64,000 nt of DNA from Escallonia rubra (Eukaryota; Streptophyta; Magnoliopsida; Escalloniales; Escalloniaceae). Each line of letters starts with the position of its first letter. The stretch's first letter is position 1. Below, piece by piece: positions 1 through 64,000 of the stretch. Below the pieces are notes generated by a model. The model was not told the origin of the DNA. It saw only the letters and a list, made by a program, of their open reading frames with translations, and did no database searches. The stretch is from positions 1 to 64,000 of the forward strand of contig JAVXUO010002484.1 in NCBI GenBank assembly GCA_033065855.1, given 5' to 3'. The position numbers and the translations under genes are program-made.

Positions 1-847
1 CTATTCATACAATTTATGCACTAATTAGTGGGTTAACGTAACTCGTCCGCTTGATAATCCCCATTTACGGCTCGCATATGCTCTCCTGCATTAGGATCGA
101 CAATCTCAAGCATCGCTATATCTCTTGAATGAACGAGGGATATAATCATGAAAACAATAAAACAACTCTAATCATGCACATAGATCCTACAAACTCTATG
201 TTATCATGGCTGTCGTTCCCCTTGTCGGGGGCTTGCTTTCCACGCATTCGCAGATATGAACGAAAAATTCCTTCCCGAAAACCTCGAAATTAAGATTCTT
301 TTATGAAAAAAAAAAAAAAAGATGACCAAACTTTATGCCTCAAGAAATATAGAGTCGAACTGAACATTATGGTGGTCGCAACAGTCCGATAGAGTCGAAA
401 ACCTCGAAATGTAAGCGTAAAAATGCCATATAAACGAGCTTACTGACACCCTTGATCAGCACAATTACAATGAGTAGCACTAATATCCCATTGCTGCACA
501 GCATCATATAGAGTTAATTTTACAAGAACCAACATCTTTGGACCATTGACGTTGGAAAACAAATGCAGCATACACGAGGGATAAGGTAATTATATGATTG
601 GAATCTTGACACATACTGTTCCTCAAAGACCCCAAACCCCACCAAAAGCACACAAATGTACAAACCTTTCCATCTCTTTCTCTCCCCCCAAATTCATTAT
701 AGCTAGCTTTGGACTTCACGGGCACTCTTTGATCCTGGCTTTTAGCATGTTTTTGCACTGCCCAACGATCCAGAGTCTTCACTTCCGCACTTTCCACTCG
801 TAGTTCCTTCTTTGTCCTGAACTGTTCTCCACAACAGCAACCCAACA
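1..847. other. Upstream region of the peroxidase gene
   Basis: No coding exon is recognised here. The stretch is AT-rich with an A15-type run near 306-320. The last 150 bases before the ATG at 848 are pyrimidine-rich and probably include the 5' leader of the peroxidase. I see no convincing TATA box at a sensible distance. Short open frames on both strands show no family resemblance. Confidence 0.5.
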
Positions 848-3800
848 ATGTCTGCCTTCTGTACTTCCTCTGTTTTCACTTGTTATTTGCTCCTCCTCCT
901 CCTCCTCCTCCTGCGCACCCTTCATTGTTCAGCAGATTCCACCACCAACTCCGCCGCACCTCGCCGCCGTCCTCCCCGCCAGCTCTCGGTCGACTACTAC
1001 GCCACCTCTTGCCGCCAGCTCGACCAGCTGGTCGCCTCCGTCACCGCCCAGCAGTTCAAAGAAGCGCCCGTCTCCGGTCCAGCCACCATCCGGCTCTTCT
1101 TCCATGACTGCTTCGTTGAAGTAATTCTCAGCCCCTATTGAAATTCAGCTTGCGTTGTATAATGTCGCATCTTAGCAGATCACATGCAGCATGTCACACT
1201 CATGATATACAGTGGCTGCGACACTTGTTGGACTAGTTGTTTGTTATTGTGCATACATGTCACAAAAGTTCTTCTAGCTTCTTGTTCTTCATCCTCTTGA
1301 GTTTTTTGGAGTTTCTTCCACCATATTTCCTTGAAAAAAAATTCACTGCTACACGGATTAAAGAATTCTTTTCCCAATTCTCATGTAACGATAATTAATG
1401 TTCATTAAATATTTTTAGTGGCTTTTATTTAGTTATACTAAAAAATACTGTTAAGAATTGTCGCTGAGAGATTTAACTGAAACGCCACTAAAAATATTTA
1501 GCAACTATTGATTGTTACTATATAGGGTTGGAGGAAGATTCTTTTAACTCGGATAGCAACTAAAATTTGTTCTATTTCTTTTGAGAGGGGTTCAATGTGG
1601 ACCAGTCACTTGGGCATATGACTTAAGTCATCTCTTTCATTGCATTGTCCTGACCATATAAGACTGCCGGACTACAAGAATCGAGATGACGGAAGCAAGG
1701 CCAAAAGGACAATTGACGAACATTTCACGGTGTACTGAACGTTTTAGATGGTTGGAACCACTGATTACGGACCACCCAAGAGTTTCTAAGCTAGCACAGA
1801 CATTCTATGCCAGCATTTCATATAACATGTCATAATCTATATGTTTAGGCTTACCAATTTGCGCGATGTTATGGAATGTGAAGGGGTGTGATGGGTCGAT
1901 ATTGTTATCAAGTAGACCCGGAAGCAAAGAAATGGCGGAGAGGGATGCTCAGGACAACAAAGACCTAGCAATGGAGGCGTTTGATGTAGTAAAGAAGGCC
2001 AAGGCTTTGGTGGAGAGCAAGTGCCCCGGTGTTGTATCATGTGCAGACATCCTTGCAATTGCCGCTAGAGACTTTGTCCACTTGGTATGTAGTAATATAA
2101 CTGCTTTTAATTTCAATGCATTTTCTCTGTTTCCTACGACACTTTTCTTTCTAATTGCCGCTAATCATCAAAATTAGAAGGCTCTCGGAATTTTTGATCA
2201 CTAATGTCGCTAAAAGTAGAATGAAAATGAGGCTAAGGTTCTGTTTGACAACATTTTTTTTTTGTTTTCAGTTTTCAAAATAAAAATAAAAAATTAAAGA
2301 GCAGTTAAATTTATTTTTTTTAACAAAAACAAGTGAGTGTTTGATAACCCAAATTTTATTTTGTGTTTGATATTTTTTAGTTTTTTTTTGTGGGTAGTTT
2401 GCGGTGGCGGTGGCTGATGGTGGTTGGTGGCTGCAGCGGTGGTCGCCGGCCGACGGTGGGAGGGTGGTGGTTGTCTAAAAAAAAAGAAAAACAAAAACTG
2501 AAAAAAAAAAACTCAGTTGTGGAGTTTTTTTTTCTTCTTCAGTTTAAAAACTGATTTTTTTAACTGAAGAAGAAAAAAAAATGGTTACCAAACGTAACTT
2601 TTTTTTTCAATTTTCAAAACTGGAAAAAAAACTGTGTCAAACAGGGCCTAAGTTCTTGCATTTTTCACTACGTTCACACTGTTTTGAGGTAGAATGGTTA
2701 AATGTGTCACTAAAGCCTCTTTTTAAAGCGTTAGGGTAACAAAAATAAGTCAATTTAGTCATCTTCTATAAAAGTGTCACTGAAACTAATACTCTCGCCG
2801 TCCTTTAATATTTGATTATATTTAATTTCTTTTTTTGGTTATCCTAAAAAAATTGATCACTTTCCAAATTAAGAAATATCTCATATGTATTTTTTCATAT
2901 TTACCCTTCTTACATTTTTTTATTCTATTCCTTTCTTCACGTTTAATCCTCCACCAACCCGTTTTTCTCTCTTCTCGCCCCCTTTCTTCCCTTCCTCTCT
3001 CTTGAGATAGAATGATAAACAATAAATTCATAAAATGTAACTCATATCATAAATGAACGTGCAAGTCAAACACAATCAATTAAAAAGGGACGGAGAGAGT
3101 ACTTTTTAGTCTATCGTTGGTTTCTATGTTTAGTAGGAAGGAACAACTAAGAAAGGAACGAGAGAAACTATCAAAACAATAAGCATCAGCAACAAAATGG
3201 GCTTGTTGAAATAAGTAATCAAAGCGAAAAAGAAAGGAGAAAAAGAAAAAAAATTAAACTATGGTGTGGAAGATAACAAAATCTTCAAATACTAGAAGTT
3301 GAGGGTGAAGGCTCAAAGCGCTCGACCGCGAATTTCGCATACTACTCTATATATATACTTTTTTACTTCATATATCCGGTGATGTTACTAACTAGCTCAC
3401 GAGTATAAACGTTCTTCACGTAAGCTATTTTTTGAGGTTAAAGAGTATTAGTATATTAACTGAAACAAAACTTCAGCCCGAGTCTTTGGCACGAACAAAC
3501 ACCTGTATTTAATGGAGGCGTAAACCAATCCTACTTGCCCTCTTTATGCAACATACTTCAAATCTATTTTAGCATCTGGGTACGTGTGTAGTTTCCAAGG
3601 ACACATTTAGCCAAATGCCAATTTTCAAGGTAGGATCAGCTTAAGATATATGGACTTAACAATCCAACACTAGGTTGTCCTTGGAGACAAATTAGTTCAA
3701 CAACAACTGAATCCCTATTTTTCTATCCGAGCTGATTCAATAAACTAGCAAATACGGCAAGCATTGTACTCGATTCCGAGGCCATCGCAGCTGTCTAGGT

Positions 3801-5747
3801 TTGGCCAGCAAACAAAGCAGGCATTTTGTACAGAAACTTCTCTGAGCCAGTCAGTGGTTGTGGATGTACTTGGACAACCAGATTGAGAGCAAAGACTTGA
3901 CACTCAGCAGAGCTAGGTTTTCTACGGTTCCTGCAACCTTCTTCAGTCTGCTGCTGTATTAAAACATACTCATCAATTTCTTACAATCTTAGTAGTCCAC
4001 TAGCGTAATGCATATATCCTGCTCCCTAACTGCTCATAAAAACTCCTTCATGCAGTCCCCATTCCTTGCATATCTGTCTGTTTTCTACGGTTCCTGCAAC
4101 CTTCTTCAGTCTGCTGCTGTTGTAAAAAAATCCTTTGATTCCTTTCATACACTTCATCATTTTTTTTTTGTTTTTTAATGTCATTTTATTTTCTATGTAT
4201 GCACTTCATCATTTGAGAAAGCATGTATACTAAGGTAGCGTTTGAAATCACTAAAGTTTTCAGTTTTGTAAACTAGAGGAAAAAAAATGCGTTTGATATA
4301 CAGTTTTCATTTTTTTTTCTTCAATTTTGAAAACCAGTTTTTAAAACATGACTGTTTTTTGAAACTCCAATTTTAGAGTTTTGGGTTTCCAGTTTTGGTT
4401 TTTGTTTCGAGACCATCACCACCCGCCACCCCCAATCGCCACTACACCACCGGCACCACGAAGAAAAACGCAAATAAAAATTGGGTAATCAAGCACCCAA
4501 TAGAAAAAACTTAAAATAAAAATTGTGTAATCAAACACCCATTTGTTTTTGTAAAAAATAAAAACTAAACTGATTTAGTTTTTATTTTTTTGGAAACTGA
4601 AAACAAAAACTGTAAGTGATTTTAACCAGACCCTAAATATGAGGTAAAGAACTCCGTTGAGGTTGGATTATAAAGTTCTAAAGGCTGCCTCTAGTATCGA
4701 GGTATATACGGCTTTTTGTCAAAGTAACGTACAGTTTTAAAAACCGTGTGGTACAATCACCGTAAAACAAACATTACGCTGACAAAAGTCGAAACTGTTT
4801 TGATCACAAGCGCATTGAATAGCCATTCTAGAACAATAATTAGCTTTGGTTCATTTCGCACACCGAAAACTATTTCAGGAGAAGTTCGAATCCGCTCATT
4901 GATGAGACCACGATGTAAAGACGATACCATTTCTTTTTATATTCTACGTATGCATTTTATCTTTTCAAAATGTTGTATATTACTTATATGAACTAAAAAA
5001 ACTCGTTAGATTTTATTGTTTTAAATGCTACTTCTAATATAAAAGTATATACAACTTTTGTAAAAATAGGTACCGATTCGAAAGTAAGTGATACGATCAC
5101 CTTAAAGCAAATATTCTTTTCACCTTTGATTACTTTTTAAAGTATTGATTGGTGGTATGCAACAGGCAGGGGGGCCTTATTATCAAGTGAAGAAAGGCAG
5201 GTGGGATGGGAAAATATCAATGGCATCAAGGGTTTACTCCAATCTTCCCCATGCAAACTCAACCATTGATGAGCTCCTGAACCTCTTTTCTTCCAAAGGC
5301 CTAACGCGGGACGACCTGGTAGTCCTCTCGGGCGCCCACACGATCGGTTTTGCGCATTGCAAGCATTTTGTAAGCCGGCTCTACGACTACCGGGGCACCC
5401 GACAACCCGACCCGGCCATTGATTCTAGACTCCTAAAGGCCCTCAAGATGTCATGCCCAAGTTTTGGTGGCAATGACAATGTTGTAGCACCTTTTGATGT
5501 GACGACACCCTTTTCATTTGACAACGCTTATTACCAAAATTTGGAGTCCAAATTGGGTTTATTAGCCTCTGATCAGGCCCTATCTTTGGATACAAGAACC
5601 AAGCCTTTGGTCCAAGCTCTGGCAAAGGATAAGCAAAAGTTCTTCCAAGCATTTTCATTAGCCATGGATAAAATGGGCTCTATTGGAGTGAAGAGAGGGC
5701 CAAGACATGGAGAGAAAAGAAAGGATTGCAGTATGCATATGTCATGA
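848..5747 (+). CDS. PER19: Class III secretory peroxidase, PER19-like
   Basis: Exons 848-1120, 1884-2084 and 5166-5747 join in frame into 351 residues. Class III peroxidases oxidise phenolics with H2O2 in the cell wall or vacuole (lignification, suberin, ROS control). Visible features: a signal peptide with a run of nine Leu (residues 14-22, from a CTC microsatellite), the mature start LSVDYY, the distal haem motif RLFFHDCF with Arg82 and His86, GCDGSILL, the CPGVVSCADILAIAARD block, and the proximal haem His216 in LSGAHTIGFAHC. The C-terminal SLAMDKMGSIGVK is typical. All splice sites are GT-AG and in phase 0. The family usually has a third intron after the proximal His block; it is absent here. 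The assignment to the PER19 subgroup rests on remembered similarity ([40 protein letters not shown], each under 26 residues in the family) and is less certain than the family call. Confidence 0.93.
1383..1546. mobile_element. Fold-back MITE, family F, copy 1 (diverged)
   Basis: Lies in peroxidase intron 1. It shares the core words ATATTTTTAGTGGCTTTTATTTAG, CTAAAAAATACTGTTAAGAATTGTCGCTG and the terminal GGGTTGGAGGAAGATTC with copies at 51493, 62156 and 63757. The left and right halves are inverted relative to each other, so the element can fold into a hairpin. The left terminus is eroded. Confidence 0.6.
2237..2648. mobile_element. PIF/Harbinger-like (Tourist-type) MITE, copy 1
   Basis: Lies in peroxidase intron 2. 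Terminal inverted repeats: GGTTCTGTTTGACA at the left and, read on the other strand, GGCCCTGTTTGACAC at the right. TAA trinucleotides flank both ends (2234-2236 and 2649-2651), the 3-bp target duplication expected of PIF/Harbinger elements. Sub-terminal poly-T/poly-A blocks pair with each other. The core (about 2400-2475) is GC-rich and made of GGTGG/CGGTGG words. Confidence 0.75.
4234..4633. mobile_element. PIF/Harbinger-like MITE, copy 2
   Basis: Second member of the same family, also in peroxidase intron 2. Left end GGTAGCGTTTGAAATCAC, right end on the other strand GGGTCTGGTTAAAATCAC, flanked by TAA at 4231-4233 and 4634-4636. The core near 4412-4460 is a CCACC/CGCCA-rich stretch matching the type of core seen in copies 1 and 4. 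It also shares ATCAAACACCCA and TTTGTTTTTGTAAAAAATA sub-terminal words. Confidence 0.72.
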
Positions 5748-6406
5748 TTGATTGATGTGTATAAATTTTCAAGTTCATTTTGCCTTTTTTTGTGTGAGGG
5801 TTTTAGAGGTTTTAAGTTCTTTTGTTTTTTTTTTGGAGAGTTTTAGGTTTCGTATGTTGGTTTTGGTGCTTTTTCTATGCAATGCACAGGTAGGGGCGGA
5901 TGTCTGGAGAGTTAATTCCAATCTTTTCTTGCGGAGTTCGTTTACATGGAATTGAAATTTTTTTATTTACGACTTTTGGCATTCATATACATGTTCATGT
6001 GTGAGAGCAAGAACGGGAACATGAGCACAAATTCTGCAATCACGTTTTGGCAACACCTTAACAAAGATAACCCTGATTAAAATCATCGGTATCATGTATT
6101 TTATATTTCACCCAAACAGTAAGACAAAAACTCATTTTCACGTGAGTCGCCGTGCCTTAGTCTTTTGTCTACGCCTCGCATGTGGTGACACCCAAATGTC
6201 ACACGACATCAGTCTGATACCATCTCTCCCACTACATTTTCTTTTTACCGTATAAATATCACTAAATTTGATTTCACTTTTTGTTCTCAATTCTGCTTTT
6301 ATTCCGCGGTTTCGCATTCTTAAAAATAAAAAAAATGTATTCAACTTTTATTCTCGATCCGCTCCCACTCGACGAACCGATGACTGGGGGGGGGGTTGGA
6401 GGGGTC

Positions 6407-6413
6407 TATATAG
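6407..6413 (+). promoter_or_regulatory. Possible TATA box of the DTD gene
   Basis: The sequence TCTATATAGA lies 131 bases before the DTD start codon and follows a G-run. Position and sequence suit a core promoter, but no transcription start can be read from sequence alone. Confidence 0.4.
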
Positions 6414-6543
6414 ACAACTCCTATGCTCGCTCCATGAACCCAAATCCACCTATAGCCAAACAGAGTCTCAAGTCAAGGCACAGATTAGCCCACAAAGCTG
6501 TGTTTGGCTAGCGAGGAAGAGCAAGGCCAGAATCAGGTAGAAA

Positions 6544-9500
6544 ATGAAGGCCGTGGTTCAGCGAGTGGCCTCCGCCAGCGTCGAGGTCAGTCAGAACAGC
6601 AAACCGAGCAAGCAATCGCTTTCTCTCTAATGCTTTTGTGTACTGTTAACCTGCTTCACCTGCGCGCTATAGCAAATTGCAGGTGGAAGGGCGCACGGTG
6701 TCGGCAATCGGGCCGGGCCTCCTCGTCCTCGTCGGCCTTCACGACTCCGACGCCGACTCCGATGCTGACTACATGTATGTAATGCGCCCTCTTTTTTGTC
6801 ATGTATCTACGCTTGTCGCTAAAAGATTAATTTCATGTCGCAAATTGTATTAGTGCGAAAACACTGTTGAAAAAAATAAATAAAAATGGACGCTAGGAAT
6901 GTTTTCTTCAGTGCCCAAGACTAGTACAGTTGCTAATGCAGTAGGTACAATTCTGTACAGCATTGTTCGTGAAAAAAATAAATAAAAATGGACGCTAGGA
7001 ATATTTTCTTCAGGGCCCAAGACTAGTACAGTTGCTAATGCAGTAGGTACAATTCTGTACATCATTGTTCGTTCAGGCTAAAAAGCTCGGCTTTTTCGAT
7101 TTGGGAATGTTTATTCCGACCCTGATGTATGCTTGTCCACACCTCATTGGTCGATCAAAAACTTATCGTTGTTCCTTGTAAAGTTTTAGGAACAACTGAG
7201 AGTGTGAAAAGCTGAATCGGGTGTGGAAATAGATGATCCCCTTAATTTTACCACTTTAATCTATTTTTGTTAGTGAAGGTCTTTGCAGACTTTGTAATGC
7301 CTTTGGTGACATTTTTATTTTTGTGGATTTTAATTTCCTAAGAAAATAGCTTCAACATTGATGTTAGGTATTAAAGCTTTAAATTCTTGACAGCTGTCGC
7401 AAAGTGTTGAATATGAGATTGTTCCCAAATGAAAAGACAGAAAAGACCTGGGATCAAAATGTAAGTTCTTTGTGTTTGTGTGTATCTACAATTATTTGGA
7501 TAATGTTAACGGGTGGCCCTATTGGCACTCCCGTAACGGCTAATGGCACTCCCTGGATTGCTTTGCCAAATTGTGCGCAGAAAGAAATAGTACAAAGAGT
7601 GCCATTAGCCATCATCGGAATGGTAACGGTATTACATAGTAAAATGTGGGCAGAAATGTGCCCCAACCAAGTGAATTTGGGGGCTTCTATAACATGTCAG
7701 CGGTTGCTAAAATAGTTGTTTTATATGAATGTGGTTGTGTTGACAGGTTATGCAGAGGAATTATGAGGTTCTATTAGGTACATGGATGATGGAACAACTT
7801 TTTATTTTACATTTTTGCTGATATTTGATCTTTCATTGTGTGTTAGTGTTAAGTATTGGGTTCAAGCAAACGAGTGGCATTATGGAGTCCTAATGATGTT
7901 TGTCTGGTGGTACAGTGAGTCAATTTACGTTGTATGGGATACTGAAGGGTAACAAGCCGGATTTTCATGTTGCAATGCCACCTGATAGAGCAAGGCCCTT
8001 CTATGCTTCCCTAGTTGAAAAGTTCGAAAAATCTTACAGACCTGATGCAGTGAAAGGTGTGGTTTCTTTGGCAAACTCTTGGTTGGGACTAATTTATTTT
8101 ACTGATTTTATTTTTTACAAGCAAGGTATTTTAAACATTGAAAGTAGCACTGATTCCTAACAAACATAAAGAAAATGCAGCATAATTGCAACTGTTGCTT
8201 CCGTTGTTGCACAAGAGCATTAAATTGTGCAGAGGCTCAACAGTTGATACATAAGCAGCCCTCCGAATTTCCTTGAGAAAGTAATACCATGAGTTTTTAG
8301 GAGTTGCCTAATCTATTCCCTACAAGATCTTGAGCAGTCAGTACCTTGAGAGTTCCCTTAAGAGAACTGATGACCTTTCCCGTAGAGATCCTAAGGCTTT
8401 ATAACTTTGATATTTACATATCAATAGTAACACAAGCACGCGTGTACATACATATTCACACACACTCCACACACATACGGGTAGTTTGCTGAAAAGGTTG
8501 TGCCCATCTGAGTAACTGTTAGAATCACGACAATTGTCCCACTTGGAATGGAAGATGCTTTTGTGTTATTGGTTTCTGGTAAGGTCACTTCATTATGACC
8601 TGGAGGCCATGGGTTCAAAAATCCAAAAATAGCCTGTCCAGTGTCCACAAACTGGGGGTAAGGCTGCTTAGGTCTCACCATCCGTAGCAACTGCAATGGC
8701 AGAAGATTATATAAAAGAATCTGTATAAAGTTTGCTCTAGTCACAATTACTCTAGGTGTTCATGGAAACTGCTTCTTCGCCTGCTTTCCTAGTATCAGCG
8801 CCTTCAGTACTTGGGGAGAGCCATTCATAGAGTGCTAATGATCGACCAAGCATAGCTTTTGTTTACGCTTGTTCAATTGGTAAACGAGCTGAGCTTGACT
8901 TAACCAAAATGAATTAAATAACCTGACTGCCCAAATCGAGTATGAAATCTAGCAAGGCATCCAAAGAGTGTCTCCCTGACTCTCTTACCCGTGAAGGTCC
9001 AGTATTAAGAAGCAACTGCCTCATTGCCACGATTAATCTATCAATCCGATATGTTTACATGTGCAGATCTTTAGGAAACTTTAAAGTGCGTATAAGAAGT
9101 GCGTATATAAGATAAGACATGAAGTTTCTTAGTCATGTGATGTTCAATTTAAAGTGTTGGAACTCACCAAACGAGTTCATTGTCGCAGAATATCTGATGC
9201 TATTCATATGGCAATAAAAGTTTACGATCGCGAACATATCTTTCCATCTTCTAGTTTATCCTTAGATTTTTGTGGAGGAGTCCATAAGTCTGACATGGGT
9301 GGTTCCTATATTACATAGAATGAGAGCATAGTCGCAGAAGAGAGATCACGAGCTTCACCCCCTAATAGAGTTAAGAATGGGTTCAACATAATGAGATAGT
9401 CATTTCTTGTTTTCTCTTTCTTGCTTGCTGACCCGGTTGCTTGTTTTCTGTGTCTTATTGCTATAGATGGAGTATTTGGAGCAATGATGAAGGTGTGGCT

Positions 9501-9649
9501 CTCTAAACCTAGTATTTTGATAGTTGTTGTTAACTATGTTCTGGGTGGTGTGGTGGCCTAACTTGTGATGTTCTGACGGATGGAAGGTCAATCTGGTAAA
9601 CGACGGTCCCGTTACAATGCAGCTTGACTCATTGCAACCATCCAATTGA
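6544..9649 (+). CDS. DTD1: D-aminoacyl-tRNA deacylase (DTD)
   Basis: Seven exons join in frame: 6544-6585, 6683-6774, 7394-7460, 7747-7777, 7916-8056, 9467-9492 and 9587-9649, giving 153 residues, the normal length for DTD. The enzyme hydrolyses D-amino acids (and misacylated Gly) from tRNA, protecting translation; it acts as a cytosolic or organellar homodimer. The N-terminus MKAVVQRVASASVEV is the family start. Family motifs are visible: GPGLLVLVG, CRKVLNMRLF, the active-site SQFTLYG (residues 79-85), NKPDFHVAMPPDRARPFY, and NDGPVT (138-143), which carries the Gly-cisPro chirality-sensing motif. Exon 4 has only 31 bases and exon 6 only 26. All introns are GT-AG. The ATG choice follows from the family start; an upstream ATG at 6504 is in another frame. 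Confidence 0.92.
6868..7071 (+). repeat. Two-copy 102-bp tandem duplication in DTD intron 2
   Basis: Copies 6868-6969 and 6970-7071 are nearly identical (TGAAAAAAATAAATAAAAATGG... to ...TGTACAGCATTGTTCG), with only a few substitutions visible. This is a recent direct duplication. Confidence 0.9.
7538..7610. repeat. Inverted repeat in DTD intron 3
   Basis: GGCTAATGGCACTC at 7538-7551 is the perfect reverse complement of GAGTGCCATTAGCC at 7597-7610. This gives a 14-bp stem with a 45-base loop. Neighbouring words (TTGGCACTCCCGTAACGG) partly repeat the arm, suggesting a small MITE relic of unknown class. Confidence 0.55.
8555..8700 (+). mobile_element. Diverged Au-type SINE in DTD intron 5
   Basis: Shows the order of words expected of the plant Au SINE: CTGGTAAGGT, then GACCTGGAGGCCATGGGTTC (the tRNA-like B-box region), then AGCCTG, and then GGGGTAAGGCTGC. 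The A-box side and the 3' end are eroded. No target duplication was found. The call rests on remembered Au consensus features. Confidence 0.55.
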
Positions 9650-9890
9650 GTATAGTCCTGCCACCAATGAACCTGCCAGTGCTAAGCATCCCACATGATT
9701 TATGTTACTAAACCTGCATGATTCCGGCAATACAAATCATGCAGAGGGGCTTGAATAAATGGATTGCTTGGCTTGTATCAGTCAGTAGGGTGTTAAGTCG
9801 GCTATAATTGCCAGATTCAAGAAGATATTCGGATATTTTCTCTGAACCACAATGTCATGCGTGCAGCGTGGACAGAATCACAGAGACTAT

Positions 9891-10013
9891 CGTTAATTAG
9901 CGTTTCAAACAAGGAGGATTATTGTCTCCAACTTTTAGGAACTATGTAATGCTCGTTAATTAGCGTTTCAAACTAGGATTATTGTCTCCAACTTTTAGGA
10001 ATTATGTAATGCT
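9891..10013 (+). repeat. Two-copy tandem duplication of about 60 bp
   Basis: Copies 9891-9953 and 9954-10013 both run CGTTAATTAGCGTTTCAAAC ... TTTTAGGAAYTATGTAATGCT. The second has a 3-base deletion near its start. It lies just downstream of the DTD gene. Confidence 0.9.
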
Positions 10014-10628
10014 ACCCCCCTAACTTGCTAATACTTGGTTGTAGATGTGAAAACTTGTTTCAAGAAGACCAATAGGCAGGGGCGGAGATGCCTGGGAATA
10101 AATTTAAGCAACGTTGTTTCTGCTGTGTTCCACAGGGCATCCCAATTGGTGACAAACATATTCAATTTGCCCTTCAAAAGAAGCCTTGGACTTTTATCAG
10201 TTTTGGACCTTCTAATTTTGTCCTCCATGTTTCAGACAAAGGCTGGACGTTCTCATGGTCATGCGCAAATTAATGAAAGTTCAAAATTTTTTTCTCTTTT
10301 TGGTGAATTGCTGATAGTTTTTCCTTAGTTGTGTTCAACACATAAGTTTGGCATTGAATTTGAGTTTCATTCGTCTGAATTTTTGTTAGCAGTTAATTAT
10401 CTATCTATTTGGTGCAAATTTTGGGTGATTGAACTCGTCAATGGCGTTTTAAGCATTAGCTTTGAAAATTTTGTACAGCCTAGATGCACCACAATTCCCA
10501 TATCTACGTAACCACTGGGCAGCAAGGTTTTTGGCTCCGCCACACGAAGATCTGTGCAACAAGTACAATTATAGAAGGTGAAAAGGCATTGCTTGAAAAT
10601 TCATGCAAGTTCCATGGTTGCGAAATTT
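10014..10628. other. Intergenic stretch between DTD and SNI1
   Basis: No recognisable gene. GGGGCGGAG near 10079 and GGCTCCGCC near 10531 form a short inverted pair about 450 bases apart, reminiscent of MITE ends. I could not confirm a target duplication. Confidence 0.4.
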
Positions 10629-10820
10629 GAGTATGTTTGAAGTCACTTTCAGTTTTGATTTTTTGTTTCCAATAAAAAAAAACAAAAAAAACAAAAAAAA
10701 CAACTATGTTCTAAAAATTGAAGGAAAAAAAAAACGAAAACTGTGTGTCAAACGCGTTTTTTTCTTCAATTTACAAAACTAAAGAAAAAACTGAAAAACA
10801 AATTATTTTCAAACTGGACC
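10629..10820. mobile_element. PIF/Harbinger-like MITE, copy 3 (internally deleted)
   Basis: Left end GTTTGAAGTCACTTTCAG matches copy 2. The right end, TTTCAAACTGGACC followed by TAA, is its complement. The GC-rich core present in copies 1, 2 and 4 is missing, leaving about 190 bases of A/T-rich arms. The left target duplication is not intact. Confidence 0.6.
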
Positions 10821-11217
10821 TAAATATCCCCCAATTTTCTGGGTGCCCTGCAACAAACTAGTAAGCCCAAGTGTATTAACCTTTTCCACCAAAGGATTTT
10901 GAACGTTAACACCGTGTGTGTTCGCATCTCTAGATCACTATTTGCAAAGTGGCTTCTGTAGTGTAACTACAACATAGGATAAGTGTGCGGTTTCAGAAGC
11001 AGGTAGCACAACCATCCCAAAACAAACATTACTTGCTAAAACCAACACTGCTTTGACAATAAGGCTAGTCTCAGATAACCATAATCTGAGCCTAAACTTT
11101 GTAGATATAAAGAAGGGAGATCCCAAAGCAGCAGTGCCATGCCTAAAATGTTCAGCTCGGTAAGCAGCAATGGAAGGGATTTGCTTCTTGCAAAACTATC
11201 TATGCTTTATGCTAGGG

Positions 11218-14200
11218 CTACGATTTTGTTGCGAGGATGGTTGCTGCTGTAAACAGTGCTTCCTTTCCGAGAGGCAAAATCTCCGTATGCCTGCACCACG
11301 CCATCACAGCACATGAACTTAAAACTCAACTAAATAGAATCAGAAGGTAAGGAATACGAGTAAATACATTCGAGAAGAAATGTCCCTTGAAGATGCTTTA
11401 TAAGGACCAAGTTCGCAACTTCCGCTATTATTAGCAAAAAGGAGGAACTGCATATATTAAACTCCTGATGCAAACATAACACAGGAATTTACTGGGCCTT
11501 ACACATCTGTCCTTTTAAGGCAAGTAAAAGCAGCTATCATATTCTTGCAAACTTCCACAAGGGAGCTATCTTGGACATCTTCCCCAGAACCACAGACGCC
11601 TTCAACTGAATGTCGTGATGATAATGACAAATAAGCCTGGGAGAGAAATATGATATCTATCAACTAAAGCAGGAAGAGTAGAACAGCTATTAATATTGGT
11701 CCTTTTTTCTTGGACACAAGCTGTATTAGTGTTTCTGGAAAACTTGGAAAAGAGAACTATAAGCAACAGCCAACTAGGAAACTAGTGAAGCAATAGCTTC
11801 TTAACAAGAAATGTTACAGTATGATATCGGAATGTACACGAAAAAATGAGTACTATATGCGAAATAAGACTAATCACCTGGAAAGCATGTGCTAAGAGTA
11901 TTTGAGCTACTTCTCCACTAATTTTCTTTATGATACTTTTTGTGCTGCTGCTATCTGAAAAGGACTTCAGAATTCCACCAAATGTTGTATCATCTGCTGA
12001 ACCACTTGACCTCCTTGTGCGAAGGGAAGGCTGCAAGATTCATTGGAAATATGCCGATTTAGAATTACTAAGAAAAGTTGAACACCACATTTAGGCCCAT
12101 TTTCTGCATGTTGACGCATAAAAATGCCAGCGGACCCACAGGCTACACATGGCTAATTGGCAGTATAGATGGAAAAAAAGAAGCCTATGCCTCAGGTCGT
12201 TACTGGGACTTGCTGACACAATTAAAGTTTCAAGTAAAAACGGATGCAGCTAAGCCAGGCAATCTGAAATTGAGGGGGAACATGGGCTTGTTGATTCCTC
12301 TGATTCTGTCTCTAATTCATTTGATATGCTATCACTATTTCTTCCTTCGTCCATGGCACAGGAGCAAAGTGGATAAAAAGTTACTCCTATTAATCAAACT
12401 TCTCTCAGAACTAAATCAATTTTCTAAGGTGATTTACTCTCCCAAAATCATTGCAAGTTAGTTTTCACGAAATAGTACAAATAAATCAAGTGTTTGTCTT
12501 GTATATTGTAAAAGACCAAACGTTCGATCATCTCTTCCTTCGCTGAAGGTAGTAGTTTCAGTTTACACTTCTTCCATATGGTGGAGTAAGGCTACTTTAA
12601 CGGATGTTGTCGCTTCAAGTTTATTACCTATTTGGAGGTACATGTGATCATTCAAGCCATACACCCTGTTGGCATAATTATAACTATTTGCAGAAAAATG
12701 AAACGTTTTTCAGAATGTTACAAGAAGCAAGAAAGTTCATCTGCTCCATTCTTCAAAGTCACAGTATTGAACTTTAAGATTTTTATGTTGTCACTAGTTG
12801 CAGGTTGCCTTCGTGTTACGGACGAAGAAATACTTAAAGCTTTGGATAGTTTTCAACCTTCAAGAATCACCAATACACAAAAGGCAATGAAGTGCAGTTT
12901 TTTTCTCTAAATCAGCAGACATAATGAACTTTATCCTATATTTGAAGACACAGCCTATAATGTTATGTACTGCTTATCCTTCTTGAAATCATTTATCGTG
13001 GCATGATGGTATACTTGTACGTTTATGTATTTCTGATTTGGAGGTAGCGAACATACAGAAAGCCCTCTACCAATGTGATGCACGTGTTCCGCACTATATA
13101 ATATCTCCACCCCAACTCTTGTATACATTTTATTACATACCATTTTATCAGACCTCCTCTCCGTATCTTTGTCCTGATTCATGCTTTCGCCACATGTCAT
13201 TAAAGGGGAACTCTGGCGTCCTCTATTTAGTAGGCTATATAATATGCGTAAACTAGCTCTGGAGGTAGCTTTTAAGAGCTACTTCGCAGTGTGACCAATA
13301 TGGTCCTAACACTTACACCATCAAATATGGGCACTGCTACCCTTGTTCATGAGATATAAAGGAAGTTCAAGGAACTAAAAAAGGAAGACGAGAGATGTGA
13401 AAAGATCAACTAGTTGCACATGTTAGGCAAGAGTACTTCCACATTTCCTGCTAAATACATATTTCTGTCGATCCACCAACCATTGATATACAACTTATTG
13501 CATGAGAAAGCTATTAGTGTCCCATCTCGTTTGATAATTAGCCAAAAAAAAATGTAGGCAAAAATTGGAACTACAGGCATTTCAGTTTTGTCAAGATGGA
13601 AAGAGCCTCACCAGATTTTTGATTTCACACTTGACACCTAGTGGTGCTCTCTAGGGTTATCTGGCCATGTAAAGTACCATTTCTTTGGTACGACAAGGAT
13701 GGAGAACTCAAAATAAGAAAGAAAAAAATTGCAAGTCTTCACAGCACGTATTGCTTGGCCCAATGCTTAATGCTTTAAGCTGTGTTCCGAACTACTTGGA
13801 GTTTGCTACGGGGGACAACGTTTATGTTTACCAATAACATATTTAAGAGCTATAAACTTTGGTAAATCCAAGGGAACTGTACTCTGCCTCAAACCGTTTT
13901 ATTTGCTCTTTTTTTGTCCTTTGAGTTGTTTGGCATCTTTGACTTAAACAAAAACTACGAAAGCCACTGCCGACCTCGAATGATCCTCCTTAAGCTAGAA
14001 ACAAGAATACTCAGAATGAGTACGCGAGGGAGGAAGAGCAGTGAGGATAGATGGGCACTAGAATTGGCACTTGCCCACTCGTGTTTTATTCTCTTTTTGT
14101 TAATGGTCCTAATATCTATGTAATCATTGGAAAAAATAGAAAAACTAGATTTCTTTAAAGCTTTGCGCACCTTAATTTTGGAACTCTTTTCCATTGACAT

Positions 14201-17200
14201 AAAACTTTGCCCACCTTATTGATAAATCCTAGGCAGGATATACGAGTTACATCACTTTGCTTGCCAAGAAATGTGAGGGGGAAGAAGAGAGAGTTAACAT
14301 CTATTCATAGGTTTTTTCCAGTTTTTTCCTATGTTACATGGACTCGGTACGAGTGTTCTAAAATCGGATACGTGTCCAAGTGTCGGATTCGTCTAATTTT
14401 GAAAACACAAGACACGGGGACACGGCAAAATGTTCATATTTGTTATTGCTTTTTAGTTATTTCAAAATCAAAAAGATGTTTTATGTGATGCATTTGGTTT
14501 TAATTGACAATTTGTCTCGTCTCAAAGCAATAACTAATTAAACAAAAGACTACAAGATAGTATCATAATGGCATATCCTATGAGATGTGTCGGACACATA
14601 TCCCATACCCATGTCCAAGTGTCGAGTGTCCGACACGGGTACTTCACGCAAACCGAAGAGTCCATGTAACATAGGTTTTTCCACACTAAATTTACTATAA
14701 CACCATTGTGCTAAAATTTGGTACACCGAAATTCGGTTCACTAGATTTGGAAAACCAGTATGCCAGAGTAGCAGGTTTCAGGTTGTGGGTATAGTACAAG
14801 GGACGCTGGGGATGGGGGTGGGGAAGGAACTAGATAACTATGCTCTAGCCTTAAAGTCCGTCTAGTTATTTCCTGCCATATATACCACGTGAAGCATACA
14901 CCTCCTGGCACTCTAACATGCCTCCAGCATCACAGCAGACTGCAGACTTCTCTCAGAGTCACCGTAAAATCTCAATCACAGTCCATGACAAAGACCGATA
15001 AGCTCCTGGTTACCTCAAAGTAAAGACGATGGTAAGCAAAAGATCAGAACCAGCTCTGCTTCCAGTGATTCAATTCTATATCCTCTTTGGAAATTTACAT
15101 GTTCTTAGCACCACAGCCCCCAAGGAGGAAGAATGAGCTTCTTTATATTATAGATGCCCCATTTTAATTCCAGCAACTTGTGATAAGTTGAAAAGATTCT
15201 CATCATTCAGTCTGTAGCTCAAAATTGAAAAAGAACATCTTTTTCTTCACCGTATTTTCTAGTCACTTTCTGATGTTCTCATTAATCGACTCAATCCTTA
15301 GGCAGTAATGAGATCTCCCTCTCTCAGATTTTTTATTCTAATTATTATATTTGATTCGTTTGCTTAAAGATAGCCTATGACGTATTACCTCACATGGTTT
15401 TTGTGTACTTTGTATGGGTTATCCCGCTCTGCCTATTAGTAATATCATTTATGCTGCTTTGCAGCAGAGTTTGAAGACATCGTATATGAAAAATAAAATA
15501 ACCAGTCATTTCATAGTTTCTTCTGTGTTGGTTTTATATATATATTGGAAAAAAGAAAACACATGCTCACAAAGACCAAGTTATAACCACAATTTTTGGT
15601 TAAACTTCACCAAAAGGTAAAAGATCACGTTATAAAAATATTTCCAAATTTAGGAACTAATAAACCAAGATTTGGAGATAAGTACCTTAGCAATGTACTT
15701 CCGAAAATACTGCAAAATAATTTCCAGCTTCCATTTAGGTTCATCAAAAACCTACAAACATTCTCTCATAAGTCATAAGCTAACCTTTCCACCATATATT
15801 GTTCCCATGTAAAGTAACACACCAGAAACTAAAGACATAAGCATTGCAAACGTAATCTGCAAACTCCAGCAACAATCATCTAAAATGCATAATATATGTT
15901 CTAACAGCAGTAAATTAGTTTAGCAAGCGAACAGCTAACAATAACAGATTTGTTAATAGTGATCAAAGGCACTCAGAGAACAGTAAAAGGACCTGACACA
16001 TGTAGAAAGACGGTCAAAACTTTTTGGTACCTACCTGAAAAAATGGGGAAAGTGAGTCTATGTTGTAAGTTAGTTCATCCAGAATTATCTCTGCTGCGGG
16101 GGTTCTGCACCAAATGAAGTTGCACTAATATTTCTCAACCCAATGATATTTAACCCTCAAAATATAATTAGTAGATAATTAGTCAGAGCAAGGAAAAGAG
16201 GCAGATACCTCACACCATCAGCTCTAGTGGTAAGGCCTTGCAAGTCTGCTATCTTCTTTGATGCATCTAGATCCATGATCTATGCTCCAAAAATGTAGTC
16301 AGAAATGCAAAAGATAAAAGAAATCCAAGAATGAAGGAGTGCTCATGATTTACCATCAAAAGGAGCTTCTGAATGGCAGTACATGTACACTTTTCTACTT
16401 CAGGTAAAGCAATGGCAACAGCAGAACCATAACCATTCAATACGCATGAAGCCTTCTCTGGACCTTTCATATCATCACTAGATTCAGTATGAAACTGAGA
16501 TATTTCACACATGACGGATAGGCAATCCTTGATTAAACCTTTATATATTATTTTTCTTGATCCCTGCAAAATGAAACAAAATATTGTTCTTGTGAGGTTG
16601 AACAAACGGGCTAGCGCCGGGCCCCGCCTTTGATTTCTTATACACAGATAGAAGGATGTACGAGATTAGCTATGATCCATATACTAAGATAAAAAAGAGC
16701 AAAAATCAATCAAAACCATACCAGAAGCATGTTCGGCAATGATTCCCTCAGAAGTGGCCAGTTTGTGTTTTCTGCAATAGAAATAATGAACTATTAAGAA
16801 AATTGAGAGAACACAACCCACTGGTGCAAAGCTATTCACAAGCATAAGAAGTTGCAGAAGGAGATTATACCTTTGAACGCAAAGTTACGTGGTATAAAGT
16901 CTCCTTCAAGAACACGGACAAGATACTGAAGTAGTAGCATGTTTCTCAGCATCTACAACAGAATCAAGGAAAAATCAAAACCATGAATTTTTTATCCAAG
17001 AGAACATGAATGCTCTGCATTTGTAACAACACCCCTAGCATGTCCTTGCAACAAAAAACCACATGCATTGAAGAGATTATTTTTGGCCAAGGCATGACAG
17101 TGTCTTCTACCCCAAGTGGCCCCAGATAGAGAAGGAAAACATGATTCATAGCCAACTGTTTCTAGAGCATGTGAAGAGAGAAGAAGTGAAGAAAAACCAG

Positions 17201-20163
17201 AAAACTTCCAAATGATTACAACTCCATTTGTGCACATAAAAAGCAGAACTACAAATAAGATTATAGAGTTCGAAATTCGGCAAATTGGTGGTCAATGCAG
17301 AGTAGGCCTGGTTAATATCAGTTCCCAATTTCGCAAATTGTGGCGCAACTGCAGAACAACAAACAGCCAAGGTGCGCCACAAATAATAATGTGTTTTTTT
17401 GTGACCTTTTGAAACAAAAAAAAGGAACATTGTCATTTGTGCTCGGACAGTACTTCTTTCAGTAATGACCTATGGTAATTCAGAACAAGCGCAGTACAAA
17501 TCAAAAAACATTTTAGCAGAAGCATATATGCAGTCATTAATCCAGATGCATTTACATAACTTATATGCTATACACTCCGATACATATGGCTGTAGCCAAT
17601 GCTCTGAATCTTGCGTATCTTCAGAGTCTTGTTTTCATGTTCTTGCACTTGCTCCACAAAGAATTGATTACCATGAAGCACTGAGAAAAATTAATACGTC
17701 TTAAGAAAAGATTTTTTTTTGCGACACTGGCATCAAAAGAAAGTACTTTGGTGTATTACAAAAGCACTTGAAACAATTTTTAACATAAACATAGTTCAGA
17801 CAATAAGTTTCGATTTGGTTCAGTAACAACCGTGAACACGTACGTCATAAGAGACAATAGAGAAATCTTTACAAGGCCATAAACTTTCACACAGCTGGAA
17901 TGGTTGCATCTGGAAAGATGCACTTGATTTAGCCCATAAATATTTAACAATCAGCCCTTGCTTTTTGTCTTTTTTGTCTCTAGTAACAGGCCAGCCCAAA
18001 GTTATTACATAGCTTGCTTTGATGAGGTTACATCAAAGTGCATAACATAGATACACACATGTCAGACTTTTAGTGCATCCACAATAAAGACTGTTGCATG
18101 ACTTGAAAGCAAAATAACCTTTGATTCTGATGCGTCAGACTTTGCTTCATCAGCAACTTTAGCAAGATCTTGTATTAAAAGATGAAAACCCTGATGTTGC
18201 CACAATAGTTTGATAAGGAGAGATATTGAAAAGGTTAAGCTACATATACCATTCGAATATGTTGAGAAACAAGAACTGAAAACGCCATCTATTAATGGGA
18301 TCGTAAGTGCAAAGTATGTGAAACACCTAACAAGAACATAAATCAAGCAGTGTATAATTGTCTATTAGCAAGGAACTGCCATCAAAGGGTACTGCAATGG
18401 AGCAATACAGTAGACCCAACTCACAGCAGGGTCAAGTGATCTGCCAGAATTCTTATCAGCTTCTTCCCTCCCACTACAAGCATCCGAGAATGGAGACCAC
18501 GCCTGGGTTGCCAAAGGTAGCCATGATCACCAGAAGAGACAACAAGCTGCAAGTAAGAATGAATATAATGACGGAGGCGGAAGTAAAAATGAGATATGGA
18601 GATTATACCTCTTGAACCACAACTACTTCAACTGGAGCAGTGGAAGGCGATTCTAATTCTGACTTTTCCTTATTGGATAGATAAACCCTAGGGAAGCGCT
18701 ATAATGGAAAGGATGTTCACCCATGAGAAAGATGCTCAAAGTTAAGCACCTGGATCTGTATACTATAAAGTATCAAAGCAATTCAATACCTTATCTAACT
18801 CATTTAGAAGCTGATAGCTTGCCATTATTAACTCTAGTGAATCCTCATCCTTCAGGATTTGGAAAATAGCCTCAAACATTGTGCTACGGATCCCTCAACA
18901 CATCATACAAAAATGATACAGTTAATCAGCTCTAATAGAATGGGCGATGTGCAATCAGGTCAACATGTAACGATCATATGATTTGAGCAGGATAGATCAG
19001 AAATATAGACAGGGATCAGCCACTGTTGATTTTAACATACATACTAGGACAGATCATATAACTGGCAAAATTCTTGAATGTATCTCAAATTAATGTCAAT
19101 CATCTAGTTAAATAATGAAGACCAGGAGCTAAACTGGGTGACACCATAACCTCAATACGGGCAAAACCTTAGCAATTGGGTTTACACTGCTTAAAATGGA
19201 ATAAAAAAGGAAATGCAAAACCTTAGCTTTACACTGCTTAACAATTGGGTGAATACCTAATTATCATAAATATTTCAATGAGATTTATTGGACCAGTGCA
19301 TAGATGGACAGAACTGGCAAAATACCTTAACTACTTTCAAATCAATGCCAATTATATAGGAATCTGCTAGTCAAGTACTCCTGTTTCCATAAATCTTTGT
19401 CCCCTTTGACCTATTGCTAGTTTCTATGATATGACTTGAGCAGTTGAGCATCAAAGCATTGATCTGAACTCAATCATTCCTCGTCATAAGTACGGGAGCG
19501 ACTCTCAAGAGAATAGACAACTGTATATCTGAGAACCGTTAATTGGGTAGTTGTAACTTGTAAGCATCCCCTAATTTTAGATCGCATAAGCATGAAAAGA
19601 ACAAGAAAATCTACGCTTGCATATTCAAACTCCATTGTAGTAACTCGCAAAAAGTCAAAGAAGGCAAACATTACAAAAAAACTGACAGAAAGTACACACA
19701 AACACAGAGCTGGGGTTTAGTACTTCGTTGGAGCAGAGCCATTTTCCGGCACAATCGAAGCCGATCGAACCGCTTCGAGAAAAGCGAGTCCTGCAAAACA
19801 AAAACTCATCAGAAACAGAACCCTGGAAATCATGAAGTAACAGAAAATGCGTATGCAATTATACACTATACAATACTAGCTCAGGGCTTCCCCTTTTGGC
19901 TTTTTGCGATCATAGGATACAGATTGTACATTTAACAAGTGACTGTGCGCATTCATTTGACATGCCAAGCGACACTTGTTTGACGTGGGATTGCAATTCG
20001 AATTCGATATCTTACGATTTTCCAAACACTCAAAAGGGAGCGAGCAGACAAACTTACGGTCGTCGTTGACGTCTTGAGTGATATTACTGAAACCGGCGGT
20101 GTCGAGGATTGCCATGGTGTTCTCTTCGATTCCCCTGTTGTTGCCTCTTCTTCGTGTCTCCAT
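11218..20163 (-). CDS. SNI1: SNI1 homologue, SMC5/6-associated regulator
   Basis: Fifteen exons in transcription order: 20163-20058, 19790-19724, 18883-18790, 18698-18609, 18502-18425, 18190-18119, 16952-16871, 16771-16722, 16563-16354, 16279-16209, 16104-16035, 15751-15686, 12030-11878, 11636-11503 and 11290-11218. They encode 471 residues (Arabidopsis SNI1 is a little over 430). SNI1 is an Armadillo-like nuclear protein that restrains systemic acquired resistance and homologous recombination as part of the SMC5/6 complex. Diagnostic stretches: MAILDTAGF near the N-terminus, AWSPF, NTNWPLLRESLPN, IMDLDASKKIADLQG, DGVRTPAAEIILDELTY, VFDEPKWKLEIILQY, RTRRSSGSADDTTFGGILKS and EILPLGKEALFTAAT. 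Every junction is GT-AG and frame is kept throughout. The start chosen (METRRR) fits the family; an in-frame ATG lies at 20199. Intron 12 (12031-15685) is unusually long. Confidence 0.92.
14330..14673. mobile_element. MITE with 9-bp flanking repeat in SNI1 intron 12
   Basis: The ends are inverted repeats: TATGTTACATGGACTCGGT at the left and ACCGAAGAGTCCATGTAACATA at the right. Inside lie further palindromic words around GTGTCGGA/TCCGACAC. The flanks GTTTTTTCC (14321-14329) and GGTTTTTCC (14674-14682) match at eight of nine bases, which would suit a Mutator-like element; the homopolymer makes this weaker. No coding capacity. Confidence 0.7.
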
Positions 20164-20621
20164 CTTGCCGATTGCTCTGCGATTGCCGAGAAATTGCAAA
20201 GCCCCAGTTATTCAGTGTGTTTTTCACTTACGCACGTTGCCACTGACCCCCACTGGATGTGAAAGGTCAAAAAGTGCCACTAATGGCAGGGTTCAAAGTA
20301 TGTCGCTAAAGATTTTTTTTTTTTTAATCGTCTCAGTTAAATCACCGATTTGTCGAGCGGAAAAGCAAAAATAAGAATGCTTTAAGAGAATATATTTCTG
20401 TTGCTGTAGTGAGAAGCGTTCCTGACGGTTCTTTTAACGAGAAAAAAATAGCAACAAATATTTATGGGGAATAGCGACAAATAAAGCGGGTACTCAGGGA
20501 AAATTAAAGGGCGTTCAATTACAGAAAGGCCGCGGCCTTTTTTCTTTCCCGCCAAAAGTAAATACTGGTTTGACCGATTGTTCAAATGAAAAAAGTTGCG
20601 TTGACCAATCGGGCTAAAATG
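20164..20621. other. SNI1 promoter side, up to the tRNA gene
   Basis: Bidirectional spacer between the SNI1 start and the tRNA-Glu 3' flank. A T12-type run lies near 20311-20323. No clear TATA box for SNI1 and no coding exon seen. Confidence 0.4.
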
Positions 20622-20626
20622 AAAAA
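20622..20626 (-). terminator. RNA polymerase III terminator of tRNA-Glu
   Basis: On the minus strand a T5 run begins three bases past the tRNA 3' end, the normal plant Pol III stop signal. Confidence 0.75.
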
Positions 20627-20629
20627 GTT

Positions 20630-20701
20630 TCCGTTGCCGGGACTTGAACCCGGGTCTCTCGGGTGAGAGCCGAGTATCCTAACCAACTAGACTACAACGG
20701 A
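20630..20701 (-). tRNA. trnE-CUC: tRNA-Glu (anticodon CTC)
   Basis: A 72-base cloverleaf. The acceptor pair TCCGTTG/CAACGGA is perfect. The D arm carries GTTGGTTAGG, the anticodon stem CTCGG/CCGAG closes the loop CTCTCAC with anticodon CTC at 20665-20667, and the T arm is CCGGGTTCAAGTCCCGG. There is no intron and CCA is not encoded, as expected for a nuclear gene. Internal A and B boxes look intact. Confidence 0.96.
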
Positions 20702-20702
20702 A

Positions 20703-20725
20703 TTGTGATCATACTATGATCACAA
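20703..20725. repeat. Near-perfect palindrome 5' of the tRNA gene
   Basis: TTGTGATCATA and TATGATCACAA are perfect inverted copies around a single C. It begins two bases upstream of the tRNA 5' end, on the side where tRNA-gene transcription starts. Confidence 0.85.
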
Positions 20726-22206
20726 ACTTTATAACTTAAATAAAAGTCCCTTTTTTCCCGCACCATCAGCGTGTTTTGGTGGTGGTGGGGGGTTGGGTTT
20801 TGTAGATACCCCTACCCTACCAATCATATATTATTACTAAACTGGAATCCAAGGAAGAGGAAATATAAAGCAAAAAGAAAATTGCAGAATACCGCGCTCT
20901 CTATAGCGAAATATCAAGCGAGGAGCAACACATAGTCAGCCCTCTTTCCAAAATCGAGGGTGATAAATTATGACCGGCTTCATTATCAAAGCAATTCTTC
21001 CAACACGTAGACGTACAAAGGATTGGCACGCCCTTAACCTAACCAAGATACTAGCTATTAACACGAACAATGTACAACGTGTCTAATTACACAACATAAC
21101 ACATTACGAATAAACTATCCACACATACGCCACCTCAACAAATAAAACTATGTTAAAAAAAGAAAAGCTAAACGTATATTAACTGCAACCAGCATGTAGC
21201 TAGACAACTAATTTTGCATTTTGGAAATATGTAATATATTAATTACAATGTAGCCGGACGACCTTGTTAAATATTAATAATACATTTTTATTATTAAGCA
21301 AAAAAACATACTTAATTATGCAACAAAAGGCACTTTCAAATGACAACACTGTGGTTCCAAAGTATAACATTAAATATCTAACAACCCGTAATAGACAACT
21401 AAAATGATAAATCCCCCCCCCCCCCCTCCCAACCACCCCCCTCCTTTTTTCCTTCTTCTTCTTTTTTTCACTTCTTAGCTCATGTATTATATTGGCAATA
21501 AAAACTAACTCCGACCACTGCCATCGCCGCCAACCACCACCGCTATTACGGGTTGTCGCCACCGCTGTTGGCAGCTCCATGGTCCCTGGTAGCCATCCAC
21601 CACTATTCCACTTTTTACTTAAATAAAAATAAATTTATTCCATTTTGATCAACCCATTTAAACCCAAAAAAGCCCACTCAGCCCAACCCAAGTCAAGTCA
21701 ATTTATTCAATCTTTTCTTTGATTAAAGCTTGTTGGGCTTTTAAAATACATCGATTTTTTTTTAGTTGGGTAAAAACCCAACCCATTTGGTAAAAACCCA
21801 ATCCATTCGAGTTGTACCCCTAAATTGGAGTGAAAGGTTCACCTTCGTGTAATCGATAAATCGGTTTGATAACTTTTTGGGCCGTTCACTTGACCCTGGC
21901 CTCTATAATATGTATGGCCCAGTTTATTATAGAGTCTATTTCTAGAATTTGGAAGAAGAAAATACTAACAAAAAAAAAACTAGATATTAACTAAAACTGG
22001 GTCAATTAAACACTAAATGCTATCTATAGTGTATAGGTATTTAAAAGCCAAATCCGTTAGCTTTTAATTGGTTAAAAAGTACTTTAATTTAAGATACTAT
22101 AATGTTTTACACCGTTGGCTTCCGAACTATTGGAACTTAATCAACACCTTTCATTTCGAGCAAAAACTTTTCAGCGACACTTTAAAGTGCATTATGTCAA
22201 CCACCA
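20726..22206. other. Gene-free AT-rich spacer
   Basis: No gene recognised. It holds a C15-type homopolymer with CCTCC words near 21413-21445, several AACCCAA/GGGTTT words near 21660-21800, and scattered poly-A. Open frames here are short and low in complexity. Confidence 0.5.
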
Positions 22207-23004
22207 TTCATTGTGCTGCACCTTTTTTTTTTTTTTGAGAAACAAGAGAAATTTGTTTAACTAAGCAATCGTTTGAGTCACACAACGTGGGGTGACTCTC
22301 CCATTACTATCAAAATACAGGTTTGGTGACAAAAAGATCGGCGCATGTTCCCATAGCTGGAAATCAGTACACTGATCCACCGTCTGTCTATTTAGCCATA
22401 TAATCCGCACAAAAGTTTGTTTCCCGGAACCCATGGAAAATAGAAACATGCCAGGATCGCTTAAAGAGTGCCCTGCAGTCCATAATCAAAGTTTCCATTA
22501 GAGGGGGAGGGGGTTTATCAGAATTAAGCATTTCAACTACATTCATGTTGTCAACTTCTAAAAGAAATTGTCGGCATTCCATCTCCCATGCAAGAGCAAG
22601 GCCGTCGCGGACTGCCCACCATTCCGCCGAAAGGCTATCAGTGTAGTGTAAGCGGCGAGAACAACCCTTTACCCAAGACCCATCGTGGTCTCTAATAATA
22701 GCGGCAGCACCGCCGTTAGCACGAGCTGGGTTTGTGCTTCCGTCCGTATTAATCTTAAGCCATTGAGGAGGAGGGGGCTTCCACCCTACAGTGATCATGG
22801 TTCGAGGAGTAGTCTTAAGGTTCAGGTTTTTGCAGAAGATGTAGTCACGTGCCTGGGTGTTTGCCTCATGAATAATAGTTTGCGAGTTAGGGAACTTCTT
22901 CTTGAGGATAACTAGCTGGTTCCTATGGTGCCATATGTTCGACAGAAGGAAAGCGAACGTCGTGTTCCAAGGAAATCGAACGTCGTGTTCATTGTGCTGC
23001 ACCT
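22207..23004. repeat. 17-bp target-site duplication flanking the LINE tail
   Basis: TTCATTGTGCTGCACCT occurs at 22207-22223 and again at 22988-23004, directly bordering the LINE fragment on both sides. The length is typical of target-primed reverse transcription. Confidence 0.9.
22224..22987 (-). mobile_element. 5'-truncated LINE with RNase H domain
   Basis: On the minus strand the insert reads from 22987 down to a poly-A tail (about 14 A) at 22237-22224. The open frame ends with TAG near 22392. It carries the plant RVT_3/RNase H-like domain that closes many plant L1-type ORF2 proteins: WLKINTDGS, GGAAAIIRD, SAEWWAVRDGL and the C-terminal ETNFCADYMAK (normally HxxN/xxADxLA). The reverse transcriptase and endonuclease parts are absent, so the copy is dead on arrival. 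A 15-base word CGAACGTCGTGTTCC near its 5' end is repeated 22 bases further on, a common kind of 5'-junction filler. Confidence 0.85.
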
Positions 23005-24034
23005 GCATTGCTTGTACGCGGTAGCAAGTAGTTTTAGAGTCCCTTGCACGACGAGTAGCGGATTACAGTGAAGAGTGGCAAAAGGTGGAGATCGACAAAA
23101 GAAAAACTAAATTATTAATTGACGACTTAAACTGCCACCACCATTCTTGTCCAATACAATTATTAGTTGATTACTTTCACATTAACGTGGGTAGTAGATT
23201 GTGCTGCAAAGAGATCCCATGTACAGAGAGTCATATGCTCTTGCGTTTGTTGTACCTTCCGCTGCATTAAATTTGCTTGAATCACGTTGTTATTGACAAC
23301 ATGAATACTCTCGATTTTGACAAGAGTGACAAAAAATCGAGTATTCCTTTCACTCCCAATGTAGTAAACAGTACGTAGCAGGCAGTGCAAGACTTCTAGT
23401 CGAGCTAGACAAGTTGATCCATTGTAAATTTTAGCAAGCTGAGTCAGTTTAGTCTCTGATAACTTTGGAGCAACCGAGATTTGATTACGAGCGAGCACAA
23501 TCTTTCAGATAGGAGTTTCGTAGGGCAGAGAAAGGAAAGCTGATTCATAGACTCTTGATGTGTTGGCACAACACACATCTGTCAATGGTGATGATTCCTC
23601 GTATTTTCGATATATTCTTAGTTCTCGGCTTTTCATGGCATACTATCGAAGCACTAAAGCTATTCGAGGAGTCGTGTTCTTCCATATGGGCTTGCACCAA
23701 GGGGTTGCGGTTCTTCTTTTTCCTTTTGGCATATTGTCTTGAGCTGTGGAGGGTTTCGCATTAACCCACCCTAATTTAATTTCTAACACAAGTTATGTGG
23801 TTGGAAAGTGAAAACAACTTACTTCAATTGAAAAATGACTGAAATTGTAGCTGATCACAAAGTCTAATTATAAACAGGAAAATAACCACCATGTTATTAT
23901 TACTGTGTAGATCGAGGTTTAATTCCTAAAACCAAAAGTTCACTGCAACCAGACAAATCACCTCTCCAGACCAACGTGCAGAAGCAAGATCCATGGTGAG
24001 GCCTTATTAGGGGAAACCAGATTATTTCAGTACT
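23005..24034. other. Spacer and 3' flank of protease copy A
   Basis: No gene found. The last roughly 30 bases before 24035 resemble the 3' flank of protease copy B (GGAARYCAxRTTATTTCxx...AAACAAYTGG), so this is the old 3' UTR side of the split gene. Confidence 0.45.
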
Positions 24035-24091
24035 TCAAACAACTGGATAACAAGCTTCCATGGCAATGCCACAGAGGCCTTCCTTGGCAGC
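24035..24091 (-). pseudogene. C-terminal piece of cysteine protease copy A
   Basis: On the minus strand this encodes AAKEGLCGIAMEACYPVV and a TGA stop at 24037-24035. It matches residue for residue (one exchange in EASYPIV) the end of intact copy B at 38148. It was cut from the rest of its exon by the retrotransposon at 24092-35129. The last five bases, GCAGC (24087-24091), are the target duplication. Confidence 0.93.
24087..24091. repeat. Target-site duplication, left copy
   Basis: GCAGC directly before the 5' LTR; the same five bases follow the 3' LTR at 35130-35134. Five bases is the usual length for Ty3/gypsy integrases. Confidence 0.93.
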
Positions 24092-24533
24092 TGATATAGC
24101 TAAAAATACCCCTCCAATCTACGGACGACACGTGGCGGTCATGACGAGTAACCCGTACCGACTCACTACCGATATGGCACTTACCATATCGGTCATCAGA
24201 CAGAATCCTAAAAAGACTCTGACTCTATCAGCTCAGATTGACATAAGGATCTTCTAAGATCCTAATTGGATTCTGATTAGAGTTGGTCAAAGCTCAGTCT
24301 CACTAGGATTCCACCTCCTACCACTATATAAAGGGGTCATACCCCTCAGGTAAACCTAAGCTCACACATATACACATTGTGTCTTTACTGCTTCTTCAGA
24401 GTTCTACATCGTTAGCCTTCTCTGACTTAAGCATCGGAGCGTTCCGCCGGAACCCCACCCGGCGGTAACTCCGTGTTCTCTTTTGCAGGCCTGATTTCTG
24501 GTGCTGTTCCCGATCCAGTTTTTAGCCGCAACA
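24092..24533 (+). repeat. 5' LTR
   Basis: 442 bases, TG...CA bounded. By my base-by-base comparison it is identical to the 3' LTR except for a 2-base deletion (GTTCCGCCGG here, GTTCCCCGCCGG there). It contains a TATA box and a short palindromic pair, AAGGATCTTCTAAGATCCT. Confidence 0.95.
24325..24332 (+). promoter_or_regulatory. TATA box of the LTR promoter
   Basis: TATATAAA followed by GGGG, in the middle of the 5' LTR; an identical copy is at 34919-34926 in the 3' LTR. It marks the likely U3/R boundary region for the genomic transcript. Confidence 0.8.
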
Positions 24534-24536
24534 GAT

Positions 24537-24554
24537 TGGCGCCATCCGTGGGAC
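24537..24554 (+). other. Primer-binding site
   Basis: TGGCGCCATCCGTGGGAC begins three bases after the LTR. TGGCGCC-type sites complement the 3' end of a host tRNA ending GGCGCCA. I do not assign the exact tRNA. Confidence 0.75.
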
Positions 24555-24566
24555 CCTACAGGGAAC

Positions 24567-26003
24567 ATGGCTAACCACTCTTCTTCCGATGACTCTTCAC
24601 AGAATCATCATGCACGAACTGACGACTCTCATCGACCAGGTCATTCTCATGATCAGCGCTCGACCCCTCTGCGTCGTCGTCACACCAGTTCTTCCGAAGA
24701 TAATTACGTCAACGTAACATCTGCTACTCCCGAATCAGAAGCTAGACCCCGGAGAAACAAATCTCCAACGTCTACTCTGAAAAACGGTGACCTTCGCCAT
24801 CGCTTGAACCGTCAGCTGTTCAAAACACCACATGATAACCTTACCAAGGAAATCCACGAACTGAAGGATGTTGTAAACACTCTTCAACAAAAGCTGGACA
24901 GGGTGGCGGCTCCACAGTCCACTCACCATTCCCATCTTGATCCTAGCGACCTTCGTCTTCGCCTCACCTCCAGATCAAGCTACGGCCGCAAGTATCAATC
25001 AACGGCCGATCCAACTTATGATCCCAGAGTTAAAAACGGAGATCATAGGACCAGGAGTGGATCATGCTATCGACGGGATCCATCAGTCAAAGGAAGTACC
25101 AACTCCTCTCCCAGACGAGTCGCCCGAGCTGAAACCCCTCGAAGATCTGTCCACAGGAAGGCGACGCCTGAGTATCGTTCCCAAGAACGAGATCCCTGGA
25201 AGGTGGTATCAAGATATCGTTCCCCAGAACGATCTCTCCCAAGGGACGAATCTGGATATCCTTTGTCCGACGCGATTGAGAAAGCTAAGTTACCTCCAAA
25301 CTTTCGAATGCCTCAATGTGACCATTACGACGGGACTGGAGATCCAGGAGAACATGTGTATCAATTTGAAACCAACATGCTACTCCTCCAAGTTTCAGAT
25401 GCCGTCATGTGTAGAGCTTTTCCCACTACTCTCAGAAAAGCCGCGCATGCATGGTTTAAGTCTCTTCAACCAAGATCCGTCCACTCCTTTAGCCAATTAT
25501 CGGATCTCTTCCAAAAACACTTTGTAATTACTCGCTCCATAAGGAAGAATTCGGCGAGTTTACTAAACATTGTGCAAGAGAAAAACGAGTCTTTGGCAGG
25601 CTTTGTCGGACGGTTCAATGCAGCAACTCTCGAGATCGATAATCTAGACGAGTCTGTGAAATACACCGCCTTTCTCCGCGGTCTTCGTCCGACATCCAAG
25701 TTTGCCTTCTCCGTAAACAAAAGTCCTCCAGGCAATATGAGAGCCCTACTTGAGAAGGCAAACAAATATATTCAAGCTGAAGAATACCTGGAAACTCACA
25801 GAGGGCGACATGGAGAAGAGAAGGAGGACAAGAAGAAAAGATCTCGAGAGATAACTCCTCAGGGGGAAAAAAATCTAAGCGTGAAGAACGAGGTCCGCGG
25901 AACCAGTTTGCTACAGAAAACTGGACGCCCCTCAATTCCAAGCCATCACAGATCCTCCATGAGATCAAAGACAGCCAATCTCTCCAGTGGCCGGACAAGT
26001 TGA
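24567..26003 (+). CDS. gag: Gag polyprotein (frame-interrupted)
   Basis: The ATG at 24567 opens a frame of 478 codons ending with TGA at 26001-26003. The first third is Arg/Ser-rich and low in complexity. The retrotransposon gag domain follows at about 25290-25800: AIEKAKLPPNFRMPQCDHYDG, AWFKSLQPRSVHSF and FVGRFNAATLEI, the usual capsid-like region. Past an A7 run at 25867-25873 the family-like sequence continues in the -1 frame, while the annotated gag frame yields about 40 unrelated residues. The zinc-knuckle-like CHFHKDHGHTTDNC therefore lies in the downstream frame. Either a -1 slip on the heptamer joins the two frames or this copy has lost or gained a base. Confidence 0.85.
   Translation: MANHSSSDDSSQNHHARTDDSHRPGHSHDQRSTPLRRRHTSSSEDNYVNVTSATPESEARPRRNKSPTSTLKNGDLRHRLNRQLFKTPHDNLTKEIHELKDVVNTLQQKLDRVAAPQSTHHSHLDPSDLRLRLTSRSSYGRKYQSTADPTYDPRVKNGDHRTRSGSCYRRDPSVKGSTNSSPRRVARAETPRRSVHRKATPEYRSQERDPWKVVSRYRSPERSLPRDESGYPLSDAIEKAKLPPNFRMPQCDHYDGTGDPGEHVYQFETNMLLLQVSDAVMCRAFPTTLRKAAHAWFKSLQPRSVHSFSQLSDLFQKHFVITRSIRKNSASLLNIVQEKNESLAGFVGRFNAATLEIDNLDESVKYTAFLRGLRPTSKFAFSVNKSPPGNMRALLEKANKYIQAEEYLETHRGRHGEEKEDKKKRSREITPQGEKNLSVKNEVRGTSLLQKTGRPSIPSHHRSSMRSKTANLSSGRTS
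25867..25873 (+). promoter_or_regulatory. A7 slippery run at the gag/pol frame change
   Basis: AAAAAAA preceded by GGGGG. The upstream gag frame and the downstream pol frame both give family-like protein when the switch is placed exactly here (-1). AAAAAAA fits the X XXY YYZ pattern of -1 frameshift sites. A one-base homopolymer error in the sequence is the main alternative. Confidence 0.55.
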
Positions 26004-29000
26004 GATCCCGACCGAATAAAAGAAACAAGGATTTATGGTGTCACTTCCACAAAGATCATGGCCACACAACCGATAATTGCGGGACACTTAAAGCAGCAAT
26101 TGAAGCTCTTATCAAGCGTGGCCAATTGAAAAAGTTCATAGCTCCAAGAGAAGGTCGACAGCAAACCCCACCGGTAGAAGAAAACAGAGCCGATCGAGAA
26201 GAGAATGCGGGTATAATCAACACTATATCTGGAGGTTTAGCCGCAGGAGGCTCATCAGGACAAGCTCGGAAAGCATATGCCAGAGAAGTGTGCATAACAA
26301 GTCACCCCCCAAATAAGAAACATAAGTCAATACCCGCACCGGTGATAACCTTCTCCGATGAAGATTTAAAGGAGGTAAAGACCCCTCACGACGATCCGTT
26401 AGTCATCACGATAAAGGCAGGAAATTTCGATGTGAAACGTGTCTTGGTCGATAACGGAAGCTCCGCAGAAGTCTTGTTTTACGACGCGTTCAAGAAGATG
26501 AACATACCAACGGACCGTCTCCGAAAGATGGATACACCGTTGTATGGATTTTCCAATCATCCAGTTGCAGTCGAAGGAATTATCACGCTCCCGGTTACAC
26601 TCGGCACACCTCCGACACAAGCCAACTTCATGCTCGATTTTGTGGTGGTAAAGGTCCCCTCAGCATACAACGCAATATTGGGACGACCAGCACTCAATCA
26701 GTTTCAAGCTGTAGTGTCAACTTATCACCTCAAAATGAAATTCCCCACGGAGCAAGGGATTGGAGAGGTCAAAGGCGACCAAACTACAGCTCGTCAGTGC
26801 TACGTAACTTCATGCCGATCAAAAAGCAAAGAAGCACTCATTATAGAAGACCTTCGGGAAGATACAAAGATACAAAGGGGAGAACCTGTTGAAGACCTTA
26901 TCAGCATCGAAGTATATCCCGGAGAAGAAAGCAAGACAGTTCGGATTGGTTCAAATCTTAAGGAAAACACCAAACTCGAGTTGGTGAACCTGCTAAGAAC
27001 CTATGCGGACATCTTCGCATGGACAGCTGCAGATATGCCGGGGATTGATCCTGAAGTTATTACCCATAGGCTGAATGTTGATCCATTCAAAAAACCTGTC
27101 AAGCAGAAGAAAAGGACTTTTGCGCCAGAGAGACAAGAAAAGATTGAAGGAGAAGTAGATAAACTCCTAACGGCCAACTTCATTGAAGAGGTCCACTACC
27201 CAGATTGGATTGCCAACGTAGTCATGGTTCCTAAATCAGGCGAGAGATGGCGAATATGTATCGATTACACGGATCTCAACAAAGCGTGCCCGAAGGATAG
27301 CTACCCGCTCCCAAGAATAGATCTTCTTATCGATTCTACGTCGGGCCATGAACTGCTTAGTTTCATGGACGCATATTCTGGTTATAACCAGATTATGATG
27401 CACAAAGACGACGTCTCCAAAACTTCGTTCATCACAGAGAGAGGATTATACTGCTACAAAGTGATGCCCTTTGGACTCAAGAATGCCGGAGCAACGTACC
27501 AGCGTCTGGTGAACATGATATTTCGAGACTTGATTGGGAAGAACATGGAAGTTTATGTCGACGATATGCTCGTCAAAAGCATAAAATCTGAATTCCATGC
27601 CAAAGACTTGAAAGAAACTTTTGACATCCTTCGAAAGTATAGAATGAAGCTAAATCCACTCAAGTGCGCTTTCGGAGTCGCATCAGGAAAGTTTTTGGGA
27701 TTTATAGTTTCTCAACGGGGGATCGAAGCGAACCCAGAGAAGATCCAAGCTATCCAAAGCATGACGTCCCCAAAAACAGTCAAGCAAGTACAAGAGTTGA
27801 CAGGAAGGGTTGCAGCCTTGGGAAGGTTCATGGCCCGATCAGCTGAACGGTGCTTGCCATTCTTCAAAGCCATCAGAAGAGCAAAAAGTTTTACTTGGAC
27901 AGACGACTGCCAGGAGTCGTTTGAGGAACTCAAGACTTATTTAAGTTCTCCACCCCTACTGTCAAAACCACTTTCAGGTGAAGACTTATTCCTAAACCTT
28001 TCAGTCACAGACGTCGCAGTCAGTACTGTTTTAATTAAAGAGGAAGATGGAGTTCAGAAACCCATCTACTACATTAGCAAAGTCTTGCAAGATGTAGAGA
28101 CCAGATACCTAAAGATCGACAAGATCGCACTAGCCCTTATCATATCGGCCAGGCGTCTTCGACCATACTTCCAGTCTCATACTATTATTGTACTGACAGA
28201 CCAACCACTTAGAAAAGTTTTACTGAGCCCAGAGGCTTCAGGAAGACTAGTCAATTGGTCCGTAGAGTTGGGTGAATTCGACATCCAATACCAGCCTCGC
28301 ACGGCAATCAAAGCTCAAGCCTTGGCAGACTTCATTGTAGAGTGTACACTGCCTGAAGACCCTCCTCAATTACTAATTTCCGAAGTTTCGGATCCCTGGA
28401 ATCTTTATGTAGATGGTTCTTCAGCTATTGGCAGTAGCGGAGCGGGGATTATTCTTATAAGTCCAGAAGGATTTACCATCGAATACGCACTTCGCTTCGG
28501 CTTCCAAGCCTCGAATAACGAAGCAGAGTATGAGGCCCTTCTTGCGGGGATAAGGTTAGCACACGCCTTAAAGGTGGACTCCTTATCAGTTCACAGTGAT
28601 TCCCAACTGGTGGTCAATCACGTCTTGGGAGATTATGAAGCCAGAGATGAAAGAATGGCTCAATATCTCGACTTAGTTAAAACAACAGCGGTGAAGTTTC
28701 AAAACTTCACCATTCGCCAGATTCCAAGGGATCAGAATGCTCAGGCAGATGCATTATCAAGGCTCGCTTCCATTGAAGAAATTGATGTCCGACGACCGGT
28801 CTACCTTGAGTTCCTCAAAGACCGCAGTATCGGTTCTCAAGCTAACATTGAAGTAATAGATCAAGAACCTTGCTGGATGGACACAATCATGAAATACCTG
28901 TCCACAGGCGAATTACCAAGTACAAGACGCGAGGCCAGAAATCTTCGTATCAAAGCTGCGCGATACGCCATAGTGGAAGGTACTTTATACAAGAAATCGT

Positions 29001-30109
29001 TCAGCCTTCCATACCTCAGATGCCTGCGTCCATCAGAATCCCTCTACGCATTACAAGAAGTTCATGAAGGGATATGTGGCCAACATCTTGGAGGAAGAAC
29101 ATTAGCACAGAAAATCCTAAGACAAGGATATTACTGGCCTACGATGCAGAAGGATGCGATCGACTTCACACGAAGATGCGATAGATGTCAGAGGTTCGCA
29201 CCGGTCTCTCACACACCGGTTGCTCCTTTAACTGCGATTGTTTCTCCCATCCCTTTTGCTATATGGGGAATGGATCTCCTGGGACCTTTTCCCATGGCGT
29301 CCGGACAACGACGATTTGTGATTGTAGCGATAGACTACTTCACCAAGTGGACCGAAGCAGAATCTCTGGCTACCATTACTTCAGCCAAATGTGAGGACTT
29401 TTTTTGGAAAAATGTCGTCTGCCGTTTCGGAGTGCCAAGAGCTTTGGTGGTTGATAACGGAAAACAGTTTGACAACAGCAATTTCCGAAGCTTTTGTGCG
29501 AATCTTTCAATTGATTTGAGATTCACTTCTGTAGCTCATCCACAGTCCAATGGTCAGACTGAAAACATGAATCGAAACATCTTGCAAGGATTGAAAAAAA
29601 AGCTAGATGATGCTAAAGGAGCATGGGTAGACGAACTCCCCAAAGTGCTATGGGCTTATCGAACAACCCCACACTCAGTTACCGGAGAAACACCTTTCTT
29701 ACTCTGCTACGGAACGGAAGCAATGTTACCAGTCGAGATAGGAGTTCCAACAATACGGGCCTTACACTTCAACGAATTAAGTAACGAAGATGGACTCCGA
29801 GCAAATCTTGATTTGGTAGATGAAGCTCGAATTCAAGCCCATGCACGATCTGTCGTCATAAAACAACGAGTGGCACGATATTACAATCGGAGAGTCCGAT
29901 CCAAACAGTTCAGCGACGGAGATCTGGTCCTTCGCAAACTAGAAGTTTCGGATCCAAAAGCAGCGACGGGAAAGTTATCTCCAAACTGGGAAGGACCCTA
30001 CCGTGTTATAAAGGTGCTCAAACCGGGCGCCTACGCACTAGGGAAACTTTCTGGAGAACCCATCCCTCGTACTTGGAATGCTGAGAACCTGCGCAGATAT
30101 TACCAGTAG
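26000..30109 (+). CDS. pol: Pol polyprotein: protease, RT, RNase H, aRNase H, integrase
   Basis: A stop-free frame of 1369 codons (counted from 26000, which is not an ATG; the frame is open upstream to the A7 run). It begins with the C..H.....H....C knuckle-like CHFHKDHGHTTDNC. Aspartic protease: VDNGSSAEVLF near residue 150. Reverse transcriptase with YVDDMLV near 519. A first RNase H around 664-750 (LNLSVTDVAVSTVLI, where the usual first Asp lies in VTD). A second, archaeal-type RNase H from about 801 (LYVDGSS, NNEAEYEALL, HSDSQLVVN, ADALSRLAS). The integrase has an HHCC finger (HEGICGQH...CDRCQRF) and catalytic D-D-E near 1092, 1152 and 1188, with 35 residues between the last two. No internal stop is present, consistent with a young, perhaps active copy. 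Confidence 0.95.
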   Translation: MRSRPNKRNKDLWCHFHKDHGHTTDNCGTLKAAIEALIKRGQLKKFIAPREGRQQTPPVEENRADREENAGIINTISGGLAAGGSSGQARKAYAREVCITSHPPNKKHKSIPAPVITFSDEDLKEVKTPHDDPLVITIKAGNFDVKRVLVDNGSSAEVLFYDAFKKMNIPTDRLRKMDTPLYGFSNHPVAVEGIITLPVTLGTPPTQANFMLDFVVVKVPSAYNAILGRPALNQFQAVVSTYHLKMKFPTEQGIGEVKGDQTTARQCYVTSCRSKSKEALIIEDLREDTKIQRGEPVEDLISIEVYPGEESKTVRIGSNLKENTKLELVNLLRTYADIFAWTAADMPGIDPEVITHRLNVDPFKKPVKQKKRTFAPERQEKIEGEVDKLLTANFIEEVHYPDWIANVVMVPKSGERWRICIDYTDLNKACPKDSYPLPRIDLLIDSTSGHELLSFMDAYSGYNQIMMHKDDVSKTSFITERGLYCYKVMPFGLKNAGATYQRLVNMIFRDLIGKNMEVYVDDMLVKSIKSEFHAKDLKETFDILRKYRMKLNPLKCAFGVASGKFLGFIVSQRGIEANPEKIQAIQSMTSPKTVKQVQELTGRVAALGRFMARSAERCLPFFKAIRRAKSFTWTDDCQESFEELKTYLSSPPLLSKPLSGEDLFLNLSVTDVAVSTVLIKEEDGVQKPIYYISKVLQDVETRYLKIDKIALALIISARRLRPYFQSHTIIVLTDQPLRKVLLSPEASGRLVNWSVELGEFDIQYQPRTAIKAQALADFIVECTLPEDPPQLLISEVSDPWNLYVDGSSAIGSSGAGIILISPEGFTIEYALRFGFQASNNEAEYEALLAGIRLAHALKVDSLSVHSDSQLVVNHVLGDYEARDERMAQYLDLVKTTAVKFQNFTIRQIPRDQNAQADALSRLASIEEIDVRRPVYLEFLKDRSIGSQANIEVIDQEPCWMDTIMKYLSTGELPSTRREARNLRIKAARYAIVEGTLYKKSFSLPYLRCLRPSESLYALQEVHEGICGQHLGGRTLAQKILRQGYYWPTMQKDAIDFTRRCDRCQRFAPVSHTPVAPLTAIVSPIPFAIWGMDLLGPFPMASGQRRFVIVAIDYFTKWTEAESLATITSAKCEDFFWKNVVCRFGVPRALVVDNGKQFDNSNFRSFCANLSIDLRFTSVAHPQSNGQTENMNRNILQGLKKKLDDAKGAWVDELPKVLWAYRTTPHSVTGETPFLLCYGTEAMLPVEIGVPTIRALHFNELSNEDGLRANLDLVDEARIQAHARSVVIKQRVARYYNRRVRSKQFSDGDLVLRKLEVSDPKAATGKLSPNWEGPYRVIKVLKPGAYALGKLSGEPIPRTWNAENLRRYYQ

Positions 30110-30298
30110 TGTCTCGACAGGAGCCAAAACACTTCCTTTTTGGGGTCATAAGGGGCACAGACCTTATCAGAACTCCAACATCTTAAAAATAATCTTGAGC
30201 AGATTGTTTCGAATAAATGGGTTGTTAAGCAATCCAATGTAAACTTTATTTTCTACTCTATTAATAAAGTTATTCTTTCTCAGTATTGTTGTAATAGA
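30110..30298 (+). other. Spacer after pol
   Basis: Short untranslated stretch after the pol stop, with AATAAATGG and TTAATAAAG words near 30212-30268 that could act as polyadenylation signals. No gene. Confidence 0.4.
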
Positions 30299-30755
30299 AG
30301 CTTAGCCAAAACATTCTGTCCGAACAGAGTGACGGCCGAACACTCTGCCCGAACAGAGTGGCAAGCTTAGCCAAAACATTCTGTCCGAACAGAGTGATGG
30401 TCGAACACTCTGCCCGAGCAGAGTGACAAGCATAGCCAAAACATTCTGTCCGAACAGAATGACGGCCGAACACTCTGCCCGAGCAGAGTGACAAGCATAG
30501 CCAAAACATTCTGTCCGAACAGAATGATGGCCGAACACTCTGCCCGAGCAGAGTGACAAGCATAGCCAAAACATTTTGTCCGAACAGAATGACGGCCGAA
30601 CACTCTGCCCGAGCAGAGTGACAAGCTTAGCTAAAAACATTCTGTTTAAACAGAGTGATGGCCGAGCACTCTGCTCGAACAGAGTAAGAGATTTAAAACC
30701 AAAACATTCTGTTTAAAACAGAGTGATGGCCGAGCACTCTGCCTGAACGGAGTGT
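30299..30755. repeat. Tandem array 1 of the retrotransposon, 64-65-bp units
   Basis: About seven units start at 30299, 30363, 30428, 30493, 30558 and 30623, with two degenerate ones to 30755. Each unit holds two hairpin-forming words, CATTCTGTCCGAACAGAATG-like and CACTCTGCCCGAACAGAGTG-like, joined by GACGGCCGAA. The units drift most at the right end. Hypervariable tandem repeats in the 3' region are known for Tat-lineage elements. Confidence 0.93.
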
Positions 30756-31109
30756 ATAACTCTTGAGTTTTCAAAATACAAGAGAAGCCAGGCGGATTAG
30801 CTACAGATCTAAGTCCGTGAAGAAACAAAAGTTAATGGGGGCATCGTCACTCCACCAAAACTTTTGTATCTTCGAAATATAAGCCAAGCGAGAGTGCTTG
30901 ACCTCTTTGCCGACTCTTTAAGTGACGATTAAAGGGTTTGAGTCAAAGTAAAAGCAAATAATACTGTGTGAATGGTAAAACACAAAACCATGACAAACAC
31001 ATAGTAAAAGTTAAAAATGCTGGTGCGTTAAAGATAAGAGTTTTACATAGAAGCCCTTAAGAGGGCAGTGAAAACTTGTCTCAGCAAAATAAAGAGGCTA
31101 GCTACAAGT

Positions 31110-33116
31110 CTAAGCCTCAGGGGCATCACAAGAAGGACCTTCGCCTGGAAGATCAGAAGCTGCGACATCTCCCGCCTCTGGAGGCATAACAGTCTCCCCA
31201 GATGGTGACCCAACCGCAGGCAGAACGAAACCATCCAAGGGGATATCAGGAAAGCGATCAGCAAACATCTCCTTGGCCTTCACAAAGCCAAGCTCATAAA
31301 TCTCCAGACCGTCTTCGGTCCGCTTCTTCAGCCATTCATCCCCCGCGTTTCCCTCCAAGAAATCGCGAATGCCTTGGTCTCGAGCTTTGATCACCTCTTC
31401 TGCAGCCCTCTTCTTAACTCGATCCAGTTTCTTCTCCAGAGTCGCAATCCGATCGAGATGATCTTCCTCACGTTTGCTCAGCTCTTCAGCACGATGGGTG
31501 GCATCCTGTGCTTCCTTAACAGCTTCCCTTGTCAGCTGGGCCTCCTCGGCCGCCACCTGCCTTGCCATCTCGAAGCGAGAAAACATCTCTGATCCACTGG
31601 CGTACATCTAGAATGAAGATAAAGATCATCAGCTAAAAGAAACTGGAAAACATCTCCATATAACCTAGTTGAAGCAAAAGACGTTACCGTATAGACAGCC
31701 TGGGCAAAGGAGCAGGCAAAAGTCTCGTGGGTCTGATTCTGGAAAACCTCCTTGTCTCGAGGAAGAATTCCATGACGAAGATGCTGCTCCGAGATCTGAC
31801 TGTCCGGCATCCCGAGATCATCACGCCTAAGTGCCCACCGCGGCCTAAAGATAGGATCATCCTCAATAGAAACTTGATCAAGTATCTGGGGAGAGCGTTC
31901 TGAAGGAGTGACTCTAGTCCTCTTAGGAGCAGGAGGTAACTCCACACTTGGCTGCTTCTCCTTTCGTTTCCCCTTAGCCTTCTGAAGAACACCAAGGAAG
32001 CTTCCTTGCTGCGGCTTTCCACCACCACTTGCCATTTCTGCAATGAAGAAAGAAGTCAATACGGGAATAAATATTGAACACAAGTCTAATTCAATATCTC
32101 ATGCGAAACACACCTAAAGGAACGGTCTCAGCAGATGACACGCTAGGAATAGCAGGAAGAGGAGGAATCAGAAGACCAGCTGGAATGGGCTTTGGAGGTA
32201 TCATCTTCGCCCACTCCAATTGCTCTTCCGAAAGAGGCTCATCTATGCAAAGACCGCCTCGAAGTTTAATATGACTAAGTATGTGCTTAGTCAGACTATT
32301 GGGAGTAGGCTTGCCAGGATTTTCGAAATCCTTACAATAAGGGTTCCACACTTTGTCAAAAGGAAGGTCCCCCTTGTCCATTTGGCCAACGAAGAAGTAT
32401 CTCGAATGCCAACCTTTATTCGACTTCGGCCCTCCCTTCAGAAGTCGTTGCCTACTGTGAATATAATACCATCCTGGAGAGTTGGCAACTCCTTTGACAA
32501 AACAGACTTCAAAGAAGACTCTCATAAAATCGGTTACATCTGGTTTGTAACCTGAAGTCTGAACCAAATATATGAGACCAGCAAGCTTCCTCCAACCATT
32601 TGGAACAAGCTGCCCAGGAGCCATACGATAATGCTCAAAGAAACGAAGAGCGAAAGGGTGAAGAGGAAATCTATATCCAGACTTCACCTGCTCTTCGTAG
32701 ACACCTGTTTCAAATTTCGTGCCATAGTTTGCTGGTTCACCCAAACCAGGAAGACGAGCATACCAACCTTCGGGGAGAGGATATTCCCGAATCAAATCCT
32801 GCAAATCTTCAGTCGACATCTTACTAGACTTTTCGTCAGCAGTATACCAAGGCTTTGGATTAGCCTTTTCTTCGGCCTGATCCTTTACTTCTCCTAAAGG
32901 ATTCCCCCCAGATAAATATTGTGAAGGTTGTGAAGATGAAGGTGGTAATAGTTGTGAGGATGAAGGTTGGAATCGTCGAGAGAATAAAGGTTGGAACGGT
33001 TGAGAAGTTGAAGGTAGTGGGGGTTGTGGATTTGAAGTCCCAACTTCACTTCCTGAAGTTGCTACTCGTTCTGAACTCGAAGACGAACTACTACTCGAAG
33101 ACGAACTATCAGACAT
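31110..33116 (-). CDS. Antisense spliced ORF of the retrotransposon (gypsy-type transposon protein, PF04195-like)
   Basis: Exons 33116-32114, 32037-31688 and 31607-31110 join in frame, with clean donors (TTAG^GTGTG, TACG^GTAAC) and acceptors (TTGCAG^AAATGG, TTCTAG^ATGTAC), to give 616 residues. The N-terminus is Ser-rich (a 12-Ser run). A domain at about 85-320 resembles the plant family named putative gypsy type transposon (Transposase_28): IREYPLPEGWYARLPG, YRFPLHPFALRFFEHY, MAPGQLVPNGWRKLAG and GWYYIHSR. Exon 3 is a charged coiled coil (EEAQLTREAVKEAQDATHRA, LEKKLDRVKKR). Antisense ORFs in the 3' region are known from some Tat elements such as Grande; their function is unknown. The gene has its own TATA box and runs opposite to gag-pol. 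Confidence 0.85.
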
Positions 33117-33252
33117 GTTTTCTACTTCTACTGTAAATATGAGACTACAACAAACTTGATGTGCTGAACAGAAAGGGTAGAGGGAAAGACTTACTTGCAG
33201 AGAAATGAGCTCCCAAAAATTCGAGTGAAGGAAAAATGAAGTGGAAGTTCTC

Positions 33253-33259
33253 TTTTATA
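33253..33259 (-). promoter_or_regulatory. TATA box of the antisense ORF
   Basis: On the minus strand CTATAAAAG lies 137 bases before the antisense ATG, a normal plant core-promoter distance. It is inside the element and separate from the LTR promoter. Confidence 0.65.
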
Positions 33260-33399
33260 GAGAAACGCCAAATAACCGTTCTAGGGAAACGCAACGGTTC
33301 ATATGCCTGCAACGTGTCACAAGCTGAAGAGAGCAGAAACCTGAAAATTTTCAAAAGGATTCCCGCTCAAATCCTCGCACGTGACACATTGGAAACACC

Positions 33400-33968
33400 A
33401 AAGGATCGTGCCCGAGCAGAATCGTGTCCGAACACTCTGCCCGAACAGAGTGAACGTGGCCGAACAGAATCCTGCCCGAGCAGAATCGTGTCCGAACACT
33501 CTGCCCGAACAGAGTGAACGTGCCCGAACAGAATCGTGCCCGAGCAGAATCGTGTCCGAACACTCTGCCCGAACAGAGTGAACGTGTCCGAACAGAATCC
33601 TGCCCGAGCAGAATCGTGTCCGAACACTCTGCCCGAACAGAGTGAACGTGCCCGAACAGAATCGTGCCCGAGCAGAATCGTGTCCGAACACTCTGCCCGA
33701 ACAGAGTGAACGTGTCCGAACAGAATCGTGCCCGAGCAGAATCGTGTCCGAACATTCTGCCCGAACAGAGTGAACGTGGCCGAACAGAATTCTGCCCGAG
33801 CAGAATCGTGTCCGAACACTCTGCCCGAACAGAGTGAACGTATCCGAACAGAATCGTGCCCGAGCAGAATCGTGTCCGAACACTCTGTCCGAACAGAGTG
33901 AACGTGACCAAACAGAATCTTGCCCGAGCAGAATCGTGTCCGAACACTCTGCCCGAACAGAGTGAACG
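33400..33968. repeat. Tandem array 2a, 64-bp units
   Basis: About nine units of roughly 64 bases with the order CGTG(C/T)CCGA(A/G)CAGAATC, then GTGTCCGAACACTCTG, then CCCGAACAGAGTGAA. Each contains the 20-base hairpin word CACTCTGCCCGAACAGAGTG seen in array 1. Units differ at only a few positions, so the array is young. Confidence 0.93.
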
Positions 33969-34565
33969 TGGCCGAGCAGAAGTTTGTCCGAGCAGACTGC
34001 CCGAACAGAGAATGCTTGTCCGAACAGAAGTTTGTCCGAACAGATTGTCCGAACAGAATCTCGTCCGAGCAGAATTTCGTCCGAGCAGATGTACGGCCGA
34101 GCAGAAGTTTGTCCGAGCAGACTGCCCGAACAGAATGCTCGTCCGAACAGAATGCTTGTCCGAACAGAAGTTTGTCCGAACAGACTGCTCGAACAGAATC
34201 TCGTCCGAGCAGATTTACGGCCGAGCAGAATTCCGTCCGAGCATATTTATGTCCGAGCAGAATCTCGTCCGAGCAGAATATCGTCCGAACAGATTCATGT
34301 CCGAACAGACTACCCGAACAGAATCTGGTCCGAGCAGAATTCCGTCCGAGCAGATTTACGGCCGAACAGAATTCCGTCCGAGCAGATTTATGCCCGAGCA
34401 GAATCTCGTCCGAGCAGAATATCGTCCGAACAGATTCATGTCCGAACAGACTGCCCGAACAGAATCTAGTCCGAGCAGAATTCCGTCCGAGCAGATTTAC
34501 GGCCGAACAGAATTCCGTCCGAGCAGGTTCATGTCCGAACAGAATCTCGTCCGAGCAGAATACTC
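33969..34565. repeat. Tandem array 2b, short irregular units
   Basis: The 64-bp unit gives way to 16-24-base units built on TCCGA(A/G)CAGA followed by a variable word (ATCTCG, ATTCCG, TTTACGGC, TTCATG). Higher-order blocks of about 130 bases repeat (for example 34200-34330, 34330-34450 and 34450-34560). All six frames stay largely open simply because the repeat lacks stops. Confidence 0.9.
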
Positions 34566-34670
34566 TTTGAAATTTGGAAATATTGACAAACGGATTCAAT
34601 TCTGTTTTTGGCGTATTCCGCTATCACCAGTGGAAAAAGTGTGCTTCCACCCGCTTCATTAAAGCTGGTA

Positions 34671-34681
34671 AAAGCAAGGGG
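34671..34681 (+). other. Polypurine tract
   Basis: AAAGCAAGGGG lies four bases before the 3' LTR, the expected place for plus-strand priming. One pyrimidine interrupts it. Confidence 0.75.
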
Positions 34682-34685
34682 CATA

Positions 34686-35129
34686 TGATATAGCTAAAAA
34701 TACCCCTCCAATCTACGGACGACACGTGGCGGTCATGACGAGTAACCCGTACCGACTCACTACCGATATGGCACTTACCATATCGGTCATCAGACAGAAT
34801 CCTAAAAAGACTCTGACTCTATCAGCTCAGATTGACATAAGGATCTTCTAAGATCCTAATTGGATTCTGATTAGAGTTGGTCAAAGCTCAGTCTCACTAG
34901 GATTCCACCTCCTACCACTATATAAAGGGGTCATACCCCTCAGGTAAACCTAAGCTCACACATATACACATTGTGTCTTTACTGCTTCTTCAGAGTTCTA
35001 CATCGTTAGCCTTCTCTGACTTAAGCATCGGAGCGTTCCCCGCCGGAACCCCACCCGGCGGTAACTCCGTGTTCTCTTTTGCAGGCCTGATTTCTGGTGC
35101 TGTTCCCGATCCAGTTTTTAGCCGCAACA
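34686..35129 (+). repeat. 3' LTR
   Basis: 444 bases, identical to the 5' LTR but for the extra CC near 35038. It ends GCAACA and is followed by the GCAGC target duplication at 35130-35134. Confidence 0.95.
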
Positions 35130-36177
35130 GCAGCAACGTCCCTTTGCAGTCGCATGTATCCGTTCTCGCCCCAGCCAGTGCCCCACGAGTTCTTAAGCAA
35201 CCAGTACTTTGTACCAGTCTCGGTTCTACCATACCCTATTGCTGTAACAACGTGGTCTAGGACAGTACCACAATCACCCGAATAGACTCCGCTATCGTAA
35301 AACATTAACCTGTCAGCTTCAATGGCAACGGCGATGGATTGGTTAGCCACGGCCAATAACAGTGAAGACTCATTATTTGCAGGTACCATTTCATAACCTG
35401 TGATTTTAGCGACGTGGGAGCGTTCTTTCAGGACATTGCATTTTCCATCAGATGCCACATATGGGTAGGTGGACTCCTTGGTGAGGCCGCGGTTGTGTAT
35501 AATGAATTCAAGGGCAGTTTCTGTCTCTCCACCCTTGCAGCCATTATCCCAACCACCTGTGTCGCAGTCAACTATTTCTTGCTCCGATACTGAGATCAAG
35601 TGACCGGTTGTGAGCTGGTTGATTCCCTCCATAGCTCCAACTGCTGCGAATGCCCAGCAAGATCCTACAAAACAATTTGGCATGATATCGCATGCAGCTG
35701 ACAAAATTTAGTTAGGGAACACAACAAAATGCCTAGAACGACGGACACACTTTCGTACTTAATGGGAGTAACAGCTCCTTTTTTCCTCCAATCCATGGTC
35801 GCTGGAACGACGGTCACACTTTCGTACTTGAATGATGCCGTTTTAGATGACTTTGTATGGGAGGACTTCTTGTATCCGGTACGAGATGCTTTAAACTCCT
35901 CTTTAGTCATGTCCGCAAATTCATTGATACGTAGTGTATATGTGTGAGTCCCGACGTTGTTGAAAGACTCGATAGACTCCACATTGTCGCTAAATATTTT
36001 AAGACGCATCTCTTTCTCAACATCATCTTTGTATGCACGACCATGACGAACCGTCCATTGCTCATGTCTGGCTTTCATGGATGTGTCATGCAGAGCACGA
36101 GACGTGGTTAGGGAAACCCACATACCCAAAATCAATAGCGTTGCAAAAAATAGCTTAGGGAAGAGCGCCAACGCCAT
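35130..36177 (-). pseudogene. Papain-like cysteine protease copy A, main part (SAG39/SAG12-like)
   Basis: Minus strand. Exon 1 runs from the ATG at 36177 to about 35758: signal peptide, I29 inhibitor propeptide with ERFNIN-type spacing (HEQW...YKDD...IFSDNVESIESFN) and the mature start VPATMDWR. Exon 2 (35664-35130) has GSCWAF with the catalytic Cys, the His in LDHVVTAIGYG and the Asn in NSWGTGWGENGY. Two lesions: the DQGQCG stretch with the oxyanion-hole Gln and the splice donor is gone, replaced by a 28-base near-copy (35733-35760) of 35802-35829; and exon 2 is cut by the retrotransposon, its end lying at 24035-24091. It is a tandem paralogue of copy B at 38148. Confidence 0.92.
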
Positions 36178-36256
36178 TGTGTGCTTATGACGTACTATGA
36201 ACTCTAAACGCTACGAAAGTGAGAAGGCACAATTCACTACTGCGAGCAATAGACAT

Positions 36257-36263
36257 ATTTATA
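36257..36263 (-). promoter_or_regulatory. TATA box of protease copy A
   Basis: Minus-strand CTATAAATA, 80 bases before the ATG. Copy B has the same box at nearly the same spacing, so the promoter was duplicated with the gene. Confidence 0.7.
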
Positions 36264-36294
36264 GGTCTGCATTTCAATCACCACGACTTATACA

Positions 36295-36375
36295 TGCAAC
36301 CCAGAAACCTAGAATTCACAATGTTGAACATTGTAGACACCGCTCCAATTGTATGCAACCCAGAAACCTAGAATT
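36295..36375. repeat. 22-bp direct repeat upstream of copy A
   Basis: TGCAACCCAGAAACCTAGAATT occurs at 36295-36316 and 36354-36375. Between them lies ACAATGTTGAACATTGT, a palindromic word also found upstream of copy B (near 39529), so this is a shared promoter element with a local duplication in copy A. Confidence 0.8.
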
Positions 36376-38147
36376 GCCACGAGTTATGCATTCTTCTCTG
36401 AATTCTTTACCATAACTTGTATTGTTATCATCTGCCTTGCTACAATATTTGACCTCATTACCACTTCTGTTTTGTGAAACAGCCAAAACGTTTATCAAAA
36501 GTTAAAGAAATGTATCTTGAAAGGTAATATGTTGTTCTTTCTCCCTCGAGGTCACATCTTTCGTCAACTTGGAAAAGCCGCATGAAAATCTGTCAATTAG
36601 TGACAATTTTTCTAGCAACCAAGCAAAATTTGTCACTATGGGTGATAGGACTTTGCATTGATTTTGTCACAATAAGTGAAAACCATGGATGATCTTTACT
36701 TTCGTCAGCTAATGAACATTTTCAATGAACTTGTTTTTCGTCACTCATAACTCGAAAAAAGAATAAGTTCATTAGTTTTTTGAAGTAGTTTTATACAAGT
36801 ATCTACGTATTAATTTCAATGTAAAAGAAAAGTCGCTCGTCTTAACCGCCGTTCTACTACCTAGCCGAGGAACTTACGTAGTACGGGTACAACAACTGAA
36901 AATGGGTCTCATTTACTCAATTGAAATTATTACGGCTAAAATCATGAAATCTTTTTTAGTCAAGGAAATTTTGACTCTTCCCATTATATTTGTAGTATCA
37001 CTTGCTTACGAAATGTAAAACTCTTTCAATAGCAAAAAGTGAGTCACTTTTATCAACAGCTATCAACACGTTTTTCGTCGCTAAACATAATAAACAACAA
37101 ACTTGCAATAATTTTGCCGTGGTAAAGGGGTTCTCCTCCTATCAAATCTTGAAATGGATCCCCTGCTGTTGAGGCTATAGCAGAAGTGATTCTCATTGCT
37201 AGAGGTATTTAATTAGTGACACAGAAACTGAGAGTATTTAATTTGTTGCAGAAATTTCTTCGTCATTATGGCAACGAACTTGAGTTTTGTGCTGCTAAAT
37301 GTCTCTTTAGCGATAAATAGCACCCCTAACATAACGGGATCGAAACCGATTGCCACTGATCAGCCTTATTTTAGCCAAATAATAAGTACTGCAGTTGCAT
37401 TCCTTTTTCTCTCATGACTACGGATAAAGTCGCTTTGCATCCTACATGTCTAAATTGATTTGCGACAGTTGAGTCGATTTTTACTATTAAAAGTTGCGTC
37501 CCGTGTCAAGCCTCTGGTCTTAGCATGGCGCTTATCCTATCTATTGCTTGTTTGCCCCTCCGTAGTATATTTCTTTGCTGGGCTATTTGAGCTCATCTCT
37601 TGTTCCTCCCCACAGGTTGATAAGGATTATATGCTGGTCATTCAAATTAACTTGTTTAATGGATGCTCACGCGCTTCCTACTTGTTAGATGATTTGTCTG
37701 GATTTTTGGATCTGAAATGTCGCTAGGATATCTTACCTCGATACATCCAGAACTTTTGACGCTAAGGAGCTTGATTTCTCATTTTTTACTGACAATCACC
37801 TGGATTTTTGTTAGCGGACAAGAGCCTATACAAATAGCACCCGCTATTGCTGTAAAACATACCATGAAATGTTCATCGTGAGTATTTAGAGTTCCATGGA
37901 ACAACAGTAGAAGTACCAGAAAAGGAAAAAATGACTGAATTATGGGACCTTTTCAACTTGAAAGAACAAATTTTTTATTATAAAAGACAAAGAATCTTGT
38001 TTCTGAAAACAAAACACAAACCAAGTACAAGCATTGAGATCACAAGCGATTTCGACACCACAAATCCACAAGCGATTTCGACACCATGAATCCACAAGCA
38101 ATATGAATTGTTGAGACCATTATTATGGGAAGTCAAGTTATTTCGAT
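36376..38147. other. Spacer between protease copies
   Basis: No gene recognised. It holds many (T/A)GTGACAA and GTCACTA words. A clear inverted pair, TAGTGACAATTTT / AAAATTTGTCACTA, lies near 36597-36641, and similar words near 37200-37330 suggest eroded MITEs of the fold-back kind. Confidence 0.45.
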
Positions 38148-39381
38148 TTAAACAATTGGATAAGATGCCTCCATAGCAATGCCACAGAGACCTTCCTTGG
38201 CAGCAACATCCCTTTCCAGTCGGAAGTATCCGTTCTCGCCCCACCCGATGCCCCACGAGTTCTTAAGTAACCAGAACTTTGTACCATTCGCGGTTGTTCC
38301 ATACCCTATTGCGGTAACAACGTGGTCCAAGTCAGTACCACAATCGCCCGAATAGACACCGCCTTCGTATAACATCAAATTGTCAGCTTCAATGGAAACA
38401 GCAATAGGTTGGTTAGCCACGGCCAACAGCAATGAAGACTCATTATTTGCTGGCACCATTTCATAACCCGTGATGTTAGCTACATGGGAGCGTTCTTTCG
38501 TGACATTGCACATTCCATCAATTGCCACATAGGGGTAAGTGCTTTCGTTAGAAAGGCCATGGTTGCGTATTATGTATTCAAAGGCAGTTTCTGCCTCTCC
38601 GCCCTCGCAGCCAAAGTCCTCCCCAGTTGTGTCACAATCCACTATTTCTTGTTCCGATAACGAGATCAATTTACCGGTTGTGAGCTGATTGATTCCTTCC
38701 ATAGCTCCAACGGCTGCAAAAGCCCAGCAAGATCCTACCAAAAAAAAGTTGAATGATTATATTTATGTTGGTGACAGTTCGAATATGCCTAGGAAATTCT
38801 CACGAAAGGAGAGAAAGCGGGTCAATTGATCAGCTAAACTAGCAAACTTGTTTCAGGGTGCATGGAAACAAAACTATATAGGATTTTTGCAAGTTATAGG
38901 GCAATGACCTAAGGATGATTCGAAAGAGTTGGTGTTATGTCTTACCGCATTGGCCCTGGTCCTTAATGGGAGTAACAGCTCCTTTCAACCTCCAATCCAT
39001 GGTCGTTGGAACGACGGTGACATTTTCATACTTAAAAGAGGCCAATTGAGATGACTTTGGATTGGATGACCTCTTGTATCCGGTGCGAGAGGCCTTGAAC
39101 TCCTCTTTAGTCATGTCCGCAAATTCGTTGACGTGCAGAGTGTAGGTATGAGTCCCAGCGTTATTGAAAGACTCGATATACTCCACATTGTCGTTGAATG
39201 TCTTGTAATGTATCAACTTCTCCACATCATCCTTGTACACGCGTCCATAGCGAACCATCCATTGCTCGTGTCTCTCTTTCAAGGCTACGTCATGCAATGC
39301 ACGAGACGTGGTTTGAGAAACCCACATCCCTAAAATCAACAATGTTGCTAAAAATACAGCCGAAGTGAGTGTGAAAGCCAT
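38148..39381 (-). CDS. Papain-like cysteine protease copy B (SAG39/SAG12-like), intact
   Basis: Exons 39381-38946 and 38734-38148 join in frame to 340 residues; the intron splits the Gly codon before the catalytic GSCWAF. C1A proteases of this type act in the vacuole or apoplast during senescence and defence. Signal peptide at 1-26; I29 propeptide with HEQW, YKDD, FNDNVEYIESFN and NEFADMTKEEF; maturation just before VPTTMDWR (about 124). Oxyanion Gln142 in DQGQCG, catalytic Cys148, His283 (LDHVVTAIGYG) and Asn304 (NSWGIGWGENGY) are all present. No C-terminal granulin or KDEL. It lies about 2 kb from the broken copy A on the same strand. The exact orthologue (SAG12 or SAG39) is not settled. 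Confidence 0.95.
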
Positions 39382-39459
39382 CCTATAAATCTATGTGACA
39401 AGAACTCTCTAAATGATGGGAATTAGAAGGCACACTTCATTCCTTTGAGAAAGAGTTGC

Positions 39460-39466
39460 ATTTATA
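39460..39466 (-). promoter_or_regulatory. TATA box of protease copy B
   Basis: Minus-strand CTATAAATG, about 80 bases before the ATG, matching copy A in sequence and spacing. Confidence 0.7.
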
Positions 39467-39890
39467 GACACTCCATTTCATTCTATGGTCTTCAAACGAC
39501 AAGTTATCCATTCAACTCACAGTTTACAATGTTGAGCATTGTTGATGCCGCTCCAACACAGAGGCAATAAAAGCTGATCTTTTTGCCAAAACCGGTATTG
39601 ATCTTATCAGCCTTGTTCCAGCTATATTGACCTCCTTATTCTATTTGCTTTGTTCACCCGGCCCGTTGGCCTGTTTTAGAGCTGTATCGAAAGTCAGAAG
39701 CCATGTTTGGATTTTCCTTTTGTAGGCAGGTGCCATCCTCCAATTCACCAGTACCTGTACGAGGGTGATCCTTGTACTCCAATTTTGTTGTTTTGTTTCA
39801 GCAAGCCTGTATGCTATAACTAGTTGTTCTCGAAGCTTGTTAACAAAAGTGGTTTGTCAATTAATAGGACTCCGAAATTGAAGTGTGAAG

Positions 39891-39945
39891 GAAGGGAGGC
39901 TTCTCTCCAAGGAGAGAGAAACCCCCTAGAAAGAAGCCTCCCTTC
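39891..39945. repeat. Perfect 13-bp hairpin with nested hairpin
   Basis: GAAGGGAGGCTTC (39891-39903) pairs perfectly with GAAGCCTCCCTTC (39933-39945). Inside the loop TCTCTCC-AA-GGAGAGA forms a second stem. It lies in the gene-free spacer between the protease promoter and the EIF1AD 3' end. Confidence 0.8.
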
Positions 39946-40632
39946 AACGGGGTGGTAGCTAAGGTTTGCGACTTTTAGAGGGAGAGTTATTTGTTAACTA
40001 CTCATTCGTCCTAGAATCATTTTGTTATTCTCGTTAACCCTTATATTGGTTAGTCAGTTCTTGGTCGATTATGGCATTATTCATGTTACACAAACAAAGG
40101 CTGTCCAACTCTAAGAAGATGAAAATGTTGGATGCAATTATTGAATCTGACCAAAATCTTCACTCCAAACGGCAATTTGATCAAGAAGGAAGAAAAAAAA
40201 GGGAACAAAATTGATGTATAGAACTCTTTGAGAGTTCGATCTTTCCTGATTCAGAGTCAGCATAGTGACATACAAACCTACCCCCTGTCCCCCTCCCCCT
40301 AACCCCTCCATCTTGTTGGGCTCCGGCTCACTTGCTCTCTCCGTTTGTAGTCTTACTTTAGGGACCAAGAAGAAGACAGAATACAACGATAGGGTTCCAT
40401 GATGCCTCTTCCTGAATCAGGGGCAAATGTGACATTACAATCTATAAACCAAAGGGTGGACAGTGAAGAGCGAATGGCGCTTCGCGCAATTTAAACTCAC
40501 TCACACTTTCACCCAGGAAAATATGCCCTCGGGACAAAACTCGGGTAGAAATCCAATGTAAACAAAAATAATTAAGAGACTAGTCATACACTTGACAAAA
40601 GAAATTTGCCATTTCCGAAGGTATCACAAGGA
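39946..40632. other. Spacer and EIF1AD 3' flank
   Basis: No coding exon recognised. The part nearest 40633 is probably the EIF1AD 3' UTR. Confidence 0.4.
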
Positions 40633-41857
40633 CTAAGAATCTGTATCTGAATCAGACTCCCTGTTTGCCTGCAACTCAACAGGCTTCATTCTGTTTGTAT
40701 TGGCTTCTAGTGGAGGGAGTCCATCATCACAATCATCATCATCACTTGACGAGTTCAGTTCATTTTCGTCCTGCACCACACTATTCGCCTGGCGGTCCCT
40801 AGAGGAGTTATCGAGGCTTACGGATTTGAAAATTTCTGGCCTGCATTGATAAGCAGCAACAAGCACAAAAGTTAAACAAACACCAAAAATCTTGCCAATG
40901 GTGGGCAGCGGGGCCCGCGAGTGGGGTGGGGTTATCTTGAATACTTTGGGAATTTCTCAGAAAAAATTCTAATATCTTACTTACATCAGAAGCTAAGAAT
41001 TAAAAATCAATCGACGTCCTATAGAAGTGATGAGTGACGAAATTATGTACCCCCCTCCATACCGGAAACCACCAACTAAGCTGAAGACAGGGATCAGAGA
41101 CTCCATTTTTCTTTCTTCCTTTTCATTTCAGGGCAGAAAAAAAGGTGTTGTTGTTGTTGTGTGTGTGTGTGTGGTGGGTGGGGGGGGGGTAATGATGTCC
41201 ATAAAGTTCAGTTTTGGCGTGATAAACACAGTGCGTATCTCATTGTCTAGCAATCTTTTAGTCGCTATAGCCCATAGAAGCTAGTAGGGCACAAGAGAGA
41301 ACAAATGAAACTACAAAATACACGAATGGTGAAGACGTACCATTCCGAAGACTTTTGAAGCACGCAGACTTGTTCATAGAAAAGAATTTGAGAAACAATG
41401 CAACCCACTTTCCTACCAGACTCAGCAGCCTCATCTCTTCCATTCTCATCAACCACAACAAAATTACCTGCAATATATTCAGTATAATAGTTTGAAATCA
41501 TTTTTATAGCCTCAATTTGGAAATGGCAATGGCTGAATGTTTGCAAACCTAGTTTTATCCACATGCTCTTTTGGAACTTAGCCGGAAATAGTGCCAACGA
41601 CTTCTCTCCTTTTGCATCCATTACCTTCAAATATACAATTTAACTCAATACACTTTCAGATATAATACTAAGCATCAATACCAAAAAAATCACTAAAAGA
41701 TCCATATGTTATGATGATTTTCACTGCACAATAGTTAATGTACCTCAATGAGATTGGAGCCTCGGTGGGAAACGACTTGCATAATGCTTTGGCCTTGTTG
41801 AAGATGAAACGGCGCTTCTTTTGCTGCCCTCTTCAGATTCTTCCTTCCTCCTTTCAT
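40633..41857 (-). CDS. EIF1AD: EIF1AD-like S1/OB-fold RNA-binding protein
   Basis: Exons 41857-41744, 41624-41549, 41467-41341 and 40840-40633 join in frame to 174 residues. The protein is a eukaryotic relative of translation factor eIF1A (probable RNA-binding protein EIF1AD), nuclear in animals; its plant role is little studied. Visible: basic N-terminus MKGGRKNLKRA, QSIMQVVSHRGSNLIEVMDA, the OB-fold core GEKSLALFPAKFQKSMWIKLG, GNFVVVDENGR, VGCIVSQILF, and LQKSSEWPEIF at the end of the domain. The acidic C-terminal tail (SSSDDDDCDDGLPP ... SDSDTDS) is typical. Splice sites are all GT-AG. The start matches the family. A further 5' UTR exon ending at a CTCCAG^GTCAAT donor near 42102 is possible. 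Confidence 0.92.
41151..41190 (+). repeat. GTT/GT/G microsatellite in EIF1AD intron 3
   Basis: A compound run of GTT, GT and G10 units. Length polymorphism is likely. Confidence 0.85.
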
Positions 41858-42629
41858 GGCCACCCTTTCACTTTGATTTTACGTCTGCTTAATCAAGCAC
41901 AGCCCTGCACTTTCACATAACTGAGCCCTTATTTCAAAATTCTTTTCTCAATGGGGGGACTCCTTCCAAATGTTCTTTCCTCAAACGAATGTTTACTTCA
42001 AGTATATTCTCTTACTCAAAACCCTGATTTCACCAGTAAACTGTAAAGCTAAGTACATGATAAGCAATTAGGTCGAAGAATGAAGATAAAGTAAATTGAC
42101 CTGGAGCTTAATTTGTCTGAGTGCCTGAAAAACTTCTTTTGTTAACGGTGGCCGTCGCCGGAGCAAGCCATCTGAGGGTTTTCGCCGGCTGGTGGAATGG
42201 CGGCAGTGAGCCTGCTGATATTTGAGAATTGCGAATTTTAGGAGTCCTTGTGTGCTAATTTGCCAAGAAAGGTCTGTAGGAAAGTGCAAAAGCCTACCGT
42301 CAACTATGGCAAGTTTATAGATTCCCCCCCACCCCAACCTCAAAAAAAGTGAATTAATCGCTTAAAATACATGAATATTATTTGCTTTATAGTAAGACAT
42401 TGTGGACTAGCTTACGTAGTTAGCTATTGTGTTGTACTCCTAATAACAAGAAGTTTTTATACTCACAAAATTTTCTCGTCGATTCCCTTGATCTACGTAG
42501 TCCAAGTTAAAGCAACCAAATTATTTGGGATTTATTCCTTCCTGAAATTTGTGGAATCTTATTTATGGATTTGATGGATCTACCACTTTGCCGCTAATAT
42601 AGATTGGTAAGTCTTACGCCAACCTTTTT
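41858..42629. other. EIF1AD upstream region
   Basis: Spacer between the EIF1AD start and the SHPRH fragment, which are divergent. It contains a GC-richer stretch near 42140-42200 that may be an untranslated leader exon of EIF1AD. No other gene seen. Confidence 0.4.
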
Positions 42630-44825
42630 GTCATTCCTACTTTTCTCAACCGAATATTCTGGTGGAGGATTTGTTTAGATGAGGCTCAGATGTGCTGCTA
42701 CCGAAATGGCAGTTCGGCTACATGCTAAGCATCGCTGGTGTATTACAGGAACTCCCATACAGTGTAAGCTTGATGACTTATATGGGTTCTTAAGATTCCT
42801 GAAAGCAAGTTCGTTTGATGCCCTTAGGTGGTGGATTGAAGTTACACGTGATCCATATGAGGTATGACTATGAATGTATAAATCGTCTTTGCTCATCACT
42901 GAGAATATGGGAAGGAATACTGTGTTAAGCTTGTATGGTGGACATTCTCATTTTGGCTTAGAGGAGTAAAGTGTCTGTGGTAATGTCATGCGGCACCTAA
43001 ACTGAACAGGTTAAGAGCTTTTTGCAGATAACCAGTAATTGCAATTACTGAAAAACAATCAGTTCTTAAACCAATAGGATATTATTGAACTTTCATACTA
43101 ACAAATCCTACTTCAAATGTTTTCAACCTTCTTCAACTTGTTCCCCCCTCTATCCATAGAAACCCATATTGCATCGCCATTGCAAAACTTCATCTACCAA
43201 TTCTGCCAGAGCTTGTAACTGAATCCACTAACCAGCTTTTCAGAGGACAACACTTAAATTTAGATCAAAGACTGAATTGTTCTGTTGACCGGAAGATATG
43301 AGATTTGAAACGCAATCGACATTAATTGCACTTACTATTTAGCTAAGTATTTAGTCTATCAAACATTACCTATGTCTTAGTTGCTAAAGGTCTTTCTATC
43401 ATGATGCATCTGGTACAGGTATGTCACTTGAAATTACATTCAATACTGTCTCATTATGTTAGAATATGAAGTCGTACCTTAACACTTTTGAGCATTTTTC
43501 TGTTGGTTGCTTCACCCTATGAACTTTCATGTATTCTCTTATAGCATGTAATAGGCCTATAAGTACAACCTCTATAGAGATTGGTCCACAACCAGCATAC
43601 TTTTCCCGTTTTTTTATTCTTCTTTTGTTGTGCATGCACATGCCAACTCCACTCTAGGATTATATTACACCTTAGTGTAACTGTCTTTGGATCTCACCTT
43701 TACAGAGGGGAGATGCAAGAGCTATGGTATTTACACATAACTTCTTTAAAGAACTTATGTGGCGCTCCTCAAAAGTGCATGTTGCAGAGGAGTTACAGAT
43801 TCCTCCTCAAGAAGAATGCCTTTCTTGGCTCTCTCTCTCTCACCAATTGAAGAACACTTTTATCAGAGGCAGCATGAGACTTGTGTAGGTTATGCCCGTG
43901 AAGTTATTGAGAGTTTCAGAGATGATAGTCTCAAAACAGTCGCAGGAGGTGATCAACATGCTGTTAATATATATATATCACTTGGTGGAAATTAGTCCAA
44001 AATAAGGAAAGCTTTATTCAAACCTTGTATTAGCTTGATATTCCTTTACAGGTTCCAAATTATCTGATACCTTCATCACCCACGTGGAGGCTTCAAAGCT
44101 CTTGAACTCACTGTTGAAGCTTCGCCAAGCTTGCTGCCATCCTCAAGTGGGGAGTTCAGGGCTACGCTCTCTGCAACAATCTCCCATGACCATGGAGGAG
44201 ATACTAGTCGTGAGTTTAGTTTTTACTTCAAATGGCTTGGACATTTTTCAACTTGTGGTTTTAGGTATGAATGGATCCTCCTTCCTAGGTTCTTGTAGGT
44301 AAGACCAAGGTAGAAGGAGAAGAAGAGCTTAGAAAAATAGTCTTTGCGCTTAATGGACTTGCAGGGATAGCTGTAATTAAGCAGGACTTTACTCAAGCAG
44401 TGGCATTGTACAAAGAAGCATTTGAGTTAGCTGAATAGAATTCTGAAGATTTTGGCTTGGACCCCTTGTTAAACATTCATATTCATCACAACCTTGTCGA
44501 TATACTCTCATTGACTTCAGACTCCTCACAACAGTATGAGTTTGATGGACAGTTGCTTGGAAGCCCTAAAGATCAGGTTGCAAAGATGTATAATGCTGAA
44601 GAATGTGATCAACACGTTGCGAAGAGGTTAAAGTTGAGCAGTGAAGCCTCATATTTGGCAAATGGCTTAAGTGGTGAGAAAATCCGTGAAACGAAGACAA
44701 ACCTATTGACAGCCACTAGTGATGAATTGAGATTGGCATGTGAGAATCTAAAACAGAAATTCTTGTCGGCGGTTAATTCGAAGTTGGCCCTGGCTCAGCT
44801 AGATTTCAGAAAGTCATATGAGCAG
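42630..44825 (+). pseudogene. SHPRH: Fragment of SHPRH (SNF2 helicase / RING E3 ligase) gene
   Basis: Four exon-like blocks: about 42630-42861, 43706-43948, 44052-44209 and 44289-44825, with intact GT-AG borders. They match the middle of plant SHPRH, a SNF2-family helicase with a RING finger linked to DNA damage tolerance: RIFWWRICLDEAQM (the DEAQ box), HRWCITGTPIQ, MWRSSKVHVAEELQ, LKLRQACCHPQVGSSGLRSL, MTMEEIL and LDPLLNIHIHHNL. Three lesions: a frameshift at 42693 with several residues missing after DEAQM, a 2-base expansion of the CT run at 43829-43841 shifting the frame before PIEEHFY, and a TAG at 44436-44438 within exon 4. The N-terminal third, RING finger and helicase C-terminal part are absent from the window. 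Introns are kept, so it arose by DNA duplication, not retrotransposition. Confidence 0.88.
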
Positions 44826-45128
44826 GTATCTTCCCAGCTCTTTCTCAAGAATACGGTTTGTATGACCAGGTCCATTTTTGGGTATGCATGATATTCCATT
44901 CTTCGTTTCAATCAGAGAAAAGCTTAGACATATGCATGGCATGTTTTTTCACATTCAACCATGATGGGTATTCATGATATTGATATATTCCAATTCGCCA
45001 ATCACGGACGCAGGCAGAGAATTATATCCTATGCATGACGTGTGCGAACATATGTGCTTGATTTTATAGATTTCACGTGCATTTCGCCCGCCTTGCTGTG
45101 GACATCTTTGGCCATAAGTACAATGGGA

Positions 45129-45620
45129 ACTAAGGTTTCTGATGGCATAAGCTCGTATAGTTAAATGGTGCTATTCGTAAGGACTGATTCAGAAGTTGGT
45201 TATCATGCTTATAAAGGCAGATATAAGAAAGCTCATATTAGCAGCAGCTAACAACTTTTGGCTATTTATGAGGTGCTTTACGGGTTGGACCAAAATATTA
45301 TTCCGATGAGAATGCGTAACAAAAACCTGTCCCTTGTGCCTCTAGGCACCGGTTTATCTCTAAACCTCAGGTTATCCTAGAAAAAAAAGCCTTTACTCTA
45401 GCTTGTATAGGTTATAGCTAGGTTGCATTCCAATGTCTAGTTGTTTGGGTGATCCCTTCTTGGTTACTTCAATCGTTTCGCTTCTCAATTAAACCCTTTA
45501 CTTCACAACTTTTGTCCCCTTTGACTTATTTGAACATGTAGACAATGACTTTACTCATTGTTTCTACCCATGTTTGACTTGTAACGCAATACTACTTAAT
45601 TAGTAATTTCTCTTTCAGAA
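45129..45620 (+). repeat. Old direct duplication, copy 1
   Basis: Shares a long colinear series of words with 46141-46612: ACTAAGGT, GATGGCATMAGCTC, ATGGTGCTATTC, AAGGACTGATTCA, TATAAAGGCAGA, ATTAGCAGCAGCTA, CAAAATATTA and CGATGAGA, then CACTTCTCAATT and CAATGACTTT. Spacing is about 1.03 kb. Many substitutions and indels show the event is old. Confidence 0.75.
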
Positions 45621-45852
45621 TGACTGCGAATCACTTTCTAGTGAAGTGTCTAGGACTCTTTCTTATATCTATCAAACTCATATACGAGAAGGTTGACACC
45701 AATATAGGTTATATAGCCGATTGGTCTCACATTGTGCAGCTGGCTATACCAGTGATTTGCAGCATCAAAACCTAGCTCTTGGAGAATGTTTTATGTATTG
45801 GGGGCGCAAATTAAAAGTTTTGCAACTAAGCTAGATTGAAGATATATACGCC

Positions 45853-46140
45853 TCAAATAATTGAAGAAAGCTCGGCTTTAGAAATTAGTGCAACTAAGCA
45901 TCTATGCACTAAATTTAGCAAATTTGGCAGGTCAATTGGTGTCACGCCGTCAAACCCTATGTCCTGAGGGGAGCAACCAGGGATATTTTCATGCCTCTCA
46001 AGATGCTTCTGGACATGGAAAAAACTATAAAATGCTGAGCCACACATCAGATAGGTAACAGCATATTTACGTGCCGCTGAACTTAACTCGGAAAGATTTG
46101 GCCCATAGAGCCAATTATGTTGCAGCCAAGTATAAAATAA
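45853..46140. other. Spacer between duplication copies
   Basis: An open frame of 108 codons on the minus strand crosses this stretch but shows no family resemblance. No gene called. Confidence 0.3.
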
Positions 46141-46612
46141 ACTAAGGTGTCGCAATGTAGTAGAGGAGCCAGATGGCATCAGCTCACAAGTGTGAATGGT
46201 GCTATTCCTAAGGACTGATTCAAAAGTTTATTATTTTCATTATAAAGGCAGAGAATATGCAAACCCAAATTAGCAGCAGCTATCTACTTTTAGCCATTTT
46301 TATCGGGTTTCACAGAACTTTTCAACGGCAGAATGGTACAAAATATTACTTCGATGAGAGACCGTAAGAACATACTATTAGGTTACAGCTAGCTCATAAA
46401 TGAAGCGTAGTTTTTTTTTCCTTTTTCCAACCCCTTCTTGTTATTTAAATCGATGCACTTCTCAATTGCTCCTTCCATTCCAAACTTTCATCCTCTCGTA
46501 ATCTTTCCAAATCCCTAGAATATGGCTTCGAAGACGTTACAATGACTTTCAATGTTTTGGCACTAGTTCGACTTGTCAAAAAATACTTCCTTCATACGCA
46601 ATTTCTCTTCTG
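46141..46612 (+). repeat. Old direct duplication, copy 2
   Basis: Partner of 45129-45620; see that entry for the shared words. Neither copy encodes a recognisable protein. Confidence 0.75.
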
Positions 46613-46834
46613 AGTTAGATTATATCCTTAGAAGTTCGAATTTCACACCACGCAAAGAGTCAAAGGGGCAGAAACTATGGAACAGACAGATTCAGTTACC
46701 AAACAACATTAAGCGACAGCAAAAATAATTAGAAGTAAAGAGAAATTAGCTTCAGTTAATTGAAGAAACAGAAAGGGACAGATACCTCTACTGCGAAAGC
46801 AGCCATCTTTAACGTCGAACTGGCACTTACGGAA

Positions 46835-46940
46835 ACAAATTAGTGTCTCTCCGTCAGAGCTACTCTGAAGCGGCGGTAGAGTGTGTGACAAATTAGGGTC
46901 TCTCCGTCGGAGCTCCTATGAAGCGGCGGAAGAGTGCGTG
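46835..46940 (+). repeat. 53-bp tandem duplication
   Basis: Copies 46835-46887 and 46888-46940 share ACAAATTAG, GTCTCTCCGTC, GAGCT, TGAAGCGGCGG and AGAGTG. The GC content is higher than the surroundings; this could be the leader of a lost or unrecognised gene. Confidence 0.7.
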
Positions 46941-47050
46941 TGAAGAGAGGCGGGGACGAAGAGAGGAGAGGCGCTGCTAAACATACGGCGAAGGGAGGGT
47001 CGTTCAAAAATTTGCACAAATTTTATAAATAATCATGCCTTTCCTTTTAT

Positions 47051-47255
47051 AGTAAACTTTTGATATTCTATGTCGCGCCATATTTAATAGGAGTATTTGA
47101 CGGCAATTCATAACACCATAAAAATATAGTTGTGAGATTAGTTTTAGTTTACAATGGTAAACTTTTGATAACTCTATGTCGCGCCTGGTTCAATTACTCG
47201 AGGACAATTTGTATCCATGTAGAAGTACAGTTGTGAGCTTAATTTTATTTTTATA
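47051..47255 (+). repeat. Diverged tandem duplication of about 105 bp
   Basis: Copies near 47051-47150 and 47157-47255 both contain GTAAACTTTTGATA, CTATGTCGCGCC, and AGTTGTGAG followed by TTAxTTTTA. Confidence 0.65.
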
Positions 47256-47666
47256 GAGATTTTGTTGGATGTGGGTACATATATTTTAATCCATCAGAAA
47301 TTTGGGCCATATATGGGCAAATCTTTTTTCAAGTCTGCTCAATCCATAAAAAAACTCAGTTCTTTCAATTTTCATATAGTATCTTTCCAAAAACCTTTGA
47401 AATCTTCTTAGGGTTTTCTTCATAATAATGAATTATTACTAGTCTCATATGGTAATTGATATGATTAATATTAAGTAAGTGAAACTAAAGACTAATTGGT
47501 ATAGTTAAAAAATTAAGTACATAAAATCTAATTTGTAGTCATGGATAACTTGTGAGCCGTCCATGCCTGCCAAAACTTTCATGGACTGGTTAGACATGTA
47601 TTATCATAGTTATCAATACCGTACCGGTACCAGCCATACGGGCCGGTACGTACCGCTTTTGTCATT

Positions 47667-47747
47667 TACTGGTACGGTATCCATTACATTTTGTACCGGT
47701 CAAAATATCGCTATGTACTGGTACGGTATCCATTACATTTTGTACCG
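47667..47747 (+). repeat. 32-bp direct repeats of GGTAC-rich sequence
   Basis: TACTGGTACGGTATCCATTA followed by CATTTTGTACCG occurs at 47667-47698 and 47716-47747, 49 bases apart. Just upstream, TACCGTACCGGTAC and GGCCGGTACGTACC add palindromes. It looks like part of a GGTACC-rich repetitive element. Confidence 0.75.
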
Positions 47748-49127
47748 TGCTCACCCTTACCGGGGACAGTTTATTAGTCCGGAATCCGCAAAAGCAAGTG
47801 ATGGATATGAAACTTTTGGAGTCCATTGTGGCAATTGCTGGAGTGTCGCGATGGAAAGCTTCAAACTTTTGAACAGGATCAGATTCTGTGGTTGGCAAGC
47901 TTGTTTTGATCTTTTACATATGACTTACGATTTAGTTAACAGAAATGTGCTCATCGATCTTGTTTCCCAAATTTGTGGTCTTGGGAGGAAGCCTGTTTGC
48001 ATAATTAATTGTGAGATATCAACCTCGCACAAGCTTCCATTTGAACGCGTCTGAAATAATTCATTTTCTTACATTTTTCTTGTCCAAGCACATTATAGAA
48101 CGGTGTCGTACCAACAGAGTATGCTTATTTTTCCATTTCATTCCTCAAAGAAATGGAAATAATAAACTGCACACTTACATTTCTCTTCCCTTTTCATTTG
48201 CTATCAGAGCCTCTACAAAATACTGTCCAATAGTAGTTGAATTACACTAGCAAATTTTGCCTCTGAAAAATATTTCCACTCCACCAAGTAAATTCAACAA
48301 TAGACTTGCCAAATGCCAAGTCTATGTCACCACTTAGGTGGAACATAATCTGATCCATGCTATCACAGAGGCTTGACCAACTAAGGAAGAAACTGGTCTG
48401 AAGGCCACAACATCATATTCACTGAGCTTCTCATTGCCCATCAAATTAACAAGAAAACAAGATCCATCATATTATTTGCCTACAGCAATTACTACCTACT
48501 CATCTGCTACTCTGGACAGTGCCATTAATTGTCCTGCACCTACTGCTTATAAGCTTCACACAGTTAATGCGGTGCCCCAGAGGCACAACATCCTTCAGCA
48601 GAGTCTTCCCTACCACAGTATTTGACACCAGTCCAACAGCCACAATGACTTTGAATGGTCGCAATTTAAAACAGCAACAGTCGCTTTTGATCCCTTTCAG
48701 CTTTTGCAGCACCCGTTGCTTGGAATAGACCTTACCAAAATTCCTTCTTAGAGTCAAGAACGGGTGCAGGAAAAGTAAGATCAGTACAAGCAAAACAGCC
48801 AAATTAAATTGGCAGTAACTATGTGCAACTTGGGTCATAATTAAGTCTCTCGACAGAGTCAACATCTTAGCTCAATAGCCGTGATTGTTGTAATGTTCTT
48901 TCATTATATTTAGGATAGTTTTATGATTCTAGTGCTGTTACCGGGAAAGGCATAAAACGCACAGGTGTTAAGTCGTCGTCAATCATTGTTCATAGCTTTA
49001 GTGGCCCATTTTTTTCCCTTAACCAGAGAAGCAGGAAGGGGCTAGTAACGTTAAGTCAAAACTTAATTTAGTGTAACATTTTTTTGGTATTACATAACTA
49101 TCATTCTATAACGATGACAAGTGACAT
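47748..49127. other. Gene-free spacer
   Basis: No gene recognised on either strand; short open frames only. Confidence 0.4.
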
Positions 49128-49448
49128 TCAAAATTTTCAAAAAGTAACACAAAATAAAATCTTAATTGGTAAGTAATTACCTACAAAAATATGTTTAGAT
49201 TTTACAAGTTAAAACTCATCAGAAAATATAGTTAAAAAATTTTAATGTCAAGTTTGATACGATAATAATATTTTCCTAACTTATTTTTGGACATGTAGGC
49301 TAACTTATTTTTCTATTATTTAAAATTTATTTCACTGAATATGACAATAAACATGTATACATGATGTTTGATTTTTCTTTTTTAACAAAATTTGTACTAT
49401 TAATTTCGTTTTCGCATACGCATCACGTGTGCCATGATGACTCGTTCA
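49128..49448 (+). repeat. Dispersed AT-rich repeat, copy 1
   Basis: Colinear with 50624-50950. Shared words include AAATCTTAATTG, GTAAGTAATTA, GGCTAACTTATTTTTCTATTAT, GTATACATGATGTTTGATTTTT, CAAAATTTGTACTATTAATTTCGTTTT and CATGATGACTCGTT (each quoted word is a separate block). Non-coding. Confidence 0.8.
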
Positions 49449-50588
49449 ATATAATGCCAATTTAGAGAAGGAGGGAGGGACTAGTTACAAATCGGGATAT
49501 TCAATATAATACCAGTTTTAGAGGAGGAGGGTGGGGCAATGAGGTTACCTTTACCAGTTGAAAAAACGTCTCCCAAACTTGATAAAACGGGGCTCGAGTC
49601 TCGCCAAACTCGGAGATACTCTCCTTCTTCTATGCTTCCCCTAACCCCCGCCCCACCCCACCCCACTCCATCGTTTAACCGAAAAACATTCAAGATTAGA
49701 GAGAATGTGGATCCTTCTTAAGAATATAAAGGTGGTGAAGCCAAGTTCAGCCGGATGGTGAGTAGCTCAAGTTCGGCTCACGGATTCTATCGAGCTGAAT
49801 ATGTCATTTGGGTTGAAGTCATTAACCTAGCGAGCCAAACTCACATGGTTTTGAAAATATAATTAGAAAGGACTATCAAGCTCGATAACCGTTGATTCTT
49901 AAGATCTTGATTGTATTTGACTCTTGAGACACACCTCAAATTTGGACGGGCCTTTCACTAAATACCAAAAACTAGCTTAGCTCGTTCTACATTTTCAGAA
50001 CGTCAACCAAAATTTGACGCAACCAAAATGTAACAATGTAGGTACAAAGGTGACTTTGACTTTTGTCAAAATCAAGTAATCAACATCCAATATCAACACA
50101 TAAAGTCTATTTACACGTAGCTGATGTTTTCTTTTGCGTGTCTCCGAGAATTTATTTTGCGACAACCTTAATGCATCATTGGAAAAGCAGTGCTAACCTA
50201 AAAGTAAGTTCTCACAGATGGAGGCCTGACCAACCAATGATTCTACACAACATTGTCTCAATTTTTTTTTTAGGTTTCTTAGTACTAGTAGGATTCTACA
50301 TTCATGCCTATATAAAAACTCTGTTGGACATACAGTCACACGTATATATAATTTTCTCCTCTCTATATACTATGGATGAAATCTTGTATAATCGCGTGTC
50401 AAGATTTGACTGATTCAAGTATTTTATTTACACAATTTTTAAGTAAATAGTAAAAATGTGCACACTACTTTCATACGGTTATGACAACTTGGGAAACGAG
50501 CTCTCAGGTTCCTTTGACTAAAACTTTTTGGACCTTTTAGTGTTGATTAAGTTAATGTTCTCCTGGTTTACATTTATCTATATTTATA

Positions 50589-50950
50589 TCTATACTACTT
50601 ATTAAGGAAAAACATGATTTTGTGTAACACAAAAATTCTTTAAAAAATGATACAAAATAAAAATCTTAATTGTTAAGTAATTATTTACAAAAAATATGTT
50701 TAATTTTCACAAGTTAAAGTTCATTAGAAAATGCAGTTAAAAAAATTAAAGGCCATGTTTGAAATGATAATAATAGTTTACTAACTTATTTTTGAACACG
50801 TATGGCTAACTTATTTTTCTATTATTCAAGCTTCATTTTACTAAATATGACAATAAACACGTATACATGATGTTTGATTTTTTTTAAAACAAAATTTGTA
50901 CTATTAATTTCGTTTTTGCATGCGCATTGCTTGTGTCATGATGACTCGTT
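50589..50950 (+). repeat. Dispersed AT-rich repeat, copy 2 (Helitron-like start?)
   Basis: Partner of 49128-49448. Its left edge carries TCTATACTACTTATTAAGG, which resembles the 5' end of plant non-autonomous Helitrons (TC start, insertion between A and T). I could not find a confident CTRR end with hairpin, so the class is uncertain. Confidence 0.5.
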
Positions 50951-51248
50951 ATTCAAAATCGTAATTTAAATCACATGCAAAGCAATGATAATCATTACCT
51001 TCGTAGTATTTTCTTGCGTGATCAACTATACATCCCACTTAAAGAAAGCAGATATTTAATCAAAGTATTATAAGATGATAGTTTACGGCGATAAATCTAA
51101 ATTTTAATTGTCTAAGATAAAGTTTTACTTAAGGTAAACATGATAGTTTGTCCATGGTGCTGAAGAGAGTCCTGTCTTTGGATTTTACACATGGAGAATT
51201 GCGATTTTCTATTCATTGCATGATGCCAAGTTTAAGTTTTCACATTTA
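50951..51248. other. Spacer
   Basis: AT-rich, no gene and no repeat recognised. Confidence 0.3.
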
Positions 51249-51492
51249 GACCTTGTTTGTTTCATGAAAATCGTTTTCCGGAAAATGTTTTCTGCATTTT
51301 TCAGTGCTTGGTGCATGTAAATCGTTTTCTGGAAAAAGTTTTTAGCATTTTTCGGTATTTGGTGCATGCATAAGATTTTCCTACAGAAAATGATTTTCAA
51401 TCACACTTATTTTGAAGAATAAAATGTCGAAAAATCACTTACTGATTAAAAGTCAGGAAGTCATTTTTCGGGAAAAAATTTTGGCTGTTACC

Positions 51493-51692
51493 CCGGTTGG
51501 AGGAATTTTCCTCGTACCCCTTATATAGCGACAATCAATCGTCTCTAAATATTTTTAGTGACTTTTATTTAGTGACGCTAAAAAAGTGCTGCTAATAATT
51601 GTCACTGAAATTATTAAAAGAAAAGTCATTAGAAACATTTAGCGACCATTAATTGTCACTACACACGGGGTTGAAGGAAGATTCCTACAACC
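51493..51692. mobile_element. Fold-back MITE, family F, copy 2
   Basis: Terminal inverted repeats of about 27 bases: CGGTTGGAGGAATTTTCCTC at the left, GGTTGTAGGAATCTTCCTTC read from the right. Inside, TAGCGACAATCAATCGTCTC pairs with the opposite-strand TAGTGACAATTAATGGTCGC. Best-kept copy in the window. Confidence 0.72.
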
Positions 51693-51736
51693 CAGGTAGG
51701 AGCCAAATTTATTTATTTTCCGGACCACTGAACACA

Positions 51737-51899
51737 TACTCTCTCTCTCACACACACACACACATCTCCCCCCCCCCCCACCCACCCACCCACCCACACA
51801 TTCGCCCGCCCGCCTACTCACACACGTGTGCACACGCCCGCACACACACACACACCGACACACATACATACACACCCCCGCCAACCACACACACACACA
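51737..51899. repeat. Compound CT/CA/CCCA microsatellite
   Basis: Runs of CT, CA, C10, CCCA and CACG follow one another for about 160 bases. Open frames here on both strands are low-complexity artefacts. Confidence 0.9.
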
Positions 51900-52109
51900 A
51901 TAACAACGACATTCAAACAACGGAAACAGCTGAAAACATATCCTTTTTTTTTTGTATAGATATTTGTATCATTGCACGATACCCAAATAACGAAAAATGA
52001 AATTCATGAAAATGGTTTCAGGAACTGCTATTCTACGGAAAGCATATTCCAGAAAGCGTTTTCCGAAAAACGTTTTTCGTGAACTATTTTCCGTAGAAAA
52101 AACATGACC

Positions 52110-54052
52110 TTAATCCCGCTATGTCTCCATTTGAATCTTGGATAAACGAGAACTTGAAACTTGGCCATGCTGCATGTTTTTATATATGAGCATGATCTCC
52201 ACTTCCTGCTTATCGGGAAACGTGGGTTACGTGACATTCATAATATATATATCTTTAAATCTAATACGTCGAAGTGAACATTTGTCTGCTTCTCATTTTT
52301 TGGCATTTTTATTTTCGGAGGCTTGAACAAATACCATGAATAGAAGACTTCCGAATCACTTCCTTGGATGGTGACGTGACACTTCTTTGTTTCTTGACCG
52401 AATTTACACTATATAGGTCGAATTGTCCTTGCATTACTTTCTCGCGTAAAGACAATAGCTAATTTAGTATCTTAAATCTAGTGCTACTGAATGTTGGACA
52501 TTATCTAATTTAGTATAACTGAGCCTCAGTGGGGTTGGAATTTTCCAAAGTTAGTTGACCATTGCTACAGGTAGTGGTACAAGCTATTTGTGGGTTATAG
52601 CTGTCCTGATTTGGTTATTCGAATTCGAGTTTAGCGTTGGAGTCAATGAATGACTTAATGATGGAGCTCTTCTTTCGGGCTCAGCATATTGGTTGCTTGA
52701 GTCGGAAGGCCAGTTGGAGTTGCATCTTCCTTTTATTTCATTTTTCTATCTGGAAAAAACTCTGAAAACCGCGACCTCCATAGAAGGTTCTTCCTTTTTT
52801 TTCGTTTTTTGGTTATGGCAGTGTCTTTGGGAACGTCAACTAACAGAATATCTTGATTGTGGTAAGAATATTTTTTTGTATAACGAAAAAGAACAATAGC
52901 TTCAAAAAAGTTTTTGAAATCTAGTAATTTTTGGAGGGGTACCAAAGTGACAAAACCATTAACATAAGACTCATATATAGTTCAAAAAACTATTTCATCC
53001 CAAAGGGTGAAGGTGGGCAAGTGCCTACTGTGCCACGCCTTCCCTCCGCCACTGCTCCTAGCCCCTAGGTTGAGTTTTTTGGAGTATTCAACTGTTGGCT
53101 TGAACTTTATGGTGCATTTGGCTGGTAGAGATTATATTATTTTTAATCAAGCGGGGTTTAGTCCAGATGATGTCCTAGGTCAGACTTATCATATTTTGCA
53201 TGTCAACTTGATGGCTGGTAGACTAGTTCCTCGTGCTTCATGTAATCCGAACGGAAGAAGCATCAAGGGGACAGTACTTTTACATACATACTTCTATTGA
53301 CATGGATCAGACTGTTCAGCTACTTTGATATATCGGCTTATTTTTGTTTTGTTGGGACAAGTCTTGTTTACGAATTTGTATAGGAGCAAATGGTAATGGA
53401 CTGAGATCTGGTCCTTCTCATGTTCTGTGCAATGTGTTGATGGCTTCTGTCTTGACTCTTTGTTTAACTAGTTCTTGGGCTTTAGCGCATATAATTCTTC
53501 ATGTTAAACTCTTTACTAATGATGCTTCATTGAAGTCTCATTTAGCAGCGATTGCTGATCTCGCCACGATAGGGATGCCTGCCCTTATTGATTTGTGTCA
53601 CATGCTATCGGAGGCTCAGTTTGTACTACCAGTCGAGCTGACAACTATTCTTTACACAGAAGCGTGTCAGTCAGACTGCTTTGTGGGGTGAAGTCACATT
53701 CGGATGTATATGAATTGCCTTATATCGTCTCTGGAGGACTTTTGACATCCTCGGACGCACGTAGCTGTTTCCCGACTATCCTAGATTTTTTGTTGGTGAC
53801 GTGGTTCCTATTTCATATTTTTCTCTCATGTTTTTGCTCTTTAGGAGTTTGTAATTATGTGTGCAACTTCCATATATAGTATGATAAACTCTGATTTTCT
53901 GTATAATATATGGTGGTGGGATTGTTGCCCCTAGCCAAAAAGTAGGAGAAGCAATATTCACATTAGGCTTTTCAACATTTCCCGCCAAAAAAGGTTGATG
54001 GGATTTCTTGTTTAGTACAGCATATTGGTTTAGAATAGTCGCAACTGATCTA
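52110..54052. other. Gene-free spacer
   Basis: Open frames of about 100 codons at 53007-53300 and 53344-53691 give no recognisable motif. They might be decayed transposon coding sequence; nothing supports a gene. Confidence 0.35.
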
Positions 54053-54651
54053 TGTTGGGTTTGTAATTTGAGTTGTTTGAAAACAAATAAACTTCTTTGT
54101 CCCACATTATTTGAAAATGGGTTTTGAAAAGGGTTTATAAGGGCAAATGTGCTTTTACTGTACATTTGATAGTAAGAATAGAGTGTGCTAGTTCCCATGC
54201 TACTTGCGTGCGGGTGCGCGAATTTAGGCGCACTTAGCACGTTTGCCGCAAAACGTGACTTATTTTTTGAAAAATATTGTGTTTTCGGAAAAAAATAGTT
54301 TTACTGAAAAAGTGTGTGATTTATTTAAATTCGAATTTTGATTTATTCAAATAAATTTTTGACAGTTATTTTTAAACTGTTACAACTGTTTTTTCAACAG
54401 TTGTGTCTGTCCAAATTTACATCCTTTCAGATCTTTTATAAATATAAGTTTTTTCAGTTCTTGTCAGATACAGACTTACCATTTTTGAAAAATTCTTTCT
54501 TTCTGAAAAATTACTATAGCCAAAACGTACACTGCTTCAAAGAGAATTTCAAGAAAAATTTTCGAATTTGCTGTTCGCAGATTCCCAAAAATTTTATTGT
54601 GTCCTGAAGGATTGTTTGTCGTTAACCCGTCGGTAAATTCGAGTGGGAACA
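54053..54651 (+). mobile_element. Possible solo LTR or LTR relic
   Basis: Starts TGTTGGGTTTG and could end GGGAACA. It contains CTTTGTCCCACATTATTTG and GGGTTTATAAGGGCAAA, wording common in plant LTR promoters, plus TATAAATATAAG near 54435. No target duplication could be found and there is no second copy in the window. Confidence 0.3.
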
Positions 54652-57327
54652 AATAAAGCCTTAAAGACAGCAATCACGCGCATCAAAGTCTTTATTTGTA
54701 ATTCCGATTCCATCTGATTTCCAACGATCTACGCCTTAGAACATGCCAGATGTCTTGGTGCAGTTAGGTGTACTACATCTTTCGAGCTTACATCAATGGT
54801 CCACTGTGCAGGGCACAAGATTCTTCAGAATGGACTCCCTAGCTACCGTACCAGTTGATGTGACACAATCGGCGTTTCAATGGCCGCAAAAAAATTGATG
54901 TGACACACAATTGAATGGCGAGTTGCTAAAGGTCATGGATCACACAGTGCTGAATGATGGACAAATTTTGACTTCAACCCTTCTATTTAGTAATGCAAAA
55001 TCGTTGCTAAAGTTGAGACACTTTTGAAAATACTTTTGGCAACAAAAGGTAACGATCAATACGAGCTCTTATATATGTTAAAATGTTTTAGGGAATGCCA
55101 CTGTACTTTTAGCAATAAGTTTTTGTGGCTAAAGAGAAGGGTTGGAGTAAAAGGTTTTTCATTAAATGTGAATGATACGTACTAGTTCCAGTAGGACAGT
55201 TTGTCCCTCTACTACGTATCTCACAAAAAAGTGAATATAATTATTAATAACGTTATTTTAGTTTTTTTGGGAGATTACAATCGAAGTTAATAAGGTGGAT
55301 GAAACTTACGATGTTTAATACCATTTTTAATAAACTTTGTCTCTTATATTTGTGCATATTTGATTCTAAAAATTCCAAGCAAAATTTGTGGTTAAAACGA
55401 CCATTAAGTTTTTGGTTACAAATAAAAGTGCAAAAAACAATATCAATGGTACAAGTTGGCGATGATCTTACACATATAATGAAATGGTTGTTCAGAAAAC
55501 ATGATGGACAAATTGAAGGAATTGTACTTGATTCATAGGCGCGAATTAAGATGGTCAATCTAATTACTAGCTAAAATCCCATACCGTGCGCGTTAGCATA
55601 ATCATTTACTAATCTTTAATCAAACTACATTACACACCAATTTCATAAAAATATATAAAAAGATAGTAAAAATACTCGAACTGAGAAGCATAGTATAATA
55701 TATACAAAAAGTGTAGCAGAGTTTAATCCATCATCAGTTCGAAATTCCTTTTGTTAACTTTTGAACTACATGCCCATGTACAACATATTCTTCTCGTGAT
55801 TCCTTTTATTGTAGGTCTAATAAGTAGATATCTTAGATAAATGCTAGTCAAGTATGAACTGACTTTATAATGTTTTTACTTCTACTTACACTTCTTACTT
55901 CTTGTCATGAAACTTTTGCCATGCATGCACGCATTCTTCCTCCCAATTCAACCTTAGCACCCATGCTACACGCGTAGAATATGCCTTTTCATACGCGTTT
56001 TTCGGTGCGTAGACTATGAATAAATACAACATGTCTTTCAGCAATTCCACGTACTGTTGTAACATGTCATCTTCATAATTCTACAACAACTATTATATTG
56101 AACACAACATACGTCCGTGAGTAGTTACTTACTCAAAGTTTGTACTTTTCAAAAGTTAGGTTTAATTAAACTTGTACTTGTGAGGTTTATAGTTATTGTA
56201 ATCGCCTGTGCAAGTTTTGAGAAATCACACCCCACTTCGTTTATCTAATTAGAAGCATAGTACTGACCATATTGCCCTTATATAATCTAATTGGTTTCCT
56301 TTTCTGCCGTACTTTCGCGTTGCATGTGCTGACGAAATATCTCACTCTCCATCGAATTGCTGTAGTCCATCACCATCCAGCCACCATTTCCACTTAATCC
56401 ATCACCATGGTAAACCACCGTCGGCAGAATTCTCTTAGCTACCCATCAGCCAAAATCATTTGAATACCTCACACACAATTCCCTTTCTCTCTATAGAAAA
56501 ATACGTAAATACTATGTGTAGGAAGAGCTAGATGATTGAGATCTTGAAATTGTTGAATTTGGTAGCATAATTTAGCAAACATTGAAAATCATGTTGGTGG
56601 CTTTAATTTACGCTTGATCGGACTGCTTCTTTATTTGGTAGATCGATGTGTATCTGTGTAATTGCATCCACGTTTTGGCCACTCGACTTCTTCACTAATT
56701 TTTGGGTCGTCATTGCGCAACTGTCCATTATCTGGTGGGATCTAGTTCCTAAGGGCAATATACATGGATTGCCATTGAGTGTTGGGTATGAGGGGCATAG
56801 TACTGTAAGCATATATATATCAAACTACACCCAAGTGTGTGTAATTTCTCAAACGTATGCAATGACCATTATGCATGCATACTGAATGTAAGTAACCCCA
56901 AAAGTTATGGATAACATAATTTACTTTCCTTTTGCTTTCCCAAGCCCAAGTGACTTCGTTGCTTGGAATTTAATTTTTTTTAGTGGCCAAGTTGAATGTC
57001 AAGTAATGGCGATGTGAGATGTTTAAGAACTATCTCCCTTGATGCATAGCCTCGTCTTCGAACAGAACCACCCACTTTATAAAACACCAGTACAAATCGG
57101 AGGACCTACACAAATAGACATAAAAATATTCCTTCAGATGTAGGATCCTACAAATAAATTATGTGGGCAGCTGTAGTGGTTTGTCTATGTCCTATTCAAA
57201 CCTGTCCTTAGTTCAACACAGCTCTCATACTTATCACTACTTACGGGTTATCGTGCCCGCGATAAATGCTGGGGGCCATGGTTCGAAGCAGATAAGTGCA
57301 TATTTTTCCACCAGGATAAATGCTGGG
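54652..57327. other. Gene-free spacer
   Basis: No gene or clear repeat family found; only short open frames. Confidence 0.35.
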
Positions 57328-57385
57328 GAGCTCTGTTGTGTTGTGTACAGCTATAGTGAGATCGTGGCTGTATACAACAGAGCTC
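57328..57385. repeat. Hairpin with 21-bp stem
   Basis: GAGCTCTGTTGT (57328-57339) pairs perfectly with ACAACAGAGCTC (57374-57385). After a 3-base bulge GTGTACAGC pairs with GCTGTATAC (one mismatch). The loop is about 13 bases. No surrounding gene. Confidence 0.8.
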
Positions 57386-59694
57386 TCACGACTCACATAT
57401 TGTGTTCGTAGCTTGCTGCCGTGCTTCCATTTGTCTAGATGTGGACCTTTTTCCGGCCATTTCGGGTTAAGAAGACACACTGTGCTGTATGGCAGAAGAA
57501 ATTAAGCCACTGTTTCAATAAACAGAAGGAGGAAAAATATGGAAAGCAGTGTCTCCACCATCTAAAGCTATTTTTATCTCTTTTCTCTAAGTATTTTTTG
57601 TTGGTATATACGGTTTACGGTTCTGACCAGGAATCATTTAAATCCATCTTAAGGTCATCTCCTACCATGGATACCGTGTAAAGACAGCCTCTTTATTTTC
57701 TTTCAAATGCAATTGTGTATATATATAGAAAAGAAGGTGATTTTATTGCTTGACATTGGGGTGCATTTTTTAGAATGACAGACATTAAATAGCAAGTGAC
57801 TCGTCGAGCCAAGTAACAAATATGAGCATGCATGAGCTTTACATGAGCAAAATCTTGTAAATAGCCCCTTTGGGGTCTTCCGCGGTGTCGCCCATTGCCG
57901 ATCAAGTCAAGGGAATATCCTCTTGGCCTCTGCATCTAGCATTGGGTAGACCTCACTGAAACAGTACTTTACTCCTAAATGTCCTGTCAACTGCTAGCTG
58001 CCGCCAGCGTTCATCTTGACCCAGGATCGAACTCTTCATGAGATTCAATGTGCATTCCTAAATATCTCTGACCCCTAACGTCAATGCCACCGGCCTCTTT
58101 TCCATTCTCATTTTTGCGCTTTTAATTTGCATAACATAAATATTATTTATTAAGAGTCTCGGGTGGTCACCTAATTCAAAATCCCAATTATGACATTCTC
58201 ATCTTCCTCATTCAGGGTTGATATCACAACCGATGAGTCTCCTTCGAACCCCCCTAAATCCGCAATTACCCAGATCCAGTGTTCCTCCCCACGCCATGGA
58301 TATGCTTTGCCCGGTCGAACTTAAATTACTCGTGAAACATCTCATTGCAACTGCATAATGAAGTGCAAATAAGAAAATGTGGACCGATATCATGGCATAC
58401 ATCTCTCTTAGACGCTTCGTGTATTTTTTTCAGATAACACCGAGAGCATCTCATCCGCCATTACGCCGTAGGGTCATGTATTTTTTCATGGCTTGTCCCT
58501 GGCGTAGTAGACAAGCCATGGAAAAACTCAGAACATAGGGTGTGTTTGGTATTAATGGTTGTATTGGCGTGGGACTGCTCAATTTATTTCTTCTTCTGTT
58601 GGGTGGTTTCTTATGGTTCTGTAGGTGCCAGCACGGTGCTGACATAAAGTGAAACCATAAGTGGAATTGATGATGCCTACCGTACCAACCACTGGCTATA
58701 TATGTGTGCTACTCCGATCTAGGAAATATGGTGAGCGTTTGGAGTTTAGATCGGAAATCAGCCCATCAAAACATATCCAAATAAGTTCTTTTTTTTAACT
58801 CTATTCAAGTCTGGTTCGAACTCAAAAAATATGTTCATGAAGCAAAAAAATTCAACAGGTGTAAAAATTAATTTCAAATTTATGTATAGTCGATGTAAGA
58901 TTTGAGATCTGCTCGCATGCAAAGCGTAAAATATGAGTTAATCGTATTGAGCCTAGAGAAGCGCCAGAAAGCAACCTAAAGACTATGGGGCGGCATATGA
59001 TCAGGACTTGAGCCTAACTCTGGTACCATATTAAAGCCTGATTTCAACTCAAAAGTATCTTCAAAATGAAGATAAGCCTATCATGCATGAAAACTAATCC
59101 AATCTTTGATGTATGCTCGATCTGACTTATAGACAAACTCAACCAATACTTTTAAAGTTCTAACTAAACATCCTCAAGCTTTTGTGAAGTAAGCACGCTG
59201 AAACTGGTCGTGATTCTTGTTTTTTAGAAAAAAATAAAAATGAAAGTGTTATCAAACTCTCGTATTACTACTTTCGTCCACCGGCTTTAGAAAATTAAAA
59301 GGAATTGGGGTCACTTCTGAAATGTAAGAACTTGCATTTCAAACATACTAACATTAACCTCAAGTTGAGTTAAGGTGTAGTATATGCTTTACTTTTACTT
59401 AATTTTCAATGTATATAAGTTTATTCACTTTCTTGTTACCTTTTAATTTTTTTGGTCATGTATTCTGAGTCATAGAAATGTTCTAACCTATAATATCTGT
59501 AAACTCTACAACAGAGCGAGCGTGTAACTTTTAAATTATCAATGTTATTATCTTATTCTACAAAAAAAAAATAAAAAAAATCTCAAGAGGTTAGTAAAGT
59601 GATAAAGGTCTTGAAAAATAACTCCAGAGTCCCAAATTCGAATTCTCATACCAAAGAGCCAAATATATATATATTAAAAAACATATTAGCCTTA
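57386..59694. other. Gene-free spacer
   Basis: No gene recognised. It contains ordinary AT-rich DNA with short open frames; a stretch at 58482-58520 repeats GGCTTGTC / GACAAGCC as a small inverted pair. Confidence 0.35.
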
Positions 59695-60460
59695 GGCCTA
59701 GTTTGACAAAAAAATTTTCCTCTTTTTTTTTTCAGTTTTTAAAAACTGAAAAAAAAAGGAGCGTTTGGTAACCATTTTTTTTTTCAGTTTAAAAACCAGT
59801 TTTTAAACTGAAGAGTAAAAAAGAGTGAAAAAAAAACTCCAGAAACTGGTTTTTTTTTTCACTTTTGGTTTTTTTTTCTTAGACCACCACCACCACCCTC
59901 CCACCGCAGGCAGCCACCTCAGGCGACCACCGCCGGCCGCCGGCGACCACCGCCGGAGACTGCCGGCAGCCACCTCCGGCCGCCGGCCACCACCACCACC
60001 ACCGGCCACCACCTCCGGCCGCCGGCGACCACCGCCGGCGACTGCCGGCAGCCACCTCCGGCCGCCGGCGACCACCGCCGGCAGCCACCTCCGGCCGCCG
60101 GCGACTGCTGGCAGCCACCTCCGGCCGCCGGCCACCACCACCACCACCGGCCACCACCTCCGGCCGCCGGCGACTGCCGGCAGCCACCTCCGGCCGCCGG
60201 CGACTGCCGGCAGCCACCTCCGGCCGCCGGCGACTGCTGGCAGCCACCTCCGGCCGCCGGCCACCACCGCTGCACCCCACCACCGCCACCGCAAACCACC
60301 AAAAAAAAAAAAGTCAAAATAAAAAGGGTTACCAAACACCAAAAAAAAAAACCTAAAAAAAAAAGGGGTTATCAAACACCCACTTGTTTTTATAAAAAAA
60401 AAAAATTAAGCTGCTCTTTAAAAACTGAAAACCAAAATTTTTTTTTTGTCAAACGAATCC
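59695..60460. mobile_element. PIF/Harbinger-like MITE, copy 4, with expanded core
   Basis: Left end GGCCTAGTTTGACAAAAAAA, right end on the other strand GGATTCGTTTGACAAAAAAA, with TTA on both sides (59692-59694 and 60461-60463). Arms carry GGTAACCATTTTTTTTTTCAG and ATCAAACACCCACTTGTTTTT, matching copies 1 and 2. At 766 bp it is nearly twice as long as copies 1 and 2 because of the core minisatellite. Confidence 0.8.
59883..60290. repeat. GC-rich minisatellite in the MITE core
   Basis: About 400 bases built from CCACCTCCGGCCGCCGGCGA, CTGCCGGCAG and CCACCACCACCACCGG words, arranged in 30-base units and larger blocks (for example two long repeats starting near 59969 and 60120). All six frames are open, which creates spurious Arg/Pro/Gly-rich reading frames. 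Confidence 0.92.
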
Positions 60461-60463
60461 TTA

Positions 60464-60868
60464 GGGTCTCACTTTTCGGTACATAATAATCTGTAGGGCC
60501 TCACTTTTTAGAGACGCTGTGAAGTTAAGACCAATGGATGTAGAGCGTAAAACATCATTTTCGTGGCAAATGTTTGTCATTACTGGCATAATCGGTGAAG
60601 CTGCACTTGCTTGTAAGACATGCATTGAAAAGCGTACATTACTGTGACTATATTTCTTCTTCTCTCGGGCCAGCCTGAAGACAATGCACCACCCTTAGGC
60701 CATCAGTATTAAATGCTCAAACCTACCACAGTTGAATGTCCTGAATCCTACTTAAAACGGGGTGGGAAAATGTTATTTCAGTTGTCACATACTCACACCT
60801 GAGAATAAGCAAGAAGCCCCCTTGTCTTTGGAAACTCAGAAGCGCTGAATTTCAAACTTGTTTGACAA
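60464..60868. other. Upstream region of the GDSL gene
   Basis: Probable promoter and leader of the GDSL gene. No confident TATA box; CTATATTTC at 60647 is one possibility. No other feature. Confidence 0.35.
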
Positions 60869-61156
60869 ATGGGTGAGACTATTTCGACGAGGGTGACAAT
60901 GGTGGTGATGGTGTTGCTGGCTGTGGTGGCATTTCATGGCCAAGCCATAGACATTCCTAAGTTAAGGGACATAGCTGCTAAGAGTAACATGACTAGCTTA
61001 TACGTGTTTGGTGATTCGGGTGTGGATTCCGGCAATAACAACCATCTTGCTACCACCCATAAGGGCAACTTCCCACCTTATGGGAAGGATTTCTTTCATG
61101 GCCAACCTACTGGGAGGTTCACCAATGGCAGACTTGCCACAGATTTCATCGGTACA

Positions 61157-61190
<34 letters not shown>

Positions 61191-63418
61191 GCACAGAGAT
61201 ACCAACCCAAAAATCTATTTATCTTCTCAGGCATACAGTAATGGTCAATGCTACGTAGCGTACAGTTATACATTAGTGCTTTGTTGGATTCACACTCTAT
61301 TGTGCTTAAGTGCGCCTCATTTGTTATACTAGGAGTTATAAGATTCTTTTGTTAGCAATACAGCTTTTAAGGACAAACCAAGCGCAAACGTGTGACTTAG
61401 CCTTTACCATTCATAAATTCAAAGATGTTCAAAGTCGGAGATGCTGCACTTTGAAAATTGTTTACACGTACATGTATGGACGTTCGATGATATGGCAAGT
61501 CTAACTCGTACGTTAGTTCAGTCGTGCTGCGCTCAGTAATGTAGTTTTGACATTTTTTCATGAACATAGGCAACGTAGTGTTATTTTGAATGAACAAGCA
61601 TATCTATGGCGACAAACTTCATAACGTTGCCTATTAACATTAATCCATGTTTTTGTTATAGCTGAGGCCATGGGTTATACAAAAATAGTTCGACCTTTTC
61701 TTGACCCAAGCATAACAAAGGTAGATCTGTTGCATGGTGTTAGTTTTGCATCTGGTGGTTCCGGGTACGATGACCTCACCGCCAATTTCTCGGTAAGTCC
61801 TCAAACAGAGTCTAGATCTCATCTTCAGCTGACAAATATAGCCATTAATAAGTGAACTATGTTCTTGATTGAAGATGTGAGATGTCTGCAGCATCACTCT
61901 CATTTCACAGAAACAATATCTTTACGGTTTTAAAATGCATGTGACCTTTTAAGTCATTCTTGCGTAACCTTAACGTCGCAAGTTACGGGAATACTGTTCA
62001 TTTCTTACTTTTTCTGCTTTCTTTGCAAGAGAAAATAATTTTGCTGCACGCATACGACGCTAATGAGGTTTATATACCACCTCTGGCCCTGGGCTTCTTG
62101 CCTAACACATTAATTATAATGCTTTGATAAAGTTAATGGAAAAATTTTGGCTATTCTGGTTGGAAGAATCTTTCTCCTACCACCTATATAGCGACAATCA
62201 ATCGTCTCTAAATATTTTCAGTGACTTTTATTTAATAACGTTAAAAAAATATTGTTAATAATTGTCGCTGCTGAAAGTGTCAGAAGAAAAGCTACTAGAA
62301 ACATTTAGCGACTATTAATTATCATTACACACGAGATTAGAGGAATGTTCTTACAACCCGGGTATGAGTTAAAGTTTGTTTCTACTAAACTAATTGATCT
62401 TAAGCTTAACCACATGTTCATTAAGTGTGGTTTTCATAATTTTGTTGACTTGATGAAACAGCAAGTGCTGTCATTTGGACATCAACTGGAGTATTTCAAG
62501 AAGTACAAGGTCAAGCTTACACAGCTAGTGGGGGATAAACAGGCTGCAGAAATCGTCAAGAATGGTCTATATATTGTCCATATGGGGACAAATGACTTCC
62601 TTGAGAACTACTTCGTAGAGCCCACTCGATCCGAGCAATTCACTGTTGAACAATACCAGATTTACTTGATCTCTTGCATGTCTCGCTATATTCAGGTGCT
62701 CTCTCCCCTTCCCCTTACCCCTCCCCGCCCACCCCCTGTGCGCCCGGCCGCTGGCTCTCTCTTCTCTCTCTTGTAATTCGCACCTCTTTATTGTAGATGT
62801 TCTAAAAGTCTGTGTGTTCCTTTTGCAGGCAATGCATAACCTTGGAGCAAGAAGATTGGTGGTGGTTGGGCTACAAGCTCTGGGGTGCATTCCCCTGGTT
62901 AAGACACTAATGGACACTACCGAATGCGACCGGACTTATAACAATGTGGCCTTTTCATTCAACTCCAAGATGAAACAAAAGTTGGCTACCCTAACAGCAT
63001 CATTAGGGATGAAGCACATTTTTGTAGATGCATATAGTATCACAGCAAACGTGATTAAGAACCCAACAAGATATGGTTAGTTTGATGTAATTCTAACTTT
63101 GGAGATTAGACTTCTCTTTTGATTATTACACTCCATTATCAATGGAATGGTTCAAGGGAGAGGTGCCAAAGTCGGCTGCTTCTCTTTGTGATTGATCTGA
63201 CAGTTTCTCGTCATTATCCGGCAGGTTTTAAGGTGACTTCGAAGGGGTGCTGTGGAACAGGAACAGTTGAATTTGGCCCTACATGCAGAGGCTTGAGTAC
63301 ATGTGCTAACCGGACTGAATATGTGTTCTGGGATGCTGTTCACCCCACAGAAAAGATGCACAAAATCATTGCTGATGAGGCTATCAGAGGTTTCAGCTCT
63401 ACTGGTTTAGTTTGGTGA
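60869..63418 (+). CDS. GDSL esterase/lipase
   Basis: Exons 60869-61151, 61662-61792, 62462-62695, 62829-63075 and 63225-63418 join in frame into 362 residues, the usual length and five-exon plan of plant GDSL (SGNH) lipases. These secreted enzymes hydrolyse acyl esters, often of cutin, wax or other lipids. Signal peptide at about 1-26. Block [12 protein letters not shown] with the catalytic Ser50, NFPPYGKDF and [13 protein letters not shown]; then [11 protein letters not shown], block III MGTNDF (Asn182), and block V DAVHPTEK with Asp335 and His338. [14 protein letters not shown] is also typical. All introns are GT-AG. Intron 2 holds a family F MITE. Substrate cannot be told from sequence. 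Confidence 0.94.
61161..61193 (+). repeat. CT/CA microsatellite in GDSL intron 1
   Basis: TCTC repeats followed by CA repeats, starting ten bases after the splice donor. Confidence 0.85.
62156..62362. mobile_element. Fold-back MITE, family F, copy 3
   Basis: Lies in GDSL intron 2, ending about 100 bases before exon 3. Left end GGTTGGAAGAATCTTTCTCC, then TATATAGCGACAATCAATCG; right end GAGGAATGTTCTTACAACCC. Same order of blocks as copy 2. Confidence 0.72.
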
Positions 63419-63756
63419 GGTTGATATGGCTTAAGAATTTGTTAATGTCTCCTGGTAAGGTGTTCCTTGGGGGTATATATATTTTTGTTGGGTTCTTATT
63501 AAGGTGTATGCTGATGCAGAAACAAGTACTTCAGATGTAGTCTTACTTTATGTGTTTATATCTGTTTAGATGCAATCGTGGTTTCAGTGGGACTGTTGTT
63601 GAAAGATGCTGTTTCCTTGTTAGTATCGGAGTAAACTTCTTCTGACCCATCTCTTCATAACCAGTACTCGTAGCTTTAGCGGCATTTCTAGGGACAATAA
63701 CAAGATAGTAATGAATAAGGCAATGTGCTAAATAACGAAAGAAATTTTTTTGGACG
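63419..63756. other. GDSL 3' flank
   Basis: Untranslated 3' region and spacer. No gene. The TATATATATTTT near 63475 is a low-complexity stretch. Confidence 0.4.
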
Positions 63757-64000
63757 GTTACTTATGTCGAAGGAATCTTCCTCCAACTCTACACTAGAAA
63801 TAATTAATGGTCGTTACATGTTTTTAGTGACTTTTATTTTGTGACGCTAAAAAATGTTGTTAAGAATTGTTGCTGAAAGTGTTAGTAGAAAAGTCACTAG
63901 AAACATTTAGTGACCACTAATTATTGCAAAGTCACTAAAAACATTTAGTGACTACTAATTATCGCAAAGTCACTAGAAACATTTAGTGACCACTAATTAT
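63757..64000. mobile_element. Fold-back MITE, family F, copy 4, cut by the window end
   Basis: Left part CGAAGGAATCTTCCTCCAAC and TAATTAATGGTCGTTACATG, then the shared TTTTTAGTGACTTTTATTTT and GACGCTAAAAAATGTTGTTA core. The right arm has been turned into a tandem repeat (63890 onward) and the right terminus is not in the window. Confidence 0.7.
63890..64000 (+). repeat. 38-bp tandem repeat derived from the MITE arm
   Basis: Units start at 63890, 63928 and 63966: AAAGTCACTARAAACATTTA, then GTGACYACTAATTATYGC. The third unit reaches the end of the window, so the array may continue. Confidence 0.9.

Follow-up and report, generated by a model that had tools for sequence, protein, structure and literature searches.

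The window, the whole stretch of 64,000 nucleotides of Escallonia rubra DNA analysed here, contains an LTR retrotransposon that very probably carries, on the strand opposite to gag-pol, a protein-coding gene of three exons joined by splicing. Comparisons with other copies of the element and with more distant relatives in the same genome supported the interpretation of this region as a spliced antisense gene with a TATA box, lying inside a Tat-lineage element. We have moderate confidence in the fuller explanation, in which the spliced antisense gene, expressed from its own promoter, encodes an accessory nuclear, oligomeric, DNA-binding regulator.

The sequence-only reading had proposed three minus-strand exons joining in frame over two GT-AG introns to encode a protein of 616 residues, and its coordinates, frame and length were all recovered. 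The spliced coding sequence is 1851 nt long (616 codons plus the stop codon) and is composed as follows:

33116-32114, minus strand: exon 1, 1003 nt, encoding a serine-rich N-terminus and a PF04195 (Transposase_28) domain
32113-32038, minus strand: intron 1, 76 nt, GT-AG, phase 1
32037-31688, minus strand: exon 2, 350 nt, encoding a basic, NLS-like cluster (KGKRKEK...PKRTR)
31687-31608, minus strand: intron 2, 80 nt, GT-AG, phase 0
31607-31110, minus strand: exon 3, 498 nt including the TAG stop codon, encoding a coiled-coil-like helix and the C-terminus

The PF04195-like domain claimed for the protein was detected by a profile match at residues 141-204 (E 3e-10; 40.6 bits, with the cut-off at 26.2), placing a PF04195 domain above cut-off on the strand opposite to pol, as in the antisense TRP28 gene of Retand elements. 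The claim of a coiled coil also held: a helix segment of exon 3, chosen by eye, displayed heptad periodicity (reached by 9 of 2000 shuffles), and is contained in a proline- and glycine-free stretch (residues 457-529) encoded mostly by exon 3. A comparison of exon 3 with NCBIfam yielded four weak matches, all far below the cut-off.

The host element and its parts are as follows:

24092-35129, gag-pol on the plus strand: LTR retrotransposon, with target-site duplication GCAGC
24092-24533, plus strand: 5' LTR, TG..CA, 442 nt
24501-26003, plus strand: gag frame, Retrotrans_gag (PF03732), the mechanical ORF start lying inside the LTR
26000-30109, plus strand: pol ORF, with reverse transcriptase, RNase H, a second (RVT_3) RNase H and integrase
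30298-30754, unstranded: 65-bp tandem array, past the 3' end of the antisense gene
33405-34560, unstranded: tandem arrays built of 64-bp and variant units, on the upstream side of the antisense promoter
34686-35129, plus strand: 3' LTR, 444 nt, with the target-site duplication GCAGC at 35130-35134

The assignment of this element to the Tat lineage was borne out by the second RNase H and by the long, repeat-containing region between pol and the 3' LTR. A domain search gave the pol order RVT_1, RT_RNaseH, RVT_3, Integrase_H2C2 and rve, which is that of Tat/Retand elements, and a dual RNase H is described as a feature of Tat elements (PMC9289625). The pol-to-3' LTR region (30110-34685) is 4.6 kb long and includes the tandem arrays, again as in Retand elements, for which a 2025 survey gives lengths of 2,933-6,566 bp (PMC11963269). 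The arrays flanking the antisense gene on both sides (30298-30754 and 33405-34560) consist of CGAACAG-type units, mostly of 64-65 bp. The sole difference between the two LTRs (442 and 444 nt) is a 2-nt indel. A papain-like cysteine protease gene (minus strand, 23701-24091 and 35130-35800) is split by the element within the final part of its coding sequence; when the flanks were joined in a script, a continuous protease frame ran across the site, restoring RDVAA-KEGLCGIAMEACYPVV-stop, which fixes the element boundaries exactly and suggests a recent insertion. An ORF resembling the interrupted protease lies at 38148-38741. These features identify the element as a young LTR retrotransposon of the Tat/Retand type. 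Outside the element, a separate ORF (22388-23008, minus strand) contains an RVT_3 RNase H domain (E 4e-23); we take this ORF to be a LINE remnant.

Two promoter elements precede the antisense gene:

33254-33259, minus strand: TATA box (TATAAA), in 40 of 40 copies
33378-33383, minus strand: G-box CACGTG, upstream of the antisense TATA box, with a CACGTG in this stretch in 40 of 40 copies

The TATA box that had been reported before the gene is therefore present in every aligned copy of the window family; in the window, its first base is 33259, 143 nt upstream of the ATG. Among the 30 more distant relatives described below, a TATA box was found 174-195 nt before the ATG in 29, and a CACGTG within 330 nt before the ATG in 23. 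The occurrence of both elements in all 40 copies is consistent with a promoter of the gene's own, of the type described for Grande gene23. A donor-like motif, AAGTAAG[TC], lies 46-61 nt before the ATG in 30 of 30 relatives and at 33197-33189 (minus strand) in the window, and may mark an intron in the 5' UTR or a promoter-proximal U1 site. As a candidate annotation, an intron in the 5' UTR (CAA/GTAAGT..TTTGCAG) was considered: its donor was found in 38 of 40 copies and could pair with TTTGCAG in the window family, but most of the relatives displayed had no fitting AG acceptor before the ATG. In one of the 40 copies (L010), a 74-bp promoter segment, the counterpart of window positions 33387-33314, is exactly inverted and bounded by GTGTCAC/GTGACAC; the gene downstream of the inversion is nearly identical to that of the window.

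According to the mechanism that we propose, host Pol II would transcribe the antisense gene from its own promoter and the host spliceosome would join the three exons, so that splicing would confine the protein to the antisense transcript and make that transcript look like a host mRNA. Retrotransposition copies the introns unchanged, because the sense genomic RNA shows them as their complement. The protein would then enter the nucleus by means of the exon-2 basic cluster, oligomerise through the exon-3 coiled coil and bind DNA through its PF04195 region, for which DNA binding has been predicted (PMC11963269). Its action would serve the element family, the likeliest targets being transcription or the nuclear steps of the element cycle. 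Each of the 22 distinct open exon-2 sequences listed contains the KGKRKEK run; the basic cluster and the coiled coil are generic features, and the NLS reading is a prediction. A nuclear-regulator function is a plausible proposal that falls a little short of probable, and transcriptional regulation, import of the integration complex and anti-silencing are indistinguishable from the present data. The product might instead be a Gag-interacting or particle-borne accessory protein, such as a chaperone or an import factor for the integration complex, rather than a nuclear regulator. The combination of a coiled coil and a basic region would fit such a protein, and import-type roles have been proposed in a review (PMC7264820), but the predicted transcript is separate from gag-pol, and no Gag or Env family was matched by any domain of the antisense protein. 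Solved structures provided no match either, the search with exon 1 returning none and that with an 11-row profile returning three, with E values of 0.79-0.98, which were taken as chance. We consider a particle-borne role unlikely, but worth keeping in view alongside the nuclear regulator.

The constraint on the gene was assessed in copies of the window family obtained by a DNA search of the 566-Mb genome; 40 of 572 candidates were scored, and these 40, window included, were aligned, giving fractions biased toward young, intact copies. The splice dinucleotides were almost invariant (donor 1, GT in 40/40; acceptor 1, AG in 38/40; donor 2, GT in 40/40; acceptor 2, AG in 40/40), and the antisense ATG was present in all 40 copies. 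The full spliced frame of 616 codons was open in 23 copies and not in the other 17; such broken frames would be expected of old copies, though not of these alone. A net length change was found in an exon in three copies and in an intron in none. Nucleotide diversity, calculated without alignment columns holding fewer than 30 letters, was 0.027, 0.020 and 0.091 at codon positions 1, 2 and 3, respectively, and 0.085 and 0.124 in the two introns. The third-position excess fell in the predicted frame for each exon, and the introns were as variable as third codon positions and silent sites, or more so. Within the family, variable sites were found at one of eight splice-site positions and at 72 of 148 positions in the intron interiors (p = 0.068), which makes splice-site invariance at this level weak evidence for splicing; it is the comparison across families that carries the case.

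The distribution of variants, with codons differing at more than one site left unclassified, agreed with the earlier claim that the open frames are under constraint. Variants shared by at least three copies comprised 135 synonymous, 49 nonsynonymous and no stop changes, against a neutral N/S of about 2.9 (2.85, from noncoding changes). The corresponding numbers were 53, 31 and 4 for variants in two copies and 114, 170 and 17 for those in a single copy. The N/S of the shared variants differed strongly from the neutral expectation (p ~5e-41) and from that of the singletons (p ~1e-12). Neutral codon evolution among copies had been named beforehand as evidence against the gene, and the opposite was seen; the pattern indicates source copies under purifying selection, with decay following insertion. 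The least constrained part of the protein is its first 90 residues (S:N 14:14). The strand opposite to pol was used in all 33 copies with a reverse transcriptase at the expected place (38 tried, of which five had none there and one a partial one; L037 was left out, as its contig ends too close). In the 34 copies compared, window included, RT-RH had 96 synonymous and 21 nonsynonymous changes and the antisense coding sequence 120 and 46. When the antisense coding sequence of these copies was read in shifted frames, N/S rose to 5.8 and 6.4, and the sense-strand frame sharing the silent position had an N/S of 0.57 with seven stop changes. These results bear on the possibility that the RNA is what matters, with antisense transcription regulating the element by double-stranded RNA or interference and the frame a mere passenger. 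Silencing in trans by antisense transcripts occurs in LTR elements, as in Ty1, and is discussed in a review (PMC7264820), but codon-level constraint was strong in all three exons and did not differ significantly from that acting on RT-RH (p = 0.065), making an RNA-only role improbable.

We then considered distant relatives of the gene. In a PF04195 search of the genome, 150 of 941 candidates were scored, all above the family cut-off, and the best 30 (L086-L115), which form five DNA clusters, were read. The exon-1 proteins of eight of them were 31-35% identical to that of the window. Intron 1 was found in 30 of 30 relatives at the site of the window's intron and in phase 1, with a length of 67-72 nt, GT in 30/30 and AG in 29/30. 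None of the 22 intron-1 indels, scored relative to the locus L093, was a multiple of three; 102 of the 131 exon indels scored in the same way were multiples of three and 29 were frame-breaking. Intron 2 was present in nine relatives belonging to four clusters (65-70 nt, phase 0, GT in 9/9, AG in 8/9) and exactly absent from the other 21, all of one cluster, in which the exons are joined with no base gained or lost. In the automatic alignment, compensating gaps fall around intron 2 of the window. When the window protein was slid along the joined L093 protein, zero offset gave the best ungapped register both before and after the intron, and the intron 2 sites of the window and L093 are therefore probably homologous. 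No copy lacking intron 2 was found in the window family with a joined 120-nt exon 2-3 query: among the 40 scored of 253 candidates, there were 80 half matches, none of them spanning the junction.

The precise absence of intron 2 may be regarded as a natural fossil of splicing, and thus as indirect evidence for it. As both the window family and four of the five clusters have the intron, loss in the fifth cluster is a simpler history than gain. In the exon-1 protein tree, the branch leading to the window family was long (2.0-3.5) and several supports were below 80, and the relatives are not reliably rooted. The absence is most easily explained by reverse transcription of a spliced antisense mRNA that recombined into the element. 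GT-AG introns, conserved in site and phase, a frame that is maintained only once the introns are removed, and codon constraint are together what would be expected of a coding gene processed by the spliceosome, and the gene appears to have had introns of the spliceosomal type at least since these families diverged.

The cluster lacking intron 2 is also informative about the protein. Eight of its 21 loci (L093-L100) have a single open frame of 650 residues, and L102 has one of 655. The L093 protein aligned with residues 69-568 of the spliced window protein (26% identity, E 8e-33), and exons 2 and 3 alone gave a weak match (E 4e-4). The L093 family has PF04195, the basic cluster and the coiled coil all within one frame, and the heptad periodicity of the matching segment was reached by 33 of 2000 shuffles. 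An ORF finder reports one ORF for L093 because its intron 1, which is kept, is 69 nt long and open in frame; this intron could be translated there instead of being spliced. In some closer relatives of L093, intron 1 is 67, 68 or 70 nt long, which breaks the frame. The open 69-nt intron of L093-L100 is possibly an intron drifting into coding sequence. The pol next to L093 lies on the strand opposite to the antisense gene and is 60% identical to that of the window, so the antisense protein, at 26% identity, has diverged much faster than pol.

These comparisons speak against the exons being separate, unspliced antisense ORFs translated singly, with accidental GT/AG pairs. An ATG lies no more than two bases from the start of each of exons 2 and 3, the exon-2 ATG having a good context, and the 2025 survey counts 104 antisense ORFs for 63 clusters (PMC11963269), as separate ORFs would allow. 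Such ORFs would nevertheless have to account for an intron 2 that is exactly absent from one cluster and present in four others, for an intron 1 whose site and phase are kept in 30 of 30 relatives despite frame-breaking indels, for introns at least as variable as silent sites, and for the union of all three protein features in one frame in the L093 family. We consider separate translation very improbable, and retain the spliced gene.

An antisense ORF with PF04195 is a described hallmark of Retand elements, reported for 97% of recent clusters and for all but two of the 63 clusters surveyed (Vicient 2025, PMC11963269); in a previous survey, only 23% of Retand elements had the domain (PMC6317226). 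Those TRP28 ORFs resemble the window gene in lineage anatomy, location between pol and the 3' LTR, antisense orientation, PF04195 domain and adjoining tandem repeats (PMC11963269). The difference is that the window's ORF with PF04195 and its ORF with the coiled coil are predicted to belong, as exons, to one gene with two conserved introns. The survey was based on ORF Finder, and 72 of its antisense ORFs had a known domain, 57 of them PF04195 (PMC11963269), leaving by subtraction about 15 with only another domain (Smc and similar). In our reading, many of the remaining survey ORFs without PF04195 are further exons of the same gene. The word intron is absent from the text of the survey (PMC11963269), in which "spliced" occurs only in a reference title. 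Grande gene23 of maize likewise occupies the region between pol and the 3' LTR as an accessory gene in antisense orientation; it is transcribed from its own promoter, a feature predicted for the window gene, and encodes the nuclear protein GENE23 (Gomez-Orte 2013, as cited in PMC7264820). Expression and localisation were measured for gene23, whereas the window gene is known from sequence alone. The 2020 review, in the sections available, names no introns and calls for a search for antisense and spliced transcripts (PMC7264820). In gypsy elements of common bean, an antisense ORF2 occurs in 15 families (e.g. pvRetro13), described as single ORFs, unlike the three-exon gene of the window (PMC4093653). 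Ogre elements resemble the window element in having a spliceosomal intron within the Tat lineage, located between gag-pro and RT-RH-INT and partly spliced (PMC6317226). The Ogre intron is, however, in the sense orientation and in the element's own transcript, whereas those of the window lie antisense to gag-pol, where splicing of the genomic RNA does not see them. The portions available of the literature on bean ORF2, Ogre introns, host factors and sunflower or orchid elements describe no antisense introns. Judged by titles and the beginnings of abstracts, none of the papers listed reported introns in Retand antisense genes; Gomez-Orte 2013, Kejnovsky 2006 and Steinbauerova 2011 could contain an earlier report. 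The class of gene is already known; what is new here is its conserved structure of several exons, together with the fossil loss of an intron. A further analogue is HBZ of HTLV-1, which has a spliced form and a leucine zipper. It resembles the proposed protein in its way of working, as a nuclear regulator with a coiled coil produced from an antisense transcript, and no test performed here indicated relatedness. The nuclear role of HBZ is noted in the survey (PMC11963269), and its promoter lies in the 3' LTR (PMC7264820), unlike the upstream TATA/G-box region of the window gene.

The introns and the promoter-like region resemble those of a host gene, but recent capture of a functionless passenger by this one element is scarcely credible, being contradicted by the distribution of the gene, which is present in at least 40 copies of the window family and five other DNA clusters of this genome and, as antisense PF04195, in all but two of the 63 Retand clusters (PMC11963269), such that any capture must be ancient and the gene now kept by selection. 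It is possible, if somewhat doubtful, that a Retand ancestor took up a whole gene of host type in antisense orientation, that this gene later became an accessory gene of the lineage, and that one family re-copied the spliced mRNA, erasing intron 2. A complete gene with its promoter and introns would have been retained in this orientation because only the antisense position lets a retrotransposon keep it. Ancestral antisense capture, if true, would explain the orientation, the own promoter and the introns together, and would answer the published objection that genes acquired by capture usually run sense to gag-pol. The regulator and captured-gene readings are not mutually exclusive.

Our findings suggest that a known class of antisense ORFs, widespread in Retand elements, is one ordinary spliced gene. 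If so, ORF-based annotation fragments the protein, and studies of its domains have looked at partial proteins. The introns bear on the origin of the gene, and reads across their junctions would be an exact marker of its expression. Finally, the precise lack of an intron in one family suggests that the element's reverse transcriptase can gain access to the antisense mRNA.
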